The notes under the pieces were generated by a model. That model saw nothing but the letters and a program-made list of their open reading frames with translations, had not been told where the DNA came from and did no database searches. A stretch of DNA of 64,000 nt from Verrucomicrobiota bacterium (GTDB lineage Bacteria > Verrucomicrobiota > Verrucomicrobiia > Limisphaerales > JAFGQR01), in assembly GCA_016935555.1 (NCBI GenBank), contig JAFGQR010000190.1, forward strand, positions 1 to 64,000. Direction: 5' to 3'. A program made the translations under genes and the position numbers. The stretch's first letter is position 1. Each line of letters begins with the position of its first letter. Below, one piece after another: positions 1 through 64,000 of the stretch.

Positions 1-240
1 ACAGCCGCGGCAGGTGAGGATCCACAGGATCTGAGCCACCTGCATCATGGTGTAGTAGTTCTTGGAGCCTGTGGCTTTGGCGCAGAAAACATGTTCCAAC
101 CCGATGCCGTGGTTTTTCCGGGTATTGAACGTGTCCTCGATGCGATGCCTTTCCCGCCCGCCGTCATTGACCAGGACGGTCACCCGTTCGGGCGAAAGCT
201 TCTCGACATAATATTTTTGAGGTGGGAGCCGCGCTGTCCC
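1..240 (-). pseudogene. Transposase C-terminal fragment, 5' truncated, runs off left edge
   Basis: Reading the minus strand inward from a stop at 241-243 gives an 80-codon open frame with no start codon. It contains ERHRIEDTFNTRKNHG and later KNYYTMMQVAQILW. An acidic residue inside an R-I-E-D-x-F-N context followed by a K/N/Y-rich helix is the usual look of the last catalytic Glu of IS4-like DDE transposases. The N-terminal two thirds, including the first two catalytic Asp, are absent, and the C-terminus lies beyond the window. It is therefore a decayed insertion-sequence remnant. The exact IS family is not resolvable from this piece. Confidence 0.62.
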
Positions 241-447
241 TTAGAGAAGGGGGACAATCAAGCTTGGCGGGCAAGGAACCGTCCGGGCTTTAACCCGAAG
301 AATCGGTAATTCGGAACCCCCGTCCGGCGCGGCGTACCGTGCATCCGGGAGTTCTCGGCAGCGGGGCGCAGCGCGCAACCTCGAGGTGCACTGCGCTCCT
401 GGCTTGTCGTGTTCGAATGACGGCGGATCGGCGGCGCCTGCCCGCGG

Positions 448-1842
448 TCAATCGCGGGCGTACCAATCGAGCTTGCGCGTGGCGTACATGGCGGCGGCGA
501 GCGCGACGAACAAGGCGCCGGTGCCGTAGAGCAGCGCGTATTCCTGCTGGCGCAGAATCACAAACAGCAGCCCGTAGACCGCCGCCAGGCCGCCGCCCAT
601 CAGCCAGGCGCGCGCCGCTCCCTGCAGCACCACCGCGCTGTAGGCCGCCACCAGCAGCGTCGCCGCCGCCGCCCCCGCCAGATAGGCCCAGCCGAACGGC
701 AGCACCTCCGAAAGCGCCAGCAGCGCCAGGTAAAACAAACACAGCGCGGCGCCCACCAGGGTGTACTGAAACGGATGCACCCGCGCCAGCGTCCGCACCT
801 CGAACAGGAAGAACGTCGTGAACACCAGCGTCAGGAACAGGATCCCATACTTGATCGAACGCTCCACATAGCGGTAACTGTCGACGACCGGAAGCACGCC
901 CACCCCGAAGAGCGAGCTGGCGACCGTGCCGTTCTCCAGCGGACCGCCCGACGCGTCCGACCACTGGTGCGGATAGCCCCGCCCGTAATACCCCACCCGC
1001 CACTCCGCCTCGAAGCCGTCGGCCGTCACCTTCCGCGTCTCGGGCAGGTAGGCGCCGTTGAAGCTCGGGTCGGGGAACGGCGACGTCAGCCGCACCCGGT
1101 TCAGCATCCCAAAGGGCGCGAAGCTCAGGCTCCCGCTCCCGTTCAAACTCAGCGCGAACTCGAACGGGAGTGTCTCCGACGCCAACGGCCCTTTTGGCAG
1201 GCGCGCCTGCACGGACGTGCCGAGCTTGCCGGCCTTCGGCCCGGGCACGAGCGGCAGGGTCTGGTCGCCCCACTTCAACCGGAGCGCCTCCTTGGCGCCC
1301 CGCAAATCGCTGATCGCCACCCCCACCATCGCCTCGTCCCACAGCACGTCCTCCGGCGCCACCTTCCATTCGTCGAACGACGGCCGCGCAAAATGCCCGC
1401 TCACCTGCAGCGCCGACCGGTACACCACCGCCTCGTAAATCCCCCGGTGCAACCGGTCCGGCTGCAGATCGCCCGCAATCGACAATTCGGCCGGCAGGAA
1501 ATTCGCCCGCGCCACCACCGTCTTGGACGTCTCGATCCGTTCCATGCGGCCGTTGACCATCTGTTCGGTCCAGCCTTTGACCTGCCGCTGGTAGGGCACC
1601 ACCAGCCAGGGGCCGGCGATCACCTGGGGATTGCCCCAGGTCGACGTGATGTTCCCCATGGCCTCGGCGTGACGCTGCCGGCGTTCGGACAGCACACCCC
1701 GGATCAGCGCCAGGGGGATCAGACCCAGCAGCACCAGGCAGCCGATCGTGATCATCTTGATCAGGGTGCGGTTGCGGGAGACGAGCCGCTCGGCGAGGTC
1801 GGGGATGACGGGCGGGGTGGGAGCGGGAGAGGTTGGGTTCAT
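448..1842 (-). CDS. creD: CreD-family inner membrane protein
   Basis: 464 residues. Family role: CreD (colicin E2 tolerance) is an inner-membrane envelope-integrity protein, induced in E. coli by the CreBC system. The sequence shows a short cytoplasmic N-terminus, one hydrophobic segment at about residues 30-50 (TIGCLVLLGLIPLALI), a large polar periplasmic domain starting with the family-typical GPWLVVPY stretch, and a cluster of hydrophobic segments from about residue 330 to 450. Length matches the family. No Shine-Dalgarno is obvious before the ATG. No creBC genes lie nearby. Two ACTTTG/CAAAGT palindromes upstream suggest control by an unlinked regulator. The gene stands alone on the minus strand. 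Confidence 0.88.
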   Translation of the reverse strand: MNPTSPAPTPPVIPDLAERLVSRNRTLIKMITIGCLVLLGLIPLALIRGVLSERRQRHAEAMGNITSTWGNPQVIAGPWLVVPYQRQVKGWTEQMVNGRMERIETSKTVVARANFLPAELSIAGDLQPDRLHRGIYEAVVYRSALQVSGHFARPSFDEWKVAPEDVLWDEAMVGVAISDLRGAKEALRLKWGDQTLPLVPGPKAGKLGTSVQARLPKGPLASETLPFEFALSLNGSGSLSFAPFGMLNRVRLTSPFPDPSFNGAYLPETRKVTADGFEAEWRVGYYGRGYPHQWSDASGGPLENGTVASSLFGVGVLPVVDSYRYVERSIKYGILFLTLVFTTFFLFEVRTLARVHPFQYTLVGAALCLFYLALLALSEVLPFGWAYLAGAAAATLLVAAYSAVVLQGAARAWLMGGGLAAVYGLLFVILRQQEYALLYGTGALFVALAAAMYATRKLDWYARD

Positions 1843-1970
1843 GGCTTGTTTTTTTGGTTTCCAGTCAGTGTCTCAACAACGGCGTGGGATGGTTGGTGCT
1901 CCATGGCGTGCGGAGGGGGAGGGCGTGGTATCGTTTTATCGTGTTGGGAGGCGGTGGCGGCGACATTCAA

Positions 1971-1996
1971 TCTCTGTATTACAAAGTTTACAAAGT
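1971..1996. promoter_or_regulatory. Imperfect ACTTTG-N5-CAAAGT operator with extra half-site
   Basis: TCTCTG-TATTA-CAAAGT at 1971-1987 matches the perfect palindrome at 2140-2156 in the right half and in 4 of 6 positions in the left half. A second CAAAGT follows at 1991-1996, so the motif ACAAAGT is also directly repeated. It lies about 130-155 bp upstream of the creD start. Binding by a regulator is inferred from symmetry and repetition only. Confidence 0.42.
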
Positions 1997-2139
1997 CCGT
2001 GGCGGTTTTGGCGTCCGGCTTGGCCCGCCGCGGTCCCGGGTTTTTGCGGGCTTATTCTGCTTATTTTCATGGTTAGTATGGGCTTCAATCGCGGCGGGGC
2101 ACGCCGGTGACGACGATGAACAATGGCACAGGCCCATTT

Positions 2140-2156
2140 ACTTTGCAATACAAAGT
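2140..2156. promoter_or_regulatory. Perfect 17-bp palindrome ACTTTG-N5-CAAAGT upstream of creD
   Basis: ACTTTG-CAATA-CAAAGT is a perfect 6-5-6 inverted repeat about 300 bp upstream of creD. It stands out because the surroundings are GC-rich. The size and symmetry fit a dimeric winged-helix repressor site. A related copy lies closer to creD at 1971-1996. No regulator gene is linked in this window. Confidence 0.5.
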
Positions 2157-2299
2157 TGTGAAAGAAATCGGGTTCGGCCCGCGCGCAGCGCCGCCAGGGC
2201 CGTCCACACCCCCGCAACAGCCCCCGCCAGGCCCGGAGTGACGGCATCGGCGAGGTCGATGCGCGGTGGTGGGGCATCGCGCGGTTTTGTCCTGCGGGG

Positions 2300-3685
2300 T
2301 CAGGTCTTGGGGAGGCCGTAGGGCGCGCGGTATTCCTTGGTGAGCAGCGCGTTGGCAGCCTTGTCGTCGCCGAAGTTCTCGGCTTTGGGGTCGAAGTGGA
2401 GGTCGTGTTCAAGGCGGGAGCAGATATTCCCGAGGTGGCAGAGGGTGGTGCTGAGGCGGCCGAGTTCGATGTCGGCATTGGGGCGCTGGCGGCTCCGGAT
2501 GCAGTCGAGGAAGTTTTTCGTGTGCGACCCGCCGGACGGTTTTTCGCTGAGGGCGGGCTGGCCTTTTTGGGAGTGCACCTTCCATCCTGAGCCGTCGACG
2601 ACCAGGGCGGCGTTGGTGCCGTAGAACGCGGTGCCGGCGGTGGTGCCTTGGATGGGGAGGTGGTTTTGGAAGCTGTGGAGTTCCCAGACGAGCGCCAGGT
2701 CGCCGTAGTCGAAGGTGGTCACCTGGGTATCGGGGACTTCCTTGGCGTCGTCGAGCCAGTGGATGCCGGAGGTGCCGGAGACGCGCGAGGGCAGGCAGTG
2801 GGGAACGCCGCGCAGGGTTTGGATGCCCCACAGGGCGACGTCGAGCATGTGGACGCCCTGGTTGCCGAGTTCGGCGTTGCCGTAATCCCAGAAGAACCGC
2901 CAGGTATAGTGGAACCGGTTTTTGTTGAACGGGCGCTTCGGGGCGGGGCCGAGCCATTGATCGTAATCCACGCCGGCGGGCGCGGGTTCGTCGGGCGGGT
3001 TGCCGATGCTGCCGCGGACCTGGCACATCCAGGCTTTGACGAGGCAGATTTTCCCGAGCTTGCCGGAGGCGACGTAATCGATGGCGCTTCGGAAGTGGGC
3101 GCTGCTGCGGCGCTGGGTGCCGACTTGGACGACGCGATTATAGTGGCGTGCGGCGTCGCGCATGCGGTGGCCTTCGTGGATGGTGTGGGAGAGCGGTTTT
3201 TCGATGTAGACATCCTTGCCGGCCTGGCAGGCGAGGATGGTGGGGAGGGCGTGCCAGTGGTCGGGGGTGGCGATGATGACGGCATCGATGTCTTTGTCTT
3301 CCAGCACGCGGCGGAAGTCCCTGGCGGCGCCCGGGTCGCTTCCCTGGGCCTTGCCCAGGATCGCGCCGACCCGGCTGAGCACGGCCTCGTCGATGTCGCA
3401 AAATGTCTTGATGGTCGCGCCGTCCCGGATCGCACCCAGCGCGACGGCGCGGCCCTGGTTGTTGCCGCCGATCAGCGCCAGAACCAACCGCTCGTTGGCG
3501 CCAAGCGCGGACGGGTTCAGGTTCAGGAACGTGCCCGCGGCCAGCGCGCTACCGGTGTGCCGGAGAAACGTTCTGCGGCTCACGGGGCGAGCGGGTGCCG
3601 CCGGGATGCGGCTGGCCCCGGAGGACGTCGGCGGCATGGCGGGGGGTGCGTCCGGGCTGGGGGATGGGGGGATGATGTTGTTCAT
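2300..3685 (-). CDS. Tat-exported Gfo/Idh/MocA family oxidoreductase (copy 1)
   Basis: 461 residues from the ATG at 3685; a second ATG lies 12 bp further upstream (3697). A Tat signal, SRRTFLRHTG at about residues 36-45, is followed by a hydrophobic stretch. Then come the Rossmann fold (GGNNQG near residue 73), the family-typical DHWHALPT segment and the EKP catalytic motif (IEKPLSHT), and a C-terminal beta-sheet domain with DQWLGPAP and WDYGNAELGNQG. The family oxidises or reduces sugars or inositols with tightly held NAD(P); Tat export implies cofactor loading before export. Substrate unknown. It is divergent from the small gene at 3783. Its motif order matches the oxidoreductase at 20371-21717. 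Confidence 0.9.
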   Translation of the reverse strand: MNNIIPPSPSPDAPPAMPPTSSGASRIPAAPARPVSRRTFLRHTGSALAAGTFLNLNPSALGANERLVLALIGGNNQGRAVALGAIRDGATIKTFCDIDEAVLSRVGAILGKAQGSDPGAARDFRRVLEDKDIDAVIIATPDHWHALPTILACQAGKDVYIEKPLSHTIHEGHRMRDAARHYNRVVQVGTQRRSSAHFRSAIDYVASGKLGKICLVKAWMCQVRGSIGNPPDEPAPAGVDYDQWLGPAPKRPFNKNRFHYTWRFFWDYGNAELGNQGVHMLDVALWGIQTLRGVPHCLPSRVSGTSGIHWLDDAKEVPDTQVTTFDYGDLALVWELHSFQNHLPIQGTTAGTAFYGTNAALVVDGSGWKVHSQKGQPALSEKPSGGSHTKNFLDCIRSRQRPNADIELGRLSTTLCHLGNICSRLEHDLHFDPKAENFGDDKAANALLTKEYRAPYGLPKT

Positions 3686-3782
3686 TGGGAGGAGCATGCC
3701 CCTGGCGGAGGGGCTGTCCAGCGCAAAGCCTCGCATCATTTGAGGTTGAACCGCGGCGGGGCTGGTCGCATGCTGGAGGCGT

Positions 3783-4085
3783 ATGGGCAAGACCAAAGAA
3801 GCGGCTACGGGCAAAGGTTATCTTGGCGAGATCATGGTTCACCGGATCACGGGCGAAATGGGCGTGGTGGAGAACGTCGTCGAGGCGCACACGGGCTGGC
3901 CGCCGCAACTGACGGTGCGGCTGCAAAACGGGTCGGTGAAGCGGGGCAACCTGGGCGATTTCAGGGATGCCAGCGCCGCCCAGAAGAAGAAGTTTTCCGC
4001 CAATTCTCCGCTCCCTCCGGCGGCGGCTCCGTCCGCGCCGGCGGCTGCGCAGGAGGGCGCTTCGGGCAGCGGGCAAACGCCTTGA
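3783..4085 (+). CDS. Small conserved-looking protein of unknown function
   Basis: 100 residues. The start is supported by GGAGG spaced 3 nt before the ATG, one of the few clear Shine-Dalgarno sequences in this window. Residues 1-60 (MVHRITGEMGVVENVV, then a WPPQLTVRLQNGS strand) look like a compact all-beta domain. The last 30 residues are a Pro/Ala/Ser-rich disordered tail. No signal peptide and no Cys. I do not recognise the family. The stop codon is at the first unit of a 7-bp repeat array. The gene is divergent from the neighbouring oxidoreductase and shares a 97-bp intergenic region with it. Confidence 0.62.
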   Translation: MGKTKEAATGKGYLGEIMVHRITGEMGVVENVVEAHTGWPPQLTVRLQNGSVKRGNLGDFRDASAAQKKKFSANSPLPPAAAPSAPAAAQEGASGSGQTP

Positions 4086-4118
4086 GGGGCGAGGGCCGAG
4101 GGGCGAGGGGCGAGGGGC
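4084..4118. repeat. Five-unit heptamer array (GAGGGGC)
   Basis: Five consecutive 7-bp units, four identical (GAGGGGC) and one with a single change (GAGGGCC). They start at the stop codon of the preceding small gene and end 7 bp before the stop of the convergent FkbM gene. This is one of five 7-bp-period arrays in the window, each with a different unit. Confidence 0.8.
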
Positions 4119-4125
4119 GGGGGCT

Positions 4126-5022
4126 CTACCTGGGCTTCTGGGCAGGGGGTCGGAGGTCGGTGAAGCAGCGGGGGTGTCCGGTGCGGCGCAGCAGGAAATA
4201 GCGGGGGGGTTCGTAGTGGTGTTCCGCGGTGAATGGCGCGGCGAACTTGTCGCCGCAGAGGTCGCGCCGGACGAAGAAGGCGTTGACGCCGCACAGTTCG
4301 CAGCCGACGAGCGCGTAGCCCAGGTGGGCGCCGAGTTTTTCGTAGGCTTTGAGGCTGGCGCCCATGTAGGAGGTGCAGTTGTAGACGAGCTTCGGGTGGT
4401 AGGCGACGGTCCAATCGACATCGGGCGGGTAGAGGGAGTTGTATTCCATGACGACGACGCGGGGGCGGTAGGCATGGAGGGCCTGCCAGACGAAGTAGGT
4501 GTTGCGGTCGATGTCGAGGGAGAACAGATCGAACTCGGCGGGGACCTGCAGGCGGGCGAGGATGGCGGGGGCGTCTTCGGCGGTGACGGTGGCGTGGTGC
4601 AGGGAGAGGCGGCGTTCCGCCAGGGGTTGCCAGAAGGTTTTGCGGATTCGGGTCATGGCGCTGCCGTCGCCGTCGATCCAGTAGCCGCGCCAGCCCTGGT
4701 CCAGGAGGGCCACCGTATTGTTCTCCAGGCCGTCGCCGACGCCAATCTCCAGAAACGTCCTGTCGCACGTGCCGATCCGGCGGAAGATCTCGGCGATGAC
4801 GCCGTCCTCGCCGTTCTGGGAATAGACCTGGTGCTCGTGGCGTTGCAGGCGGCGGGGGTCGGCGTAGCGGGGTTGGGCGAGGAGGTTTTGGACGAACTGC
4901 TCTTGCAGGATACGGGTTTGGCGATCCACGTTGCCCGGGATGCTGTAGAGCTTCTGCCAGGTCTGCTTGAAATAGCCGAAGAGCGACAGCTTGTAGGCCA
5001 GCCTCCGGAACCATGCCCTCAT
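4126..5022 (-). CDS. FkbM-like SAM-dependent methyltransferase
   Basis: 298 residues. The SAM-binding motif is in FLEIGVGDGLENNT, followed by GWRGYWIDGDG (acidic ribose contact) and FDLFSLDIDRNTYF. This order fits FkbM-type O-methyltransferases, which usually methylate sugars in surface glycans. The first 90 residues hold a basic/hydrophobic N-terminus (FRRLAYKLSLFGYF). The ATG overlaps the stop of the upstream dehydratase gene as ATGA, so the two are probably translationally coupled. Acceptor unknown. A convergent heptamer repeat array separates its 3' end from the small gene at 3783. Confidence 0.75.
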   Translation of the reverse strand: MRAWFRRLAYKLSLFGYFKQTWQKLYSIPGNVDRQTRILQEQFVQNLLAQPRYADPRRLQRHEHQVYSQNGEDGVIAEIFRRIGTCDRTFLEIGVGDGLENNTVALLDQGWRGYWIDGDGSAMTRIRKTFWQPLAERRLSLHHATVTAEDAPAILARLQVPAEFDLFSLDIDRNTYFVWQALHAYRPRVVVMEYNSLYPPDVDWTVAYHPKLVYNCTSYMGASLKAYEKLGAHLGYALVGCELCGVNAFFVRRDLCGDKFAAPFTAEHHYEPPRYFLLRRTGHPRCFTDLRPPAQKPR

Positions 5023-6056
5023 GCGTCCCCCTCCCGTTTCGGCGCCGGGTCGGCCCGGTCGAATTCCGGCCGCTGCTCCAGTTCCGCCGCCACCATGTCC
5101 GCCACCGTCCGCGCAAAGTCCCATTCCCGTGTCCAGCCGAGCACCGCCTCCGCCTTGCGTGCGTCGCCGCACAGCCCCGCGGCAACCTGGGCGCCTTTCG
5201 CCTCGGGGCGGGTGCGGGTCACGTGCCGCCGGTAGTCCAGCCCCGCCGCGCGAAACGCGGCGTCCACCATCTCCTCCACGCGGCGGCGGCGCCCGGAGGC
5301 GAACACGAAATCGTCGGGCGTGCCGGTTTGGAGGGTCAGCCAGAACCCGCGCACGAAGTCTCGCGCGTCGCTCCAGTCGCGTTCGGCGTCGAGGTCGGCG
5401 AGGGCGAGTTGGGCGGACTCGCCGCGGCGGACGGCGGCGACGCCGCGGGCGACGCGGGTGCTGAGGTAATTGGCGGGGCGCAGGGGCGATTCGTGGTTGT
5501 AGAGGATGCCGATGGCGACGAATTGTCCGTAGCGGTTGCGGTGGAGGCGGCCGAGCTGGTCGGCTGCCAGCTTGGCGATGCCATAGGGGGTCACGGGATG
5601 CATCGCCGTGTGCTCCGTTTGCGGCACCTGGGCGGGGACGCCGAAGACCTCGCACGAGGAGGCGAGGAACAGACGGGCTTTCGGGCAACACATGCGTGCC
5701 GCCTCGAGCAGGCGCAGGGTTCCCAGGGTGATCGACAGCAGGCTCTCTTCGGGCACGTCGAAACTCTGCCGGGAATCCGTGAGGCCCGCCAGGTGGTACA
5801 CCTCGTCCGGCGCGGACGCCTTGAGGAAGCGGACCAGCGAGAAGGGGTCTTCGAGAGATCCCTGATGCCAGCGCACGGCCTGCATCTGTTCCGGGCTGAA
5901 GCGCTGTCGCAGGGCGGGTTCCTCCCGGTCGAAGGGAAACTGCAGCAGGCCGTGGACGGCGTAGCCCTGCCGCAACAGCCACCGCGCCAGGTAGGTGCCG
6001 TCCTGCCCCGCGATGCCCGTGATCGCGGCGCGCTTCGTGGGGATTTCAGAATTCAA
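5019..6056 (-). CDS. GDP-mannose 4,6-dehydratase-like NAD(P) sugar epimerase/dehydratase
   Basis: 345 residues, extended SDR fold. N-terminal GxxGxxG in ITGIAGQDGTYLARWLL, the DEVYHLAG stretch, a SSCEVFG serine, and the catalytic Tyr-Lys pair in TPYGIAKLAADQ. The GQDG form is typical of GDP-mannose 4,6-dehydratase (GDP-mannose to GDP-4-keto-6-deoxymannose). The start must be TTG at 6056: the Rossmann motif begins 14 residues later and no ATG or GTG fits. That TTG lies at the edge of a 7-bp repeat array. The gene is coupled to the FkbM gene by an ATGA overlap, suggesting a deoxysugar pathway. Exact nucleotide sugar not proven. Confidence 0.8.
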   Translation of the reverse strand: MNSEIPTKRAAITGIAGQDGTYLARWLLRQGYAVHGLLQFPFDREEPALRQRFSPEQMQAVRWHQGSLEDPFSLVRFLKASAPDEVYHLAGLTDSRQSFDVPEESLLSITLGTLRLLEAARMCCPKARLFLASSCEVFGVPAQVPQTEHTAMHPVTPYGIAKLAADQLGRLHRNRYGQFVAIGILYNHESPLRPANYLSTRVARGVAAVRRGESAQLALADLDAERDWSDARDFVRGFWLTLQTGTPDDFVFASGRRRRVEEMVDAAFRAAGLDYRRHVTRTRPEAKGAQVAAGLCGDARKAEAVLGWTREWDFARTVADMVAAELEQRPEFDRADPAPKREGDA

Positions 6057-6084
6057 AGTTCGGAGTTCGGATTGGGGTGTTCGC
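6050..6084. repeat. Degenerate heptamer array (AGTTCGG) at the dehydratase start
   Basis: Units in register: AATTCAA, AGTTCGG, AGTTCGG, ATTGGGG, TGTTCGC. Two are identical and the rest diverged, but the 7-bp spacing is kept. The array covers the TTG start codon of the dehydratase gene and most of the gap to the next gene. Confidence 0.68.
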
Positions 6085-6119
6085 CGGGGTTGCGGGGGTT
6101 GGGCGGGCGGGGTGGGGGG

Positions 6120-7409
6120 TCATTGGCCGACGAGGTGCACCCTGGGCATGGGCAGGAGGAACTTGCCGCCGCGGGCGAGGAATTCGGCTTCGCGTTGTTT
6201 GAACTCGCCGATGAAATGCCACGGCAGGACGAGGTAATAATCGGGTTTCTGGCGGCGCGATTCCTCCTCGGCGATGATGGGGATGCCCGTGCCGATCGTA
6301 TGGGAGCCCCACTTGTCGCGGTTGCGGTCTGCGATGGCGGGCACCAGCGCGGGGGTGATGCCGCAGTATTGCAGCGTCGTGTTGCCTTTCGTGGACGCGC
6401 CGTAGCCGTGCACGAGTTTTTTCCGGGCCTTGGCGTTCTTGAGGAATGCCACCAGTTCCCTGCGGATGCGGGCGATGTTTCTGCGGAACACGGCAAACGG
6501 CTCGTCCGTGTCCAGTGCCAGCTCGAATTCCCGGAGGCGCAGGCGCTGGACGCGTTCGCGCGCCGCGTCCGGGGGGGTGAGGCGTCCGGCGTGGCCGACG
6601 GCGACACGGAAGCTGCCGCCGTTGATGTCGTTGAGGGTGACATCGAGCACTTCGAGGTCGTGTTCGGCGAGGAGTCGTTCCAGGGGGGCGAGCGCGTAAT
6701 ACTCGAGGTGCTCATGGCAGAGGGTGTCGAAGCTGTTCATTTCGAGCATCGCCGGCAGGTAGCTCAACTCGAGAATCCACACCCCCTCGTCGGCGAGGAT
6801 GCCCTGGATGTCCGCGACGAACTGGTGCGGGTGTTCGAGGTCATAAAACATGGCGATGGAGGTGATGATCGCGGCTTTCCGGTCCGGCGACGCCCGGCGG
6901 AAGGTGGCGGCGCTGAAGAAATCGTTGACCACGGGCACTCCGTTGGCGGTGGCGTAGGCGACGATGTTGGTGGCGGGATCGAACCCGAGGATGTCGAGGC
7001 CCGGGGTTGAATAGGACTTGAGGAGCGTGCCGTCGTTGCAGCCGATGTCGATGGCGAGGTCGCCCGCCTTGGGCTGGGCGAGGGTCTCGGCCATGCGGGC
7101 GATGCCCGCCAGGTGGTCGCGCATGGTCCGGTTGATCCCGGACCGGTACCAGTAGGACCGGTACAGCACCCTCGGCGGCACCGAATGGCGCAGCTGCACC
7201 AGGCCGCACGCGCGCTGGTCCCTGGCCGGATCGCACCGCACCAGCTCCAGCGCCACCCGCCGCTGCACCGGCGGCTTCCCGTCCGGCCCCGCAAACGCCC
7301 CCGAAAGGTGCTGTTCCCCCAGCGACACGACCGGCGTCAAGGCCGCGCTGCCGCAAATCCGGCAGGTCTGGCGCGTCACGAGCACCGATGAACATGCGAT
7401 CGTTGCCAT
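6120..7409 (-). CDS. Sugar C-methyltransferase-like protein with N-terminal zinc-binding domain
   Basis: 429 residues from the ATG at 7409. The N-terminal zinc site is CRICG followed about 45 residues later by a CD...ACGLVQL element. The central SAM motif is DLAIDIGCNDGTLLKSY. The C-terminal third has VHGYGASTKGNTTLQYCG and WHFIGEFKQRE, typical of the C-methyltransferase C-terminal domain. This three-part architecture is that of TylC3/NovU-like enzymes that C-methylate NDP-keto-deoxysugars. Together with the adjacent dehydratase and FkbM methyltransferase it makes a small surface-sugar block. An in-frame extension to 7505 would read into the hairpin repeat, so 7409 is preferred. Confidence 0.82.
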   Translation of the reverse strand: MATIACSSVLVTRQTCRICGSAALTPVVSLGEQHLSGAFAGPDGKPPVQRRVALELVRCDPARDQRACGLVQLRHSVPPRVLYRSYWYRSGINRTMRDHLAGIARMAETLAQPKAGDLAIDIGCNDGTLLKSYSTPGLDILGFDPATNIVAYATANGVPVVNDFFSAATFRRASPDRKAAIITSIAMFYDLEHPHQFVADIQGILADEGVWILELSYLPAMLEMNSFDTLCHEHLEYYALAPLERLLAEHDLEVLDVTLNDINGGSFRVAVGHAGRLTPPDAARERVQRLRLREFELALDTDEPFAVFRRNIARIRRELVAFLKNAKARKKLVHGYGASTKGNTTLQYCGITPALVPAIADRNRDKWGSHTIGTGIPIIAEEESRRQKPDYYLVLPWHFIGEFKQREAEFLARGGKFLLPMPRVHLVGQ

Positions 7410-7475
7410 CGCGCGCAATGAACCAGAAACCGCCTTGGGCAACAAGGAGGAAAACGCCGCGCGTGGGCGCCTCAG

Positions 7476-7511
7476 CCCGCATTTCTCAGTGCGCCCTGTA
7501 AGCAATGCAGG
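7476..7511. repeat. Hairpin repeat, hybrid copy
   Basis: Left arm CCCGCATTTCTCA matches the repeat at 39810; right arm AAGCAATGCAGG matches the repeat at 49855. The two arms still pair with mismatches. It sits between the methyltransferase and argA genes. The arms are shared with the other two copies, but the centre (about 12 bp) is degraded. Confidence 0.68.
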
Positions 7512-7535
7512 TTAGCCGCCGGCAACCCGCCGGGG

Positions 7536-8846
7536 TCACGTCTCGGGCCCGGGCGGGGAGGCGGGTCTGGCGAGGCGCTTGACGAGCACTTTGGAGTGGC
7601 GCCCGCTTTGCTCGTATTTCTCGCGGCGGCCGGGCGGGAGGGTGTCGGGGCTGCCTTCGACGAAGCCGCCCTTGGACTGGAAGTAGGTGAAGGCCTGGGT
7701 GGACAGGGCGAACAGTTCGTCGAGGCCGAGTTCGCGGGCTTTGTTTTCGGCGAACTGGATCAATTTGCGGCCGATGCCCTGGTTTTCGTGGGGGGGGCTG
7801 ACATAGAGGGAGGCCAGCTCGCCTTTGTGCTGGTCGCGGTAGGGGTGCAGGGCGACGCAGGCGACGGGGTTGCGGTCGATCTCGAAGATGTAATAGTCCT
7901 GCAGGGTTTTCTCGATGTCGGCGCGGGTGCGTTTGACCAGCTCGTCGGAAGCCATCGCCTGCTTGGTGAGCTGCTGCAGGTGGCGCACGTCCTTTTTCAT
8001 GGCGCGGCGGACCTGCTGGTATTCGTTGGCGTAGATCAGGGTGCCGATGCCCTCGTTGGAGAACACCTCGGCCAGCAGTCCCTCCTCGACACGCCCGTTG
8101 ATCAGGTGGACGCGCGGGATGCCGGCGTGGCATGCGGCGGCGGCGTGGACGGCCTTGGACATCATTTCCGGGAGAATGTCCTGGCGCCGCGTGGCGAGGA
8201 TTTGGTCCAGGTCGCCGACGGGCATCTGGCGGATGAGCCGGCCCTGCTGGAACAAGCCGTCGCAGGTGGTGATGAAGAGGATCTTGACGGCGTGCAGCGC
8301 CTCGGCGAGAGCGACGGCGACGTGGTCGGAGTTGACGCGGTAGGTTCGGCCGTCGCCGTCGAACCCGAGCGGGGGCACCACGGGGATGATGCGCTGGTCG
8401 AGGAGGGTGCGGAACAGTTCGATGTCCACGCGCTCCACTTTGCCCGTGAACAGCTGGTCGACGCCCTGGAGGATGCCGGCGGGATGGGCGGTGATGCCGT
8501 TGGTGCAGGCGGCGCGCAGGTCGAGGGCCGCGAGGCCCTCCAGCACCTCGTGCGTGAGCAGGTTCGCCGCCTTGATGGTCAGGGCCAGCGTCTGCGCGTC
8601 CGTGATCCCCGTGCCGTCGAGGCTCGAGGGGGTGACGCCCCGCTCGCGGGCGAGAAGGCGGACGAGGGCCGACGCGCCGTGCACGAGGACGACGTCGATG
8701 TTGAGCGAGCGCAGGACGGCGATGTCGAGGAGGATATTGGCGAAATTCTCCTCGGCGACGATGGCGCCGTCCATGGCGATCACGAAGGTTTTTTCGCGGA
8801 ACTGGGGGATGTAATGGAGAATGCCCCGCAGGTCGGTGGGTTTCAT
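7536..8846 (-). CDS. argA: Amino-acid N-acetyltransferase (N-acetylglutamate synthase)
   Basis: 436 residues, the usual ArgA length. The N-terminal amino-acid-kinase-like domain (about residues 15-285) shows VLVHGASALVRLL and an IIPVVPPLGFDGDGRTYRVNSD stretch. The C-terminal GNAT domain (about 290-425) shows ASLYVSPPHENQGIGRKLI, with the acetyl-CoA pyrophosphate loop QGIGRK. The reaction is acetyl-CoA plus L-glutamate to N-acetyl-L-glutamate, first step of arginine synthesis, in the cytoplasm. It is followed on the same strand by hisC with a 25-bp gap on its upstream side. No other arg genes nearby. Bifunctional NAGS-kinase is excluded by the GNAT domain arrangement. Confidence 0.9.
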   Translation of the reverse strand: MKPTDLRGILHYIPQFREKTFVIAMDGAIVAEENFANILLDIAVLRSLNIDVVLVHGASALVRLLARERGVTPSSLDGTGITDAQTLALTIKAANLLTHEVLEGLAALDLRAACTNGITAHPAGILQGVDQLFTGKVERVDIELFRTLLDQRIIPVVPPLGFDGDGRTYRVNSDHVAVALAEALHAVKILFITTCDGLFQQGRLIRQMPVGDLDQILATRRQDILPEMMSKAVHAAAACHAGIPRVHLINGRVEEGLLAEVFSNEGIGTLIYANEYQQVRRAMKKDVRHLQQLTKQAMASDELVKRTRADIEKTLQDYYIFEIDRNPVACVALHPYRDQHKGELASLYVSPPHENQGIGRKLIQFAENKARELGLDELFALSTQAFTYFQSKGGFVEGSPDTLPPGRREKYEQSGRHSKVLVKRLARPASPPGPET

Positions 8847-8871
8847 GGGCGGCAGCGCCGGGCGGCCGGCG

Positions 8872-9972
8872 TCAGGATTGCAGAACCTCTTTCAGGGCGG
8901 CCAGGCAGCGCGAGTTCTCGGCAGGCGTCCCGATCGAGATGCGGATCCATTCGGGCAGCTGGTAGCCGCCCATGGGGCGGACGATGACGCCTTTGGGCTG
9001 GAGCGCGTTGAAGACGCGCTGGCCGTCACCGACCCGGACGAGGATGAAGTTGCCTGTGGAGGGGATGAACGTGAGTTTGGCTTCGGTGAGGGCCTGCTCG
9101 AAATACTTCAGGCCGATCCGGTTGTTGTGGACGCTGCGCTGCACATGCTCGTCGTCATCCAGCGCCGCCACCGCCGCCACCTGGGCCATGGTGTTCACGT
9201 TGAACGGTTCCCGGATTTTTTCCAGCGCCGCGATCAATTCGGGGTGGCCGATGCCGTAGCCGATTCGCAAACCGGCGAGGCCGTAAATCTTGGAGAAGGT
9301 CCGCACCAGGAGCAGATTGGGTTTTTCGCCGCGGCGGACCAGCGACAGCAGGTCGATGGGGTTGTCGAGGTATTCGATGTAGGCCTCGTCCATGACCACC
9401 AGCACCTGGGACGGCATTTCATTGACCAGGTGCAACACCTGCGCGCGCGGCGCCACCGTGCCGGTGGGGTTGTTGGGATTGGCCACGAACACCACCCGCG
9501 TTTGGGGCGTGACCGCCCGGAGCATCGCCGGCAGGTCGTGCCCGTAATCGCGCGCGGGCACGGTGATGAGCCGCGCGCCGAACAGGTGGGCCACGATCGC
9601 ATACACCGCGAACGCGTATTGCGACACCACCACATCCGTCTGCGGCTGGATCAAGGCGTGCCCGGCCAGCTCGATCACCTCGTTCGACCCGTTGCCGAGA
9701 ATCAGGTGCTCCGGCTCCACCCCCAGTTTCCGGGCCAGCTTCTGTTTCAGGTAGAACGCGTTGCCGTCCGGGTAAAGATGCAGCTGGGGCAGGGCCTTTT
9801 CCATCGCCGCCAGGGCCAGGGGCGACGGCCCCAAGGGATTCTCGTTCGACGCCACCTTCAGGATCGAGTCCGGATCAAGGCCGAGTTCGCGGGCGACTTC
9901 CTCGATGGGCCGGCCGGGCTGGTAGACCGGCAGGTGTTCGAGGACGGGATTGAATGGCAGGATCGTGGGCAT
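8872..9972 (-). CDS. hisC: Histidinol-phosphate aminotransferase
   Basis: 366 residues, class II PLP aminotransferase. Visible: the N-terminal KVASNENPLGPSP substrate segment, FVANPNNPTG, VVMDEAYIEY (Asp contacting PLP N1) and the Schiff-base lysine in VRTFSKIYGLAGLRIGYG. It transfers the amino group from glutamate to imidazole-acetol phosphate in histidine synthesis. It lies in a same-strand run with argA and the two phosphotransacetylase genes, separated by short gaps. No other his genes are present, so side activity on aromatic or other keto acids remains possible. Confidence 0.88.
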   Translation of the reverse strand: MPTILPFNPVLEHLPVYQPGRPIEEVARELGLDPDSILKVASNENPLGPSPLALAAMEKALPQLHLYPDGNAFYLKQKLARKLGVEPEHLILGNGSNEVIELAGHALIQPQTDVVVSQYAFAVYAIVAHLFGARLITVPARDYGHDLPAMLRAVTPQTRVVFVANPNNPTGTVAPRAQVLHLVNEMPSQVLVVMDEAYIEYLDNPIDLLSLVRRGEKPNLLLVRTFSKIYGLAGLRIGYGIGHPELIAALEKIREPFNVNTMAQVAAVAALDDDEHVQRSVHNNRIGLKYFEQALTEAKLTFIPSTGNFILVRVGDGQRVFNALQPKGVIVRPMGGYQLPEWIRISIGTPAENSRCLAALKEVLQS

Positions 9973-9998
9973 GGGTCAAAGGCAACGCCGGATTGAGG

Positions 9999-11099
9999 TT
10001 ACAACGCACGCAACATCTTGTCCAGATCCACATGTTGCGCGATCAGATCGCGAATGAGAATGATTTTTTCCTTGTCCGATGCCCGCGTCTTCACCGTCAA
10101 ATCATGCACCCTCGACGCCACCTCGTAGCTGTCCGGCTTGGCCAGCAGCACCGGAAAATCCAGGCCCCGAATCAACCCCAGCACGCTGTCCCCCGGGCGC
10201 AGGTCCCCCGTGAGCACGATCCCCGCCAGCCGCGGGGCCGGACCCGTGGCGGCGCCGGCCGCCGCCGCGGCGAGCAGGATGTCCTCGCGGTCCCCGGGCG
10301 TGATGAGCAGAACGCCCCGCTTGAAAAACCGGCCCGCATTCTGAACGCCCATCGCGCCGAGGACGATGTCCCCGATCAGGTCGTGCACCCGGGGGCAATC
10401 GTTCAGGCTCTCGGCGCCGAGTTCCTCCCGGATGAGGCTCATGGTCGGGCTGGAGAGCAACCGGTGATGGGGAATCACGCCGAGCAGCTCGAGCCCCTTG
10501 CGCTTCAGGCCGCGGCTGGCGAAGTCCGCCACGTCGTGGAGTTTCTCGGGAAGCACCTTGTTCAGGATGACGCCGATGATCTCGACGCCTTCGCGCTCGA
10601 AGAGGGCCTGGTTCATGGCCACCTCGTCGATGGGCTTGCCGATGCCCCCCTGCGCCACCATCACCACCTTCGTCTGCAGGATTTTCGCGATGCGCGCGTT
10701 GGACAGGTCGAACACCGATCCGACGCCGGCGTGGCCGGAGCCTTCGCACAGGACGAAGTCTTTTTCCCAGGCGACGCGGTCGAAGGCGTTGCGGATGCGT
10801 TTGACGAGGGTGGTGTTGTCGGCGCCCTGGAGGTATTTGCGGGTGAAGTCGGCCACCACGGCGATCGGGTTGGTGGCCTCGAGCGGGCAGTTCAGGGGGA
10901 ACACCTGGGCCATCAGAACCGAGTCCTCGTCAATCCTCAGGTTGTCCACGGCCACCAGACGCTGGCCCACCGGCTTGATGTAACCGACGCGCGGATACCG
11001 CCTCTGCAACATGCCCAGCAACCCCAGCGACATCGTGGTCTTTCCGTCGTTCTGGCGTGTGGCGGCAATGAACAGCCGCGGCGTGGTCGTGTTGAGCAT
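9999..11099 (-). CDS. Phosphotransacetylase N-terminal-like P-loop/DRTGG protein
   Basis: 366 residues. It begins LFIAATRQNDGKTTMSLGLL, a dethiobiotin-synthetase-like P-loop, followed by VLCEGSGHAGVGSVFDLSN and GIIGVILN-type strands. From about residue 210 a DRTGG-like domain follows. This is the layout of the N-terminal half of long Pta enzymes, where it senses metabolites rather than catalysing. Here it is a separate gene, starting 11 nt after the catalytic pta gene stops, so it is probably co-translated and may act in trans. Not BioD: the gene is longer and carries the DRTGG part. Confidence 0.8.
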   Translation of the reverse strand: MLNTTTPRLFIAATRQNDGKTTMSLGLLGMLQRRYPRVGYIKPVGQRLVAVDNLRIDEDSVLMAQVFPLNCPLEATNPIAVVADFTRKYLQGADNTTLVKRIRNAFDRVAWEKDFVLCEGSGHAGVGSVFDLSNARIAKILQTKVVMVAQGGIGKPIDEVAMNQALFEREGVEIIGVILNKVLPEKLHDVADFASRGLKRKGLELLGVIPHHRLLSSPTMSLIREELGAESLNDCPRVHDLIGDIVLGAMGVQNAGRFFKRGVLLITPGDREDILLAAAAAGAATGPAPRLAGIVLTGDLRPGDSVLGLIRGLDFPVLLAKPDSYEVASRVHDLTVKTRASDKEKIILIRDLIAQHVDLDKMLRAL

Positions 11100-11110
11100 G
11101 GCCCCGCCCT

Positions 11111-12163
11111 CTAGTCCCCCGGCAGGTGCTTGCCCGCCTCCGGGTAAAGTTCAGGATACGCAATGGACTGCACCCCGACAATCGCCGCGACGCCCAGGAT
11201 GTCGTGCGCGCTCGCCCCCCGCGACACCTCCGCGGCCGGCCGGTCCAGTCCCAGCAGGATCTGGCCATACGCGTTGGCCCGCGCCACGTGCTGCACCAGC
11301 TTGCTCGCAATGTTGCCCGAGTTGAGATCCGGAAAAATCAGCACCGTCGCGCGCCCGGCCACCTTGCTTTCCGGCAGCTTCCGCCGCGCAATGTCCGGGA
11401 TCAGCGCCGAATCCACCTGCAGTTCGCCGTCGAACTCCGCCTCCAGCAGGCGCTCCCCGGCCTTCTGCCGGGCCAGCGCGGTGGCCGCCTGGACCTTGCC
11501 GATGGAGGCATGGGTGGCGCTGCCCTTGGTTGAATACGAGAGCAGCGCCACGCGTGGCCGGGTGCCCAGCAGATGCCGCGCGAGCCGCGCCGTGTCCACC
11601 GCAATGTCCGAGAGCTGGTCCACGGTGGGGTCCGGAATCACGCCGCAATCGGCCAGGAACAGCACCCCCATCTCGCCGAACCGGGTGTCCTCGACCTCCA
11701 TGATCATGCAGCTCGACGCGGTGGCGGCCCGGGGTGCGACCTTGATGATCTGGAACAGCGCGCGCAGCGAGCTGCCGCTCGCCTCGCTCGCCCCCGAAAC
11801 AAATCCGTCCGCGCGGTGCATCGCCACCATCATCGCCCCATAGTAGTTGGGCTTGAGCATCGCCTCCCGCGCCTCCCGCTCCCGAATCCCCTTGAACCGG
11901 CGCAGGCTCTCGAACCGCCGCGCGAAATTCTCCAAATCCTCGCTTTCGGCCGGATTCACAATCCCCACCCCCTCCAGCGAGAGATTCAACTGCGCCGCGG
12001 CGTTCTTGATCGCCGAACGGTCCCCGAGCAGCACCGGCGCGCCCAGCCGCAGCGAATAATACTGCCGGGCCGCCTGCAGCACCCGCGGCTCGGTTCCTTC
12101 CGGAAACACGATCCGCTTCGGATGCCGCTGCAGCTTTTCCAGCACACCGCCAATGAAACGCAT
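11111..12163 (-). CDS. pta: Phosphate acetyltransferase, catalytic domain protein
   Basis: 350 residues from ATG 12163 (MRFIGGVLEKLQ). PTA/PTB-family features: RIVFPEGTEPRVLQAA, GLAD-type stretch LFLADCGVIPDPT, SYSTKGSATH and ARATVLIFPDLNSGNI. It interconverts acetyl-CoA plus phosphate and acetyl phosphate plus CoA. The gene encodes only the catalytic part; the regulatory half is the next gene downstream. The frame stays open upstream of 12163 but there overlaps the ClpX-like gene and looks like a shadow. No acetate kinase gene lies in the window. Confidence 0.88.
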   Translation of the reverse strand: MRFIGGVLEKLQRHPKRIVFPEGTEPRVLQAARQYYSLRLGAPVLLGDRSAIKNAAAQLNLSLEGVGIVNPAESEDLENFARRFESLRRFKGIREREAREAMLKPNYYGAMMVAMHRADGFVSGASEASGSSLRALFQIIKVAPRAATASSCMIMEVEDTRFGEMGVLFLADCGVIPDPTVDQLSDIAVDTARLARHLLGTRPRVALLSYSTKGSATHASIGKVQAATALARQKAGERLLEAEFDGELQVDSALIPDIARRKLPESKVAGRATVLIFPDLNSGNIASKLVQHVARANAYGQILLGLDRPAAEVSRGASAHDILGVAAIVGVQSIAYPELYPEAGKHLPGD

Positions 12164-12207
12164 CAGGAGGATGTAACCGACACCGCGGGAAGCCGAAAGC
12201 CCAAAAT

Positions 12208-13860
12208 TCAACCCGCCACCCCGGCGCCGCCTTGTCCCGGGCCCTCCGGTCCGCGCCGCGGCGCCTCCCGCGCCGGCGCCGGGTCCGGCGGGTTTCGGTA
12301 GCTGGCCACCACCCAGTCGCTCAGCGTTTTGTCGGGGGCCGCGGCGGTGTCGCGGTCGATGGTGAACTCCTCCTGGCCGGTGTTTTGGGCGATGAGTTTG
12401 AGGCCGAACTGATAATCCTTGAACCGCGCGGCGCACAGGTCGCGCACGGGCTGGTTCTGTTCGCGCGACAGGGCCACGAGCCATTGCGCGGCCTCGTCGG
12501 TGAACCGGATCTTCAGGCCGTGGCTTTGCGCAAAGCGCTGCGCGAACTCGTCCAGGACCTGGCGGGTCAGGCTCTGTTCCTCGCGGGCGCTGTCCGCCAC
12601 CAGCCGCCGCAGCGCGGCCTCCGGATCGTCCACCAGCGCCCGCGTCACCACAAACCGCCGCACCCCCGTCGACGGCAACTCGAACTTCAGGTCCCGAAAC
12701 ACCCGCTCGCACACCGTCATCAACCCCCGGGCCCCGGTCTTCTCGTCCGCCGCCAGCTCCGCAATGCGCTCCAGGCCGTCGTCCTGGAACAACACCTCGA
12801 TGCCGTAGGCGCCGAACGTCTGCTCATACTGGCGGATAATGCTGCCCTCGGAGTTCTTCAGGATCCGGAACAGGTCCTTCACGCTGAGCGGGTAGCACAC
12901 CACCCGCACCGGCAAACGCCCGATGAACTCCGGCTCGAAACCGAACTCGATGAAATCCCGGGTCCGCACCAGTTCGAAGGCCCGGCCCTCTTCCGGCTCC
13001 TGGCGGGGAGCCGCCGCGAAGCCGATCGACGACTCGCGCAGGCGCTGCCGGATGATCTTCTCGAGGCCGTCGAACGCCCCGCTGACCAGGAACAGGATGT
13101 GCCGGGTGTTGATCACCGACGGCTTCCGCACACCGCGCCCCTGCGTCATCTCCATCATCGCCTGCAGCTGGCCCGCGATGTCGTTCGGCGCCCGGGCCGG
13201 CACGTCCGTGTCCTCCATCAATTTCAGCAGGTTCGTCTGCACCCCCCGCCCGCTCACATCCCGCCCCGACAGGTTGGCCGCCGAGGCGATCTTGTCGATC
13301 TCGTCAATGTAGATGATCCCATACTGGGCCCGCCCAATGTCCCCGCCCGCCAAACGCACCAGGTCCCGCACCAAATCCTCCACGTCCCCACCCACATACC
13401 CCGTCTCGGAAAATTTCGTCGCGTCCGCCTTCACAAACGGCACCCCGATCAGCTCGGCCATGCTGCGCACCAGGTAGGTCTTGCCCACCCCCGTGGGGCC
13501 CAGCAGAATCACGTTCTGCTTCGCATAGTTCGCCTGCTCCTTGCCCGCCATCCCCAGGCGCACATGCTGGTAATGGTCGCACAATGCGACGCTCAACACC
13601 TTCTTCGCGTCGTCCTGCTCGATCACAAACCGGTCCAGAAACGCTTTGACCTCCCGCGGACGCAGATTGAACCGCGCCATGTCCTCGGAGGCCGCCTCCG
13701 GCTCCGGCCCGGGCTCCTGGCCTGCCGGCTCGCTGTCCGCGCCGGGAAAGGCGGAGAACTTGAACCCCTGGAAATGGCGGCGCATCAGGTCGTTCATCCG
13801 GCGCTGGAACTCCTCGGGCGGCGGCATGCCCTGGGTCAACCGTGGTTCGATTCGGTTCAT
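12208..13860 (-). CDS. ClpX-like AAA+ unfoldase lacking the zinc-binding domain
   Basis: 550 residues. ClpX hallmarks: Walker A GPTGVGKT (121-128), pore loop GYVG (154-157), Walker B IIYIDEID (about 182-189), the ClpP-docking tripeptide IGF (279-281) in the right place, and EFIGRLP with its Arg (about 311-317). ClpX unfolds substrates and feeds them to ClpP. Two differences: the four-Cys zinc-binding N-domain is absent and replaced by an 80-residue acidic/Pro-rich region, and about 110 residues follow the small AAA lid, partly resembling a second lid (KIRFTDEAAQWLVALS, then DYQFGLKLI). No clpP nearby. Likely an accessory unfoldase paralogue. Confidence 0.82.
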   Translation of the reverse strand: MNRIEPRLTQGMPPPEEFQRRMNDLMRRHFQGFKFSAFPGADSEPAGQEPGPEPEAASEDMARFNLRPREVKAFLDRFVIEQDDAKKVLSVALCDHYQHVRLGMAGKEQANYAKQNVILLGPTGVGKTYLVRSMAELIGVPFVKADATKFSETGYVGGDVEDLVRDLVRLAGGDIGRAQYGIIYIDEIDKIASAANLSGRDVSGRGVQTNLLKLMEDTDVPARAPNDIAGQLQAMMEMTQGRGVRKPSVINTRHILFLVSGAFDGLEKIIRQRLRESSIGFAAAPRQEPEEGRAFELVRTRDFIEFGFEPEFIGRLPVRVVCYPLSVKDLFRILKNSEGSIIRQYEQTFGAYGIEVLFQDDGLERIAELAADEKTGARGLMTVCERVFRDLKFELPSTGVRRFVVTRALVDDPEAALRRLVADSAREEQSLTRQVLDEFAQRFAQSHGLKIRFTDEAAQWLVALSREQNQPVRDLCAARFKDYQFGLKLIAQNTGQEEFTIDRDTAAAPDKTLSDWVVASYRNPPDPAPAREAPRRGPEGPGQGGAGVAG

Positions 13861-14062
13861 CGTCGCAAGGTAGTGGCCGCGCCGCGGCCGGTCAAACGTG
13901 AACCCCAACGTGAACTCCACCCCCAGACGCCCAATGCCGGGACTTGAGGGCTGGATGCAGGGTGCTGGGAGTCCCGATTGACGTCCGGCTCCCGGAGGGG
14001 TCCGCTCCCCATGAACTGTGAGAACATGCCAGCGCCCGTGCGTCGGCGGCGCGTGAACCGAA

Positions 14063-14097
14063 CAATTTTCAATTCTCAATTTTCAATTTTCAATTTC
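14063..14097. repeat. Five-unit heptamer array (CAATTTT)
   Basis: CAATTTT, CAATTCT, CAATTTT, CAATTTT, CAATTTC in perfect 7-bp register. It is an AT-rich island in GC-rich DNA, 11 bp beyond the stop of the alpha/beta hydrolase gene. The remaining ~200 bp back to the ClpX-like gene hold nothing I can name. Confidence 0.8.
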
Positions 14098-14108
14098 ATG
14101 GCCTCGAG

Positions 14109-14936
14109 TCACGTCCCGATGCCCAGCCACCGCAGGATCTGCTCGGCCGAGCGTTGCGGCGCGGTGCCCAGGACGTTGTGGTCGGCGGGAAGCACCGTCC
14201 GGCATCCCCGATAGCCCGGGCAGTGGCGCTGCAGCCAATGCCGGACCGGCAAGGCCGGCACCACTGGATCCAAGGCCCCGACCAGCGTGTAGACCGGCAG
14301 GCGCGTCCGCCGGGCCACCGGGCGCGGGTCGTTCTCCAACATGAGCCGCAGCCGGTGCCGAATCGCAAGGCGGTCGGCTGGCTCGAGCCGGCGCCGGATG
14401 AACTCGCGAACGTCGGCCAGGGTTTCCGGCGCGTGCCGATGGCGGCAGCGGGCATACAGCGCATAGGCGCGCAACCCCAGGCGCCACCCCCAGGCCGGTG
14501 TCCGCCGGCCCGCATGCGCGGCCAGCCGCGCCAGCCCCATCCACGGGTACCGCACAAAGCCTCCCGCGAGAATCACGCCCTGGGGACGGAACCCGGCCCG
14601 GCCGGGTTCCCGTGCCTGGGCGGGGTTTTGAGCCGGGGCGCCGCACTGTTCGAGCATGCGCCAGAGGACTTGCGAGCCGAAGGACTCGCCCAGCAGCCAG
14701 CCCGCGTCGACGGACCGGGCCGCAAGCGCTGCCAGGACCGCGCCCGCGTAATCGTCGAGCGTCCAGGTCAGCGTGCGCGGATAGGAAAACTCGACGAGGC
14801 GCACCTGGGGGCGCATGCGCGCCCGGAAGCTGGTGATCATCGTCCAATCGCCGTGAATGCCGGGCAGATACACCAGCGCGGGCCGTTGCGCCCTCCCCTC
14901 GACGCGGACCTGGAGGCTGTCCAGAGGATCGTTCAT
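14109..14936 (-). CDS. Alpha/beta hydrolase
   Basis: 275 residues. ALVYLPGIHGDWTMI gives the oxyanion-hole loop after strand 3. GESFGS carries the nucleophile Ser. VYTLVGALDPVVPA holds the late Asp, and PADHNVLGT the catalytic His. The triad is therefore complete. There is no signal peptide, so it acts in the cytoplasm. Family members are esterases, lipases or peptidases; substrate not predictable. It lies 36 bp downstream of the amidohydrolase gene on the same strand. Its 3' flank is a heptamer repeat array. Confidence 0.75.
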   Translation of the reverse strand: MNDPLDSLQVRVEGRAQRPALVYLPGIHGDWTMITSFRARMRPQVRLVEFSYPRTLTWTLDDYAGAVLAALAARSVDAGWLLGESFGSQVLWRMLEQCGAPAQNPAQAREPGRAGFRPQGVILAGGFVRYPWMGLARLAAHAGRRTPAWGWRLGLRAYALYARCRHRHAPETLADVREFIRRRLEPADRLAIRHRLRLMLENDPRPVARRTRLPVYTLVGALDPVVPALPVRHWLQRHCPGYRGCRTVLPADHNVLGTAPQRSAEQILRWLGIGT

Positions 14937-14972
14937 GCGTCTGGCCTTCCGGGTTGCGGGGTGCGGCCGTGT

Positions 14973-16106
14973 TCAGGGCCACAGCCGGTTTGCCTGCTGG
15001 AAAACCTCCGGCGGCGTCCCCAGCGCCTGTTTCAAGGCCACGTCGCGGTCCCAGGGGTTTCCGATGCGGCTCAGGCGCCACATCTGCCGGAAGCGCAGGT
15101 TCAACGGGAAATACCAGGGGGAAACCGTCACCGTGTTGATCAGCGGGAAATCCGTGCCGTAGAGAAGCCGGCCGCGGAACTCCGGGCGGCGCAGCGCTTC
15201 GCCCAGGTAGCCCAGCTTGTTGATCTGCGTGAGCGACGAGATGTCGGTCCACACATTGGTGTATTGGGTCATCAGGCGCGCCAGCCGGTCGGTGTCGCGC
15301 TCGCCGTCGTGCGCGCCGGTGGAGGCGACATGGGCGGCGATGACGGTGACGCCCAGGCGCAGGGGCAAGTGGAGTCGCTGCGGGTCGGCCAGCTCGTCGT
15401 CGGCGCGCGTGAACGAGCGTTCCTGGCCGGCGTGCGTCAGCAGCGGCAGCCGCAACTCGACCAGCTTCCGATAGAACGGGATCAGCCGCTCGTCGGCGGG
15501 ATCGATGTGCATGATCGACGGGATCCATTTCACCAGCTTCGCCCCGTGCGCGTGCGCCCATTCCAGGCGCTCGAGGGCGTCGCGGCGGTACGGGTTCACG
15601 CTCGCGCCGAACCACAGATTCGTGTGTCGGGCAATTTCCGGCGCGACAAATTCGTCGGGCACATAGATCTCCGTGCGCTTGCGGTCCAGGTCGCCCGCGT
15701 CGTCGACCACGCCGTCCAGGGCCAGCACGATGGCGCGGCCGACGTGGCGGCTGGCGGCAATCTGCTCCGCCACCCGCCGAACCACCAGGCCGTCCCCGTC
15801 CCGCTCCAGCTCGCGCCGCGTCACGCCGAAGCTCTTCAGATAAATGCCGAACTTGAAGCTGTCGCGCATCCCCTCGGACACGAAACAGCCGCTGCCGCCG
15901 GCGCCGATGCCGGCGACGTGGCAGTGCATGTCGAGGAGGGGCTCGGGGGGCAGCGGCTGCACGGGCAGGTAGGGGCCCTGATACAAGAGCGCGCAGCCCG
16001 CGATGCCCAGCAGCGGCACCAGCGCCAGCCCGAGCAGGGCACGACGCCAGCCGCGCCGGCGAGGCAGGCGAAGCGGATTCAACAGAGAGGGGAGTGTTGC
16101 GGTCAT
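14973..16106 (-). CDS. Membrane-anchored amidohydrolase-family protein
   Basis: 377 residues. Residues 20-42 form a hydrophobic helix ending in LGIAGC, a possible lipobox, after an Arg-rich start (RRRGWRR), so the protein is probably anchored and faces the periplasm. The rest is a TIM-barrel metal hydrolase: the DMHCH metal pair near residue 60, a Lys in GAKLVKWIPS, LTHAGQE, VIAAHVAST and LLYGTDFPL. This pattern fits amidohydrolase family 2 (decarboxylase/lactonase-like). Substrate unknown. The 179-bp gap to its upstream neighbour is nearly filled by two arms of heptamer repeats. Confidence 0.72.
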   Translation of the reverse strand: MTATLPSLLNPLRLPRRRGWRRALLGLALVPLLGIAGCALLYQGPYLPVQPLPPEPLLDMHCHVAGIGAGGSGCFVSEGMRDSFKFGIYLKSFGVTRRELERDGDGLVVRRVAEQIAASRHVGRAIVLALDGVVDDAGDLDRKRTEIYVPDEFVAPEIARHTNLWFGASVNPYRRDALERLEWAHAHGAKLVKWIPSIMHIDPADERLIPFYRKLVELRLPLLTHAGQERSFTRADDELADPQRLHLPLRLGVTVIAAHVASTGAHDGERDTDRLARLMTQYTNVWTDISSLTQINKLGYLGEALRRPEFRGRLLYGTDFPLINTVTVSPWYFPLNLRFRQMWRLSRIGNPWDRDVALKQALGTPPEVFQQANRLWP

Positions 16107-16181
16107 CGGAAACCACGATCATGGGGGATTTGCAAGAGAAGAGCAGGAAGGCGTCCCGGCCATGAGGGGACGGCCACCGAA

Positions 16182-16273
16182 CCCCCAACATCGAACGCCG
16201 AATGCCGAAGGCCCAAGAACTCGCGCACGCGCCATTCGACATTCGACGTTGGGCGTTGGGCGTTCGGCGTTCG
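16182..16273. repeat. Two-armed heptamer array (CGCCGAA / GCGTTCG)
   Basis: Left arm 16182-16216: CCCCCAA, CATCGAA, CGCCGAA, TGCCGAA, GGCCCAA. Right arm 16232-16273: CCATTCG, ACATTCG, ACGTTGG, GCGTTGG, GCGTTCG, GCGTTCG. The right arm is the reverse complement type of the left, so the two can fold on each other around a 15-bp centre. It fills the space between aas and the amidohydrolase gene. Confidence 0.78.
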
Positions 16274-16285
16274 TCTTGCCGCGGT

Positions 16286-18442
16286 TCATGGGGAGGCGGC
16301 TGGCGGGGCCACGGGCGCGATCAACGCGGCCAGCTCGCGGTGGTTCACCTTGCCGGTGCCCAGCGTGGGGATGTCCTTGACGAACCGGACCTCGCGCGGC
16401 GCGCACAGGTTGGGCAGGCCGCGGGCGCGAAGGGCGGCGCGGATTTCGTCCAGGCTCAGGCGGGATTCGTTGGAGACGGCGATGAGGACTTCGCCCTTGT
16501 CGGGGTCGGGCTGGCTGAGGACGGCGATTTGGCAGCGCAGGCCGTAGTGGGGGAAGGCGCCGGCGAGGGCGTCTTCGACGGCGGTGAGGCTGACCATCTC
16601 GCCGCTGATTTTGGCGAAGCGCTTGAGGCGGCCGAGGAGGGTGAGGAAGCCGTCGGCATCCAGGCGGGCGATGTCGCCGGTGTCGTACCAGCCGTCGAGA
16701 GCCTGGAACTGGGTATTGGCCTCGGGGTTCAGATAGCCGCGCATGACATTCGGGCCTTTCACCAGGAGGCGGCCGCCGTCGGAGACGCCCTCGACGGGGG
16801 CGAGGCGGCATTGGATGCCGGGCAGGAGGCGCCCGGCGGAGCCGTGGCGGGGCTGGAGCGGAGTGCAGACACTGATGCAGGGGCTGCACTCGGTGGCGCC
16901 GTAGCCTTCGAGAACGCGCACGCCGAAGCGGCGGGCCCAGGTGGTGGCGGTGGTTTCCTGGAGCTTTTCGGCGCCGGCAAACAGGTAGCGGAGACTGCGG
17001 AAATCATACGGATGCGCCTTGCGGGCGTAGCCATTGAGGAAGGTGTTGGTGCCCACGAGGATGGTGCAGTCGCGGTCGTAGAACAGGGTGGGGACCACCC
17101 GGTAATGCAGCGGAGACACATACAGAAAACAAAAGATGCCGCGCATCAGCGGCAGCAGCGCTCCGACGGTCAGCCCGAAACTGTGGAACAGGGGCAGCGC
17201 AGCGAAGAGGCGGTCGGTGTCCTGGATGTCGGTCACGGCAAGGATCTGGCGCACGTTGGCCAGAAGGTTGGTGTGGGTGAGTTCCACGCCCTTCGGCGCG
17301 CCTTCGGACCCGCTGGTGAAGAGAATCACGGCGGGGTCCGCCGGGGAGGGCCTCCGGCGCAGCAAGGAGCGCGGGGCGACCCGGGCGCGGCAGAGGCCGG
17401 CCAGCTTGGCGGCGGCGGTCACCGTTTGGCGGACGTCCTCGAGGTAGTGGACCTGGAGACCGGCTTGGGACAACGCCCCGGGATCGATCCGGGTCCGCTT
17501 GAGAAAGGCGCGCGAGGTGACCAGATGTTCAAGCCCCGCCAGCCGGGCGCAGGCCTGCATGGTGGCGGCGCCGGCGGAGTAGTTCATCACGGCCGGCACC
17601 CGCCCGTCCAGCCACAGGCTGAGCAGGACGACCGGCATGCCGCTCACATTGGGCAACAGGACGCCGACACGCCGGGCGTCGGCCCCGAGAAGCCGGTCCC
17701 ACTGCCGGGCGAGAATGCCGGCGCCCGCCAGCAGGCGGCGATAGGGCAGCGTGCCCTGGACGTCTTCGAAAGCCACCTGCTTCGGCAGGACGCGCGCGGT
17801 GGCGAGGATGGCCTCGGGGACGGTGCCGGGGCCGAAAGCCATTTCCGTTTCGAACTGTTGCTCGAGCAGCCGGTCGCGAAGCCAGTTGGTGACGAGGGTC
17901 CGCGCCTTGGCGGCGGGGAGGTGGGCGACGTCGGGCGCGGCGGAGGGGGTGCCGAAGTGGACGGTCACGCGCGGAAACCACCGTTTGCGGCCGCGGTTGG
18001 GGGACAGGGGGAGGCGCTGGGCGCCGCGCAGATAGGCCGTGATCACCCGGGCGCGGGTTTTGTGGAGGAGAAAGCCGGTGCCGTCGAAGAGCTTCATGAG
18101 CGTGCCGGTGCGGGAGAGGCGGCCTTCGGCGAAGAGGACGAGGCGCCCGCCGCGCTGGAGGTATTCGGCCATGCGCCTGACGGCGTAGGGGGACAGGGTG
18201 TCGACGGGGAAGGTGCGGCGGTTGTCGATGAGGGGACGAATCCAGCGGCGGCCCTTGTGGACCATTTCGAGCGAGGTCACAAACCGCCAGTCGGGCTCGA
18301 GGCAGACGCCGAGGAAAAGCCAGTCGATCCACGAGACATGATTGGGGACGAGGAGGACGGGGCCGGGGGTCTGCAGCGCCTCGAGGCGGTAGGCGCGGAA
18401 ACCGAAGAGGACCCGGAGCAGAAAACGCAACAGCAGTTTCAT
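16286..18442 (-). CDS. aas: Bifunctional 2-acyl-glycerophosphoethanolamine acyltransferase / acyl-ACP synthetase
   Basis: 718 residues, almost exactly the length of E. coli Aas. The N-terminal acyltransferase (about 1-190) has NHVSWID (H35, D40; HX4D) and FAEGRLSRTGT. The C-terminal AMP-binding enzyme has ILFTSGSEGAPKGVELTHTN, GYGATECSP, DGWYDTGDIA and the C-terminal Lys in GTGKVNHREL. It reacylates lysophospholipids at the inner membrane using acyl-ACP made by its own second domain. The ATG overlaps the lplT stop as ATGA, so flippase and enzyme are made together. Confidence 0.92.
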   Translation of the reverse strand: MKLLLRFLLRVLFGFRAYRLEALQTPGPVLLVPNHVSWIDWLFLGVCLEPDWRFVTSLEMVHKGRRWIRPLIDNRRTFPVDTLSPYAVRRMAEYLQRGGRLVLFAEGRLSRTGTLMKLFDGTGFLLHKTRARVITAYLRGAQRLPLSPNRGRKRWFPRVTVHFGTPSAAPDVAHLPAAKARTLVTNWLRDRLLEQQFETEMAFGPGTVPEAILATARVLPKQVAFEDVQGTLPYRRLLAGAGILARQWDRLLGADARRVGVLLPNVSGMPVVLLSLWLDGRVPAVMNYSAGAATMQACARLAGLEHLVTSRAFLKRTRIDPGALSQAGLQVHYLEDVRQTVTAAAKLAGLCRARVAPRSLLRRRPSPADPAVILFTSGSEGAPKGVELTHTNLLANVRQILAVTDIQDTDRLFAALPLFHSFGLTVGALLPLMRGIFCFLYVSPLHYRVVPTLFYDRDCTILVGTNTFLNGYARKAHPYDFRSLRYLFAGAEKLQETTATTWARRFGVRVLEGYGATECSPCISVCTPLQPRHGSAGRLLPGIQCRLAPVEGVSDGGRLLVKGPNVMRGYLNPEANTQFQALDGWYDTGDIARLDADGFLTLLGRLKRFAKISGEMVSLTAVEDALAGAFPHYGLRCQIAVLSQPDPDKGEVLIAVSNESRLSLDEIRAALRARGLPNLCAPREVRFVKDIPTLGTGKVNHRELAALIAPVAPPAASP

Positions 18443-19710
18443 GGGACGGCGGCGCGTGCCGGCGGAGGTATGGTGAGGGTGGCAATCGCAAGGGCCAGGA
18501 CGACGGCGAGGGCGAGGAAAATCTGGGCCGCGGTCAGGCTGGCGTGGGCCAGGATCCACACGAACACCGCGCCGCCCAGCATGGCGACGTAGTCGACGAA
18601 ATTCTGAGTGGCGATGGTTTTGCCCAGCTTTGCCGGGTCGCTTTCGTGTTGCAGGGCGGCGTTGAAGGGGATGAGGAACAGGCCGGCGCTCACGCCGCTC
18701 AGGAGCAGCGCCAGCGTGATGAGCGGAAGGCCCGCGCCGCCGCCGATCAGGCCCAGGGGGAGGATGAATGCCGCCATCAGCCACCCATACCGGCGCGCGC
18801 CGCGCAGGTCGCCCACGCGATGCCACTGGCCCGCCAGCACGCTCCCGAGAATGATGCCCACAGCCATCCAGATCTTCAGCCGCGCCAGCTGCTCGTTCGT
18901 CACAGCCCCGCCTCCGGCCGCGTTCAACACCTCCAGGCCCCAGCTCTGCAGATTGGTGCGCAACGTGGCGCCCGCAAACCAGAACAGGCCGCACCCCAGC
19001 AACACCCGGCCCAGCCTCGGATGCGCCACCAGCCCGCGCAGGTTCGCCCAAAACTCGACGGCCCCGGCCGCCAGACGCGCCTGCGGGTTGCACGGGGTCC
19101 GCGTCATGAACAGGTTCAACGCGGCGGCGGCGGCGTAGATGCCGGCGATGACGGCGTAGCAGGAGGGCAGGGGCAGGTGGTCGACGAGGGTGGCGCCGGC
19201 CCACAGCCCCGTCAGGATCGCCACCAGGGTCAGCATTTCCACGGTGCCATTGGCCTTCACCAGCCGCGCCGCCGGCACCACCTCGGGCAAAATCCCATAC
19301 TTCGCCGGCGAATAGACGCACGCGCCAATCCCCACCACCAGGTAGGCCACTGCCTGCCAATCGGCGCGCATCATCAACCCCGCCGCGCCGAGGATCGTGC
19401 CGAGGAGTTTGATGAGGTTGCCCCCCAGCAGCCACGCGGTCTTGGGATGACGATCGTTCAGATAGCCGGCCAGCGGCGCCAGGAGCACAAACGGGATGAA
19501 AAACACCCCGCTGTAAATGGCGTTCGCGTTGCTCACGGCCTGTTCCGTGATGACCCCCGCCTCCCGCTGAAAGGTCAGCGGGCCGAGGATGGCCGCCAGC
19601 AGCGCGTTGTCGCCAAACGCACCCAGAAACTGACTGGCCAGCAGAAGCCCGTAGTTGCGCCGGGAAGACCTCACGAAGACGGGCACGGAGTGCGGCGAGG
19701 GGGGAATCAT
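18439..19710 (-). CDS. lplT: Lysophospholipid transporter, MFS type
   Basis: 423 residues with about 12 hydrophobic segments. Early motifs SQFLGAFGDNALL and LAGYLNDRHPK (MFS loop 2-3) and VYSPAKYGILPEVVP are those of LplT, which flips lysophosphatidylethanolamine inward for reacylation by Aas. It sits directly upstream of aas with a 4-bp ATGA overlap, and downstream of marR with the same kind of overlap, making a three-gene operon marR-lplT-aas. The start is fixed by the overlap at 19708-19710. Confidence 0.9.
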   Translation of the reverse strand: MIPPSPHSVPVFVRSSRRNYGLLLASQFLGAFGDNALLAAILGPLTFQREAGVITEQAVSNANAIYSGVFFIPFVLLAPLAGYLNDRHPKTAWLLGGNLIKLLGTILGAAGLMMRADWQAVAYLVVGIGACVYSPAKYGILPEVVPAARLVKANGTVEMLTLVAILTGLWAGATLVDHLPLPSCYAVIAGIYAAAAALNLFMTRTPCNPQARLAAGAVEFWANLRGLVAHPRLGRVLLGCGLFWFAGATLRTNLQSWGLEVLNAAGGGAVTNEQLARLKIWMAVGIILGSVLAGQWHRVGDLRGARRYGWLMAAFILPLGLIGGGAGLPLITLALLLSGVSAGLFLIPFNAALQHESDPAKLGKTIATQNFVDYVAMLGGAVFVWILAHASLTAAQIFLALAVVLALAIATLTIPPPARAAVP

Positions 19711-20186
19711 GTGGCGGGCAACTGCTGGATTTTGCGCGCGGCGCGCTCGGCATGGGCGGAAACCTCCTCCAGGTCCCGGACCAGCTGGCGGGCCCGCTGG
19801 AGGGGCAGAGGCCCCCAGACCTCCTCCGCGGCGCGGTGGTAGCGGGGCAGCAGATCGCGCATGAGGGCACGGCCGGCCGGGGTGATGGCCACGCGGTAGG
19901 CGCGGCGGTCGCCCGGCTGGTCGCGGCGCAGGACGAGGCGGCGCCGTTCGAGGCGGTCGATGAGCCCGGTGACGTTGGACCGGTGCATGAGCAGGCGGCG
20001 GCTGAGTTCGACCTGGCTCATGCCGCCGGGCTGGCCGTGGAGGAGGTTGAGGATGTTGAACTGGCTGGGGCTCAGGCCCCACCGGCCGAAGAGCGTCCGG
20101 CTGGCATTCCAGAGGGTGTCCGCGGTGCGGAGCAGCTGGATGAGCGCCTGGTAACGGGGGCCGGGGCGCGCCGGGTGCGAACTCAT
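19707..20186 (-). CDS. MarR-family transcriptional regulator
   Basis: 159 residues from ATG 20186. Winged helix: LSPSQFNILNLLHG, then MSQVELSRRLLMHRSNVTGLIDRLERRRLV (recognition helix region) and the wing RRDQPGDRRAYRVAITPAG. A TTG at 20222 is also in frame but would lie inside the likely -35 and operator, so the ATG is preferred. First gene of the marR-lplT-aas operon (ATGA overlap with lplT). Likely an autorepressor binding the GTTGA/TCAAC sites just upstream, and so a controller of phospholipid repair. Confidence 0.85.
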   Translation of the reverse strand: MSSHPARPGPRYQALIQLLRTADTLWNASRTLFGRWGLSPSQFNILNLLHGQPGGMSQVELSRRLLMHRSNVTGLIDRLERRRLVLRRDQPGDRRAYRVAITPAGRALMRDLLPRYHRAAEEVWGPLPLQRARQLVRDLEEVSAHAERAARKIQQLPAT

Positions 20187-20200
20187 GGCGGGATGAATAC

Positions 20201-20227
20201 AACTCAACTGTTGATATGTCAACTATT
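20201..20227 (-). promoter_or_regulatory. marR promoter and overlapping inverted-repeat operator
   Basis: On the minus strand TTGACA (-35) is followed 17 nt later by TATTCA. GTTGA-CATA-TCAAC, a perfect inverted repeat at 20210-20223, covers the -35, and TCAAC-A-GTTGA directly abuts it. Such overlap is typical of autoregulated MarR operons. The block is AT-rich against the GC-rich background. Confidence 0.66.
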
Positions 20228-20284
20228 TTTTTCGTGCCCGCGGGGCGGAGCGACACCGCCGCCGGCCCCCAAGAGAACGGATCA

Positions 20285-20308
20285 CGCCGGCAGGTCCGGA
20301 TGCCGGCG
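20285..20308. terminator. GC hairpin between oxidoreductase 2 and marR
   Basis: CGCCGGC and GCCGGCG arms with a 10-nt loop containing TCCGGA. It lies about 65 bp past the stop of oxidoreductase 2, in the right place to end its transcript, but has no T-run. Weak call. Confidence 0.3.
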
Positions 20309-20370
20309 TCCCAACCCTCGTCCCGCCCCCGCGAACCCCGGCGGGAAACGCCGCGGCGCGCCGTCCTTCC

Positions 20371-21717
20371 TCACGCGCCGGATTCCGACCGTTCGGCGTA
20401 AGGGAGCTTCCAGGGGGCGCGATACGCGACGCCCACGAGCCGGTCCGCCGCGGCATGGTTGGGGATCCTGCGCGTTTGCGGGTCCCAGGCGATTGTTGCG
20501 CCCGAGCGGAACGCGATATTGCCCAGGTGGGCGACGGTGGAGACGTGGTGGGCCAGTTCGACGTCGAGCGCGGGGGTCCGGCGGGACTTGATGCAATCGA
20601 GGAAATTGCGGACATGGGGCGGGCGGGGGTCGCCGGCGGCGGGGGCTTTGCGGGGCTCGAGGGTGGCGCGTTTTTTCTCGATGACCAGTTCATAGCCGGC
20701 GTCGTTGAGGAGGATGGTGCCTTCGGTGCCGGACCATGAGACGCCCCAGGGCCGGCCGTGGAGGCCGGCGGCGAGGCCGGATTTGTGTTCCCAGACGAGC
20801 ATGTAATCGGGGAACTCGTAGAGGGCGATTTGGGAATCGGGTGTTTCGCGCATGTCGGTTTGGACGTAGGTGCCGCCGCTGGAGCAGACGGTTCGGGGCC
20901 AGTCGCGGCTCATGCCCATGAGCAGCATGTTGATGAGGTGCACGCCCCAATCCGTCATGAGACCGCCCGCATAATCCCAGAACCAGCGGAAGTTGAAGTG
21001 GAACCGGTTGCGGTTGAACGGCCGTCGCGGCGCGGGCCCGAGCCACAGGTCGTAATCCACCCCGGCGGGCGGGGCGCTGTCGGCGGGCCGGCCGATGTCC
21101 GGCAGCCAGTCGAGCCAGGCCCAGCCGCGCGCCAGGCTGACCTTGCCGAGTTGGCCGGACTTGACGATTTCGGCGGCTTCCTGGATGTGCCGGGCGCTGC
21201 GCCACTGGGATCCCATCTGCACGACGCGCCGGTGGCGGCGGGCGGCTTCGACCATGGCGTGTCCCTCGTCGATTGTCAGCGCCAGCGGTTTCTCCACATA
21301 CACATCCTTGCCCGCCTGGCACGCCAGCACCGTCGGCAGGGCGTGCCAGTGGTCCGGGGTTGCCACGATGACGGCGTCCACGTCCTTGCGTTCCAGCACG
21401 CGCCGGAAATCCTTCACGGTGTCGGGCTTGGGCCGGCCCCGGCGCGCGCACAAGGCCGCGCCCTGGGCGAGCATCGCGTCGTCGATGTCGCAGAGGACCG
21501 GGCAGGCCACGTCGGCGTTGCCGAGGAAGCAGTCCAGGTCGCCGCGGCCCATGCTGCCCGCGCCGATGAGGCCGACGCGAATCTGGCTGTTGGGGCCTGG
21601 GGCCTGGGCGGCCGCGGCGCGTGTGGAGGGGGCCGTGGCGGCGTTCAGGAGGACGGGCAGGGCGCCGGCGGCGCCGGTGGATTGTTTGAGGAAGTTCCGG
21701 CGATTGATTGCATTCAT
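20371..21717 (-). CDS. Tat-exported Gfo/Idh/MocA family oxidoreductase (copy 2)
   Basis: 448 residues. A Tat signal begins almost at the start (NRRNFLKQSTG), then a hydrophobic Ala-rich stretch. Rossmann motif GLIGAGSMGRGD; DHWHALPTVLACQAGKDVY and the VEKPLALT catalytic Lys; C-terminal domain with DLWLGPAPRRPFNRNRFHF, WFWDYAGG and DWGVHLIN. The motif order and several blocks match copy 1 (2300-3685), so they are likely distant paralogues with related sugar substrates. Substrate unknown. It is divergent from the sigma-factor gene, with 154 bp between. Confidence 0.9.
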   Translation of the reverse strand: MNAINRRNFLKQSTGAAGALPVLLNAATAPSTRAAAAQAPGPNSQIRVGLIGAGSMGRGDLDCFLGNADVACPVLCDIDDAMLAQGAALCARRGRPKPDTVKDFRRVLERKDVDAVIVATPDHWHALPTVLACQAGKDVYVEKPLALTIDEGHAMVEAARRHRRVVQMGSQWRSARHIQEAAEIVKSGQLGKVSLARGWAWLDWLPDIGRPADSAPPAGVDYDLWLGPAPRRPFNRNRFHFNFRWFWDYAGGLMTDWGVHLINMLLMGMSRDWPRTVCSSGGTYVQTDMRETPDSQIALYEFPDYMLVWEHKSGLAAGLHGRPWGVSWSGTEGTILLNDAGYELVIEKKRATLEPRKAPAAGDPRPPHVRNFLDCIKSRRTPALDVELAHHVSTVAHLGNIAFRSGATIAWDPQTRRIPNHAAADRLVGVAYRAPWKLPYAERSESGA

Positions 21718-21856
21718 GGGTGCGAGGCTGGGCCGCGGCTGCCGGGACGTCAAGCCGCACGGGGGCTGGGGTGGGAGGCGGTGGGAGGATGGGGGCGAGC
21801 GGCTTGCCGGGGCTGGACCCTTGGCCGCGCAACCTTGTGGCGCAGCCGGTTTTTGG

Positions 21857-21862
21857 TACATT
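21857..21862 (+). promoter_or_regulatory. -10-like TACATT just before the sigma-factor gene
   Basis: TACATT ends 9 nt before the ATG at 21872. A weak -35 (TTGTGG) precedes it by 16 nt. Transcription would begin at or next to the start codon, and no Shine-Dalgarno is present. Leaderless start is inferred, not proven. Confidence 0.38.
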
Positions 21863-21871
21863 GCGCTCAGT

Positions 21872-22483
21872 ATGGCTGCCAGCCCGGATCCCGATGCCGA
21901 ACGGATGCTTCGTGTCAAGCGAGGCGATCGCGAGGCGTTTGCGGAGCTGGTGGACAAGTTCAAGCAGCCGGTGATGAATCTGATCTACCGGACCGTGCAC
22001 GACCTGACGGAGGCCGAAGATCTCACGCAGAATGTGTTTGTCCAGGTGTACAAGTCCGCGCACCGCTACGAAGTGTCGGCGAAATTCTCCACCTGGCTCT
22101 TCACCATTGCCCGAAACCTCTGCCTGAATGAGATCCGGCGCCGCTCGCGGCACCCGGCCGAATCGCTGGAGCGGGCGGCGTCCGACCAGGACGCCCTGCC
22201 GGCCAGGCAGATTGAGGATTCCAGGGTGCGGCCGGCGCCGGAGGGCGTGTTGCTGGCCGAGCTGGAGGAGAAGATTGAGGCGGCGCTGTCGGCGCTGCCT
22301 GAAAACCAGCGCACGGCCATTCTTCTGTGCCGGCAGGAGGCATTCTCCTATGACGACATCGCGAGGGTGTTGGGCTGTTCGGTGTCTGCGACCAAGTCGT
22401 TGATTCACCGGGGGCGGGAGACGTTGAAACAACGGCTGAAGCCGTATCTGGCCACGGGGGCGTGGCGGCATGGGGAGGGATGA
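21872..22483 (+). CDS. ECF-type RNA polymerase sigma factor
   Basis: 203 residues. Region 2 (about 20-90): EAFAELVDKFKQPVMNLIYR, DLTQNVFVQVYKSAHRY (region 2.2) and FSTWLFTIARNLCLNEIRRR (2.3/2.4). Region 4 (about 135-190): LPENQRTAILLCRQEAFSYDDIARVLGCSVSATKSLIHRGR. No other domains. It is followed 43 bp later by a transmembrane anti-sigma-like gene and then a DUF3106-like gene on the same strand, the usual ECF layout for envelope signals. A -10-like box lies 9 nt before the ATG. Confidence 0.92.
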   Translation: MAASPDPDAERMLRVKRGDREAFAELVDKFKQPVMNLIYRTVHDLTEAEDLTQNVFVQVYKSAHRYEVSAKFSTWLFTIARNLCLNEIRRRSRHPAESLERAASDQDALPARQIEDSRVRPAPEGVLLAELEEKIEAALSALPENQRTAILLCRQEAFSYDDIARVLGCSVSATKSLIHRGRETLKQRLKPYLATGAWRHGEG

Positions 22484-22526
22484 TGCAACTTTGTGGTTCA
22501 TGTGGTTTTAGAACGAAAGGAACCGT

Positions 22527-23051
22527 ATGACTGACCAGGAATTCAACCAGCTTCGAGAGGCGGGCTGGCGGCGCTCCCTGGATCCTGCCGAAGACGCCCG
22601 CGTCCGCGTCCACCTGGCGGCCAGTTCGGAAGCCCAGCAGGATTGGGAGTTGGAAGCCGACCTGACCCAGGTGTTGGCCCAGGTGCCCGACGCGCCGCTT
22701 CCCACGAACTTCACCCGGCAGGTGCTGGACGCGGTCGACCGCGAAGCCCGGGCGAAGGCGGCGCGGCATGGGGCGGGCTGGTGGGCAGGGATGTGGCCGG
22801 GGGTTCGTCTGCTGCCCCGGCTGGCGGGCGGTCTGGCGGTGCTGCTGGCGCTGGCGTTTCTCGGCTATCACCAGCATGAAATCCGCCGCCAGGACAGGCT
22901 CACCCGGGCGCTGCTGCACGCCACCCGCGCCCACGGCCTGGGCCAGCCCGGCATTTTCCAGGACTTCGACGCCATCCGGCGGCTCGGCCAGGTGCCGCTG
23001 CCTGCCGACGAGGAATTGTGGCTGGTCCTCAGCCAGGCGCCGCCGCGGTAG
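22527..23051 (+). CDS. Probable transmembrane anti-sigma factor
   Basis: 174 residues, preceded by a clear AAAGGAA ribosome site. Residues 1-75 are an acidic, helical cytoplasmic part without the HxxxCxxC zinc motif. One membrane segment lies at about 95-115 (LPRLAGGLAVLLALAFLGY), then a short outside part. Position right after an ECF sigma gene and the single TM topology are the basis for the call; sequence alone would only say membrane protein. Expected role: hold the sigma factor at the inner membrane until a signal arrives. Confidence 0.62.
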   Translation: MTDQEFNQLREAGWRRSLDPAEDARVRVHLAASSEAQQDWELEADLTQVLAQVPDAPLPTNFTRQVLDAVDREARAKAARHGAGWWAGMWPGVRLLPRLAGGLAVLLALAFLGYHQHEIRRQDRLTRALLHATRAHGLGQPGIFQDFDAIRRLGQVPLPADEELWLVLSQAPPR

Positions 23052-23064
23052 GACGATTCCGGAC

Positions 23065-24060
23065 ATGGAACCGCTCTACGGCATGCTTTACCTGGCGCTC
23101 AGCGCGATGAACGCGGCGACGTGGACGCCGCCGAGCCCCGCCGATCTCGCGACGAGCGCCGTGCCGGTGATCACCCTGACGATTCCGCAGCCGCCCACGG
23201 CTTTTTTCCGGGAGCTGCTCGAGGCCAGGTCCCAGGATCGGAAGCAACTCCTCGGCCGCCATTCCCCCGCGCAGCAGACCGTGCTGCTCACCCAGATCCA
23301 ACGCTACGAGACCATGACGCGCAAACAGCGCGACCATCAGTTGCTCACCCTCGAACTCCGGTGGTATCTGGCGTTCCTGATGCGGCAGTCCCCTTCCAAC
23401 CGCGCCATGCTCCTCCTCAGTGTCCCCGCCCCGCGCCGCGGTCTCGTCGATTCCCGCCTTGTGTTCTGGGACCGGCTCTCCCCGGAAATCCAAAAGGACA
23501 TTCTTGAAAACGAGATGGCCATCCGGATGCAATACAGTCTCCCCATGATGCAGCAGACCCTTGCCCACCTGCCCTCGGCGCAGCGCCAGAAAATCCTCGA
23601 GGACATCGCCCGCTGGGAGGCCATGCCGGTTGAGCGCAAGCAAAAGGTGTATTGGGGGTTCCAATACCTGTTCGAACTGGACGACGCGCCGCCGCCGCCG
23701 CTGCCGGATCCCGGGGCGATGGCCGTGCCCGGCGACCCCCCTCTGCCGGTGCCGTTGAGCCAAATGTTCAGCGAGTTCAAAAAGCTTCCTTCGGACGACC
23801 GCGTGGCGTGCCTGGAGAATTTCCAGCGGTTCACGCGGCTTCCTCCGGACCAGCGCACTCGGTTCGTCAAGGCCGCCTACCGCTGGAGCCAGATGAGCGA
23901 ATCCGAGCGCAACGCCTGGCGCCGCGCCGTCAGCGACGAAGCCTCGCCGCCCGCTCCCCTGCCCCCGATGCCCGACAATTATCTGCCTTCGGAATCGCCG
24001 CGCGCGTCCCGGATCCCCCGCGTTCTCAAAAGCACCCCGTCACCGCCCGGCCTTCCGTGA
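23065..24060 (+). CDS. DUF3106-like protein of sigma operon
   Basis: 331 residues from ATG 23065, 13 nt after the anti-sigma stop. It carries repeated short helical units of the form (L)xxLPSxxRxxxLExxxRWxxM, e.g. HLPSAQRQKILEDIARWEAM, KLPSDDRVACLENFQRF and RLPPDQRTRFVKAAYRW. These look like DUF3106 repeats, found beside ECF sigma genes. The N-terminus is mildly hydrophobic but a cleavable signal is not clear. Two Pro-rich linkers divide the repeats. Function unknown. The 3' end overlaps the convergent DGC gene by 21 bp. Confidence 0.62.
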   Translation: MEPLYGMLYLALSAMNAATWTPPSPADLATSAVPVITLTIPQPPTAFFRELLEARSQDRKQLLGRHSPAQQTVLLTQIQRYETMTRKQRDHQLLTLELRWYLAFLMRQSPSNRAMLLLSVPAPRRGLVDSRLVFWDRLSPEIQKDILENEMAIRMQYSLPMMQQTLAHLPSAQRQKILEDIARWEAMPVERKQKVYWGFQYLFELDDAPPPPLPDPGAMAVPGDPPLPVPLSQMFSEFKKLPSDDRVACLENFQRFTRLPPDQRTRFVKAAYRWSQMSESERNAWRRAVSDEASPPAPLPPMPDNYLPSESPRASRIPRVLKSTPSPPGLP

Positions 24061-24546
24061 GCGGTTGGCTCCTCCCCCAGGCCGCGCGGGCGCCGGTCCG
24101 CCCCGCGCCGACCGGCGCCCGGCGCGCCGCGCGCCCCGGGTGCGGGGAGGCTGGCGTTGGGCCTTTGGGGGCCGCGCCAGAAGCCGGGCGGCATGTTTGA
24201 CCGCCAAAGCGATGTTTTCCGGAGTCGCCGGGCTCTGGCCTTTGCGCAGGCCCAGTTCGAGCAAATGGAAACTCTCGACCGCGTTGAACCCGGCCTGCTC
24301 CAGGGTGTGCCGGGCGCAGGCGGTCGGACACCCGTCCATCGCCAGCAAACGGTCGGCAGTCTGCGCATTGAACAGAATGTCCGGAACGCCCGCCGCGATC
24401 GAGGCCAGGCAGGACATGGTGCCCGCGCCCTCGCGCGTCAGTTGCCGCGCCGCGCGATCGGTGATTTCGCCCACGTCGGCCGCGCCGGAGCAGGTGAAGA
24501 TGAGCTTTCGGGCGGCGGACCGGGATGGAACGGAGCCGGGTTTCAT
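24040..24546 (-). CDS. DGC-domain putative zinc-binding protein
   Basis: 168 residues from ATG 24546. The family-defining motif is MDGCPTACAR (D71-G72-C73 and C77); further Cys are at LIFTCSGAADVG (C19) and GTMSCLASI (C46). These four Cys are the expected metal ligands of DGC proteins, a small family of uncharacterised zinc-binding proteins. The last 50 residues are an Arg/Pro/Gly-rich tail of low complexity, overlapping the DUF3106-like gene by 21 bp. It may relate to the metal-handling cluster at 29054-34414, though on the opposite strand. Confidence 0.78.
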   Translation of the reverse strand: MKPGSVPSRSAARKLIFTCSGAADVGEITDRAARQLTREGAGTMSCLASIAAGVPDILFNAQTADRLLAMDGCPTACARHTLEQAGFNAVESFHLLELGLRKGQSPATPENIALAVKHAARLLARPPKAQRQPPRTRGARRAGRRSARGGPAPARPGGGANRSRKAGR

Positions 24547-24654
24547 CGGTTTGAGGCCGGACCCTACCCGGCCGGTTGCCGGCCGCACAAGGCTGAAGTT
24601 GTCCCGACGGGGGGTGGGGCTCGGGTCCGCCCGCGGTGCTGGATGGCGGCCGGG

Positions 24655-27600
24655 TCAGAGTTCCGGCGCGGGGGCTGCTTCGGGTTCGCGGGTGATGTGG
24701 AGGTTGCCGAAATCGGTCACGGCATTGAGGGTGCAGTAGCCGATGTGGGTGATGCTTTCGAGCGGGTGGCGGAGGGTCAGGGTGACGGCCTGGTTGTCGC
24801 AGCGCAAGGTGACACGGCGCGCGGCGGCGTTCCATTGCACCGTCAGTTCATAAGTCCGCGTTTCCTCCAGCCGCAAGTTCGCCATGGCGTTGTGGCCGCC
24901 GGCCAGCGGGCCCTCGGCAACCACCGCGGCGCCCATCTTCAGACGCAAGCCGCATTTGACGAGCCGGCCGCTTTCGGGCGAGTCCCCGAACACGAGAAAG
25001 CCGTTCTGCAGCGGGCACCCCAAGCCGGTGCCGTTGACGAATTGCAGGCGGCACTTGAGGGTGGCGTTGCCCTCCAGCGGCGTCTCCAGTTTCCTGAGGG
25101 CGAAGCCGGTTGCGCGGGCTGCGGGGACGAGGCGGTAGCCGAGTTCGGACTGATAGACCTTGGCTTGGAGGACCTGGGTGAACTCGGCGGCGGCGCTGGC
25201 CAGGTCGGGGGTTGGCGGTGCGGCGCGGATGCTGATGTCAAGGGGCGCCAGGGGGGCGGCGGGGACGGCGGCCAGGGGGGCGCCCTCGCCGGAGAGGCAG
25301 AGGACGTGGCCGTCGGCGGTGGAGAGATAGAGCCGGCCTTGGGCTGCGGCGAGGCCATCGAAGGCGGGCATGGCGTCGAGGTGGCAGGCGGCGAGGATGG
25401 TGCCGTTGCTGGCGGCCACGGCCAGGAGTTGGGCGCCTCGGCGGCCCTCGAGGGCGGCGGCCTGCTCCGCGAGGCTGGCTTTCACGCCGGGGTCATCAGG
25501 ATGCTCGAACGCCTGGTTCTCGTCGGCGACATCCGGCGGTCCGGCCACGAACAGGGTTGAGCCGGCGAGCACCATGGCGTGGGCCTGGATCGGCGGTTTG
25601 CCCACCGCCCACTTGAAACGCGCGGCTGACAATTCCGAGAGCGGGTAGCCGCGCCGGAGTGCCCAGTCAATGGAGGAGGCGTTGCGTTTGGGGTGGGAGG
25701 CGTCCATGTGGGCGGCGGCTTTGCGGACGCGGTCCATGCCGGGCGGATCGATGGCTTTGGTGGCGGCGTAGAGGTAGTATTCGTAGACGGAGGCATTGGC
25801 GAGAAACTCGGGTTTGCGGGCAAAGCTGTAAATCGTGGAATCGTCGCACACCATCAGCCGGCCCGAGGGAGTGAGGCGCCCGGCCCGGAACCAGCCCCCC
25901 CAGCCGGAGGCCACGCTCCGTCCGAACATCCAGTACGAACGGTGCCACCACGAGTCGTCCAGGAACCCGGTGCGGGCGAACAGGTGGACGCCTTCGCCGG
26001 CCTGCTCGTTCACGTCGAGCGGGGCCACATTCAGCCGCCGGCCGGCCAGGTCGAACTGCTGCGAGCGCATGTAGAGGCGTTGTCCGTCGCAGGACAGCAC
26101 GTCGGGCAGCGCCACCGGCATGTCGAGCCCCTTGATGTGCTTCTGCAACGGCTCGCCGGTGTCCGGATCGCGATCGTCGAGAACCGTTTCGGAAAGCTTC
26201 CGGCCCGTGGCCGCGTCGAGCTGCAGCAGCCGCAGGCCGCCGTCGAGAAACATCGAGCGCCCCGCAACGCACCAGACGGCGCCCCGGTGCAGAAGGACGC
26301 TGCCCGAAACGGGCCAGGGCGACTCGAGTTGTTCGAACGCCATCATGCGGCGCTCGTCCGGCGCGGCACGAAAACGCCAGGCCAACTCCCCGTCCGCCGC
26401 GCGCAGGCAGTAGACCCAGCCGTCGGCCGAACCGAACCACAGGCGCCCGCCAAGGACCGTGGGCGGCGAATCGACGCGTCCGCCGGCGACGAACGTCCAT
26501 CGCGGCTGCCCCGTCCCGGCGTCGAGCGCGCGGACCGCGTGCCGGTCGATGGCGGCGACGAACACCGTGTTTTCGGCGACGACAGGAGCGCTGAGCGGGC
26601 CGCCGACCGCTGTTTGCCAGGCGCGCTTGAGCTTGGCTGGGACGGCCCCGGTCGTGGCGCCGCTGCGTGCCGGGTCGTGCCGGTAGGTGGGCCAGTCCCC
26701 GGGCGAAGCGGCGGGCGGGGGGCTGGGCGCGGGCGCATGGAAGGCGGGGCCTGTGGCGAGGCGATCGTCATCGGGGACGCGGGCTGGCAGGCGGCGGGAG
26801 GGGGAGTCGGCGGCCAGGGCGTTGAATCCATGGAGTTTGGACTCGATGTAACACCCGCACGGGTGGGGAGGAGCGTAGGTGAGGCCGTTGGCGGGCAGCA
26901 CGCCGTAAAGGCAGGCGCCGCGGACCCAGTGGTTGATGTCCCAGTGCCGGGCGTCGAGATCGACGTATTCGATGCCGGTGCGCGAGGTGAGCACATAGCG
27001 TCCGGCGGCCTTCGCACGATAACAGCGATGGTGAAACCAGTAGGTCGTCACGTCGCACGGGAACTCCTCCTTCACCTCGCCCGTGTGCAGGTCGCGCCCG
27101 GTAAACACGCCCGAATCCGCCCCAAGGGCAATGGCGCCGCTCCAGACCAATCCGCGGATCACCAGCAGGTCGTCCGGCGAGGCGTGGCCGCCGCGGTGAT
27201 GCGGCGCCGACCACAGCGTGCGGCCCGTGGCTGCGTCCAGGGCGGTCATGGAGTTGGCCTGGACGGACACGAGGACCACGTCCTGGTGCGCGACCAGGGT
27301 CGGGCCGTAGCCGGTGGGGAAGGCCTGCTTGCGCACAATGGGCTCCGAACTCCACAGCCGCTCGCCGGTGCCGCGCCGGACGCCGATGACCTTCTCCCCG
27401 TCGTGCCAATAGACACGGTCGCCATCGGCAGCCAGCGTGAGCGGCGCGACGCGCTGTTCGCCCTGCCACAGGACGCGTCCGCTGCCCGGCGCCACGGCCA
27501 TGACGCGGCGCGGCTGCCGGTCCCAGGCCCAGTCCATGTTGGCGCGGCGGCTGTTGTCCCAGACGTAAGTGAACCTTGGGCGGTAGGAGGTCCACGGGTT

Positions 27601-28608
27601 GGCGCCTTGCCCGACGAGCAGAAACAGGGTGTCTTCGGACAGAAGGACCTCCTCGGTGTGCTCGGTGCCGTCGTAGGTGTGGAGGGTCTCGCCGGTGGCG
27701 GCGTCGAGCGCGCTGAGCGGGGCGTTGATCCCGAGCGTGACATACACGCGGTCGCCCCGGGCCACGAGGCGGCGCGGCAGCTGGTTGGGGCCGGCTTTCA
27801 GCGGCCACAGGTGCGTGTTCCAGTCGGCCAGCGGACGCTTCCAGAGGGTGGTGCCGTTGAAGGCGTCGCGCGCGGTCAGCACCCACTTGGGCGGCAGCAG
27901 GATGGCCGCGGCGGGGCCTTCGTCCATGATGTAGAAGAGCCGGCCGTTGGCCGTGACCAGCGCGTTCATGCTGGACATGTGGTCGTGATGGCGCGACCAC
28001 TTAGGGCCGGCCAGCCACTGGAAATGGCGCGGCGGCCCCACCTGCGCATCGGCCGCCACGGCGTTGTTGTCCGCCCCGTGCAGGTAGTGCGTCCACTCGT
28101 CGATCGAGGCCGGACGCGGCTTGACCGTCCTGGACCACTGGCCCTGCGTCTTGAGACAGGCGACCCCGTGCGGCACCAGGACGCGCATGACCTCGTCCAT
28201 CGGCACCCGCCCCAGGTCTTCCGACACAACGAGATTGACAAACCCGTCCACATAGGGAAGCCGGCTGCCCGAGAAGATCTCCACTGACACCGGTCCATAG
28301 AGCCCGAGCGAGTGCAGGTGCGCGCGCGCGGCGGCCACATGGTGCGCGTGGGTGTCCAGACCGTGCACCCGATAGCGGTCGTTGGCGCGCAGCGCGGCGG
28401 TGAGCCGGCCTTCGCCGCAGCCGATGTGGGCAATGACGCCGCCGCGCACGCCCGCGTCGGCGAGGATGCGCCTGGCCAGGTCGCGTTCGGCGGAGGCGTC
28501 GGGGGAGGCGGCGAGGTCAACCGCGGCGAGCGCGGTGGCAAGAAGCCATCCGGTGAGAAGGCGCCGCCCGTGGCCCGGGAAAGCCGTGCGTTGTTCCATG
28601 GGATTCAT
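24655..28608 (-). CDS. Secreted fusion: SAM-methyltransferase-like domain plus PQQ-type beta-propeller
   Basis: 1317 residues. A signal-like segment (about 15-38) is followed by GVIAHIGCGEGRLTAALRAN, a class I SAM motif, ending near residue 150 (VLVPHGVACLK). Then come many propeller blades of the form VYVTLG...LSALDAATGETL, RTLWSAPHH and VRALDAGTGQPRWTF, in two blocks split by a Pro-rich linker near residue 690 and a fresh WPTYRHDPARSG start, and a C-terminal beta-sandwich (about 1170-1310). PQQ-like propellers without PQQ-dehydrogenase motifs usually bind ligands or scaffold. A SAM fold on the exported side is hard to explain by methylation. No operon partners. Confidence 0.85.
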   Translation of the reverse strand: MNPMEQRTAFPGHGRRLLTGWLLATALAAVDLAASPDASAERDLARRILADAGVRGGVIAHIGCGEGRLTAALRANDRYRVHGLDTHAHHVAAARAHLHSLGLYGPVSVEIFSGSRLPYVDGFVNLVVSEDLGRVPMDEVMRVLVPHGVACLKTQGQWSRTVKPRPASIDEWTHYLHGADNNAVAADAQVGPPRHFQWLAGPKWSRHHDHMSSMNALVTANGRLFYIMDEGPAAAILLPPKWVLTARDAFNGTTLWKRPLADWNTHLWPLKAGPNQLPRRLVARGDRVYVTLGINAPLSALDAATGETLHTYDGTEHTEEVLLSEDTLFLLVGQGANPWTSYRPRFTYVWDNSRRANMDWAWDRQPRRVMAVAPGSGRVLWQGEQRVAPLTLAADGDRVYWHDGEKVIGVRRGTGERLWSSEPIVRKQAFPTGYGPTLVAHQDVVLVSVQANSMTALDAATGRTLWSAPHHRGGHASPDDLLVIRGLVWSGAIALGADSGVFTGRDLHTGEVKEEFPCDVTTYWFHHRCYRAKAAGRYVLTSRTGIEYVDLDARHWDINHWVRGACLYGVLPANGLTYAPPHPCGCYIESKLHGFNALAADSPSRRLPARVPDDDRLATGPAFHAPAPSPPPAASPGDWPTYRHDPARSGATTGAVPAKLKRAWQTAVGGPLSAPVVAENTVFVAAIDRHAVRALDAGTGQPRWTFVAGGRVDSPPTVLGGRLWFGSADGWVYCLRAADGELAWRFRAAPDERRMMAFEQLESPWPVSGSVLLHRGAVWCVAGRSMFLDGGLRLLQLDAATGRKLSETVLDDRDPDTGEPLQKHIKGLDMPVALPDVLSCDGQRLYMRSQQFDLAGRRLNVAPLDVNEQAGEGVHLFARTGFLDDSWWHRSYWMFGRSVASGWGGWFRAGRLTPSGRLMVCDDSTIYSFARKPEFLANASVYEYYLYAATKAIDPPGMDRVRKAAAHMDASHPKRNASSIDWALRRGYPLSELSAARFKWAVGKPPIQAHAMVLAGSTLFVAGPPDVADENQAFEHPDDPGVKASLAEQAAALEGRRGAQLLAVAASNGTILAACHLDAMPAFDGLAAAQGRLYLSTADGHVLCLSGEGAPLAAVPAAPLAPLDISIRAAPPTPDLASAAAEFTQVLQAKVYQSELGYRLVPAARATGFALRKLETPLEGNATLKCRLQFVNGTGLGCPLQNGFLVFGDSPESGRLVKCGLRLKMGAAVVAEGPLAGGHNAMANLRLEETRTYELTVQWNAAARRVTLRCDNQAVTLTLRHPLESITHIGYCTLNAVTDFGNLHITREPEAAPAPEL

Positions 28609-29053
28609 CGGCGTGTCGGGTTTGAGGTTCAGGTTCGGTGGCGCGCTGCGCGTGCCCCCGGGCGCGCCTGACCACGGCGGACCCGTCCGTCCGCCGGTCC
28701 GGATCCGTTGCCGCGGGTCTTGCGCGCCGGGCTTCTTTCGGGAAGCATCGGCAAAGTGTGGCACGGGGACAACGTCTTGACCAGCGCGGAAATCCGGCCA
28801 CACTCTCCCATTATGCAATCGTCGGGCTCGACCGACCGTTTCATATTGCAACAGTCGGCTGGCGGTTTGGCTGGCGGCGCGCGGCCGGAATCGGCGCGTT
28901 GGACGGGTGTTTGCCGCGGCCTGCCGTTGCGCGGGGGGTGTGGCATGGGAGGTGCAGGCTTGGGTTGTGCCTCTTGGCGGCGGGCAGGACCAGACAACGC
29001 AGACAGGTTGCCGCGATAACAACTGGAATGACGGGTGATACAATTGGACTGAT
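28609..29053. other. Divergent intergenic region, no gene
   Basis: 445 bp between the propeller fusion and the ferritin-like gene, read divergently. No coding frame is convincing. The only signal I see is a TACAAT -10 box at its right end. Confidence 0.45.
29039..29044 (+). promoter_or_regulatory. -10 box TACAAT before the ferritin-like gene
   Basis: TGATACAAT has TACAAT (5 of 6 to consensus) 9 nt before the ATG at 29054. No -35 at normal spacing. The expected start point is 2-3 nt before the ATG, so the message would be leaderless. It would drive the metal-cofactor cluster. Confidence 0.45.
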
Positions 29054-29473
29054 ATGAACAAAGACGACTTGATCAAGGGACTGAACGAGGATCTTGCGGC
29101 CGAACTGGGCACGGTGATCCGGTATACCTACCAGGCGGGCAAGTGCTACGGGCCGCAGGGCGCCGAAGTGCGCGAGCTGTTGCGCAAAGACGCCGAAGAC
29201 GAACTCGGCCACGCCGCCTTCCTGACGGACGTGATTCTGGACCTGGGTGGCGAACCCACCACGACGCCGAAGTCGTTCGACAAGCCCGGCGACCTCAAAG
29301 GCATGTTGTCGGTCAACCTGGCCATGGAACAGCAAGACGTCGAACATTACATGGCCCATGCGGCACTGGCCGAGGCCTTGAAGCTGCCCGAACTCAAAAT
29401 AAAACTGGAGGAAATGGCGGCGGACGAAGCCGGCCATGCGCGGGAGCTGCGGCGCTTGTTGAAGGGACTGTGA
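29054..29473 (+). CDS. Ferritin-like di-iron protein
   Basis: 139 residues, a four-helix bundle. The two ExxH metal motifs are in DAEDELGHAAF (E50, H53) and ADEAGHAREL (E125, H128), with further Glu at E17 and E92. The set fits a bacterioferritin/rubrerythrin-like di-iron site. The chain is shorter than bacterioferritin (about 155-160), so cage formation is uncertain. Likely role: iron binding or oxidation in the cytoplasm. The stop overlaps the ATG of the next gene (TGATG), so it is coupled to the CooC-like ATPase. First gene of the cluster. Confidence 0.86.
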   Translation: MNKDDLIKGLNEDLAAELGTVIRYTYQAGKCYGPQGAEVRELLRKDAEDELGHAAFLTDVILDLGGEPTTTPKSFDKPGDLKGMLSVNLAMEQQDVEHYMAHAALAEALKLPELKIKLEEMAADEAGHARELRRLLKGL

Positions 29474-30387
29474 TGGAAGCGTCGACGAGACCTCTGAACG
29501 GATGCCGCCTGGGCCTGTTCGGGCGGGGCGGCAGCGGCAAGAGCACCTGCACCGTCTTGCTGGCGCGCGCTCTGAAGCAAGCGGGCTACGCCGTGTGCGT
29601 GCTGGATGCCGACTCGACCAACGAAGGGTTGCCTCAGGCGCTGGGCGCCGACCGTCCGCCCGCACCCCTGCTGGATTACTTTGGCGGCACCGTGTTCAGC
29701 GGAGGCCGGGTCACCTGTCCCGTGGACGACCCGATGCCCCTGGAGGGGGCGAGCGTGAAGGCCGACCGGTTTCCGCAGGAGTATGTGGGGCGGACGGCCG
29801 AGGGGATCATGGTGTTCGCCGCCGGCAAAATGGGGCCGCTCGGCCCCGGAGCCGGCTGCGACGGGCCAATGACCAAAATCGCGCGGGATTTCATGGTGCA
29901 AACCGAAGGGCCTGCGCCGGTGACGCTGGTGGATTTCAAGGCGGGCATCGAGGACTCCTCCCGCGGCGTCATCACCAGCCTGGATTGGGTGGTGGTGGTG
30001 GTGGACCCGAGTTACGCGAGTGTCCAGATGGCGGTGGCGATGCGGAAGCTTTTCGAGCAAATGCACGCCGGCCACCAGCCCGCCACGCAGCACCTTGCCT
30101 CCCCGGAACTGGTGGCGCTGGCCCGGCGCGCCTTCGAAACGGCCCGCACCAAGGGGGTGGCCTGCGTGCTCAACAAGGTCGCCGATGCGGATACCGACCG
30201 TGTGCTGCGGCAACGCCTCGCACAGGCGGGAATCACGCCCGTCGCGGCGATCCGCGACGAACCCGGCCTGCGCCAAGCCTGGCTCCAGGGCACGCAAGTG
30301 GACAGCCCCGCCGCACGGCATGAAATGGCCAAAATCGTCGAAGCCCTCGAGCGCATGACGCGCGAGGCATTTCCGGCACCCGCTTGA
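29473..30387 (+). CDS. CooC-like deviant-Walker ATPase
   Basis: 304 residues. P-loop GRGGSGKST (17-25), then VCVLDADSTNEGLPQALG (switch-like Asp), FAAGKMGPLGPGAGCDGP with a GxGC cysteine, TLVDFKAGIEDSSRGV and VVVVVDPSYASVQ. This is the SIMIBI family layout of CooC and its relatives, which insert metal into CO dehydrogenase or other enzymes. The usual first P-loop Lys (KGG) is Arg here. No CODH gene is in the window, so the client is unknown. Coupled to the ferritin-like gene upstream; the NifX-like gene follows after 13 bp. Confidence 0.82.
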   Translation: MEASTRPLNGCRLGLFGRGGSGKSTCTVLLARALKQAGYAVCVLDADSTNEGLPQALGADRPPAPLLDYFGGTVFSGGRVTCPVDDPMPLEGASVKADRFPQEYVGRTAEGIMVFAAGKMGPLGPGAGCDGPMTKIARDFMVQTEGPAPVTLVDFKAGIEDSSRGVITSLDWVVVVVDPSYASVQMAVAMRKLFEQMHAGHQPATQHLASPELVALARRAFETARTKGVACVLNKVADADTDRVLRQRLAQAGITPVAAIRDEPGLRQAWLQGTQVDSPAARHEMAKIVEALERMTREAFPAPA

Positions 30388-30400
30388 ACCGCCCCCCCCC

Positions 30401-30796
30401 ATGCGCATCGCCATTCCCGTCCTCAACCAGCACATCTCCCCCGTCCTCGACTGGGCGGAGCGTCTGCTCATGGTTGATGTTGTTCATGCCCGCGAGACGG
30501 GACGGCAATGGGTGCTGATCACCGAGGACCACCCGACCCGTCGCACCGAACAACTGGTGAACCTCGGCGTCGACGTTCTCATCTGCGGCGCCCTGACGCG
30601 TTACTTCGAGGACCTGCTCGCCGCCTGCCCCATCCGCCTCTGGCCGCGCCGGTGCGGCGACGTGGAGGAAGTCCTGGCCGCGTTTCTGCACGGCGACCTC
30701 GATGACCACCGCTTTTGTCTGCCCGGATGCTGCCCGGGCCACCCCCGGCGGCGGCGGCGCGAGGCGTCGAGGAAATCGGCCGCGAGGCGCTCATGA
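30401..30796 (+). CDS. NifX/NifB-type iron-molybdenum cluster-binding protein
   Basis: 131 residues. Start MRIAIPVLNQHISPVLDWAE matches the family opening (I-P-V, then S-P-V-x-D). Then LLMVDVV, a strand with LVNLGVDVLICGAL, and a Cys-rich end (RFCLPGCCPGH) followed by a basic tail. Relatives bind Fe-S or Mo/Cu-S clusters; beside nitrogenase they are NifX, elsewhere they are 'orange protein' type. No nif genes are nearby, so a nitrogenase role is rejected. Placed between two P-loop ATPases in one cluster, as in ORP operons. Confidence 0.8.
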   Translation: MRIAIPVLNQHISPVLDWAERLLMVDVVHARETGRQWVLITEDHPTRRTEQLVNLGVDVLICGALTRYFEDLLAACPIRLWPRRCGDVEEVLAAFLHGDLDDHRFCLPGCCPGHPRRRRREASRKSAARRS

Positions 30797-30850
30797 AACG
30801 CTGGCAACAGCGGGCCGCGTCGCTTGTGCCGGGCGCACCTTCCGCGACCG

Positions 30851-30928
30851 CGCGGGAACCCCGTCCTGGGGCGCGGTTCCCGCGGCGGTTCCGGCAGCTG
30901 CCGCGGCGTTCGGAAACCGGGAACGCCG
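30851..30928. terminator. Two consecutive GC hairpins between nifX-like and def genes
   Basis: First: CGCGGGAACC (30851-30860) pairs with GGTTCCCGCG (30875-30884), 10-bp arms. Second: CGGCGTTC (30904-30911) pairs with GAACGCCG (30921-30928), 9-nt loop. No T-run follows either. They may attenuate, protect or partly end the upstream transcript. The 221-bp gap holds no supported gene. Confidence 0.4.
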
Positions 30929-31017
30929 TCGTCCATGGTCACCGCTCGCCGTGCCGGACCCGCCCCGGCATGCCGGCGCGCGAATCGTTCCGGGCGTGTG
31001 TTTCCTGAACCACGGTT

Positions 31018-31617
31018 ATGAACCCGCATCCACCCCCGCCCCGTCGATCCTTCGATCCCGCCCTTGAGATCGCGGCGCGGCAGCGCCGTTTGCAGGGGCT
31101 GAGCCTGATCATGTATCCCGACCCGATCCTGCGGACCGTGTGCCAGCCGGTGGGGCGTTTTGACAGCACCCTGCGGGATCTGGCGGAGGAGATGTTCGGC
31201 CTGATGCAGGCGTATGCCGGCATCGGCCTGGCCGGACCCCAGGTCGGCCTGGACCAGCAACTCCTGATCTGCCGGCTGGAACAACAGCCCATCATTCTCA
31301 CCAACCCCGAGATCCTGGAAACCGGCGACCCGGGCGACTTGGAGGAAGGGTGCCTGAGCCTGCCCTCCATCCGGGTGCGCGTCCGCCGCCCTGAGCGGAT
31401 TCGCCTCACGGGCTATGACGCGGCGGGCGCGAAGAAGAGCCTGGTGGCGAGTGGCCTGTGGGCCCGGGTGATCCAGCATGAGATGGATCACTTGAACGGC
31501 GTCCTGATCTGCGACCACGGCCATCCGCTGGTGGAAAGCTGCCGCGACTGCCGCCTCACGCTGCCCCCGGTGCTGGTCGAAGAACGCAAACGGCGGTCGC
31601 GCCGGACGCGGTCGTGA
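31018..31617 (+). CDS. def: Peptide deformylase
   Basis: 199 residues. All three signature motifs are intact: GIGLAGPQ (68-75), EEGCLS (C112) and QHEMDH (H144, E145, H148); C112, H144 and H148 bind the catalytic metal, usually Fe2+. It removes the formyl group from nascent peptides. Extra features: a Pro-rich N-terminus of about 25 residues and a C-terminal extension with CDHGHPLVESCRDC and a basic end. Placement inside a metal-handling cluster suggests a paralogue linked to iron supply. The stop overlaps the ATG of the following membrane gene. Confidence 0.92.
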   Translation: MNPHPPPPRRSFDPALEIAARQRRLQGLSLIMYPDPILRTVCQPVGRFDSTLRDLAEEMFGLMQAYAGIGLAGPQVGLDQQLLICRLEQQPIILTNPEILETGDPGDLEEGCLSLPSIRVRVRRPERIRLTGYDAAGAKKSLVASGLWARVIQHEMDHLNGVLICDHGHPLVESCRDCRLTLPPVLVEERKRRSRRTRS

Positions 31618-32360
31618 TGATGAGCGGCAAGTTGCACCTGGTCCTGCGCGAGTTGAAGGTCCATGCGCCCTTTACCAGCATGGGCACCTTGACCGGCCTG
31701 ATGGTGCTGGGCCTCACCATGGCCGTGCCCCGGGCGTTCGCTGCGGGTTGCTTTTGGACGCTGCACCCGATCCACGTGCTGCTCAGCGCCATGGTCACCA
31801 CGGCGATGTTCCGCCGGCATGGCAGCCGGAGTTTCTGGGCGACCCTGGCGGTCGGCTACCTGGGTTCGGTCGGCATCGCCACCGTGAGCGATTGCGTCAT
31901 CCCGTTTTTCGGGGAATGGCTTCTGGCGCTGCCTCGCCGCGGGCTGCACCTGGGGTTTATCGAGAAAGCCTGGCTGGTCAATCCGCTGGCGCTGGCCGGC
32001 ATCGCCGTGGGCGTGCTTTGGCCGCGGACCAAGGTGTCCCACCTGGGCCACGTCCTGTTGAGCACGTGGGCCTCGCTCTTCCACGTCGTCATGGCGCTGG
32101 GCGACGACTTCCCCTGGAGCGTCCTCGTGGTCGCGCCGGTGCTTCTCTTCCTGTCCGTGTGGCTCCCATGCTGCACGAGCGACATTGTCTTCCCGCTGCT
32201 CTTTGCCCGCCGGACAGAACCGGCCTGCGCGGCCGGGGCATTTCCGGGCAACGGCATCCGGGTTGACTCTCGTCCCTTCGAAAGCATGAATCCCGTGACG
32301 CCCCTCACATCCCCCCCTGCGCAACCCGGGTCCGCTCCGGACATTGCGTCCCGCCCTTAA
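31617..32360 (+). CDS. His/Cys-rich multi-pass membrane protein of unknown function
   Basis: 247 residues, about six hydrophobic segments. Notable polar residues inside or next to membrane segments: H16 in KVHAPFTSMG, C45-H50-H53 (AGCFWTLHPIH), D92-C93 and E100, H142-H145 (SHLGH), H156 and C185-C186 in WLPCCTSDIVFPL. Such a set suggests metal or haem handling in the membrane, but I do not recognise the family. GTG at 31614 and ATGs at 31617 and 31620 are possible starts; 31617 overlaps the def stop. The last 45 residues are a Pro-rich, soluble tail. Same strand as panD and mrp. Confidence 0.7.
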   Translation: MMSGKLHLVLRELKVHAPFTSMGTLTGLMVLGLTMAVPRAFAAGCFWTLHPIHVLLSAMVTTAMFRRHGSRSFWATLAVGYLGSVGIATVSDCVIPFFGEWLLALPRRGLHLGFIEKAWLVNPLALAGIAVGVLWPRTKVSHLGHVLLSTWASLFHVVMALGDDFPWSVLVVAPVLLFLSVWLPCCTSDIVFPLLFARRTEPACAAGAFPGNGIRVDSRPFESMNPVTPLTSPPAQPGSAPDIASRP

Positions 32361-32378
32361 GCCATGCCCCGTTCTCCG

Positions 32379-32735
32379 ATGCAACGTCTCATGCTCAAAT
32401 CCAAGATCCACCGCGCCACGCTGACCGGCAAAGCGCTGGATTACGAAGGCAGCATCACCGTGGATCGCACCCTGCTGGACCGGGCGGACATTCTCCCCGG
32501 CGAACAGGTGTATGTGCTGAATGTCAACACCGGCACGCGCCTGGTCACCTACGCCATCGCCGCGCCTCCCGGCTCCGGCACGCTGGTCCTGAACGGCCCT
32601 GCGGCGCGGCTGGGCGAGCCGGGCGACATCGTCGTGGTGCTCGCCTACGCCTGGATGCCGTCGGCCCAAGCGAAGCGCCTCAAACCGGTGGTGGTGCGTG
32701 TGGACGCCCGCAATCGACCCTTGCCAAAATCCTGA
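32379..32735 (+). CDS. panD: Aspartate 1-decarboxylase
   Basis: 118 residues if started at MQRLMLKSKIHR. That start puts the conserved Lys at position 9 and the self-cleavage Gly24-Ser25 (YEGS) exactly where E. coli PanD has them; an ATG at 32364 would add five residues. The proenzyme cleaves itself to make a pyruvoyl group and turns aspartate into beta-alanine for pantothenate. Also visible: ERNVN-type stretch VLNVNTGTR and LNGPAARLGEPGD. No other pan genes nearby, so its place in the metal cluster is unexplained. Confidence 0.92.
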   Translation: MQRLMLKSKIHRATLTGKALDYEGSITVDRTLLDRADILPGEQVYVLNVNTGTRLVTYAIAAPPGSGTLVLNGPAARLGEPGDIVVVLAYAWMPSAQAKRLKPVVVRVDARNRPLPKS

Positions 32736-32755
32736 TTCCTACAAGTATACCCCTC

Positions 32756-33625
32756 ATGAGCGAACCTTCAAAACCTCCTCCGTCCCCCTCGGCCTCTCCG
32801 GCGGAGGTGGCCAAACAGGACGCCGTCCTGCAGGACCGCCTCCGACTCATCCGCCACCGGCTGATTGTCCTGTCCGGCAAAGGCGGCGTGGGCAAAAGCA
32901 CCGTGGCCGCCAACCTGGCCTGGGCCCTGGCGCAGACCGCCCGGACCGTCGGCCTGCTCGACGTCGACGTCCATGGGCCGAGCATCCCCAAGTTGATGGG
33001 CTTGGAGGGGGCGCGCCCCGACATGGATGCGGCGGGGATTCGCCCCATCAATTTTGCGCCGGATTTGAAGGTCATGTCGCTGGGGTTTCTTCTGGAGACG
33101 GCGCAGGACGCGGTCATTTGGCGCGGCCCGTTGAAATACAATGTGATCCGGCAGTTTCTGCGGGACGTGAACTGGGGGCCGTTGGATTATCTGATCGTGG
33201 ATTCGCCTCCGGGCACGGGGGATGAGCCGCTTTCGGTGGTCCAGCTGGTCGGCCAACCCGCCAAGGCCATTGTGGTCACCACCCCGCAATCGGTGGCGGT
33301 GGCGGACGTGCGGCGCTCGATCACCTTCTGCAAGCAGCTCTCCCTTCCCGTCGCCGGTCTCATCGAGAATATGAGCGGCTTTGTGTGTCCGCATTGCGGG
33401 AAGGTGACGGACTTGTTCAAGGCGGGCGGCGGCGAAGCCCTGGCGCACGAGATGCAGGTGCCGTTCCTGGGCCGCGTGCCCCTGATGCCGGAAGTGGTGG
33501 TGGCCAGCGACGAAGGCACGCCATTTCTCCAGCGCTATGCCGGCACCCCGCTGGCGGCGTCGTTCACCCGAATCGTGGAGCAAATCCAGAAAGCGGAGGC
33601 CGCCCCGTCAGCCGCCCAGGCGTAG
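32756..33625 (+). CDS. Mrp/NBP35-family Fe-S cluster carrier ATPase
   Basis: 289 residues. Deviant Walker A GKGGVGKST (41-49), LLDVDVHGPSIPKLMG, YLIVDSPPGTGDEPLS, TTPQSVAVADVRRS and the Cys pair in ENMSGFVCPHCGK. The CPHC motif binds a bridging 4Fe-4S cluster at the dimer interface, so this is a cluster-carrying Mrp. The N-terminal MIP18-like domain found in many bacterial Mrps is missing; a 30-residue Pro/Ser stretch takes its place. Last gene of the tight same-strand run starting with the ferritin-like gene. Confidence 0.9.
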   Translation: MSEPSKPPPSPSASPAEVAKQDAVLQDRLRLIRHRLIVLSGKGGVGKSTVAANLAWALAQTARTVGLLDVDVHGPSIPKLMGLEGARPDMDAAGIRPINFAPDLKVMSLGFLLETAQDAVIWRGPLKYNVIRQFLRDVNWGPLDYLIVDSPPGTGDEPLSVVQLVGQPAKAIVVTTPQSVAVADVRRSITFCKQLSLPVAGLIENMSGFVCPHCGKVTDLFKAGGGEALAHEMQVPFLGRVPLMPEVVVASDEGTPFLQRYAGTPLAASFTRIVEQIQKAEAAPSAAQA

Positions 33626-33632
33626 CATGCGT

Positions 33633-33646
33633 GCCCCGAGAGGGGC
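33633..33646 (+). terminator. Small GAGA-loop hairpin after mrp
   Basis: GCCCC-GAGA-GGGGC just after the mrp stop. A tight stem with a GNRA loop but no T-run; may end or protect the cluster transcript. Confidence 0.32.
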
Positions 33647-33811
33647 GCCCGTGCCCCATGATCGACGCGAACCATGCCATGACCCGCATCCGGCCTGAGA
33701 CGGATCTTCGGCTCGTTCCGGGTGGCCCGGACCGTGCCACGGCGGGTGCCTTCCCCCGGCTTGCGGGAATCCGCCCCCCCTCCGGACATTTCCCCTGACA
33801 TCGCACGCCTT

Positions 33812-34414
33812 ATGTGGACCCCTCCCCATCAACCCAGACGACAATTCCTGGTGTGCACAGGCCTCGGATTATTGGGCGCTCTCGACGCCGCGGCGGCTGA
33901 GAGCCCCCCCCGGCCCGCGGCCCCTTTCAAGCCTTTGGAGAAGGGCACCCAGGTGGATCTCCGCGGCAAGGGCAAGGAGATGCTGCAACGGGCCTATCAG
34001 CTCGGGTACGAGTTTGAGAAAAAGCACGGCGGCTGCTGCCGCTGCACCGTGGCCGCTCTGCAACGCGCCATCGACTTCATTCCCCAGGACGACGATGTTT
34101 ATCGGGCGGCCACCTGCCTGGATGGCGGCGCGACCCCTGGCGGACTGCAGAACTGCGGAGCCTTCACGGGAGCGGGCATCATGATCGGCTATCTGTGCGG
34201 CACGGCGCCGTTTGGAGAGACGAGCCTGGCTCATCGCCTGGTGCGTGCTGTCTACGAAGAGTTCAACAAGGCGTATGGCAGTGTCTTGTGCAAGGATGTC
34301 CGACACAAAGGCCACGGCAACTGCCCGGAGGTCGTCGCCAAAGCAAGCCAGTGGACCGCAGAAGCAATATTCCGCCAGTTCACCAATTACCGTCCCGACG
34401 ACCACGCCAAGTAA
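33812..34414 (+). CDS. Exported C_GCAxxG_C_C family protein
   Basis: 200 residues from ATG 33812. A Tat-like start QPRRQFLVCTGLGLLGALDAA suggests export in folded form. Conserved Cys pattern: HGGCCRCTVAAL, then GGLQNCGAFTGAGIMIG (the C-G-A-x-x-G core), then VLCKDVRHKGHGNCPE. The family is small, redox/metal-associated and uncharacterised. Cys number and Tat signal suggest a cluster or metal loaded in the cytoplasm. It follows mrp after 186 bp on the same strand, so it could be a client of that cluster. An in-frame extension to 33722 would hide the signal. Confidence 0.76.
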   Translation: MWTPPHQPRRQFLVCTGLGLLGALDAAAAESPPRPAAPFKPLEKGTQVDLRGKGKEMLQRAYQLGYEFEKKHGGCCRCTVAALQRAIDFIPQDDDVYRAATCLDGGATPGGLQNCGAFTGAGIMIGYLCGTAPFGETSLAHRLVRAVYEEFNKAYGSVLCKDVRHKGHGNCPEVVAKASQWTAEAIFRQFTNYRPDDHAK

Positions 34415-34532
34415 CAGGCGATCCGCAGACCCGGACTGTCCCAAGTCCAGCGGGTTTGCCAGCCCGGCCGCGAGAATGAACCGCGCGTGCTGCAGGCAAA
34501 AAGGCGCTTGCGTGCCGCCGTGCTCCGCGGGG

Positions 34533-34538
34533 TATAGT
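34533..34538 (+). promoter_or_regulatory. -10-like TATAGT before oxidoreductase 3
   Basis: TATAGT (5 of 6) lies 12 nt before the ATG at 34551; TTGCGT is 19 nt further up, longer than ideal spacing. A very short or absent leader is implied. Confidence 0.4.
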
Positions 34539-34550
34539 CGGGCGCCGACC

Positions 34551-35930
34551 ATGAACACAGTCCACCAACCGCTCCATCGAACCGGCGTCCGCTTCTCTCG
34601 CCGGCTTTTTCTGAAACAGGCGGTCGTGGCTGCCGGGGCTCTCGGCCTGCCGGAGGTGTTGTCGGCGTCGGTGCTGGGCGGCCAAGGCGCGCTGTCTGCC
34701 GGCGGCCGGATTCATGTGGCGGGCATCGGGCTTGGGATTCAGGGCATCAACAACCTGCGGGCGATGCTGGCCCGGGCCGACGCGCGGGTTATTGCGGTCT
34801 GCGATGTTCATGAAACCCAGCGCGCCAAGGGCGTCAAGCTGGTGAACGATCATTACGGCGACCGCGCCTGCGCGGCTTACAGGGACTACCGCGACCTGAT
34901 GCAGCGTCCGGATCTCGACGCGGTGCTGATCTGCGCGCCCGACCATTGGCATCCGCTGATGGTGGCCGAGGCGGCTCGGCGGGGCAAACACATGTACTGC
35001 GAGAAACCGATGGGCTGGAGCTTCCGCGCCGCCCAGGCGGCCCGCCAGGCCGTGCTCGATCACGGGGTTGTCTTCCAGTTTGGCACCCAGCAACGGTCCG
35101 ATCGCAAGTTTCGCCAGGCCTGCGAGCTCGTCCGGAACGGCAGGATCGGCCGGCTCAAAACCATTCTTGTGGGCGTCCCGGGCAGCGTGTCGTCCTGCCC
35201 CGTCCAGCCCGCCGAACCGGTGCCCAGGGAGTTGGACTACGATCTCTGGCTGGGGCCGGCGCCCATGGCGCCCTATTCCTACCAGCGCTGCCGGCCTTAC
35301 GACCCCCGGAAAGGCGGGTGGAGCACCTGGTACTCCATCTCCGATTACTGCCTGGGCATGATCGGGAACTGGGGGGTCCACCACCTGGACATCGCCCAGT
35401 GGGCCAACAACACCGAGCTGGACGGCCCGGTCGAGATCGAAGGCGCGGGCGTGTTCCCCCGCGGGTTGCTGAGCGATTGCGCCGTGAGCTGGCAGGTCCA
35501 AAACCGCTTTTCCAACGGCGTGACCGTGGTCCACATGGACGACGCCACCAGCCAGAAACACCCGCAGCAGGTCGGCGGCTTCGGACACGGCGTCACCTTC
35601 CTGGGCACCGAAGGCTGGGTCTATGTCCGCCGCGGCCATATCGAGTCCAGCCCCGAATCCCTCCTCCAAACCAAGCCCGGCCCCGGCCAGGTCCGGCTGT
35701 TCCGCAGCGACGATCACCACGGCAATTTCCTGGACGCCATCCGCGGGCGCAGCACGCCCGCGTCCCCCATCGACGTGGCCGTGCGCGTCGACACCCTGTG
35801 CAACCTTCAGCAGATCGCCATCCGGCTGCGCCGGCCGCTGCACTGGGACCCCGTCCGCCAGGTCTTTCCCCGCGACGACGACGCCAACCGCCTGCTCGAC
35901 CGCCCGATGCGCGCCCCGTGGAAGCTCTGA
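34551..35930 (+). CDS. Tat-exported Gfo/Idh/MocA family oxidoreductase (copy 3)
   Basis: 459 residues. Tat signal FSRRLFLKQAV (about 15-25) plus a hydrophobic Ala/Leu stretch. Rossmann loop GIGLGIQG; APDHWHPLMVAEAARRGKHMY and the CEKPMGWS catalytic Lys; C-terminal domain with DYDLWLGPAPMAPYSYQRCRP, GNWGVHHLDIAQW and HHGNFLDAI. It diverges clearly from copies 1 and 2 (GKHMYCEKP rather than GKDVY-EKP), so it probably acts on a different substrate. Downstream come deoC and the DUF1080-SMP30 fusion on the same strand, a plausible sugar-processing set. Confidence 0.9.
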   Translation: MNTVHQPLHRTGVRFSRRLFLKQAVVAAGALGLPEVLSASVLGGQGALSAGGRIHVAGIGLGIQGINNLRAMLARADARVIAVCDVHETQRAKGVKLVNDHYGDRACAAYRDYRDLMQRPDLDAVLICAPDHWHPLMVAEAARRGKHMYCEKPMGWSFRAAQAARQAVLDHGVVFQFGTQQRSDRKFRQACELVRNGRIGRLKTILVGVPGSVSSCPVQPAEPVPRELDYDLWLGPAPMAPYSYQRCRPYDPRKGGWSTWYSISDYCLGMIGNWGVHHLDIAQWANNTELDGPVEIEGAGVFPRGLLSDCAVSWQVQNRFSNGVTVVHMDDATSQKHPQQVGGFGHGVTFLGTEGWVYVRRGHIESSPESLLQTKPGPGQVRLFRSDDHHGNFLDAIRGRSTPASPIDVAVRVDTLCNLQQIAIRLRRPLHWDPVRQVFPRDDDANRLLDRPMRAPWKL

Positions 35931-36021
35931 GCCCGGCACTTTTTCGTCGCGTCCTCGGCCGGTTGCCGGCTGAATGGAAACGGTTCATGGCGCGGCCGGT
36001 GGTTGCAGACGAACGCTGCCC

Positions 36022-36774
36022 ATGAAATACACCTACGCGGAGCTGGCCGGGATGATCGATCACTCGCTGCTGCACCCGGCGCTGACGGATCGGGAACTGG
36101 AGGAAGGCTGCCGGCTCGCCGCAGCCTACGGCGTGGCCTCGGTGTGCGTCAAACCCTGCGACGTCCCCCGCGCCGTCGAGTTGCTCCGCGGCACCGGTGT
36201 GATCGTCGACGCCGTCGTCGGCTTCCCGCACGGCAACTCCGCCACCGCCGTCAAACGCTGCGAAACCGAGCTGGCGTGTCGCGACGGCGCGGCCGAGGTG
36301 GACATGGTGATCAACGTGGGCAAGGCCCTGAGCGGCGACTGGGCGTATGTCGAGCAGGACATCCGGGCCGTGTGCCACGAGGCGCATCTGCACGGCGCGA
36401 AGGTGAAGGTCATCCTGGAGACCGATTACCTGGCCCGCGGCGGCGGCGGGCTGGGCAGCGACGACCTCAAGATCAAGCTCTGCCAGATCGCCGAGCGCGC
36501 CGGCGCCGATTGGGTCAAAACCTCCACCGGCTACGGCTTCGTCAAACAAGCCGACGGCACCTATGCTTACCGCGGCGCCACCGAACACGACCTCCGCCTC
36601 ATGCGCGCCGCCTGCTCGCACCGCGTCCAGGTCAAGGCCGCCGGCGGCGTGCGCGACCTTGCCGCTCTGATCCGGGTCCGCGACCTGGGCGCCACCCGCT
36701 GCGGCGCCACCGCCACCGCGGCCATGCTCGACGAATACCGCCGCCTATTGAAATCCGGGTTGCCACCTGCTTAA
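36022..36774 (+). CDS. deoC: Deoxyribose-phosphate aldolase
   Basis: 250 residues from ATG 36022. DeoC signatures: VVGFPHGNS, AAEVDMVINVGKALSGDW, VKVILETDYL, the Schiff-base Lys166 in DWVKTSTGYGF and the second Lys205 in VKAAGGVRD. It splits 2-deoxyribose 5-phosphate to glyceraldehyde 3-phosphate and acetaldehyde in the cytoplasm. It sits between an exported oxidoreductase and an exported DUF1080 fusion. In related bacteria DeoC-like aldolases can serve other sugar routes, so the substrate could differ. Confidence 0.9.
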   Translation: MKYTYAELAGMIDHSLLHPALTDRELEEGCRLAAAYGVASVCVKPCDVPRAVELLRGTGVIVDAVVGFPHGNSATAVKRCETELACRDGAAEVDMVINVGKALSGDWAYVEQDIRAVCHEAHLHGAKVKVILETDYLARGGGGLGSDDLKIKLCQIAERAGADWVKTSTGYGFVKQADGTYAYRGATEHDLRLMRAACSHRVQVKAAGGVRDLAALIRVRDLGATRCGATATAAMLDEYRRLLKSGLPPA

Positions 36775-36808
36775 CTGGGCGCCGGTTTCAACCGTCAACG
36801 ATTGTCCT

Positions 36809-38716
36809 ATGAAAAACCCAATGCGCCCCTCCCCGATCGCCCGCTCCCCGAAACTCGCCCTCGCCCTCTTCCTCGCCGCCGGCCCCGCCCTCGCCGCCCT
36901 GGCGCAACCCGATCCCCGGTGGCTGGCGCACGACCGGGGGCGGCCGCAGCCGGCGGTGGTGGATCCGGGCACGGCGAGCACGCAGGACAGGGCGGGCCGG
37001 GCTCCGGGCGACGCGGTGGTGCTGTTCAACGGGAAGGACTTGTCGGCGTGGGTCGGCATGGACGGCAGCCCCACCCGGTGGATCGCGAAGGACGATTACA
37101 TGGAATGCGTCAAGGGCAGCGGCTACATCCGGACGCTGCGGAATTTCGGCGACTGCCAGTTGCACGTCGAGTGGGCGACGCCGGTGCCGGCGGAAGGGGA
37201 AGGCCAGGGCCGGGGCAACAGCGGCTTGTTTTTCGGGCTGGGCCGCTACGAGGTGCAGGTGCTCGATTCGTTCGGGAATGCCACGTACGCGGATGGCTCG
37301 GCCGGATCGGTCTATGGCCAATACCCGCCCCTGGTCAACGCCAGCCGCCCGCCGGGCCAATGGCAGTCCTTTGACGTCCTATGGACCGCCCCGCGATTCG
37401 ACGCCGGCGGCAAGCTGGCGTCCGCGGCGCGGGTGACGGTGTTTCACAACGGCGTGTTGATCCAGAACAACGTCGCGTTGACCGGCCCCACCAGCTGGCT
37501 CGAACGCGCCCCGTATGAGGCGCACCCGGTCAAACTGCCGCTGGCGCTTCAGGACCACGGCAACCCGGTGCGTTTCCGCAACATCTGGGTCCGCGAACTG
37601 GGCACGCCGGGCCGGCTGGAGTTCACCTTCGGCCGATCCGTCCTCGACGGTCTCACGGGCACGTTCGAGGTCCGGCCGCAGTTCGACGTCCAGATCACCC
37701 GGCAGGACGACCATCTCGTGGCCGCGTTTGGCGGCGCCTCGTTCGAACTGGCCGCTGCGTCCAAGACCCAGTTCTTCGCCAAAACCACGGACGTTCAGAT
37801 TGAGTTTGAGGTCGACGACCAAGGCAGGGCCGCCGGCCTCGTGTTGTCCGTGGGCGAAGGCGCCATGCCCGCCAGGAGGATCAGCGGCCTGCTGGCCCCG
37901 GGTGCGACCGTCATCAAGCTGAGCGGCGATTTTGAGTTCACCGAGGGCCCCACGTCCGATGCCGCCGGCAACGTGCTGTTCACCGACCAGCCCAACAACC
38001 GGATTCTCCAATGGGGCGTGGACGGCAAGCTTGCCACGTGGCTCCAGCCCGCCGGGCGCGCCAACGGCATGTACTTCGACGCGCGAGGCAACCTCATTGC
38101 CTGCGCCGACGAGAAGAACGAACTGTGGTCGATCGCCCCGGACAAAAAAGTCACCGTCCTGCTCAACGCATACCAAGGCAAAAAGCTCAACGGCCCCAAC
38201 GATGTCTGGGTCCATCCCGCGGGCGGCATGTACTTCACCGACCCCTTCTACAAACGTCCGTGGTGGCAGCACAACACCATGCCCCAGCCGGGCCAGCACG
38301 TCTATTACCTGCCGCCCGGCGGCGCCGCCCCGCGCCGCGTCGCCGATGACCTCGACCAGCCCAATGGCATCATCGGATCGCCCGACGGCAAAACACTCTA
38401 CGTCGCCGACATCCGCGCGCGTAAAACCTACCGCTACGACATCCTCCCCGACGGCGCGCTCGCCCGAAAAACCCTCCATTGCGAGCTTGGCTCGGACGGC
38501 ATGACCCTTGACGAGCGAGGCAACCTCTACCTCACCGGCAAAGGCGTCGCCGTCTTCGACCCGACCGGCAGGAAAATCGAGCAGATCAACGTGCCGGAAG
38601 GTTGGACCGCCAACGTCTGCTTCGGCGGCAGCAACCACAACACCCTCTTCATGACCGCCAGCAAGGGACTGTATGCGATCCAAATGCGTGTCAAAGGCGC
38701 CAACCCCGCCAAGTAA
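36809..38716 (+). CDS. Secreted DUF1080 (3-keto-disaccharide hydrolase-type) fused to SMP-30-like propeller
   Basis: 635 residues. Signal peptide LALALFLAAGPALAALA. The DUF1080 domain (about 68-265) opens VVLFNGKDLSAWVG, with GNSGLFFGLGRYEVQVLDSF and PVRFRNIWVREL, the core strands of the concanavalin-like fold. Short linker, then a gluconolactonase/SMP-30 propeller (about 360-630): FEFTEGPTSDAAGNVLFTD, NGMYFDARGNLIAC, NGPNDVWVHP, LYVADIRARKTYRYD. DUF1080 proteins cleave 3-keto-glycosides; SMP-30 proteins open sugar lactones. The fusion could process the product of a nearby oxidoreductase in two steps outside the cytoplasm. Confidence 0.86.
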   Translation: MKNPMRPSPIARSPKLALALFLAAGPALAALAQPDPRWLAHDRGRPQPAVVDPGTASTQDRAGRAPGDAVVLFNGKDLSAWVGMDGSPTRWIAKDDYMECVKGSGYIRTLRNFGDCQLHVEWATPVPAEGEGQGRGNSGLFFGLGRYEVQVLDSFGNATYADGSAGSVYGQYPPLVNASRPPGQWQSFDVLWTAPRFDAGGKLASAARVTVFHNGVLIQNNVALTGPTSWLERAPYEAHPVKLPLALQDHGNPVRFRNIWVRELGTPGRLEFTFGRSVLDGLTGTFEVRPQFDVQITRQDDHLVAAFGGASFELAAASKTQFFAKTTDVQIEFEVDDQGRAAGLVLSVGEGAMPARRISGLLAPGATVIKLSGDFEFTEGPTSDAAGNVLFTDQPNNRILQWGVDGKLATWLQPAGRANGMYFDARGNLIACADEKNELWSIAPDKKVTVLLNAYQGKKLNGPNDVWVHPAGGMYFTDPFYKRPWWQHNTMPQPGQHVYYLPPGGAAPRRVADDLDQPNGIIGSPDGKTLYVADIRARKTYRYDILPDGALARKTLHCELGSDGMTLDERGNLYLTGKGVAVFDPTGRKIEQINVPEGWTANVCFGGSNHNTLFMTASKGLYAIQMRVKGANPAK

Positions 38717-38720
38717 AACC

Positions 38721-39761
38721 ATGCGTCCCCATGCCTCCAACCTCCCCGCGCGCCGCAGCCCCCCCACCAACAACGCCCCCATCCAACACGCGTCCGCTCG
38801 CATACCCCGGCCGGGGCGGCCGGCGCTTGACCTGTGCGGCCTGCTCCTCGCGCTGGGAGGGACCATGACGGCCCACGCCGCGCCAGCCTCCCCGCCGGCA
38901 AGCCCCCCGCTCGCATTCCGCGAGGTGGCTCCGGGGGAGTTTGCCTTCGACACCGGTGTGCTGCGCGGCCGGTTGGGGCCGCCCGGCAGGGGCAACGGCC
39001 TGGCGGCGGTCGTCCACGTGCCGACCGGGGCGGCCTTGGACCGGGGCGCCGACGGGCATGGGCTGTTCAGCCATTATCGCGTGTTCAGCAACGGGCAGCG
39101 CCACGGCGCCGGCGCCTGGGACTGGCCCAAGGAAACGCGCCTCCTGGCCGACGGCGCCGTGGAACTGCACTGGCGACCCGGGCCGACGCAGCCGTTCGAA
39201 TTGCGCGCCATCTACCGCTGGAGCGCCCCCGACGCTCTCGACCTGACCACGGAAGTCGCGCCCCGGGCCGGCTTGGCCGGATTCGAAGTGTTTCTCGCCT
39301 CCTACTTCGCCGAGAGCTTCACCAACGCCGCTGTCTGGTGCAAGCCACCCGCCGCCGACTCGCCCCCCGTCTTCACAGAGGCAACCCCCGCACACGGCCC
39401 GTGGCAGATGTTCCCGCGCGACGCGGCAGCGGTGGCGCGGATCGCTGACGGCCGCTGGCAGCTCCCGCCCCACCCGGTGGCGTGGACGTCGCGGCCCTTC
39501 CTCGCCGCCCCCCTGGCCGTCCGCCGCGCCCCCACCCACGGCGTGACTGCCGTGCTCATGGCCGCCCCGGACGACGCGTTCGCCGTTGCCATGCCGCATC
39601 AGGCCGACGCCCATTACTCGGTCTATTTCTCTCTCTGCGGACGGGATTTGAGGGCGGGCGAAACCGCGCGTCTTCGCTCCCGGCTCTGGGTGGCTGCCGG
39701 ACCCACCGACGCGCAGATCCTCGAACACTACCGGCGTTGGATCGCGGACGGTTCCCGCTGA
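38721..39761 (+). CDS. Secreted protein of unknown function
   Basis: 346 residues, starting 4 bp after the DUF1080 gene stop (ATG 38721). The N-terminus is long and basic, then LDLCGLLLALGGTMTAHA, a signal-like core. The body is beta-rich with W/F-containing strands (LFSHYRVFSNGQR, AWDWPKETRLLADGAVELHW, LDLTTEVAP) and looks somewhat like a galactose-mutarotase-type sandwich, but no catalytic pattern is clear. The same operon as the DUF1080 fusion is likely from the 4-bp spacing, hinting at sugar binding or processing. Confidence 0.62.
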   Translation: MRPHASNLPARRSPPTNNAPIQHASARIPRPGRPALDLCGLLLALGGTMTAHAAPASPPASPPLAFREVAPGEFAFDTGVLRGRLGPPGRGNGLAAVVHVPTGAALDRGADGHGLFSHYRVFSNGQRHGAGAWDWPKETRLLADGAVELHWRPGPTQPFELRAIYRWSAPDALDLTTEVAPRAGLAGFEVFLASYFAESFTNAAVWCKPPAADSPPVFTEATPAHGPWQMFPRDAAAVARIADGRWQLPPHPVAWTSRPFLAAPLAVRRAPTHGVTAVLMAAPDDAFAVAMPHQADAHYSVYFSLCGRDLRAGETARLRSRLWVAAGPTDAQILEHYRRWIADGSR

Positions 39762-39809
39762 CGCGCGCCATGCCGCGCACCGCATCCTCGACGGCTGCGA
39801 TGATCTTAG

Positions 39810-39843
39810 CCCGCATTTCTCACCGCCCGGTGAGAAATGCGGG
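39810..39843. repeat. Perfect hairpin repeat, type A
   Basis: Arms CCCGCATTTCTCACCG and its exact reverse complement, 16 bp each, separated by 2 nt. It sits between two convergent genes, where it could end both transcripts. The arm sequence recurs at 7476 and, in a variant, at 49855. Confidence 0.82.
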
Positions 39844-39876
39844 TTAGGGGGGGACCCGCTGGAGGCTGGTCCGGAC

Positions 39877-41562
39877 TCAATTCGTCTGCGCTTTGATTCG
39901 TTTGCCCTTTTGAGGGCCGCTTTTTCTGGCCGGCGCCGCGGGCTGGGGATCGGTGAACGGGGGCCGTTCGAAGGTCTGGCCGTCGCCGGTGACGCGGGGA
40001 TCACCCGCGTCGGTGAGCACCTGCAACAAGCGTTCCGAGAGCCGCCGTTTTTGATCGGCAAAGGCGGGATCGGCGGCGAGGTTGTTGGTTTGGTCGGGAT
40101 CGTCGCGCAGGCGGTAGAGTTCCTCGGCGGGCCGACGGCCGAAGGCGTAGTCGTAGTGCCATCGCCACGCGGCGGCATGCCGATGCCCGACCAGCCAGGC
40201 CTTGGTGGGACTGGCGTCCATGTCCGCATACGCCACGTGCGTGTTCCGCTCCAACGCGTCCGCCGAGGGCGCGTCGGCTTCACTCGTGAATTTGGGGCTG
40301 CCCATCGGCCAGCGGTCGGGCGCAAAATTGCGCACATACAGGAAGTCCGCGGTGCGCAGCGCGCGTTGCGGGTAAGGGCGATGGCCGTCGCGGGCTGCGG
40401 CGACGTGGCGTTCGCGCCCGGTGACCACCCAGGTGCGGCTGGGGTCGACCAGCCCGGATCGGTCCGACCGCAGCACCCCCAGGAAACTGCGTCCGGTCAT
40501 GACCTCGGGCACCTTCACGCCGCCGGCTTCGAGAAAGGTGGGCGCCAAGTCCATCAGATTCACAAAATCGTCCACCACGCGCCCCCCGGGAATGCCCGGT
40601 CCGCGCGCCATCAGTGCGACGCCCACGCCGAAGTCGTAGAGGTTGCATTTGCCGCCGGGCATGCCGGGCATGCCGTGGTCGCCGCTGACGACCAGGAGTG
40701 TGCGATCGAGTTCGCCGCGGGTTTCCAGGATGTCCAGGATCACGCCCACGCCGGCGTCCCAGGCCTGGATCTCCCCCAGATAATCCGCCGCATCCGCCCG
40801 CACCTCCGGCACGTCCGGCAGAAACCGGGGCAGCTTTCCCCGGAGATCATCCGGCGCGATGCCCCAGAGCGCCTGGCCGGAGCCTTTCTCATAAGCCCGG
40901 TGCGTCAGCGTGGGGCCAAACCAGTAGCAGAACGGCTGGGCCGCCCCCCGATTCGCCAGAAACGCTTCGAAGTTGCCCCGCACCTCGTCCAACAATTTCG
41001 CCTTCGCCGCCGCAAACGTCAGCCCCCCGCGCACCAGCCGGGTCGCGTTCTCGGAGAAATTATTGAAGGCGCGACCGGCTTTTTCGTAGGCGTATTGCTG
41101 ACCGTTGTAGGGCGCGTCGACGGGAGTGCCGGGGCTCCACACCTTGTGGCTTTTGCCGATGTGGTAGCCGGCCTCCCGCAGCAGCAGCGGGTAGGTGGGA
41201 ATGCGCGCATCCCAGACCGCCCCCTGCAGAATCGCTGCCCGGCCGGTGCGGAAAAAATACTGTCCGGACAGCAGCGAGCTGCGGCACGGCGTGCAACTGG
41301 GGGCGGTGACAAAGGCGTTCTTGAACAGCACCCCCTCGCGTGCAATCCGGTCCAACACCGGCGTGCGCACCACCTCGCTCATGGAAGGCCGGCCCGCCAC
41401 CGCCGCATACGCCCCCGCGTACCGCCCCCAATCGTCCGCAAAACAAAACACGATGTTCGGCCGGCCGGACGCCGCCGCCGCGGCGGCGGGGGCGGGGGCG
41501 GGCGCGGCGAGCAGGAGGGCCGTGAAAACCCATCCGGAGTGAAAATAAAGCGTGGGGCTCAT
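39877..41562 (-). CDS. Secreted sulfatase
   Basis: 561 residues from ATG 41562. Signal peptide to about residue 31, then [13 protein letters not shown] (metal-binding Asp pair). Sulfatase signature [12 protein letters not shown]: the Cys of C-x-P-x-R (C90) is the one converted to formylglycine. Further: [17 protein letters not shown] and [12 protein letters not shown]. It is a type I sulfatase hydrolysing sulfate esters, probably of polysaccharides or glycosaminoglycans, outside the cytoplasm. No formylglycine-generating enzyme gene lies in the window. The 3' end is followed by the hairpin repeat at 39810-39843. Confidence 0.92.
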
Positions 41563-41882
41563 GATGTTCCCGCCGTGATAAGCGCGGCTTCCCCGGGCGT
41601 CAAGCACTCAGCGCCACGTCGGCCCCCCAAAAACCGCGCAAGGTCCCCGGCAAAGCCTTTCCGGGAACGGCCGGAGAAGGTGGGACGATGGATGGAGCGT
41701 TGCCGCGTCTTGGGGCAACGGCGTCGCGGGGATTGTGCGGGGGTGTCGGGCTCATGGCTCCGAACGTTCCCACCCCCCCCCGGGGGTGCGCCGCGCAGAA
41801 CTGGCGTCTTGCATTCTCCGGGCGCCGGCCTCATGTTTGATGCGACCATTGTCGTGCATGCATCAACCTTGAAGATCGAACG
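41563..41882. other. Divergent intergenic region with an inverted repeat
   Basis: 320 bp between the sulfatase and the aldo/keto-reductase-like gene, read divergently. No gene seen. TTGATGC (41837-41843) and GCATCAA (41860-41866) form a 7-bp inverted repeat 17-46 bp before the plus-strand ATG, a candidate operator. A CACC(C)n(G)nGGTG-like GC run lies near 41770-41785. Confidence 0.35.
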
Positions 41883-42923
41883 ATGAACAAGCCCGCCCGC
41901 CCGCCCCGCACCCGCACCCGGTCCGAACCGCCGCAGCATTGTGCGCCGTTGGCGCGGCGGGGCTTTCTCAAACGGTCCCTGGCGCTGTCGATGGCCGCGC
42001 CGGTGGTGATGAGTCTGGAAGAGCGGGCACTGCTGGCGCGCGAGACGGCGCCGACGGCGGTTCCGCCCAAGCCCGGCAGCGCCGCCCGGCTTCCGCTGGG
42101 GACGATCGGCAAGGTCAGGATCAGCCGCCTGATCTGCGGCGGCAACCTGATCAGCGGCTACGCCCACAGCCGCGACCTGATCTATGTCTCCAAGCTGCTC
42201 ATGCATTATTTCACGGACGAGAAAATCATGGAGACGTGGGCCTTGTGCGAACAGCACGGCATCAACAGCATGATCGCTTACCCGGGAGATCCTCACGCGG
42301 TGGAGGTCTACGCCAAATACCGCGCCCGGGGCGGAACGATCCAATACCTTGCCCAGATTGGCCCCAAGAAGAACGACCTCGACACGGAAATCAAAAAGGC
42401 CGTGGACGCCGGCGCCGCGGGCGCGTTCCTGGTGGGCAACCAGGGCGATCTGTGGACACGGGAGGGTGCGGTGGGTTTGATCGGGGACCTGGTGCAGCGC
42501 ATCAAGGCGGCGGGGCTGATTGCCGGCGTGGCCGGCCACGAGCTGCGCACGATCCGGACGGTGGAACACGCCGGGGTTGCTCCGGACTTTTACGTGAAAA
42601 CCCTGCACAACACGAACTACTGGTCGAAACGGCGCCCGGAGCAGACGCAGGAGGTGATCGACAATTACGGCACCGACAACTACTGGTGTCGCGATGCGCA
42701 GGAAACCATCAGGTTCATGGCCTCGGTCGACCGGCCCTGGATCGCTTACAAGGTGCTCGCCGCCGGCGCCATCCAGCCCAGGTCCGGCTTCACATACGCG
42801 TTCGCCAATGGCGCCGACTTCGCCGCCGTCGGCATGTTCGACTTCCAGGTGGCCGAGGACGTCGCCGTCGCCAACCAGGTTCTTTCCAGCAAACTCGAAC
42901 GCGAGCGCGACTGGATGGCGTGA
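41883..42923 (+). CDS. Tat-exported aldo/keto-reductase-like TIM-barrel protein
   Basis: 346 residues. Tat signal LARRGFLKRSLALSMAAPVVM. Then a barrel beginning GKVRISRLICGGNLISGYAHSRDL, with repeated strand-helix units (INSMIAYPGD, GAFLVGNQGD, IAGVAGHELRTI, DFYVKTLHNTNYW, IAYKVLAAGAIQP). The opening matches aldo/keto-reductase-like proteins, but the classic AKR Asp-Tyr-Lys-His tetrad is not evident, so it may be a non-reductase member such as an isomerase. An exported cytoplasmic-type barrel fits the other Tat sugar enzymes here. Confidence 0.7.
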   Translation: MNKPARPPRTRTRSEPPQHCAPLARRGFLKRSLALSMAAPVVMSLEERALLARETAPTAVPPKPGSAARLPLGTIGKVRISRLICGGNLISGYAHSRDLIYVSKLLMHYFTDEKIMETWALCEQHGINSMIAYPGDPHAVEVYAKYRARGGTIQYLAQIGPKKNDLDTEIKKAVDAGAAGAFLVGNQGDLWTREGAVGLIGDLVQRIKAAGLIAGVAGHELRTIRTVEHAGVAPDFYVKTLHNTNYWSKRRPEQTQEVIDNYGTDNYWCRDAQETIRFMASVDRPWIAYKVLAAGAIQPRSGFTYAFANGADFAAVGMFDFQVAEDVAVANQVLSSKLERERDWMA

Positions 42924-43021
42924 GCGCGTCTTGAGCGGACGCCTGACCGCGCCGGTTCACGGCCGCGATGCGCATGCGAGGCAACCGGGAGTTCCCCACG
43001 AACCGGACGGCTCCCCGTTGT

Positions 43022-43702
43022 TTACTGCAGGCCGGGGCTGCCGGGCTGCTCGTCCAGGGCGCGCGGCGGGCCCAGGATGGCGGACAGCACGAAGGCGGAA
43101 CGGACGGAGGAGGGGGTAAGAAGCATCGATCGGACGAGAAGCCGTTCGGGCAGGTGCGAGGGGGCCGGCGCGGGGCGCGGGCTTCTGGAGGGTGCGGCGG
43201 CGGCCCGCCGGAGAAGGGCGGTGCGCTCCCGTTCCCGCTGTTGCTGCCGCGCGAGTTCCTGGGCCTGTTCCAATTGCGCCACCCGGGTCACGAGCCTCGG
43301 CATTGGGGACCGCTGCAACCGGTCGGGCATCGACGGGGCTGGCTTGAGGGCTGGAGTGGGGCTTGGGGGAGGCGGCTGCGGGTGGGGCTGGGGGACCGCT
43401 TTGGACGGGGTGACGACGGGGGGGGCGGCCGGGGAGGGGGCACCTTGCAGCAGGCGTCGGAGTTGTTCTTCCCAGTTCAAGGGGGAACGGGACGGTGGCA
43501 GCGGGGGAGCGGTGGGGGTCCGCTGGCTCGTTCGCGGAATGGTGCGGCGGGTTCCGGCCGGGGGCGGCGGCGGGCGTTGGGGAGGGGAGCCGTCGTCGTG
43601 CGCCTGCCCCTTTTTCTTGAGCCAGGACGAGAGCCCGGCAAGGACCACGAACAGGAGCAGCGTCAGGAGGCTGTCGAGTGCGATGGCCAGGGTTGGGGTC
43701 AT
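43022..43702 (-). CDS. Pro-rich single-pass membrane protein beside floA
   Basis: 226 residues. One N-terminal membrane segment (LAIALDSLLTLLLFVVLAGL, about 4-23), a basic junction (WLKKKGQ), then about 130 Pro-rich residues, a short coiled-coil-like helix (RVAQLEQAQELARQQQRERER) and a hydrophobic end. I know no named family. It starts 26 bp after the floA stop on the same strand, with nfeD upstream of floA, so it may be a partner or anchor for the flotillin-like microdomain system. Confidence 0.62.
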   Translation of the reverse strand: MTPTLAIALDSLLTLLLFVVLAGLSSWLKKKGQAHDDGSPPQRPPPPPAGTRRTIPRTSQRTPTAPPLPPSRSPLNWEEQLRRLLQGAPSPAAPPVVTPSKAVPQPHPQPPPPSPTPALKPAPSMPDRLQRSPMPRLVTRVAQLEQAQELARQQQRERERTALLRRAAAAPSRSPRPAPAPSHLPERLLVRSMLLTPSSVRSAFVLSAILGPPRALDEQPGSPGLQ

Positions 43703-43728
43703 GGGGTGGAGCGGCGTGGTGGTGCCGA

Positions 43729-44823
43729 TCAGGATTGAGTTGGAGGCGGCGTGGTGCCGGCGCCGGGGCCGGCGATGCTGTCGCGCATGGCGGTATCGGA
43801 CTGGATGTTGCGGAGCCGGTAATAATCCATGATGCCGAGGTTGCCGGAGCGGAAGGCGTCGGCGATGGCCAGTGGCACTTGAGCTTCGGCTTCGACGACG
43901 CGGGCGCGCATTTCCTGGACGCGGGCGACCATTTCCTGTTCGAGGGCGACGGCGGCGGCGCGGCGGACTTCGGCTTGGGCCTGGGCGATGAGCTTGTTGG
44001 CGTCGGCCTGTTCGGCCTGGAGTTTGGCGCCGACGTTATCCCCGACGTCGACGTCGGCGATGTCGATCGAGAGGATCTCGAACGCGGTGTTGGAGTCGAG
44101 GGCCTTGTCAAGCACGGTCTTGGAGATGCGGTCGGGATTCTCGAGCACGTCCTTGTAGCTGTCCGAGGAACCGATGGTGGTGACGATGCCTTCGCCGACG
44201 CGGGCGATGATGGTTTCCTCGGTGGCGCCGCCGACGAAGCGATCGAGGTTGGTGCGGACGGTGACGCGGGCTTTGGCTTTGATGACGATGCCGTCTTTGG
44301 CGACGGCGTCGATGGTTTGCTTGCCCGAGGTGGGGCTGGGACAGTCGATCACCTTGGGGTTGACCGACGTCTTGACCGCCTCGAGCACGGTCTTGCCGGT
44401 GCCCTTGGTCGCCAGGTCAATCGCGCACGCACGGTCGAATTCAAGCCGGATGCCCGCTTTCTGGGCGGCGATGAGGGCAAGGACGACCATTTCGACGTTG
44501 CCGCCGGCGAGGTAGTGCGTGGACAGGTCGTCGATGCTCATGAGGCGGTAGTCGCCGCCGTCGGGATCGTGCACGCGCAGGCCGGACTTCACGGCGGTGA
44601 TGCGCACGTCGACGATGAGGCCGACCGGCACCCGGCGCAGGCGCAGGGCGATCAGCTCGGAGAAACTGACCCGTGCGCCGGACGTCAGGGCGCGCACCCA
44701 GATCATGCCGAAGTTGACGAGGATGATGAAGAGAACAAAGAGGACCAGCAGCACGATGGACCAGAAAGCCAGCGTGATGAAGCCCGGTCGTTCCACGGTG
44801 AATTGAGCCAGCAGGGAGTTCAT
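43729..44823 (-). CDS. floA: Flotillin-like protein FloA
   Basis: 364 residues. One membrane hairpin/segment at about 15-40 ([21 protein letters not shown]), then [67 protein letters not shown] and a long coiled-coil ([30 protein letters not shown]). These are FloA (YqfA) hallmarks, a scaffold for membrane microdomains. nfeD lies directly upstream on the same strand (gap 45 bp), the same pairing as yqeZ-yqfA of Bacillus. Confidence 0.92.
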
Positions 44824-44868
44824 AAGTGCGTTCGTTGTCGGTTGTTAACATCCATGCGCCACAGTCTC

Positions 44869-45333
44869 TCAGGCCGGCGGCTGCGCCCGAACCACCACGC
44901 GCAATCCCTCGATCGCAACCACCTTGACCCCGGCGCCGCGCTCGATGAACGGACCTTCGGTGACGACGTCGACGCGTTTGCCCTGGATGAGCGCCGTGCC
45001 GGACGGGCGCAACGCGGTGAGCGCCGTGCCCGTCGTGTTCAACAGCTCGGGCTTCTCCGCCGCAATCGTGCCCACCTCGCCTTTCGAGATGAATATCCGC
45101 GCCACCCGGCTCTCGGGAAAATACTTGGCCCAGAACGCAAACCCGATGATCAGCCCGACCAGGACCCCCGTCAGGAGAACGTTGCCGACCGCCACGCCGA
45201 ATTCCTTGTAGCCCACGGCCACGGCTCCGATCAGACAGCCGAACCCGGCGATGCCGGCCACCATGCCCGGCAGGATGGTCTCCAGGAAAAGCAGCACCAC
45301 GCCCAACACCAAAAGTATGACCACAAGCGCCAT
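44869..45333 (-). CDS. NfeD-family membrane protein
   Basis: 154 residues from ATG 45333. Two or three close membrane segments (ALVVILLVLGVVLLFLETIL, IAGFGCLIGAVAVGY, GNVLLTGVLVGLIIGFAFW), then a C-terminal OB-fold (GTALTALRPSGTALIQGKRVDVVTEG, the typical RPSG and V-x-T/A-G strands). This is the short NfeD form without the protease domain. It pairs with floA immediately downstream. The in-frame upstream extension to 45486 lacks family resemblance and overlaps the palindrome-rich control region. Confidence 0.85.
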   Translation of the reverse strand: MALVVILLVLGVVLLFLETILPGMVAGIAGFGCLIGAVAVGYKEFGVAVGNVLLTGVLVGLIIGFAFWAKYFPESRVARIFISKGEVGTIAAEKPELLNTTGTALTALRPSGTALIQGKRVDVVTEGPFIERGAGVKVVAIEGLRVVVRAQPPA

Positions 45334-45495
45334 GCCCCCCCACCATAGGGGCCTGCCCGGCGCGCCGCAAGCCAAAAGCGCTCCGCCGCGCCTTGCCGGC
45401 TCCGAGATTCGTTCATTCGCGGTTCTCCACCTGAATGGTGACTGTTTCCCAACCCGGCAGCTGCGCCGCGGCGGCGCAGATGGCATCCGGCAGGC

Positions 45496-45567
45496 GAGTG
45501 ACTCTCAAGTGAGTCAGGAGATGACTCGCGGCGCGGGAAGTGAGACCGTCTCACTCGCGTTGACTCA
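45496..45567. promoter_or_regulatory. Cluster of TGACTC half-sites and a perfect palindrome
   Basis: TGACTC at 45499, GAGTCA at 45511, TGACTC at 45522 and 45561; the first two face each other as a 6-6-6 inverted repeat. GTGAGAC-C-GTCTCAC at 45540-45554 is perfect. Four copies of one hexamer in 70 bp of intergenic DNA suggest a multi-site binding region for an unknown regulator of the divergent genes. Confidence 0.5.
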
Positions 45568-45652
45568 TGGCAGAACGTCGCCGCAGGGGCAAGCGCATTC
45601 GCCGTGTTGATTCTCATGCATTATTCTCTTGTGTTAGTCCATGACTTGGAGC

Positions 45653-45658
45653 TATACG
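45653..45658 (+). promoter_or_regulatory. -10-like TATACG before the basic AT-hook-like gene
   Basis: TTGTGT and TATACG are separated by 18 nt; the -10 ends 7 nt before ATG 45666. No Shine-Dalgarno; leaderless start is possible. Confidence 0.4.
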
Positions 45659-45665
45659 TGCGCGC

Positions 45666-46052
45666 ATGCAATCTGACATTGTCACGACTTACATTGGGCT
45701 GCGCAAAAAACTCGTCAAGGAACGAGCCGAGTTGGAAAGCCGGCTCCAACAGGTCTCCCAAGCCCTCGACCAGACGGCCGCGCTGACCGCGGGCGTCGGC
45801 CGCAGGCGCAAAGCCGGGCGCCCGAAGACCGCGGCTCCGGCGGGCAAGCGCAAGCGCCGACTGAGCGCGGAGGGGCGCCGGCGCATCATTGAGGCGACCA
45901 AGGCGCGATGGGCCAAGCTCCGCGCCCGGAAAGCCGGCAAGGCGGCCAAACCCGCCAAGCGGCGCTTCAGCGCGGCGGCGCGGGCGAAGATGGCTGCGGC
46001 GACGAAGGCGCGATGGGAGGCGGCGAGGGCGGCCGGCAAGACCAGACTTTAA
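45666..46052 (+). CDS. Small basic DNA-binding-like protein with AT-hook and duplicated motif
   Basis: 128 residues, very rich in Arg, Lys and Ala. Residues 1-40 are a coiled-coil-like helix (LRKKLVKERAELESRLQQVS). Then RRRKAGRPKTAAP, an AT-hook-like GRP core, and two related copies of a motif: RRLSAEGRRRIIEATKARWAK and RRFSAAARAKMAAATKARWEA, each S-A-x-x-R-x-x-I/M-x-x-A-T-K-A-R-W. Such arrays occur in small nucleoid-type proteins. Likely binds DNA through its basic tail and dimerises through the helix. Divergent from nfeD. Confidence 0.7.
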   Translation: MQSDIVTTYIGLRKKLVKERAELESRLQQVSQALDQTAALTAGVGRRRKAGRPKTAAPAGKRKRRLSAEGRRRIIEATKARWAKLRARKAGKAAKPAKRRFSAAARAKMAAATKARWEAARAAGKTRL

Positions 46053-46325
46053 CCGGGCTGCGGCGGGCCGCGGGCTTGGACGTCCCGGAAGCGCGAGCCG
46101 GTGACAGCCGGAGGGCGTTGCCGGAAGACTCCGCCCACGCGAGGCGCAGCCTGTCGTGTCGAAGCGCCTCGGGCATTTCGAACCACGCGGCCGGGCGGCG
46201 AGGCATTCTTCAACCACACCGGATTGGATGGCGGCGGGTGCATGACCATGAGCGGGGGGCGATGCATGACCCTGGCGGCCCCGGCGTGGGGGCGCGTTTC
46301 GGGGCGGGGGCGCCGCGGGCGGGGG

Positions 46326-46973
46326 ATGGGGTCCAGGTTCCGGCGGGTGTTGGGCGTGTGGGGTGGCTTGGTGGCGATGGGGTTTATGAACGCGGGCGAG
46401 GCCGGGGAGGCGGCACGCGGCTCCGGCGCGGCTCCGGTGCGGCTGATGACGCTTGCGCCCGGGGGCATGCTGGAATACGTCGCCAACAACCGTGTCCTGT
46501 ATTGCCTGCGCGGCGTGTGGGTGCGGCTGGATCTCCGGTGGGAATTCGAGCCGCCGCCGGCCGCCGGGGATGCCGAGCGGGCGGTGTTCCGCGGGACGCG
46601 CTCGCGGATTGAGGTGCGGCAGGGTGCGGAGGAGGGCTGGGTGCCGGAAGTGTATGTGGTGCCGAACCGCAGCGACCTCAAGGCGTTCGTGCGGGCCGCT
46701 CTCCAACGCCGTCTCGAGGCGCTGCGCGAATCGGCGCCGGGCCTGGCGCTCGCCGACCGCGGGGACCGGCTGCACGTCAGGATTCCGGACCGTCTGCGGG
46801 TCGGGCACGAGGCGCATTTCGGGCTGTTGACGCGGCGTTTTCTCGGATACGTGCGGCATCCGCGCGCCGTGCCGGCGTGGGAGAAACCCAACCTGCTGGC
46901 GAAGTATTACGTGACCACCGAGGGCGTGAAACTCGCGCGCGCGAGCGCCCCCGCCCCCGCCCGCGGCTTCTAG
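46326..46973 (+). pseudogene. Oxidoreductase C-terminal-domain protein lacking its Rossmann domain (internal deletion remnant)
   Basis: 215 residues from ATG 46326 (in-frame ATGs at 46242, 46248 and 46266 also possible). Signal-like VLGVWGGLVAMGFMNAG, then PVRLMTLAPG, the usual first strand of putative oxidoreductases. It is followed at once by C-terminal-domain sequence: VRLDLRWEFEPPPAAGD, FRGTRSRIEVRQGAEEGW, RLHVRIPDRLRVGHEAHFGLL, KPNLLAKYYVTTEG. In intact relatives some 200-250 residues with the NAD-binding fold lie between. The frame is open, so it is an in-frame deletion product or a domain kept for another use. Reading from family memory; needs alignment. Confidence 0.6.
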
Positions 46974-46983
46974 AAGTGAAGTT

Positions 46984-48414
46984 ATGAAGGAATCCGAATC
47001 CATGACCAGGTTGAACCGTGTCGCCACCCGCACTCGGGCCGCCGCCGGGCCTTTGACCGTCGTCCACCGCCCCGGCGTGCGTCTCGGGGTGCTTGTGTGG
47101 GCCGCCGGGTGGCTCTCGCTCGGAGCCGCGCCGGAAGCGGATCCGTTCCAGCCCGCCCGGACTCTGGTGGCGCGCACCTACAACTCCGGGTTTCCGGAGG
47201 CGCACGACACCTACAACGGGATGGGCATTGCCAGCGACGGCAAGGTCTATTATGTGCTCAGCTCGGAGCAATACGATCTTGGCGGGCAGATGTTCTGTTT
47301 CGATCCGCGCAGCCGGCGGATCCGGCATGTGGGGGACCTGACGGAGGCGTGCGGGGAGAAAGGCCAGAAGACCATCGTCCAGGGCAAGAGCCATGTCAAT
47401 TTTGTCGAGGCGAACGGCCGGCTGTATTTCGGGACGCACCTTGGCTATTACAGTGTGATCGACGGCATGGAGAAAATGGGGGTGCCGCCCCCGGGTTGGA
47501 AGCCTTACCCGGGGGGGCACATGCTGGCGTACGATCTGAAGTCGGGCCGGTTCGAGGATTTGGGCATCGCGCCGGAACGGGAGGGGGTGCTGACCCTGGC
47601 CATGGACGCGCGCCGGGGGCGGCTGTTCGGGTTGACGTGGCCCAGGGGGATGTTTTTCCGGTTCGACCTGGCCACGAGACACATGAAGAACTTCGGCAAG
47701 ATGAGCGCCGAAGGCGAACACGGCAAGGGTCCGGCCTACCGCACCATCTGCCGTTCGATTGCGGTTGACCCCGAAGACGGCTCGGCGTGGTTCACGACGG
47801 GGGACGGAGTGATTCTGTGTTACCGGCCGGACACGGACCGGGTGGAGGCGGTGAAGGGCGACGATTTGAGAAAGGACTACTTCGGTCTTTACGATCCGAC
47901 ATCGCCGGGGCACATGGGGTACAACTGGCGTCAGACCTTCTGGCGGGCTGCCGACCGGATGATCTACGGCGTGCACGGGAATAGCGGCTACCTGTTCCGG
48001 TTCGACCCGCGCCGGGAACGCGTCGAAGTGCTCGGGCGCCTGACGTCGGAGCCCAGCCAGCGCAGCGGGATGTTCGACCAGTTCAGCTACGGTTACCTGG
48101 GATTCGCCCTCGGGCCGGACGGCAGGACCCTTTATTACCTGACCGGCGGCCCGATTTACGAAAACGGGCGGCGGGTGGCGGGCAAGGCCAGCACGGCCAT
48201 GGGCGAAGCCAAGGGGCTGGAGAACCTGCACCTGGTGACCTACGACATCCCGCGCCGTAGATACCGGGATCACGGCGCCATCTTCTACGAAAACGGCCAG
48301 CGCCCCCTCTACGTCAATTCCATCGCCGTGGCCAGAGACGGCACCGTCTACACCCTGGCCCGCATCACCGAAAACGGCCGGATGCGGGCGGACCTGGTGC
48401 GCATCCAACCCTGA
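46984..48414 (+). CDS. Secreted beta-propeller protein of unknown function
   Basis: 476 residues. Possible signal/anchor LGVLVWAAGWLSLGAAP near residue 35-50. Then repeated blades with Y/F-rich strands: YYVLSSEQYDLGGQMFCFDP, LYFGTHLGYYSVIDGM, GHMLAYDLKSGRFEDLG, LFGLTWPRGMFFRFDLAT, IYGVHGNSGYLFRFDPRR, LVTYDIPRRRYRDHG. About seven blades, so probably a closed propeller. No catalytic motif recognised. It starts 10 bp after the truncated oxidoreductase gene on the same strand. Could be a carbohydrate-binding or lyase-type propeller. Confidence 0.72.
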   Translation: MKESESMTRLNRVATRTRAAAGPLTVVHRPGVRLGVLVWAAGWLSLGAAPEADPFQPARTLVARTYNSGFPEAHDTYNGMGIASDGKVYYVLSSEQYDLGGQMFCFDPRSRRIRHVGDLTEACGEKGQKTIVQGKSHVNFVEANGRLYFGTHLGYYSVIDGMEKMGVPPPGWKPYPGGHMLAYDLKSGRFEDLGIAPEREGVLTLAMDARRGRLFGLTWPRGMFFRFDLATRHMKNFGKMSAEGEHGKGPAYRTICRSIAVDPEDGSAWFTTGDGVILCYRPDTDRVEAVKGDDLRKDYFGLYDPTSPGHMGYNWRQTFWRAADRMIYGVHGNSGYLFRFDPRRERVEVLGRLTSEPSQRSGMFDQFSYGYLGFALGPDGRTLYYLTGGPIYENGRRVAGKASTAMGEAKGLENLHLVTYDIPRRRYRDHGAIFYENGQRPLYVNSIAVARDGTVYTLARITENGRMRADLVRIQP

Positions 48415-48516
48415 CGAGGATTCGCTTGACCGGCAAGCGGCTTCCCGCGAGAGTTGGGCAGGCTGGCTGAATCAACAGCCACAGCAACAGAACGAATGCC
48501 GCAACCCTTCGTGCCC

Positions 48517-49854
48517 ATGAAAACGACCCCTCGTCCCGAGCGCCTCACCCGCAGGCGTTTCCTGAAAACCAGCGGCACCGCCGTGGCCGCCCTCGCCGCC
48601 GCCGACATGGCCCGCATCCCGGCCCGTGCCGAGACGCTGGCGGTTTCGGGCGGCGCGAAGACCGTGACCTTTCCCGCCAGGGAGTTTGCGGCGTTGACGC
48701 GCTGGCCGCGATACGGGGATGCGGAGAAGCAGGCGTTATGCGCGATGCTGGACAGCAACAGGTTTTACCAGGAGCTGCCGGCGTTCGAGAAGGAATGGAA
48801 GGCCTACACCGGGGCACCCTTCGTGAAGGCGCACATCAACGGCAGCAGCGCCCTGACGAGCATGTACTTCGCACTGGACCTGCCTGCCGGCAGCGAAATC
48901 ATGGTGCCTTCCTACACGTTCTTTTCCACCTGCCTGGCCATGCGCTTCTTCGGCTGCGTGCCCATCTTCATCGACATCGATCCCCGGACCGCCTGCTTCG
49001 ACCTCGAGGACGCCAAGCGGAAACTGTCGCCCCGGACGAAGGCGCTTGTGGCGATGCACTCGTGGGGGCTGCCGTGCGAGATGGACCGGATCGCCGACTG
49101 GGCGCGGGCGAAGGGGCTGATTCTGCTCGAGGACGCTGCGCATGCGCACGGGGCGTCGATGCAGGGCAGGAAGATGGGCACCTGGGGCGCGATGGGCATC
49201 TACAGCTTCCAGGCCAGCAAGGTCATGCCCACCGTCGAGGGCGGCATGGGCATGTACCAAACCCGCGAATACTTCGAACGCGCCGCCGCCTTCGGACACT
49301 ACGAGGATCCCGTGAAGTTCGATCCGTCCAGCCCGGTCCGCGCCTATGAAGGGACCGGCTTCGGCCAGAAATACCGGATGCACCCGTTTGCCGCCGCGGT
49401 GGGCCGGCAGCAGCTCAGGCGTCTCGACGAGATCAACGCGCAGGTGGAGAGGAACGTGAGGGCGATGAACGGGCCGCTGACGCAGCTGGCGGGCGTGAGC
49501 GAGCCGCGGCTGCGGCCGGACCAGAAGCGGGTCTATTACAACGGCAACCTGCTGTTTGTCGACTTCAAGCAGCTCGGGATTCCGCGGCCGGCGATTGTCA
49601 AGGCGCTCCGGGCGGAGGGCGTGTCGGCCAGTTACTGGGACTACCCGGAGCAGCACAAGCTCAAGATCTATGCCGAGGCGAAATGGTGGCATCACGCCCC
49701 CCAGGTGCCGGCGACGATGCCCGGCAACGCATGGGTCAACGCCAACCACATCTTTGTGCCGACCATCTACGGCGAGGCCCCGGATCTCATCGCGCAATAT
49801 GTCGCCGCGTTCCAGAAGGTCTGGACCCACCGGGCCGCCATTGCCGCCTCCTAG
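48517..49854 (+). CDS. Tat-exported DegT/DnrJ/EryC1-type PLP-dependent protein
   Basis: 445 residues from ATG 48517. Tat signal LTRRRFLKTSGTAVAALAAADMA. The rest is a full fold-type I aminotransferase of the DegT family: PSYTFFSTCLAMRFFGCVPIF, EDAAHAHGASMQGRKMG and the PLP Lys in YSFQASKVMPTVEGGM. The family transaminates NDP-keto-sugars in the cytoplasm; Tat export, which carries folded cofactor-loaded proteins, is unusual for it. The upstream ATG at 48454 only adds 21 residues. The stop codon touches the hairpin repeat at 49855. Confidence 0.84.
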   Translation: MKTTPRPERLTRRRFLKTSGTAVAALAAADMARIPARAETLAVSGGAKTVTFPAREFAALTRWPRYGDAEKQALCAMLDSNRFYQELPAFEKEWKAYTGAPFVKAHINGSSALTSMYFALDLPAGSEIMVPSYTFFSTCLAMRFFGCVPIFIDIDPRTACFDLEDAKRKLSPRTKALVAMHSWGLPCEMDRIADWARAKGLILLEDAAHAHGASMQGRKMGTWGAMGIYSFQASKVMPTVEGGMGMYQTREYFERAAAFGHYEDPVKFDPSSPVRAYEGTGFGQKYRMHPFAAAVGRQQLRRLDEINAQVERNVRAMNGPLTQLAGVSEPRLRPDQKRVYYNGNLLFVDFKQLGIPRPAIVKALRAEGVSASYWDYPEQHKLKIYAEAKWWHHAPQVPATMPGNAWVNANHIFVPTIYGEAPDLIAQYVAAFQKVWTHRAAIAAS

Positions 49855-49890
49855 CTGCATTGCTCACCAGGTTCCTGGTGAGCAATGCAG
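49855..49890. repeat. Perfect hairpin repeat, type B
   Basis: Arms CTGCATTGCTCACCAGG and exact reverse complement, 17 bp each, loop TT. It begins directly after the TAG of the DegT-type gene. The ATG of the next small gene lies in its right arm. Variant of the repeat at 39810. Confidence 0.82.
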
Positions 49891-50073
49891 GTGATTCGGT
49901 CGAAGGGTCAGGCGGCTCGCTTTTTCGTCAATCTCCCGATCCCGCTGGCTGGCGCCTTGGATATTCAAGCGGGCGAAGAGGTGCAATGGCAGTTAGTGGG
50001 TCGCTCGGATCTGCGCCTGATACGCCTGGACGCGCCCCCGCCCAAGCCCCGTCGCTCAAAACGCCCGGAATAG
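49885..50073 (+). CDS. Small AbrB-like protein, probable mobile-element accessory
   Basis: 62 residues. The ATG is inside the right arm of the hairpin repeat. Sequence KGQAARFFVNLPIPLAGALDIQAGEEVQWQ resembles the swapped-hairpin AbrB/SpoVT fold (short strand, loop, IQAGEEVQW strand), with a basic Pro-rich tail. Similar small proteins, from memory, precede transposase genes in Verrucomicrobiota. No transposase follows here, so the element is probably incomplete. DNA-binding role inferred. Confidence 0.58.
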   Translation: MQVIRSKGQAARFFVNLPIPLAGALDIQAGEEVQWQLVGRSDLRLIRLDAPPPKPRRSKRPE

Positions 50074-50109
50074 CCGCCGATAGGTGCCAGGGGGTTTTCA
50101 GCGGAATCG

Positions 50110-50131
50110 AATGTTGAGACCTGACCCCAAT
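50110..50131 (-). mobile_element. REP/RAYT-type element end (GGGGTCAGGTCTCAACATT)
   Basis: On the minus strand the conserved string ATTGGGGTCAGGTCTCAACA appears. I recall this string as recurring next to IS200-like REP-associated tyrosine transposase genes in many bacteria. No transposase remains here. It borders the point where a lipoprotein reading frame is cut. Confidence 0.5.
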
Positions 50132-50140
50132 GGGCCACCG

Positions 50141-50299
50141 AGCTTGCCGGATGATCTGGTAGGCCTCGGCATCGGCCGCCTTGCGATAATGCGCGGTCGA
50201 GCAGCCGGCGAGCCACGCCGCCATCGCGGGCGCCCACGCCCTGAGCACCCAGCCTCCGAGGGCGGGCGACCTCGGGCCGCGCGCGGCAACCCCGTACAT
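50141..50299 (-). pseudogene. N-terminal fragment of a TolC-type outer-membrane lipoprotein
   Basis: Minus-strand frame: basic start, hydrophobic AWAPAMAAWLAGC lipobox, then STAHYRKAADAEAYQIIRQ, which resembles the start of TolC/OprM-type factors (HYR-x-A-A-D-x-x-x-Y-x-I-I). After about residue 50 the family resemblance stops at the REP/RAYT-type string at 50131; the downstream part of the gene is missing. Interpreted as a gene truncated by mobile-element loss or insertion. The family call rests on a short stretch. Confidence 0.45.
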
Positions 50300-50571
50300 T
50301 CCAGCTGTCGTCATCAGGTATCCGATCCCTGGTGCGGAGGCTGCGCGTGCCGGTTGCATTGGACATGCCAAGCGCGTTCCCCGCCACGGCCCAGCCGGCG
50401 CCGGGAGGAATCGGAGCGATATTTCCCCACAATGGCAGGTTGCAGGCAAGCAACTTCGGAACCAGTGTCGGGATAAGCGGATGCAACTGCCGTCCTGAAC
50501 CAGGCGGGCGGCACATTGACAGGGACCGCCAGATCGGCGATGCTCCCCCGCGTCGATTCCATTACCGACCC
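50300..50571. other. Intergenic region before PEP-CTERM gene
   Basis: 272 bp with no supported gene; the open frames across it are GC-driven. It contains the upstream side of the truncated lipoprotein gene and any promoter of the PEP-CTERM gene, but no clear motif. Confidence 0.35.
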
Positions 50572-51252
50572 ATGAACATGAAGTTGAACATGAAGCTCCT
50601 GCATTCGTGTGGTGTTCTCTCGAGCCTTCTCCTCGCGGGCTTCGTGATTCCCGCGCCCGGCCAACATCTCATCATCGAGCCGGACGACTACCCTGAGGGG
50701 GCTGTGCTCAACCACATCATTCCCCAGGCCAGCCTGATCACGGCTGGACCCGACAACCTGCCTTATTCCCCAGCGTCGTTTGACATTACAGCCACACAAG
50801 ATCCCGAGCATTTCACCTCGACGGGGATACGCGTATTCGGGCATGTGAACATCCCGTTCATGAGCGACATCCGGCGGCTGCGCCTGGATTTCTCGGATCC
50901 GGTTGCCAGCCTCAGCATCGATTTCATTGGCTCCGGATTCACTCTCCTGCCTGAGCGAGGCCACCTGGAGGCTTACGACCTGAACGGCACGCTGCTGGCG
51001 GCTTTCGTGACGGATGTCCCGGGCGCCGGAATCGTCGCCCCGATGTCGATCCAGCGTCCGGAGGCGGACATTGCGTGGGCAGTGGCTTGGTCGGAGGGGC
51101 TGACCTTCGGACGCCTGGACAACCTGTGCTTCAGCCCCGTGCCCGAGCCCTCCGCCGGATTGCTCCTCGCGGCCGGCCTCGCCGTCCTGGGCGCGCTCAG
51201 GGGGGCGGGGGTGCGGGCGCGTTGGTGCCGGGCTCGATCGGTTCGAGGTTGA
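50572..51252 (+). CDS. PEP-CTERM sorting-domain protein
   Basis: 226 residues. Signal peptide (LHSCGVLSSLLLAGFVIPAPG), a beta-rich body of about 150 residues (IRVFGHVNIPFMSDIRRLRLDFSD, LSIDFIGSGFTLLPERG), then the sorting tail: VPEPSAGLLLAAGLAVLGAL and a basic end (RARWCRARSVRG). PEP-CTERM proteins are cleaved by exosortase and delivered to the surface or exopolymer. No exosortase in the window. The last 18 codons overlap the end of the convergent AsmA-like gene by 56 bp. Confidence 0.85.
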   Translation: MNMKLNMKLLHSCGVLSSLLLAGFVIPAPGQHLIIEPDDYPEGAVLNHIIPQASLITAGPDNLPYSPASFDITATQDPEHFTSTGIRVFGHVNIPFMSDIRRLRLDFSDPVASLSIDFIGSGFTLLPERGHLEAYDLNGTLLAAFVTDVPGAGIVAPMSIQRPEADIAWAVAWSEGLTFGRLDNLCFSPVPEPSAGLLLAAGLAVLGALRGAGVRARWCRARSVRG

Positions 51253-54200
51253 AAAGGTTCTTGAGGGTGCTCCAGGGGCGGAAGGGGACCACGACGAGTT
51301 TGGAGACGAGATTGGGGAGGATGTAGAGGGGTTGGGTTTGGGGCTGGCTCCAAGTGCCGGTGACTTTGAGGACGAAGAGGCGTGTGAGGGGCCAAAACGC
51401 TTTGGAGACGAGGAAGCCCAGGGCGGGGAGGTCCCGGAGGAGTTCGGCCTCGACGCGCGCGTTGAGCGCCTGGTCGAAGCCGATGGTGCCATCGAAGTGG
51501 ACGCGCATGCCGGTGGCGCGGATATCGATGTCCCTGGTATAGATGACGCTGTTGGTGATGGAGTAATCCATGAGGGCTTCCCTGGCGCGGCTGTTGCCGA
51601 GGCCTGGAGTGATGGTGTTGAGCATCCGGGACACCACGCCGAAGACGGGGAAATCCCAGATCAGGCCGTTGGTGAGGCTGAGGGCGCCGTAGCCCTGCCA
51701 GCTGAGGGGATCCTTGCTGTGGGCGCGATCGATGTGGACGTAGCCGCTGAGCGTGCCGTCGAGGCGATTGGGTTTTCGGCTGATGTCGGCCATGAGCCTC
51801 CCGAGGTTGCTGTCCTGCACGGTCGCCATGAAGGACGCGTCGGTGCCGGAACCGGCGGCCCAGTCGAACAGGGCATTGCCGGCGATGGTGCCGCCGTAGA
51901 ATTCGCCGCGGACCTTGGTCAGGCGGGCGCTGCGGTTGAGGACATGGACATGGCCGGCGATGTGCCGGAGGTTGAACACGTGCCAGTGGAACGGGCCTCC
52001 GGCAAGGTCCAGATGCAAATCCTCGGCGCGATCCCCCGAGCGCAGCCCGACGATGCCGCGGGCGGTGATTCGGGGCGGGGTGGCGAACGCGTAGCGGGAC
52101 ACGATGCGCGCGGTGTTGGTGTTGATGGCCCGCAGCAGCGCATACGGGTCCAGCCGGCCGGTGGCGTTGGTGACGAACAGCCGCTCGCGGCCACGCCGAA
52201 GGTCAAATCCCAGCCCGTCGGCGGTGGCCTGCTCCTCGCCACGGCGCAGGCGGGGGGAGAGCACGGAGAGGAACCGGTTGGTGTAAACCAGCCGGGCGGC
52301 GCATTCGTCCGCCCCCTCACCCCGGACGGTGAACGGGCCGAGGGCGACCTCGCCCGAGGCCGCCCATCGGTCCCGGTTGTCGAGGTTGCCGCGCAAGCGG
52401 GCTTGGATGCGGGGCGGCTGGGGCCATTGGACGAGGTCGAAGATGCGCTGCGCCTTGGGGTGGCGAACGAACGCGCGGGCGGCATGGAGATCGATCCGGC
52501 TTTGCACGGTGGCCTGGAACTCGCCCGTTGGCCAGTCGAGTTCCCCGGCGGCGTTCAAACCGCCTTCGGCCCGCCGGAGGACCAGGTCCGGCACGCTGAG
52601 GCGTCCATTGGTGAGCGCGAGCGAAGTGGAGAGCCCGGCGATTTGGAAGCCCTGGAACCCGGCCTCGCCGAGCGCCATCCTGGCGGTGGCTTCGACGGTG
52701 GGCAGGACGCCCCGGCGCCAGTCCGGCCGGGGCAGGTTCCAGTCGGGCAGGACGAGTCGGCCGCCGGCCTGGATGCGCGGCGGGGCGCGGCAGGACAGTG
52801 TGGCGAGCCAGGAGGGCGCGTTGGTGCCCAGCCAGGGGGCCACTCCTGCCGGCGACAGCACGCTGGCGACGCGGAACCGCAGTTCACGCGTTGCGGTGTC
52901 TAGGTTCAGGGTGGCGTCCGCCGCTTCGGTTTCCGCGGTGCGGATGTCGAGGCTGAGCCGAGGTGTTTCCCAGCGGGTGGCGACGTTGAGGCGGTCGATG
53001 TGGCCCTTGGCGGTGCGGGTGTTGGTGAGCATCCCGTTCATGGCGAACGCCAGCGCCGCGCACCGCTCGTGCCACGGCAGGTTGGTCCGGACCAGCGCTG
53101 CGACCGATGCCAGAGTGCCGGTGGCCCGGAGATGCAGGCCGTCCGCGTCCCCCCACGGAGTGCGCAGGCCGTCGCCGGTTCCCAACGCCGAGCCCCATGC
53201 CGGGAGCCAGGCGCCGGCCGGGTGCATCCACTGGCCGGTGAGGAGCAGGTTGCTGGTGGCAGCCCATGTCGCAGACGGCCCGGCGGCGGTGAGCTGGAAG
53301 TCGGTCAGCCGGGTGGCGGCGTTCGTGGCGGGAATCCGGGAGTGCAGGTGCAGGCGGAGCTGGCGGGCCTGGAGCAGCGGGGTGCGGGGGGCGTCGAGTT
53401 GCACGTCGATGCGGGCGTCGTCCGGGGCCGGGTTGGTCCACGAGGGTGCGAACTGCGCGGTGACGACCACGCGGCGGGCCTGGGCCCAGGGGGTATGCGC
53501 CTGCTCGGCCGCGAGATGGAGTTCGGCCTGGGGGGGGTCGTGGATGGCGGGGCCGGTGCGCAGGCGGGCGGAGAGCAGGCAATGGGCGGCTCTGCCCCAG
53601 GGCGAATCGAATCCCGGGGCGTGCAGTTCCATGCTGGCGTGGAATTTGTGCAAGGCGCGGGCATCGGCATGCGCGACCACCTCGATTTCAGGAATGTCGC
53701 CGGGGGCAACCTGGGCCGCGACCGACTCGATGCGGTCCAGCCAGCGCTGAAGCGTGTCGGGCTCGGTCCTGAACGACGGGGGCAGGGGCCGGTCTCGGAG
53801 GGCGGAGGCATGACGGACGGTGCCGCTGGCGCGGACGCGCAGGGTGCGGTAAGTGGCGCGGAGGGAGCGGAGCTGCCACGTGTCGTCGGGGTTGAAAACG
53901 AGGTCGCCGTCAAGACCGCGCCAATCCATGAACCGGCGCGGGCGGGGCGGGCGTTCGACGGTCCAGACGAGGCGGCCGCCGGAGATTCGGAGGGTGCGGG
54001 GGACGAGGGCGAGGCGGCCGAGGGCGCGGGGGCTCAGCAGGCAGGAGGCGTGCTCGAGGAACAGGCGCGGGCCGTCGCGCGCGCCGGTGTGCTGGATTTG
54101 GAGGTTGTCGGCGACCAAGCCGTGGTGCCACTGCCATCGCAGGCGGCCGAACTGGACGTCCCAGCCCCGCTGGCGGAGGGCGGCGACGTGGGGGGCGGTG

Positions 54201-54343
54201 ATGCATTCGGGGATACCGACGCCCTGCAACCAGGCGGCAAGCAGGACGAGGCCAGCGACCAAGACGCCCCCCCCCCGCACCACCCCGCGAACACAGAGCC
54301 GTCTGACGCGCCGCCTCATGGGGTCCAGCCCGCGCGCGGTCAT
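51197..54343 (-). CDS. Large AsmA-like/DUF3971-type envelope protein
   Basis: 1048 residues. Start ATG 54343 overlaps the DUF4340 stop (ATGA). N-terminal membrane anchor GVLVAGLVLLAAWLQGVGI after an Arg-rich stretch, then a very long beta-rich periplasmic region with repeated strands, and near the C-terminus the AsmA-like signature region (GEFYGGTIAGNALFDWA, LDGTLSGYVHIDRA, WQGYGALSLTNGLIWDFPVFGVVSRMLN, VHFDGTIGFDQALNARVEAELL). AsmA-like proteins are thought to move lipids between membranes. Last gene of the ABC/GldG/DUF4340 operon. Confidence 0.82.
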   Translation of the reverse strand: MTARGLDPMRRRVRRLCVRGVVRGGGVLVAGLVLLAAWLQGVGIPECITAPHVAALRQRGWDVQFGRLRWQWHHGLVADNLQIQHTGARDGPRLFLEHASCLLSPRALGRLALVPRTLRISGGRLVWTVERPPRPRRFMDWRGLDGDLVFNPDDTWQLRSLRATYRTLRVRASGTVRHASALRDRPLPPSFRTEPDTLQRWLDRIESVAAQVAPGDIPEIEVVAHADARALHKFHASMELHAPGFDSPWGRAAHCLLSARLRTGPAIHDPPQAELHLAAEQAHTPWAQARRVVVTAQFAPSWTNPAPDDARIDVQLDAPRTPLLQARQLRLHLHSRIPATNAATRLTDFQLTAAGPSATWAATSNLLLTGQWMHPAGAWLPAWGSALGTGDGLRTPWGDADGLHLRATGTLASVAALVRTNLPWHERCAALAFAMNGMLTNTRTAKGHIDRLNVATRWETPRLSLDIRTAETEAADATLNLDTATRELRFRVASVLSPAGVAPWLGTNAPSWLATLSCRAPPRIQAGGRLVLPDWNLPRPDWRRGVLPTVEATARMALGEAGFQGFQIAGLSTSLALTNGRLSVPDLVLRRAEGGLNAAGELDWPTGEFQATVQSRIDLHAARAFVRHPKAQRIFDLVQWPQPPRIQARLRGNLDNRDRWAASGEVALGPFTVRGEGADECAARLVYTNRFLSVLSPRLRRGEEQATADGLGFDLRRGRERLFVTNATGRLDPYALLRAINTNTARIVSRYAFATPPRITARGIVGLRSGDRAEDLHLDLAGGPFHWHVFNLRHIAGHVHVLNRSARLTKVRGEFYGGTIAGNALFDWAAGSGTDASFMATVQDSNLGRLMADISRKPNRLDGTLSGYVHIDRAHSKDPLSWQGYGALSLTNGLIWDFPVFGVVSRMLNTITPGLGNSRAREALMDYSITNSVIYTRDIDIRATGMRVHFDGTIGFDQALNARVEAELLRDLPALGFLVSKAFWPLTRLFVLKVTGTWSQPQTQPLYILPNLVSKLVVVPFRPWSTLKNLFNLEPIEPGTNAPAPPPP

Positions 54344-56166
54344 CCGGAACCGGCGGTTGGGGGGCGGACGGGATTGCTCAGATACCGGATCAGGTCGTAG
54401 AAGAGCACCACCGGGAATTCGAAAATCCACGTCTGATTGTCGAGCGACGTCAGCGCCAGGGGCGCGAGCGAGGGGGCGCGTTTGCCGAACTCGAGGATGC
54501 GGGTTTCGGGTTTCTCGCCGTTGCGCAGCTCGAGGGTGAGGCGGTATCCCGAGTCGGTGAAGCCCCAGTGGGCGCGCTGGTCGTCGCCGCGGGCGACCCA
54601 GCCGGTGGCGTGGAGGCGGCCGAGCTGGTCGACCATGTCTTCGACGGCGAAGGTGTTGACCACACCCTGGGAGCCTGGGGCCAGGGACCAGATGCCGGTG
54701 GGGCTGCGGAGGATTTTGCGTTCGTAGCCGTTATGGCGGATGGTGAGACTGGCGACCTGGTTGGTGGTGAAACGGAACACCTGCCGGTCGCGCAGCTGCC
54801 AGGGTGCGCTCGGCAGCGAACTCAGCACGTCCGCCGCGAGTGAATACGCCGAGTTCTCGTCCGGACGCCGCACGAACACCTTGTCGTCCTGGCGGGTGCC
54901 GATGTCGAGTTGCGCGACGACGGGGTGGGTTGGGGTGCCGTCGGGGTTCTTGGCGGTGTGGCGGAGGAGGATTTGGCGTGCGGGCGGCTGGAGGCCGTAG
55001 GGGGTGAAATCGGTGACGACGTCCTTTTCGACCGTGCCCTGGAGGCGGCTGAGGCGGTCCAGCCAGTCGCGGACGAGGACGGCGTCGGCGGCCAGGGGGG
55101 AGGGGCCGGTGGCAGTCCAGACGTCGTTGGTGACGCGCTGGACGGCGAACCCGCCGGGGCCGGTCCATTCGATGAGGTCGACGGATTCGGGGGTGAAAGT
55201 GAGCAGGTGCCGGTCGCGCAGTTCGGTATGGGAGGTGAGGAGGGTGTCGAGGAGGGTTTTGGCGACGAGCACGAGGTTGCTGCGGTCGAGTTGGCGGGCA
55301 TAAACCAGGTCGGCGTGGTTGGTGGGGCTCTTGCCGAACTGGATCACCACCAGGTCGTTCGTGCCCCGGCCCAGCGCCAACTCCGCCGCGGGCGGCTGCA
55401 ACCCGTAGGGTTCGAGGTCGGTTACGGGGCCGTCCGCCACAAACTGCGTGATGCGCCCGAGGGCGACATGCCGCAGCAGCGCATCCACCTTCGGGCCGTC
55501 GGCGCGCGCCGGCGTGGGCTTGGCCAGGACGAAGGTGCGGTTGGTCGGGTTGAGCACCAGGGCAAACCCGCGACCGGGCGCGCGGACTTCCAGGCGATCG
55601 AGCATGAGGCCGTCCAGCGAAAGCAGCGACGGATCGCGCCAATCGACGGGCTGGCGCGGCAGGCGGTTGAGCAGGTCGGCGCCGGCGAGGTAGATATCGG
55701 GCGAGGACAGCAACTGGACGTAGACCTGGTCACCCACGGCGGTTTTGGCGCCGAAGAGGATCTCGCTGCGCCGTCCGTTGTGGTGGATGGCGAGGGCGAG
55801 CCGGGGGACGTCGAGCCCGAACTCGGCGAGGTTGCGCTGTTCGGCGGGCAGCTCGGCGAGGGCGACGAGTTTCTGGCTGGGGAGGGTTTCGAGCTCTTCG
55901 AGCAGCCGTTGGATCCGTTCGGCGTGGGCGGGGTAATGGATGGGCAGGGTCAGGTGCCACACCCCGTTGGTCTTGTCGGCTTTCACGACGAGCTGGTTGG
56001 TCACGCGCAGTTGGAGGTTGGTGACTTCGCTTGCGTGCAGCGACAGCAGGCGGGGCGGGGGTGCGGGCGCATGCGAGGTGGAGAGGGTATGGCGTTCGAC
56101 CAGTACGATGAACAGGAACAGCACCAGGGCCAGCGCGGTCAGGAACCATGTCGTGCGTGGATTCAT
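54340..56166 (-). CDS. DUF4340 domain protein
   Basis: 608 residues. N-terminal membrane anchor (WFLTALALVLFLFIVLVERHTL), then repeated DUF4340 units: VTNLQLRVTNQLVVKADKTNG, RIQRLLEELETLPSQKLV, FGLDVPRLALAIHHNGR, and later DLEPYGLQPPAAELALG and FTPYGLQPPARQILL. DUF4340 proteins are usually encoded right after GldG-like genes and work with them on the periplasmic side; molecular role unknown. It starts 9 bp after the gldG-like stop and overlaps the AsmA-like gene by 4 bp. Confidence 0.88.
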   Translation of the reverse strand: MNPRTTWFLTALALVLFLFIVLVERHTLSTSHAPAPPPRLLSLHASEVTNLQLRVTNQLVVKADKTNGVWHLTLPIHYPAHAERIQRLLEELETLPSQKLVALAELPAEQRNLAEFGLDVPRLALAIHHNGRRSEILFGAKTAVGDQVYVQLLSSPDIYLAGADLLNRLPRQPVDWRDPSLLSLDGLMLDRLEVRAPGRGFALVLNPTNRTFVLAKPTPARADGPKVDALLRHVALGRITQFVADGPVTDLEPYGLQPPAAELALGRGTNDLVVIQFGKSPTNHADLVYARQLDRSNLVLVAKTLLDTLLTSHTELRDRHLLTFTPESVDLIEWTGPGGFAVQRVTNDVWTATGPSPLAADAVLVRDWLDRLSRLQGTVEKDVVTDFTPYGLQPPARQILLRHTAKNPDGTPTHPVVAQLDIGTRQDDKVFVRRPDENSAYSLAADVLSSLPSAPWQLRDRQVFRFTTNQVASLTIRHNGYERKILRSPTGIWSLAPGSQGVVNTFAVEDMVDQLGRLHATGWVARGDDQRAHWGFTDSGYRLTLELRNGEKPETRILEFGKRAPSLAPLALTSLDNQTWIFEFPVVLFYDLIRYLSNPVRPPTAGSG

Positions 56167-56174
56167 GCTCGGTT

Positions 56175-57659
56175 TCAGTGGCGCCGCCTTGCCTGCACCA
56201 GCAACCCCACCACCAGCACGAACCCCGGCAGCCCCAGCAACAGAATCCAGCGCAGCGCCGTCATCTGTCCGGGCGTCAGGTTCACCCGGTATTCCGCGGT
56301 GGGCTGAGGCGCGAGGCCCACCAGCAACTCGTGGCGCGCCAGAAGCCAGTTCACCGCGTGGCTCGCAAAATCGCGGTTCGCCAGCTTGGGCAGCGTCTCG
56401 TTGCCCAGCCATACCGACTCGCCCACCACCACCATCCGCGTCGCTCCGCGGTCGGCGCTCACCCCGCGAATGCCGCCCTTCTCGACGGCCACCATGAGGG
56501 GCACGGCGCCGACGACATCCTTGGGGCGGTGGTAGGAGACCATGCCGGGGCGGACGTCGGTGAGGATGCGACCCTTGCGGCTGGTTCGGGCGAGCGGTTC
56601 GACCTGGAGAACGTCGCTGCCGCCGGCCAGAGGGGACACGGAGCGTGGCAGCACCAGGTAGAGCCGTTCGTCGGCCAGCGGCTTCATCAGGGGGTGGTCG
56701 GTGAACTCGGAGACGACCATGTCCTGACCCGTGATGGTGTGCTGCCGGTCCTGGTCCACCACCAGGTCGCGACCCACGGCGACTCCCCATTTCCTGAGCA
56801 ATTGCTCCAGACCCGTGGGGCGGAACAGACTCTCGTAGTTCAGCAGCACCAGCATCCGCCCCCCGCGGTCCAGATAGCGGTCCAGCTTGTCCAGTTCCTG
56901 CTCCAACAGAGGCGTCTTGGGCCCCGCCACAATCAGCAGTTGGCAGTCCGCCGGCGCGTCGTTGGTCCCCTGCAGACTCAGCCGGCCATATTGGATGTTG
57001 TTCTCCTCCAACACCCGCGCGAACCGGGAGTAGCCCATGAGCTTGTCGTCGCTGTCATACTGGTGTTCGCCGTGCCCGGTCAGAAAACAGGCGCGCACCG
57101 TCCGGCTGCTGATCACCGTCAGCAGCGCCGAGGTGAATTCGAGTTCCCCGCGGAAATGCGTGCGGCGGATCTCGCGCGTCTGGCCGGAGGCAAAGGACTT
57201 GATGTCCAGCTCCGAGAGCTGGTTTTCGTAGACGATCTTCGTGCGGCCATCGCAGTCGAAGATCACCAGGTTGCGCTGGCCCGGCGCGTTGAGCCGGTAT
57301 TGGTTCTTGATGGCCAGCGCCCGGGCCGGGTCGCGTTCTTGGTCCACGCTGGCCAGGACGATCCTGGGGTTGGCGAACTTGTATTCCTTGAGCAGGCTCC
57401 AGATCGAATCGAAGAGGGGCTCGTCGCGGTCGAAGAAGACGGTGACGCGCACCTTGTTGGTGACGGAGGCGAGGATGGTGCGGGTGATGGGGGAGAAGGG
57501 CTGGCGGGTGCGGGCGGACCAGGGGATGCGGACGTAGTGGCGCGCGGCCAGGTAGTTGAGCATGGTCACGATGGCGGCCACCGCCACGATCGACAGCCCC
57601 ACATGGAGCGCGACGCGGCGTCGGCGCTGGCTGGAGTAGCTGGGGCGTGCGGGGCTCAT
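56175..57659 (-). CDS. GldG-like ABC-associated periplasmic protein
   Basis: 494 residues. N-terminal membrane anchor (ALHVGLSIVAVAAIVTMLNYLA), a large soluble domain with VRVTVFFDRDEPLFDSIWSLLKEY, RNLVIFDCDGRTKIVYENQLSELD, TGHGEHQYDSDDKLMGYSRF and LIVAGPKTPLLEQELDKLDRYL, and a C-terminal membrane segment (WILLLGLPGFVLVVGLLV). This is the GldG/DUF7088 layout: two anchors around a periplasmic sensor-like domain. It works with the upstream ABC ATPase and permease. Outside Bacteroidota it is not tied to gliding. Confidence 0.86.
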   Translation of the reverse strand: MSPARPSYSSQRRRRVALHVGLSIVAVAAIVTMLNYLAARHYVRIPWSARTRQPFSPITRTILASVTNKVRVTVFFDRDEPLFDSIWSLLKEYKFANPRIVLASVDQERDPARALAIKNQYRLNAPGQRNLVIFDCDGRTKIVYENQLSELDIKSFASGQTREIRRTHFRGELEFTSALLTVISSRTVRACFLTGHGEHQYDSDDKLMGYSRFARVLEENNIQYGRLSLQGTNDAPADCQLLIVAGPKTPLLEQELDKLDRYLDRGGRMLVLLNYESLFRPTGLEQLLRKWGVAVGRDLVVDQDRQHTITGQDMVVSEFTDHPLMKPLADERLYLVLPRSVSPLAGGSDVLQVEPLARTSRKGRILTDVRPGMVSYHRPKDVVGAVPLMVAVEKGGIRGVSADRGATRMVVVGESVWLGNETLPKLANRDFASHAVNWLLARHELLVGLAPQPTAEYRVNLTPGQMTALRWILLLGLPGFVLVVGLLVQARRRH

Positions 57660-57672
57660 CCCTGGGCTGTGT

Positions 57673-58428
57673 CTATTTCCATCGCCGGCATTCGACCACC
57701 TTGCAGGTCAGATACAGGAACAGCGCCGTCAGGCTCAGATAATACACCACGGGCCGCGTGTCCACCACGCCCCGGGCGAAATCCTGCATCTGCTCGAGCA
57801 TGCCCAGCTGGGCATACATTTGCGCTTTCCAGCCGGTTTCGGCGGAGAAGTTCAGGGCGACGAAGCTGACCAGCAGCAGCGTGATGCCCAGCGCCAGGCT
57901 GGTCATCGCGGCAATGATCTGGCTGCGCGTCAGCGCGGACGCAAAACATCCCATCGACACATACAAGGCGCCCAGGAGCAGGATCCCCAGGTACGTGGAC
58001 GCCAGCGTGCCGGCATCCAGCACCGCCGGGTCCCGGCTGAAATACCGCACGACCATCCAACAGCCCAGCAGCGGCAGCCATGTCACCGTGTAAAACAGCA
58101 TCGCGCCCGTGAACTTCGCCAGCACCACCTGCCCGTCGCTCACCGGCGCCGTCATCAGCGTCTCGAACGTGCCCGAATACTTCTCCAGCGCGAACGATCG
58201 CATCGTGATGACCGGCGCGGCCATCACGAGGATCAGCCAGAAATAATAGGTGCCGTAAAACACCTCGGTGATCGGCAGGTCGGTGGGTCGCGTGTTGAGC
58301 ACCAGCAGCAGGCTGGCAAAACTGCTGCCGAGCAGAAACAACACCGCCGCGATGATCACGTAACCCGTCCACGAATAAAAATACGCGCTCAACTCGCGCC
58401 GCACCAGCGTCCAGTAGCCCCCCATCAT
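57673..58428 (-). CDS. ABC-2-type permease, GldF-like
   Basis: 251 residues, six membrane segments, starting WTLVRRELSAYFYSWTGYVI, with LILVMAAPVITMRSFALEKYSGTFETLMTAPVSD, the ABC-2 permease coupling region. It starts ATG ATG overlapping the ATPase stop (ATGA). Partner of the ATPase upstream; together they export or sense an unknown substrate. Confidence 0.88.
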   Translation of the reverse strand: MMGGYWTLVRRELSAYFYSWTGYVIIAAVLFLLGSSFASLLLVLNTRPTDLPITEVFYGTYYFWLILVMAAPVITMRSFALEKYSGTFETLMTAPVSDGQVVLAKFTGAMLFYTVTWLPLLGCWMVVRYFSRDPAVLDAGTLASTYLGILLLGALYVSMGCFASALTRSQIIAAMTSLALGITLLLVSFVALNFSAETGWKAQMYAQLGMLEQMQDFARGVVDTRPVVYYLSLTALFLYLTCKVVECRRWK

Positions 58429-59387
58429 GTCTCCTCCTCCGGTTCGGGGCGCGTCACTCGCACGAAGATGTCCTCCAGCGAGTGCCGGGTGCGGGTCAGT
58501 TCCCGCAGCGGCCAGCCCCGTCTGACCGCCAGCAGGAAGATGGCGGGGCGCAGGTCCGCTCCCGGCCGGGCGGTCAGGCTGCACCGCACGTAGCTCCCGT
58601 CGGCCGGCACGACATCCGCATGCTCGACCTCCGGCCACTCGTCCCAGACGGCCTTCAGTTCCTGGAGGGGCGCCTGGAATTCCGCGACGATCTGGCCGCG
58701 TTTGCCGGCCCGGTGCTGGAGGTTCTCCACCGTGTCCGCCGCCAGAATCCGGCCCAGGTGGAGAATCAGCACGCGGGTGCAGGTGATTTCGACCTCGGGG
58801 AGGATGTGGGTTGAAATGAGCACGGTGTGGTGCCGGGCCAGGTCGCGGATGAGCTGCCGCACGGTGCGCAGCTGGTTGGGATCCAGCCCGAGGGTTGGCT
58901 CGTCCAGCACAATGAGTTCCGGCTCGTGCACGAGCGCGTCGGCCAGGCCGACCCGCTGCTGGTAGCCCTTCGACAAATGCCCGATCAGCCGCCGCGCCAC
59001 ATCCGCCAGCCCGAACTGCTCGATCACATCCCCCACCCGCTCCCGGCAGCGCGCGCGGGTCAGGCCCTTGAGACGTGCGCGATGCCACAGGTATTCCCCG
59101 ACCCGCATGTCGCGGTACAGGGGGTTGTTCTCGGGCATGTAGCCCAGCCGCCGATGCACTTCCTGCGCCTGGCTGAACACGTCGAACCCGGCCACCCGCA
59201 CAGTGCCCGACGTGGCGGGGATGTAGCCGGTGAGGATCCGCATGATGGTGCTTTTGCCTGCGCCGTTGGGTCCCAGGAGCCCCACGATCTCGCCGCGCTG
59301 CACCGAAAACGACACCTCCTCCACCGCGACGTGGCGCGCGTAGCGCTTGGTCAGCTGCTTCACTTCAATCATCATCGGGTCGGCCAT
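58425..59387 (-). CDS. ABC transporter ATP-binding protein, GldA-like
   Basis: 320 residues. Walker A GPNGAGKST, Q-loop region YMPENNPLY, signature LSKGYQQRVGLADAL, Walker B LIVLDEPTLGLDP, switch His in LISTHILPEVE. After the ATPase core (about 1-225) a C-terminal domain of 90 residues is typical of GldA/DUF4162-type drug/ABC-2 ATPases. First gene of the operon ATPase-permease-GldG-DUF4340-AsmA, with stop-start overlaps or short gaps throughout. Confidence 0.92.
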   Translation of the reverse strand: MADPMMIEVKQLTKRYARHVAVEEVSFSVQRGEIVGLLGPNGAGKSTIMRILTGYIPATSGTVRVAGFDVFSQAQEVHRRLGYMPENNPLYRDMRVGEYLWHRARLKGLTRARCRERVGDVIEQFGLADVARRLIGHLSKGYQQRVGLADALVHEPELIVLDEPTLGLDPNQLRTVRQLIRDLARHHTVLISTHILPEVEITCTRVLILHLGRILAADTVENLQHRAGKRGQIVAEFQAPLQELKAVWDEWPEVEHADVVPADGSYVRCSLTARPGADLRPAIFLLAVRRGWPLRELTRTRHSLEDIFVRVTRPEPEEET

Positions 59388-59435
59388 GCGGCACCCCGGA
59401 GGTTACCCGAGCGGCGCGCGGCCCTCCAAGCATTT

Positions 59436-60971
59436 TCACCGGACCTTGAGCGCGACGACCCCGGAGGTGATCCTCAACAGGATTCCCCGCTGGACGGGCG
59501 CCACGATGTCCAGCTTGACCACGTCGCCTTTCGCCCTGGCGTGCAGCCGCCGCGCCAGCGTCACCACCCGGTCCGTTTCCTGGCCGTCCACGCCCGTGAT
59601 GACCATCCCGGGCTGCAGCTCGGCTTCGGCTCCCGGACTGGCCTTCTCCACATCCGCAATCAGAATGCCCGCCACGCGAAACAACCCCAGGCTCTCCGCC
59701 AGTTGCGGCGTCAATTCCTGCACCCCAAGCCCCGTCTTCTGCCGCACCAGGTCCGAATTGAAGAAAGCGCTCTCCCGCCGCAGTCGCAGGGTCAGCCGGC
59801 GCGGCTCGCCCTCCCGCCGCACCTGCAGCGTGACCGGGTGCCGGTCGCCGGCCTCGATGAGTCGCTGGATGAGCCCGATGAAGCTGCGCGGCGGCTTGCC
59901 GTCGACGGCCACCACCTGGTCTCCCACCCGCAGCCCGGCCTGGTCGGCGGGGCTGTCCGGCTCGAGCGACACCACGCTCAGCGGCTGGACGCCCGGACGC
60001 AGACGGGCCCCGAACCAGAGCCGTTTCAGCACCTCCGGCGAGTAGATGTCGGCGATCGCCTGCGCGATGCGTTTCACCGGCACCGCAAAGCCGATGCCCT
60101 GACCCTCCCGGTAAATCGCCACGTTGATGCCCATCAGCTCCCCCCGCAGATTCACCAGCGGCCCGCCGCTGTTGCCCGGGTTGATCGCCGCATCCGTCTG
60201 CAGCCAGTCCAGAACGTCCAGCGGCTCGTTCTCCGCCGGCGGACGGCGGCTCTTCGAGCTGAGAATGCCCCGGCTGACGGACCCGCCCAAGCCGAACGGA
60301 TTGCCTAGCGCCAGCACCGTCTCCCCCAACAGCAGGTCGTCGTCTGCCGCAAACCCGATCGCGGTGAACTTCTCCGTCGCCGGCGCGTTGATCTTGAGCA
60401 GCGCCACGTCGCTGGCGCTCGTGCCGGAAACCTTCTCGCACTCGAACTCGCGTCCGTCCGCCAATCGCACCCAGATCCGGCTGGCGCGGTTCACCACGTG
60501 GAAGTTCGTCAGCACAAAACCCTCCTCGTCAATAATCACCCCCGACCCCAGGCTGTATTGCGTGTTGGGCGGGCGCCGCCGGTAATAGCGCCCGAAGAAA
60601 TCCCGGAACAAATCCTCCAAGGCATCGCTCCCGGGCACCACTGTCTCCGTCGCCACATTCACCACGCTCGGCATCGCCCGCTGCACCGCCTCCACTGCCG
60701 CGTCCCGCCGCACGTCCGGCTCCGCCACCCGCGCGTCTGCCGCGCCCGCCTCCCCGGCGCCCGCCAGCACGCACGCCAGCCCCAGCACAAGCCGCGTTCC
60801 CCACAGCGCCCCGCCGCGGTGCCGTCGCGGCCCCCCCTCACGCCGCCCCGTGGCTGCTCTCGGCGCCTCGGGGAACGCCGTCACGGGCCGCAACCGTGCG
60901 CCCGGAGGCGACCCTCCCCGTGGGGAAGCGCGGACCGCGGACCGTGGACTGTGGAATGTCGAACGTTGCAT
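59436..60971 (-). CDS. Trypsin-like serine protease with PDZ domains (HtrA/DegP-type)
   Basis: 511 residues from ATG 60971. Catalytic triad H148 (TNFHVV), D178 (SASDVALL) and S258 (NPGNSGGP). Two PDZ-like domains follow: VVSLEPDSPADQAGLRVGDQVVAVDG and ADVEKASPGAEAELQPGMVITGVDG. A hydrophobic signal LVLGLACVLAG comes only at about residue 60, after 55 Arg/Pro/Gly-rich residues. That first part is encoded by or next to a heptamer repeat array, so a start further in, for example GTG at 60884, is plausible. Periplasmic protein quality control. Confidence 0.88.
   Translation of the reverse strand: MQRSTFHSPRSAVRASPRGGSPPGARLRPVTAFPEAPRAATGRREGGPRRHRGGALWGTRLVLGLACVLAGAGEAGAADARVAEPDVRRDAAVEAVQRAMPSVVNVATETVVPGSDALEDLFRDFFGRYYRRRPPNTQYSLGSGVIIDEEGFVLTNFHVVNRASRIWVRLADGREFECEKVSGTSASDVALLKINAPATEKFTAIGFAADDDLLLGETVLALGNPFGLGGSVSRGILSSKSRRPPAENEPLDVLDWLQTDAAINPGNSGGPLVNLRGELMGINVAIYREGQGIGFAVPVKRIAQAIADIYSPEVLKRLWFGARLRPGVQPLSVVSLEPDSPADQAGLRVGDQVVAVDGKPPRSFIGLIQRLIEAGDRHPVTLQVRREGEPRRLTLRLRRESAFFNSDLVRQKTGLGVQELTPQLAESLGLFRVAGILIADVEKASPGAEAELQPGMVITGVDGQETDRVVTLARRLHARAKGDVVKLDIVAPVQRGILLRITSGVVALKVR
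60930..60971. repeat. Six-unit degenerate heptamer array (GCGGACC to GTTGCAT)
   Basis: GCGGACC, GCGGACC, GTGGACT, GTGGAAT, GTCGAAC, GTTGCAT: each unit differs from the last by one to three bases, with register kept. The array covers the longest possible start of the HtrA gene. Confidence 0.75.
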
Positions 60972-61124
60972 GCGTCAGTGTCGTGCTCGGGCCCTTCATC
61001 CACCGCAGCCGCCCGCGGGCCCCGCGCAGGCGGGCGATGGCGATGTGTGCCGCCGCCGCACCCGTTTGCGGGCGGCAACGTGCGCTTGACTTTGTGCGAG
61101 GCGGGAGCGAAAAGCAACTGCGAG

Positions 61125-62570
61125 ATGAGGAGGAATCAATCCAATTTCTATGCGGACTGGCGTCTGCGCTGCGGCGTGGTGCCCGTGTTTCGCGAAGACC
61201 ACGAACGGCCCCCGGAGCGCCTGTTGCAAGCCGTCTGGTTTCACCAGCGCCTGCACCGCGACCAACTCCAGACCGTGGACGGACGGGTCCTGCAAGTGCT
61301 CCACCCGGGTTTCTGGAACCGCGAAGCCGGCCCCGATTTCCGGGATGCGGTGCTGCGGTTGGGTGGGGAACCGGCGGTCTCGGGCGACGTCGAGGTGGAT
61401 CTGACGGCCGGGGGGTGGACCGCGCACGGGCACGACCGCAACCCGGACTTCCGCCGGGTCGTCTTGCACGTGGTCTGGGAGCCGGTGGAGCGGCCGCCGC
61501 GACCCACGCTGTGTCTCCAGTCGTGCCTCGACAGTTCGCTGGGCGAGCTGTCCTTCTGGCTGGGCACCGAAGCCGCGCACGACCCGCCCGCCGTGCTGAC
61601 CGGTCAATGCTGCCTGCCGCTGCGCGACTTGGACGACGCGCAGGTGCGCGCCCTGCTGCTGCAGGCGGCCCTGGTCCGCCTGCAGAGCAAGGCCGCGCGT
61701 CTGCAGACCCGCGCCCGCGAGGCCGGCTGGGCTCAGGCGCTGTGGGAGGCCCTGTTCCGCGCGCTGGGCTACAAACAGAACGCCTGGCCCATGCAGCGCC
61801 TGGCCGAACTCAAACCCCGCCTCTGCCCCGCCGACACCCCCCCCGATCCGCACGCGCTCCAAGCCCGCCTTCTGGGCGCGGCCGGCCTGCTGCCCGCCGA
61901 TGTCCGCGGCCGCCAGCCCGCGTCGGTCTACGTCCGCGGCCTGTGGGATGAGTGGTGGCGCGAACGCGACACGTTCGCGCCGTGGGCTTTGCCGCCGTCG
62001 GTCTGGCGGCTTGGCGGGTTGCGCCCGGCCAACCACCCGCAACGCCGCCTGGCCCTGGCCGCCCACTGGTGGAGCCGCGGCGATCTGCCCCGCCGCATCG
62101 AACACTGGTGTCTCGCCCGGTTTAAAGACTCCGAACTGGCCCGCGCGCTTCTCGAACAGTGCGACGTCGGCAATGACCCGTTCTGGTCGCATCATTGGAC
62201 CCTGCGCTCGCCCCGCTTGCCCGCAGGCCGCCCCCTCCTCGGCCCCTCCCGCCTCACCGATCTCGCACTCAATGCCATCCTGCCCTGGCTGTGGATCCGC
62301 GCCACCGACGGCCGCAGCGACACCGCCGCCCGCGAAATCGAGCGCCGCTACCTCGCCTGGCCCGCCGCCCAGGACAACGCCGCGCTCCGCCTGGCCCGAC
62401 AACGCCTCTTCGCCAGCACACCCCCCCGCCGGTTCCGCGGCGCCGCCCCCCAGCAAGGCACCCTCCAGATCGTCCGCGATTTCTGCGAACACGCGAATGC
62501 GCTCTGCGAGGGCTGCCGCTTCCCGCAACTCGTGCGCGAATGGGTCCGCTCTGCGGGAGCGACGACATGA
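61125..62570 (+). CDS. DUF2851 family protein
   Basis: 481 residues from ATG 61125. Near the N-terminus QVLHPGFWNREAGPDFRDAVLRLGG followed by SGDVEVDLTAGGWTAHGHDRNPDFRRVVLHVVW, the core pattern of DUF2851: G-D-V-E-V-D/H, a nuclease-like beta-strand set, then helical segments to the end (LGYKQNAWPMQRLAEL, FCEHANALCEGCRFPQLVREW). Function unknown; the N-terminal pattern is reminiscent of restriction-like nuclease folds, an inference. Divergent from the HtrA gene, 153 bp between. Confidence 0.82.
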   Translation: MRRNQSNFYADWRLRCGVVPVFREDHERPPERLLQAVWFHQRLHRDQLQTVDGRVLQVLHPGFWNREAGPDFRDAVLRLGGEPAVSGDVEVDLTAGGWTAHGHDRNPDFRRVVLHVVWEPVERPPRPTLCLQSCLDSSLGELSFWLGTEAAHDPPAVLTGQCCLPLRDLDDAQVRALLLQAALVRLQSKAARLQTRAREAGWAQALWEALFRALGYKQNAWPMQRLAELKPRLCPADTPPDPHALQARLLGAAGLLPADVRGRQPASVYVRGLWDEWWRERDTFAPWALPPSVWRLGGLRPANHPQRRLALAAHWWSRGDLPRRIEHWCLARFKDSELARALLEQCDVGNDPFWSHHWTLRSPRLPAGRPLLGPSRLTDLALNAILPWLWIRATDGRSDTAAREIERRYLAWPAAQDNAALRLARQRLFASTPPRRFRGAAPQQGTLQIVRDFCEHANALCEGCRFPQLVREWVRSAGATT

Positions 62571-62721
62571 GGGCCGCCGCGGATGGCAAGGCGCACGCCT
62601 CAACCACCACGCTCCGCAGCTGATCCAGCGGCGCTTCGAACCGTATCAACCCGCGGCCGGCCGGCATTTGCGCCGCTGTCCACCCGGTCGCCCGTTCGAC
62701 CCCGGGCCTCGTCGGTGCGCC

Positions 62722-64000
62722 TCAGGGCGCGAGCCGCACGCGATAGAAGCGGTGGCCGTTGGCGGCTGAATCGTCGATGATCATCGCGGGAGAGACCTGA
62801 AAATGCGTTGTGACATCCCTCCACACGACAAAGTCCGCGGAGGATTCGACGACGTAACAGCGATTGGTGTAGGCGGTGAGAACGAACTGGAACAGGCCCG
62901 GGCTCGAGGACGGAGGCGCAGCCTGAAGGGCGGGTGGCGGCGCCACAAAGGTGGCATACCCCATGTCCGTGGAGCTGCCGTCGGGATCAGGAGGCGCGGC
63001 GGGGCTGCCTGAATCGATACACGGCGAGAAGGGCTGCAGCCGGTAGTCGTGGGTTGCCACATCGACGAACCGGGGATCCGCTTCGAGATTGCCCTCGCCC
63101 GGCCACGGCTCGGAGAGGGTGGAGTAGCCAATGGAGAAATTGGTGGGGCCGAAATCGGATTGGACGGGGTCGCCGCCCCAAAGGACGCAATTGGTGATGC
63201 GGTAATCGATGTAGGGGCCGGGCGCATTGGCTTTCCAATTCGCCAGCACATTCGTCAGGTTGCCCGTCAGCGTGCAGTGGTCGAGGGTGACGAGGGTGGT
63301 CGGGCCGCTGCTCCATTTGGCGGCAATCCCCACCGTGGAATCCACGATCAGGGAATGCCGCACCGCGGTGGCGCCGTTGAAAACGCTGATGGCTTTCGCG
63401 TCTTCGGTCCGATTGTTCCAGTCGCGCAGAATGCAGTCTTCGATGGCAACCTCCGACCCCAGCGTGTCGATCCCGTCGTCGTCGCCGCTGCCCAGGACGC
63501 AGCCGCTGAACACGATGGATTGCCCGGCCCCCTGGTCGTGCGGGTAAATGCCGTCCGCGTCGTCGTTGCCGCGCATCTCGACAATCCAGGTATTGCTGCA
63601 GAACAGCGACGTGCGGCTGATCTCCGGGCCCATTCGCGCGCGGGCCATCAGACAGTCGATGAACGTCAGCTCGCAGTCCCTGGCCTGCATCACCTTGCCC
63701 GGCGTCCCGTAGCCGGCCACCCCGCGCACGGTCTGGGCGTAATCCGTCAGGCTGCAATGGTCGAAGACGAGTTTCGCGTTGGTCGGGCGCAGCACGGGGC
63801 CCGTGCCGGTGTGGCCTTCGCCGGGGGCGCGTCCCCCCAGCGTGATGTGAGTGTGGCGGTAGACATTCGTCGGAGCGGTCGACAACAGGGTGCCGGTGTG
63901 CCGAATCTGGCCCCAGCGCAACCTGGCGTCGGCGCAGGTGATTGTGACCGGCTCGTTCTCCGTGCCCAGCGACCGAAGGGCGCCGTTGACCAGAAGGTCG
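62722..64000 (-). CDS. Parallel beta-helix repeat protein, partial (5' end outside window)
   Basis: The minus-strand frame is open to the right edge, so the N-terminus lies beyond 64000. Visible: 426 residues with repeated short rungs (LVFDHCSLTD, LTFIDCLMARA, VFSGCVLGSGDDDGID, VAIEDCILRDWNN, VTLDHCTLTGNLTN, YRITNCVLWGGD), each with D-C or N-C turns. Then a C-terminal part with DYRLQPFSPCIDSGSP, the usual end of such helices, and a final FQFVLTAYTNRCYVVESSADFVVW domain. Probably secreted and sugar-binding or -degrading; no catalytic residues identified. Confidence 0.82.
   Translation of the reverse strand, partial: DLLVNGALRSLGTENEPVTITCADARLRWGQIRHTGTLLSTAPTNVYRHTHITLGGRAPGEGHTGTGPVLRPTNAKLVFDHCSLTDYAQTVRGVAGYGTPGKVMQARDCELTFIDCLMARARMGPEISRTSLFCSNTWIVEMRGNDDADGIYPHDQGAGQSIVFSGCVLGSGDDDGIDTLGSEVAIEDCILRDWNNRTEDAKAISVFNGATAVRHSLIVDSTVGIAAKWSSGPTTLVTLDHCTLTGNLTNVLANWKANAPGPYIDYRITNCVLWGGDPVQSDFGPTNFSIGYSTLSEPWPGEGNLEADPRFVDVATHDYRLQPFSPCIDSGSPAAPPDPDGSSTDMGYATFVAPPPALQAAPPSSSPGLFQFVLTAYTNRCYVVESSADFVVWRDVTTHFQVSPAMIIDDSAANGHRFYRVRLAP

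Follow-up and report, generated by a model that had tools for sequence, protein, structure and literature searches.

Several described systems resemble parts of the locus reported here. In the ORP operons of Desulfovibrio, genes for Mrp, NifX-type and MinD-ferredoxin proteins are controlled by a sigma54 activator (PMC6345978, PMC3897727). Fe-S transfer has been reported for the Mrp protein MrpORP, which is polar, and ORP proteins have been putatively tied to cell division (PMC6345978). In Pyrococcus, thioferrate is thought to be held by the disordered, cationic tail of IssA (PMC5524996), and Zur-regulated clusters hold znuABC together with enzyme paralogues (PMC2770081).

The window analysed is a stretch of 64,000 nucleotides from a Verrucomicrobiota bacterium (GCA_016935555.1), whose genome sequence comprises 5.29 Mb in 200 contigs and is 94% complete. 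A sequence-only reading had singled out one cluster of metal and Fe-S genes in it as the best candidate for an undescribed system. The cluster proved genuine and conserved, and one of its members, a membrane protein here called MEM, belongs to an undescribed family; the cluster as a whole belongs to an expanded form of the ORP-type (Mrp/MinD/NifX) Fe-S neighbourhood already known from anaerobes. Of greatest interest is MEM, along with a second deformylase that travels with it.

Gene layout and related arrays

Seven genes, all on the plus strand, span positions 29054–33625 (Table 1), with the gene set and positions that the sequence-only reading had given. Ferritin, deformylase, PanD, Mrp and C_GCAxxG proteins all scored above the Pfam cut-off. 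The ferritin and CooC-like genes join in a stop/start TGATG and the start of MEM overlaps the deformylase stop, as had been described; there are also gaps of 221 bp ahead of the deformylase and 186 bp ahead of the C_GCAxxG gene, which leave room for further promoters. An Rfam scan found no RNA elements, and GC content gave no sign of recent horizontal gain (66.9% in the cluster, 67.7% in the window).

Table 1. Features of the cluster and its surroundings (positions in the window)
Feature	Position	Strand	Evidence
Possible sigma54 -24/-12 element TGGCATGGGAGGTGCA, weak	28941-28956	+	score 13.0 of 15
Ferritin-like protein, 139 aa	29054-29473	+	PF00210, 67 bits
CooC-like P-loop ATPase, atypical	29473-30387	+	PF10609 and PF01656, partial matches
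NifX/ORP-fold protein with disordered cationic tail (FCLPGCCPGHPRRRRREASRKSAARRS)	30401-30796	+	family and model matches
Second peptide deformylase	31018-31617	+	PF01327, 141 bits
MEM, six-helix membrane protein, undescribed family	31614-32360	+	matches no Pfam, NCBIfam or PDB entry
Second aspartate decarboxylase (PanD)	32364-32735	+	PF02261, 145 bits
Mrp/NBP35 Fe-S carrier ATPase, single domain	32756-33625	+	PF10609, 323.6 bits
C_GCAxxG protein with RRQFL signal	about 33812-34414	+	Pfam, above cut-off
'DGC' ORF	23979-24368	minus	no Pfam match

Two genes that had been attached to the cluster are bystanders on present evidence. The C_GCAxxG protein, proposed as a Tat-exported member, has an RRQFL signal, but a relative of it was found in none of the compared loci and it was rejected as a component. 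The ORF put forward as a flanking DGC zinc protein lies 4.7 kb away, behind another gene.

Related arrays were found in other genomes. In G529, which belongs to the same order as the window's genome and to another family, genes in one direction encode ZnuA, an ABC-3 permease, Mrp, NifX, PanD, DUF302, an NADH-oxidase-like protein, ferritin, radical SAM, the CooC-like ATPase, DUF89, deformylase, a methyltransferase, DUF302 and a P-type ATPase; the next protein reads like a ZIP transporter, and MEM is absent from the array. The related genes of G028 lie on two contigs, one with ferritin, PPOX, CoA-binding, radical SAM/DUF89 and deformylase genes and the other with a sigma54 activator, NifX and MEM. 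Orthologues of the ferritin-like protein occur in both genomes (76% identity in G028). Ferritin, the CooC-like ATPase, deformylase and PanD are thus cluster members as well. With several members recurring jointly in other families and phyla, as the sequence-only reading had proposed to check by a neighbourhood search, the cluster is not a product of chance. The outcome under which that reading would have fallen, a lack of conserved neighbours in other genomes, did not occur.

MEM and its ORP-type neighbourhood

The MEM family is genuine, widely distributed and undescribed. A single scan of GTDB genomes found it encoded in 361 stretches, the best 80 of which come from Syntrophaceae/Smithella, Planctomycetota, Lentisphaerae, Omnitrophota, Dehalococcoidia and others; in the window's own phylum 25 of 388 genomes had a match, two of them marginal (E about 5e-4). 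The AlphaFold model was confident (pLDDT 86.7, pTM 0.78) and consists of six long helices. No credible match was obtained among PDB sequences, Pfam or NCBIfam, and a fold search of solved structures found none similar (best E 0.52, probability at most 0.18). These searches exclude membership of a known family and bear out the description of MEM as unrecognised. An alignment of 72 sequences contained 41 invariant columns, which include H17, H51, H54, D93, E101, H112, H143, H146, H157, C186, C187 and D190. Judged from residue position on the helices rather than from coordinates, the invariant His and Cys probably lie within the membrane span. Apparent fusions of MEM to other domains at L010 and L040 were discarded as spurious long open frames, the latter on account of its antisense-like upstream translation.

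ORFs were predicted, clustered and mapped around the 80 best MEM loci. NifX-type genes were present in 51 of the 80 and a cationic-tailed NifX in 28; the other counts were MinD-ferredoxin (47), radical SAM (31), Mrp (30), DUF5320 (28), sigma54 activators (25) and NifU/IscU (19). At least one of NifX, MinD-ferredoxin and Mrp occurred in 59/80 loci and at least two in 48/80, compared with none in 194 kb of control DNA, a small sample mostly chosen around deformylase and PanD genes and therefore unusable as background for those two. MrpORP-like genes were also among the neighbours in relatives, FeoA/FeoB or Fur genes occurred at some loci, and other partners varied (TrmO, DUF89, thioesterase, methyltransferases and three pyruvoyl decarboxylases). 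Ferritin, deformylase and the membrane protein had been taken to speak against an ORP-type operon; the neighbours of MEM are instead ORP-type genes in most relatives, and the same neighbourhoods repeatedly contain deformylase and ferritin. The remainder of an ORP-like set lies apart from the cluster in the same genome, on contig C90, where genes for NifX, DUF5320, radical SAM, an ArsP_2-family exporter and two MinD-ferredoxins were found, the last being ATPases with two 4Fe-4S motifs (Orp3/Orp4 type) that are not encoded in the window. A literature search for this extended neighbourhood found no description, with poor coverage of subscription papers.

The gene previously read as NifX-like is NifX/ORP-type by family and predicted fold, although the window protein itself scores 14.9 bits in Pfam, under the cut-off of 26.3. 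All 20 of 20 family members match PF02579, the family profile retrieves NifX-fold structures, and the predicted model matches PH0822 (E 4e-9), TM1816, ORP and NifX (entries 2YX6, 1O13 and, for ORP, 2WFB). The domain expected of IssA/IssX proteins is likewise NifX-type (IPR003731/PF02579). A conserved (M/L)PGC is followed by a tail that is disordered in the model (pLDDT about 52). Its net charge is +8 in the window protein and +4 to +14 in those 33 of the 35 listed rows that have the motif; a few rows duplicate one locus.

In most relatives, near-consensus -24/-12 elements lie by the start of the NifX gene, with 23/31 relatives scoring at least 13.0 (null 95% point 12.5; a few fall inside over-extended ORFs). 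RpoN is encoded in the window's genome. Ahead of the ferritin gene, the highest-scoring element in the window is a weak one (P about 0.013 per 200 bp, uncorrected for the six regions tested).

Second enzyme copies and two ATPases

Deformylase is normally Fe-dependent, and PanD is pyruvoyl-dependent and needs no metal. Both enzymes of the cluster have a second copy in the genome, a housekeeping deformylase on contig C115 and a PanD on C114, and most genomes of the order hold one deformylase. The PanD of the cluster shares 51–61% identity with cluster PanDs of other phyla compared with 44% to its own genome's other copy. In the deformylase tree, the linked enzymes from the window, from G028, from two Planctomycetota and from one deltaproteobacterial MAG formed a clade (support 97/99), with the remaining deformylases of these genomes outside it. 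The 'linked' labels of this tree missed L194 (the L051 gene) and wrongly took in L189 and L190; the clade is unaffected. A single group comprising all MEM-linked deformylases was rejected: neither the L085 nor the L078 enzyme groups with the clade, and the latter is the only deformylase of its genome. The deformylase gene lies directly upstream of MEM at five loci in three phyla, for which a rough chance estimate, assuming independent placement and ignoring kinship, is about 1e-11. In the window deformylase the GxGLAxPQ, EGCLS and HExDH motifs are all present, the aligned linked deformylases retain full metal-binding motifs, and a CxxC-bearing C-terminus is common to the window, G028 and G529 sequences. 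The L053 deformylase is a truncated remnant and the L051 copy is frameshifted at an A8 run, which indicates that the enzyme is dispensable or that these are assembly errors.

The ATPase previously called CooC-like with a deviant Walker motif is a CooC-like P-loop ATPase, but Arg (GRGGSGKST) replaces the signature Lys of the deviant Walker A and the CxC site is absent. It first appeared lineage-specific, with no other match in 289 genomes of the phylum, until an order-level search found two orthologues, in G529 and G462 (63–66% identity, same order); GRGG[SC]GKST and a single Cys (GCDGP) are common to all three aligned sequences. The CooC nickel ATPase of carbon monoxide dehydrogenase (CODH) belongs to the same P-loop superfamily and is likewise a single copy beside metal genes; the window protein differs in the two sites named and in having no CODH nearby. 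Mrp contains a Walker A (GKGGVGKST) and CPHC, and no other full-length Mrp was found in the genome. Compared with two-domain MrpORP, in which a Di-Nase domain is joined to Mrp, this protein (P0007) aligned over only positions 3–254 of 365 with a score of 382.9, under the cut-off of 450.

Possible function and comparison with known systems

The storage and delivery of iron and sulfide in anaerobes is, to our knowledge, poorly known, and we know of no identified iron donor for Fe-S assembly. The cluster may be an anaerobic iron/iron-sulfide handling system, an enlarged relative of ORP operons, a reading for which we judge the case evenly balanced. It would comprise a ferritin-like protein that buffers iron, a NifX-fold protein whose cationic tail, like that of IssA, gathers anionic iron-sulfide, Mrp ferrying Fe-S clusters to targets and the CooC-like ATPase as a second metal-insertion ATPase. 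MEM would form the membrane component, serving as a conduit or anchor that binds metal through invariant His, Cys, Asp and Glu in its helix bundle, while the second deformylase and PanD could be co-regulated spare enzymes; each metal, binding event and transport direction here is one that we infer. The reading is favoured because ORP-type genes occur in 59/80 MEM loci and not in the control, the G529 array stands beside ZnuA/ABC-3 and P-type ATPase genes, and the ORP-like half is present on C90, and also by FeoA/FeoB or Fur at some loci, the cationic NifX tail, Fe-S transfer by MrpORP and the sigma54 elements in relatives. Weighing against it are the metal-free PanD, partners that vary by lineage, the lack of MEM in the G529 array, the weak promoter in the window and a NifX tail that is poor in glycine and aromatics, unlike that of IssA. 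That MEM is the membrane metal site of a cluster for iron/iron-sulfide storage, assembly and delivery has, in our estimate, about equal chances of being right or wrong. The wider proposal, that MEM represents a novel kind of intramembrane transition-metal protein (an importer, exporter or membrane site for iron or iron-sulfide) partnering the NifX/IssA-like protein and Mrp in a separate anaerobic route of iron-sulfide storage and delivery, is tentative and rather doubtful.

The second copies of deformylase and PanD, with ZnuA, ABC-3 and P-type ATPase genes adjoining the G529 cluster, could instead reflect a metal-scarcity regulon, in which spare enzymes replace or supplement housekeeping ones when a metal such as zinc or iron runs short and that metal is brought in and redistributed by the remaining genes, on the pattern of Zur-regulated clusters with their znuABC and enzyme paralogues (PMC2770081). 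Spare copies near metal transporters are indeed common to G529 and the Zur-regulated zinc-sparing clusters of COG0523 type, but no COG0523 protein was seen. Most MEM loci, moreover, combine Fe-S genes and sigma54 activators, not zinc genes, the linked deformylases keep their metal-binding motifs and one of the spare enzymes, PanD, is pyruvoyl- and not metal-dependent, which makes such a regulon unlikely. Partners that vary widely, a shuffled gene order and the L053 remnant would suit a loose grouping of anaerobe-typical genes without joint function, kept by shared regulation or chance retention. This has little probability given the tight spacing and overlaps in the window, the same core across phyla far above the control, and the recurrent placement of deformylase directly upstream of MEM.

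Two further explanations concern MEM itself. It adjoins MinD-ferredoxin genes in many loci and may anchor MinD/Mrp-type ATPases in a membrane-bound ORP complex for cell division or positioning, with metal chemistry serving these only, as the ORP-division link and the polar MrpORP would allow (PMC6345978); its invariant His, Cys, Asp and Glu, the ferritin and the G529 transporters argue for metal chemistry over a simple anchoring role, and we regard this as quite improbable. Several invariant His of the membrane helices, among them H143 and H157 at a spacing of fourteen residues, and the vicinal pair C186–C187 could alternatively mark MEM as a redox protein, perhaps of the bis-His haem or thiol/quinone type, which supplies soluble Fe-S proteins with electrons and is not a metal transporter. 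The lack of a family match or of a cytochrome b, VKOR or DsbB fold match makes this very unlikely. For an iron-sulfide route, the cluster offers testable parts in MEM with its potential metal ligands, the cationic-tailed NifX and the spare enzymes, and MEM carriers include groups with cultured relatives (Smithella and other Syntrophaceae).

Among known systems, IssA, which stores thioferrate in Pyrococcus furiosus, and its IssX relatives resemble the window protein in the NifX-type domain and in the cationic, disordered tail that comes after it. The tail in the window is shorter, with few glycines and aromatics and the conserved (M/L)PGC; the proteins would be alike in how they work, which does not prove membership. 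With the ORP operons of Desulfovibrio vulgaris, including MrpORP, the cluster and its relatives share an Mrp-type Fe-S ATPase, NifX-fold proteins, MinD-ferredoxins and occurrence in anaerobes, and many relatives also have a sigma54 activator and promoter-like sigma54 elements. The differences are that the window Mrp is single-domain with the NifX-type domain encoded by a separate gene, that the ORP-like half of the window's genome is on another contig, and that the window adds ferritin, the CooC-like ATPase, a second deformylase, PanD and MEM.

Linked deformylases

Alignment showed that the linked deformylases of this order (window, 31018-31617; loci L181 and L202) share an extra C-terminus carrying a CxxC motif and VLVEERK, which is absent from the housekeeping deformylase. 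A frameshifted and a truncated copy are included in the table.

Features of the window and of loci in other genomes
Feature	Position	Strand	Remark
MEM-linked deformylase	L051:204-572		frameshifted at A8 run
MEM-linked deformylase	L053:7733-7951		truncated remnant
NifX-type protein	L202:13106-13606		His-rich tail
DGC-motif ORF	window 23979-24368	minus	motif pointed out by the sequence-only reading

The proposed flanking zinc protein

A DGC zinc protein had been proposed to flank the cluster. The ORF with this motif is present, but a Pfam scan of it gave no match and a large PQQ-propeller gene stands between it and the cluster.

Other members of these neighbourhoods and carriers of MEM

Some further NifX-type proteins of these clusters have His-rich tails (L030, L010, L202) and others have RGG-type tails (L053, L023, L036, L025). 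MEM, the six-helix membrane protein, is also encoded on L088, a 427-kb contig that was classed among viruses in the viral collection but is probably of bacterial origin. Pyruvoyl-dependent decarboxylases of three unrelated kinds were found repeatedly near MEM (loci L013-L067 and the window). Among the best 80 of 361 MEM neighbourhoods, PvlArgDC occurred at 18 loci, phosphatidylserine decarboxylase at 10 and PanD at three, in addition to the window (32364-32735).

What the first reader, a model, noticed from the sequence alone, without database searches (positions are those of the whole stretch)
31617..32360. Unrecognised six-helix membrane protein with paired His and a CC motif
H50/H53, H142/H145, H156, D92-C93 and C185-C186 lie in or beside hydrophobic segments, a pattern expected for metal, haem or quinone handling. 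It is translationally coupled to a deformylase and flanked by Fe-S ATPases.
Basis: partly seen in the sequence, partly recalled or inferred. Interest (0 to 1): 0.66.

Follow-up and report, generated by a model that had tools for sequence, protein, structure and literature searches.

The report
Unknown membrane protein, likely nickel importer
This unnamed six-helix membrane protein belongs to a previously undescribed family shared by anaerobic bacteria and archaea, and its invariant metal-binding residues plus repeated pairing with nickel- and iron-sensing regulators suggest that it carries nickel (or a similar metal) into the cell.

Summary
The ORF is real (GTG 31614 or ATG 31617 to 32360). 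It founds an undescribed family: no Pfam, NCBIfam or PDB hit, and no fold match. Relatives at 42-69% identity occur in Verrucomicrobiota and allied phyla, Planctomycetota, Chloroflexota, Thermoplasmatota and other archaea. AlphaFold gives a confident six-helix model (pLDDT 93). HxxHxxxS...SDxxxP occurs once in each half, suggesting a 3+3 inverted repeat with an outer His/Asp and an inner His/Cys/Asp site. In 8 of 14 usable Thermoplasmatota loci the gene is divergent from NikR, with all four nickel ligands kept; in 7 of the 8 a dyad lies between the two genes. In 17 of 31 Chloroflexota a Fur-family gene sits directly upstream. All 50 sampled carriers hit a nickel-enzyme family (three only by distant LarA homologues). 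The window's own genome has two NiFe-hydrogenase large subunits but no CbiM, NicO or NikA. Best reading: a new family of divalent-metal importer, most likely for Ni2+. Transport, metal identity and direction are inferred, not shown.

The parts
31614..32360 (+). Putative divalent-metal (nickel) importer; GTG start (or ATG 31617); conserved membrane domain is residues 1-200, followed by a poorly conserved tail
31662..31664 (+). H17 codon, cytoplasmic end of TM1 (80/81 conserved)
31764..31775 (+). H51-P52-x-H54, TM2; proposed outer metal site
   Evidence: H51 and H54 81/81; helix 40-68
31887..31892 (+). S92-D93, TM3; proposed outer metal site
   Evidence: 81/81; helix 74-103
32040..32051 (+). H143-x-x-H146, TM5; proposed inner metal site
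   Evidence: 81/81; helix 140-162
32166..32183 (+). P185-C186-C187-T188-S189-D190, TM6; proposed inner metal site
   Evidence: P185, C186, C187, S189, D190 81/81; helix 169-196
32756..33625 (+). Mrp/NUBPL (ApbC-type) Fe-S P-loop ATPase; this gene class recurs beside the family
30401..30796 (+). Small Nitro_FeMo-Co/ORP-like protein (weak Pfam hit, same class recurs beside the family)
29476..30387 (+). MinD/CooC-like P-loop ATPase (start codon uncertain)
31018..31617 (+). Peptide deformylase, overlapping the start of the membrane gene (TGATG); association not seen in relatives

Best explanation
A new family of small secondary divalent-metal importer, most likely for Ni2+. Six helices with both termini in the cytoplasm form two three-helix units of opposite orientation. 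The outer unit offers H51/H54 (TM2) and D93 (TM3); the inner unit offers H143/H146 (TM5) and C186/C187/D190 (TM6), with H17 (TM1) near the inner face. A metal ion would bind at the outer His/Asp site, pass along the invariant Ser/Thr-lined faces of TM2 and TM5, and be handed to the inner His/Cys/Asp site and then, in some members, to a His/Cys-rich cytosolic tail or to metallocluster-assembly proteins. Expression is shut by Ni-NikR in Thermoplasmatota and placed under a Fur-family regulator in many Chloroflexota. Shown: the ORF, the family, residue conservation, helix count, NikR and Fur adjacency, the conserved dyad, and the presence of nickel enzymes. Inferred: transport itself, metal identity, direction, NikR repression and the two-site path.
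For: Invariant His/Cys/Asp in 81 relatives; confident six-helix model. Charge bias puts the N-terminus and loops 2-3 and 4-5 inside (K+R 2.3, 2.9, 1.8 against 0.6, 1.1, 0.15 outside). Motif repeat in both halves: permutation p 0.007, hhalign P 0.003-0.012 over 13 columns. NikR divergent in 8 of 14 Thermoplasmatota loci with usable flank; all four Ni ligands align with solved NikR. Dyad TTATTAAC-N13-GTTAATAA (up to 2 mismatches) lies between NikR and the gene in 7 of the 8; it is the only site with up to 1 mismatch in G289 and G291 and the only site at all in G293 and G453. Fur directly upstream in 17 of 31 Chloroflexota loci. His/Cys-rich C-terminal tails in 15 of 90 loci. Nickel-enzyme families hit in 50/50 carriers, 47/50 if distant LarA-only hits are excluded, against at most 18/30 non-carriers (Fisher p 3e-4 on the stricter count). 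The window's genome has two NiFe-hydrogenase large subunits with both CxxC motifs and no CbiM, NicO or NikA-type hit.
Against: No transport data. NikR adjacency is confined to Thermoplasmatota; Fur adjacency points to iron or another metal elsewhere. Nickel-enzyme co-occurrence is confounded with anaerobic life. Many carriers also have CbiM (6/15 in the window's phylum sample, 9/15 in Chloroflexota). HupE/UreJ, UreH and CorA were not searched in the genomes. His/Cys clustering could not be measured because coordinates are not released. The repeat rests on short motifs. The genomic neighbourhood in the window's own group is Fe-S/MinD genes, not nickel enzymes.
Confidence: 0.5

Rival explanations
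1. Importer of another or several divalent metals (Fe2+, Co2+, Zn2+), with nickel only one substrate or only in the archaeal branch.
For: Fur-family regulator directly upstream in 17 of 31 Chloroflexota loci and in L031; neighbourhood of Fe-S ATPases and Nitro_FeMo-Co proteins in about 25 loci; CbiM also present in 9/15 Chloroflexota carriers.
Against: NikR with intact nickel ligands and a dedicated dyad in the archaea; nickel-enzyme families in all carriers. The Fur proteins score below every NCBIfam Fur, Zur and PerR cut-off, so their metal is unknown.
Confidence: 0.25
2. Metal efflux or detoxification channel, induced when metal is in excess.
For: His/Cys-rich tails and a metalloregulator next door would also fit an exporter.
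Against: NikR usually represses uptake; the dyad flanks a TATA-like TATTTAAAT about 25-40 nt before the start codon, which fits repression; the family tracks nickel-using genomes rather than resistance islands.
Confidence: 0.1
3. Membrane partner of the MinD/Mrp/Nitro_FeMo-Co cluster: a redox or metallocofactor-handling protein that binds a metal, haem or Fe-S intermediate but does not transport a free ion.
For: Adjacent MinD, Mrp, Nitro_FeMo-Co, DUF134 or radical-SAM genes in many bacterial loci and in archaeal L022, L024 and L102; the CC pair could be redox-active; MrpORP acts in Fe-S biogenesis (PMC6345978).
Against: Most of the Fur-linked Chloroflexota loci and most of the NikR-linked Thermoplasmatota loci place it with a metalloregulator and not with that cluster; two polar-lined halves look like a pathway.
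Confidence: 0.1

Closest known systems
NiCoT / NicO (PF03824), 8-helix secondary Ni/Co transporters
   Same: Small integral membrane protein, essential His/Asp in helices, often beside nickel genes or NikR
   Different: No Pfam hit; profile comparison with seven NicO proteins gives probability 0.2%; six helices, not eight; no HX4DH signature
HupE/UreJ secondary Ni transporters
   Same: Small, 6-8 helices with conserved His including an HP motif (own knowledge)
   Different: No Pfam or NCBIfam match; direct profile-profile comparison not run
Nik/CbiM (PF01891) and NikABCDE
   Same: Physiological role proposed here: nickel uptake, NikR-regulated in some organisms (PMC2667541)
   Different: Those are ABC/ECF-type systems; no homology, no ATPase transport partner here
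Mrp/MinD/ORP iron-sulfur gene clusters
   Same: Recurrent neighbours of the family in bacteria
   Different: Soluble P-loop or cofactor proteins; not homologous to this membrane protein

Membership tests
NiCoT / NicO (PF03824) | Match to the family profile | tested here: not met
   No Pfam hit to it for 35 members; profile-profile probability 0.2% with NicO proteins from the searched genomes
NiCoT / NicO (PF03824) | Eight transmembrane helices and HX4DH signature | tested here: not met
   Six long helices; no HX4DH in the sequence
HupE/UreJ | Match to the HupE/UreJ profiles | tested here: not met
   No Pfam or NCBIfam match at E up to 0.1 to any HupE/UreJ model
CbiM/NikM | Match to PF01891 | tested here: not met
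   No match
NikR-controlled nickel importer (functional class) | NikR gene or NikR site adjacent | tested here: met
   8 of 14 Thermoplasmatota loci, with dyad in 7 of 8; not present at the window locus itself
NikR-controlled nickel importer (functional class) | Raises cellular nickel | not testable with these tools
   Needs 63Ni uptake or ICP-MS
Secondary transporter with inverted repeats (general architecture) | Two homologous halves of odd helix number with opposite topology | tested here: inconclusive
   HxxHxxxS/SDxxxP in both halves, p 0.007, hhalign P 0.003-0.012; charge bias fits; no coordinates to superpose
Any fold in the PDB | Foldseek match at E below 0.001 | tested here: not met
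   Best E 0.77, TM-score 0.23

The most novel reading that the evidence does not exclude
A previously undescribed, possibly new-fold family of nickel importer shared by uncultured anaerobic bacteria and archaea, with paired outer His/Asp and inner His/Cys sites, supplying genomes that use nickel enzymes but carry none of the nickel importers tested (CbiM, NicO, NikA).
Probability: 0.4. Interest if true: 0.75.

Novelty: new variant of a known kind. Interest (0 to 1): 0.62.

Why it matters
Comparative genomics found 62 bacteria with nickel enzymes and no recognised nickel transporter, and only three nickel/cobalt transporter families in archaea (PMC2667541). A small single-gene importer with a NikR-linked promoter would help fill that gap and can be tested directly in a nickel-deficient laboratory E. 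coli. It would also give a function to a family now left unnamed across Verrucomicrobiota, Chloroflexota, Thermoplasmatota and other anaerobes, and could help explain why it sits beside Mrp/MinD metallocluster genes.

Tried and rejected
Family libraries: Pfam and NCBIfam, alone and for 35 members, gave only chance-level hits. PDB by profile: none. Foldseek against PDB and viral libraries: nothing below E 0.7. Homology with NicO: rejected. Prismane/CODH profile (PF03063) cannot separate CODH from hybrid cluster proteins, so it was not used as nickel evidence. Conserved minus-strand neighbour clusters proved to be antisense shadows of the family and ATPase genes. Nickel-importer absence as a strict rule: rejected, many carriers also have CbiM. 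Haem or quinone function: no supporting neighbour found. Papers on a novel NikR-linked transporter in Thermoplasmata: none in the library.

Full report
Observation. The frame 31614-32360 codes for 248 residues, starting at GTG 31614 or ATG 31617, the latter overlapping the deformylase stop as TGATG. The first 200 residues are conserved membrane protein; the rest is a variable tail.

Family. The protein has no Pfam or NCBIfam match, nor do 35 relatives above chance level, nor any PDB sequence match by profile. A scan of GTDB genomes gave 36 loci, mostly 42-67% local identity, from Verrucomicrobiota, Lentisphaerota, Omnitrophota, Planctomycetota, Hydrogenedentota, Dehalococcoidia, Aerophobetes, Thermoplasmatota, Hadarchaeota and Hodarchaeaceae. 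That scan was seeded partly by motifs such as WLPCCTSD, so I repeated it with a profile that needs no such motif: 19 of 289 genomes of the window's phylum, 15 of 293 Thermoplasmatota and 28 of 245 in the Dehalococcoidia class. The distribution is patchy. In the tree archaeal and Chloroflexota sequences interleave, while rows of the window's phylum form one starred group together with other bacteria of allied phyla; exchange between domains is likely.

Conservation. Over 81 different full-length sequences H51, H54, S58, S92, D93, H143, H146, S150, S154, P185, C186, C187, S189 and D190 are 81/81 and H17 80/81; C94 is 26/81 and H157 57/81. H51/H54/S58/T62 and H143/H146/S150/S154 follow an i, i+3, i+7, i+11 spacing, so each set lies on one face of its helix (inference from spacing).

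Architecture. AlphaFold2 with 35 rows gives pLDDT 93.4, pTM 0.90 and long helices 3-37, 40-68, 74-103, 119-135, 140-162, 169-196. Loop charges place the N-terminus and loops 2-3 and 4-5 inside. The units HxxHxxxS and SDxxxP occur once in each half at offsets 92 and 97; six identities, permutation p 0.007; hhalign between halves P 0.003-0.012 over only 13 columns. I take this as a likely 3+3 inverted repeat, not a proven one. Foldseek finds nothing in the PDB (best E 0.77) or among viral models.

Regulators next door. In Thermoplasmatota a divergent NikR gene lies immediately upstream in L020, L022, L023, L025, L030, L105, L108 and L109, which is 8 of the 14 loci with usable upstream sequence. 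NCBIfam and PDB matches name it NikR, though below the curated NCBIfam cut-offs. A dyad close to TTATTAAC-N13-GTTAATAA lies between the two genes in seven of the eight (G289, G290, G291, G293, G295, G453, G357). Genome-wide it is the only site with up to one mismatch in G289 and G291 and the only site at all in G293 and G453; in G290 and G295 other matches exist, and the reversed control pattern is about as common overall in these AT-rich genomes, so the site is meaningful by position and not by count. It encloses a TATA-like TATTTAAAT before the transporter gene, which fits repression (inference). In 17 of 31 Chloroflexota loci, and in Aerophobetes L031, a Fur-family gene lies directly upstream on the same strand; its metal is unknown because it misses every NCBIfam cut-off.

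Other neighbours. MinD/Mrp ATPases, Nitro_FeMo-Co proteins, DUF134, radical-SAM and metallo-beta-lactamase genes recur in about 25 loci, in bacteria and in archaeal L022, L024 and L102 (the labels of unscanned neighbours such as DUF134 are my reading of their sequences). The window fits this pattern: ferritin-like 29054, MinD/CooC-like about 29476, Nitro_FeMo-Co-like 30401, Mrp 32756. MrpORP is known to act in Fe-S biogenesis (PMC6345978). Fifteen of 90 relatives end in His/Cys-rich tails such as GCCGHHH.

Nickel use. Among 50 carriers every genome hits NiFe hydrogenase (PF00374), acetyl-CoA synthase (PF03598) or LarA (PF09861); three of them (G050, G081, G308) rest only on distant LarA homologues. 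At most 18 of 30 non-carriers do (Fisher 1.4e-6, or 3e-4 on the stricter count). In the window's phylum hydrogenase is found in 13/15 carriers and 2/10 non-carriers (p 0.0015). Anaerobic life is an obvious confounder, weak PF00374 hits may include complex I subunits, and two handles (G265, G310) appear to be the same genome. In the window's genome two hydrogenase large subunits keep both Ni-binding CxxC motifs. That genome has no CbiM, no NicO and no NikA-type hit of any strength. Six carrier Thermoplasmatota genomes (G291, G293, G294, G323, G375, G438) also lack all three. HupE/UreJ, UreH and CorA were not searched. Many other carriers do have CbiM, so the family is not a strict replacement.

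Mechanism. Most likely a secondary Ni2+ (or broader divalent-metal) importer with an outer His/Asp site and an inner His/Cys/Asp site. What is shown is conservation, helix count, regulator adjacency and co-occurrence. Transport, metal and direction are inferred. Confidence: metal transporter of some kind about 0.8; nickel as main substrate and inward direction about 0.5.

Comparison. It works like the small secondary nickel importers NiCoT and HupE but is not a member of NiCoT (tested, not met) and has no detectable match to HupE or CbiM. A 2009 survey lists only Nik/CbiMNQO, NikABCDE and NiCoT in archaea and notes 62 bacteria with nickel enzymes and no known transporter (PMC2667541). The literature library holds no paper on a new NikR-linked transporter in Thermoplasmata.

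Noticed in passing
L010:5992-7224 and L035:1-795: In two Lentisphaerae the family protein runs in frame into a SAM-dependent methyltransferase-like domain, making a fusion of about 410 residues.
   Followed up: no
window 29476-30387: MinD/CooC-like ATPase with GCDGPM where, from memory, CooC has a CxC nickel motif; matches MinD and Fe-S carriers only over its N-terminal P-loop region.
   Followed up: partly
window 33722-34414: C_GCAxxG_C_C family putative redox protein downstream of Mrp, start codon uncertain.
   Followed up: no
L008, L015, L016, L026, L029, L111-L133 (Chloroflexota loci): A Fur-family regulator (HHHH motif in several) lies directly upstream of the membrane gene in 17 of 31 loci; its metal specificity is unassigned and it may be a nickel or zinc sensor.
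   Followed up: partly
L022:1809-6630: Archaeal cluster holding MinD, Mrp, Nitro_FeMo-Co, DUF134, DUF89-like, NikR and the membrane gene side by side, linking nickel regulation to the unexplained MinD/Mrp cluster.
   Followed up: partly
G081 (single-contig genome, window's phylum): Carries the family gene but no NiFe hydrogenase, acetyl-CoA synthase, CbiM or NicO; only a distant LarA-like hit. A possible test case against nickel specificity.
   Followed up: partly
window 29054-29473: Small ferritin-like protein (Ferritin and Rubrerythrin Pfam hits) just upstream of the MinD/CooC-like ATPase.
   Followed up: no
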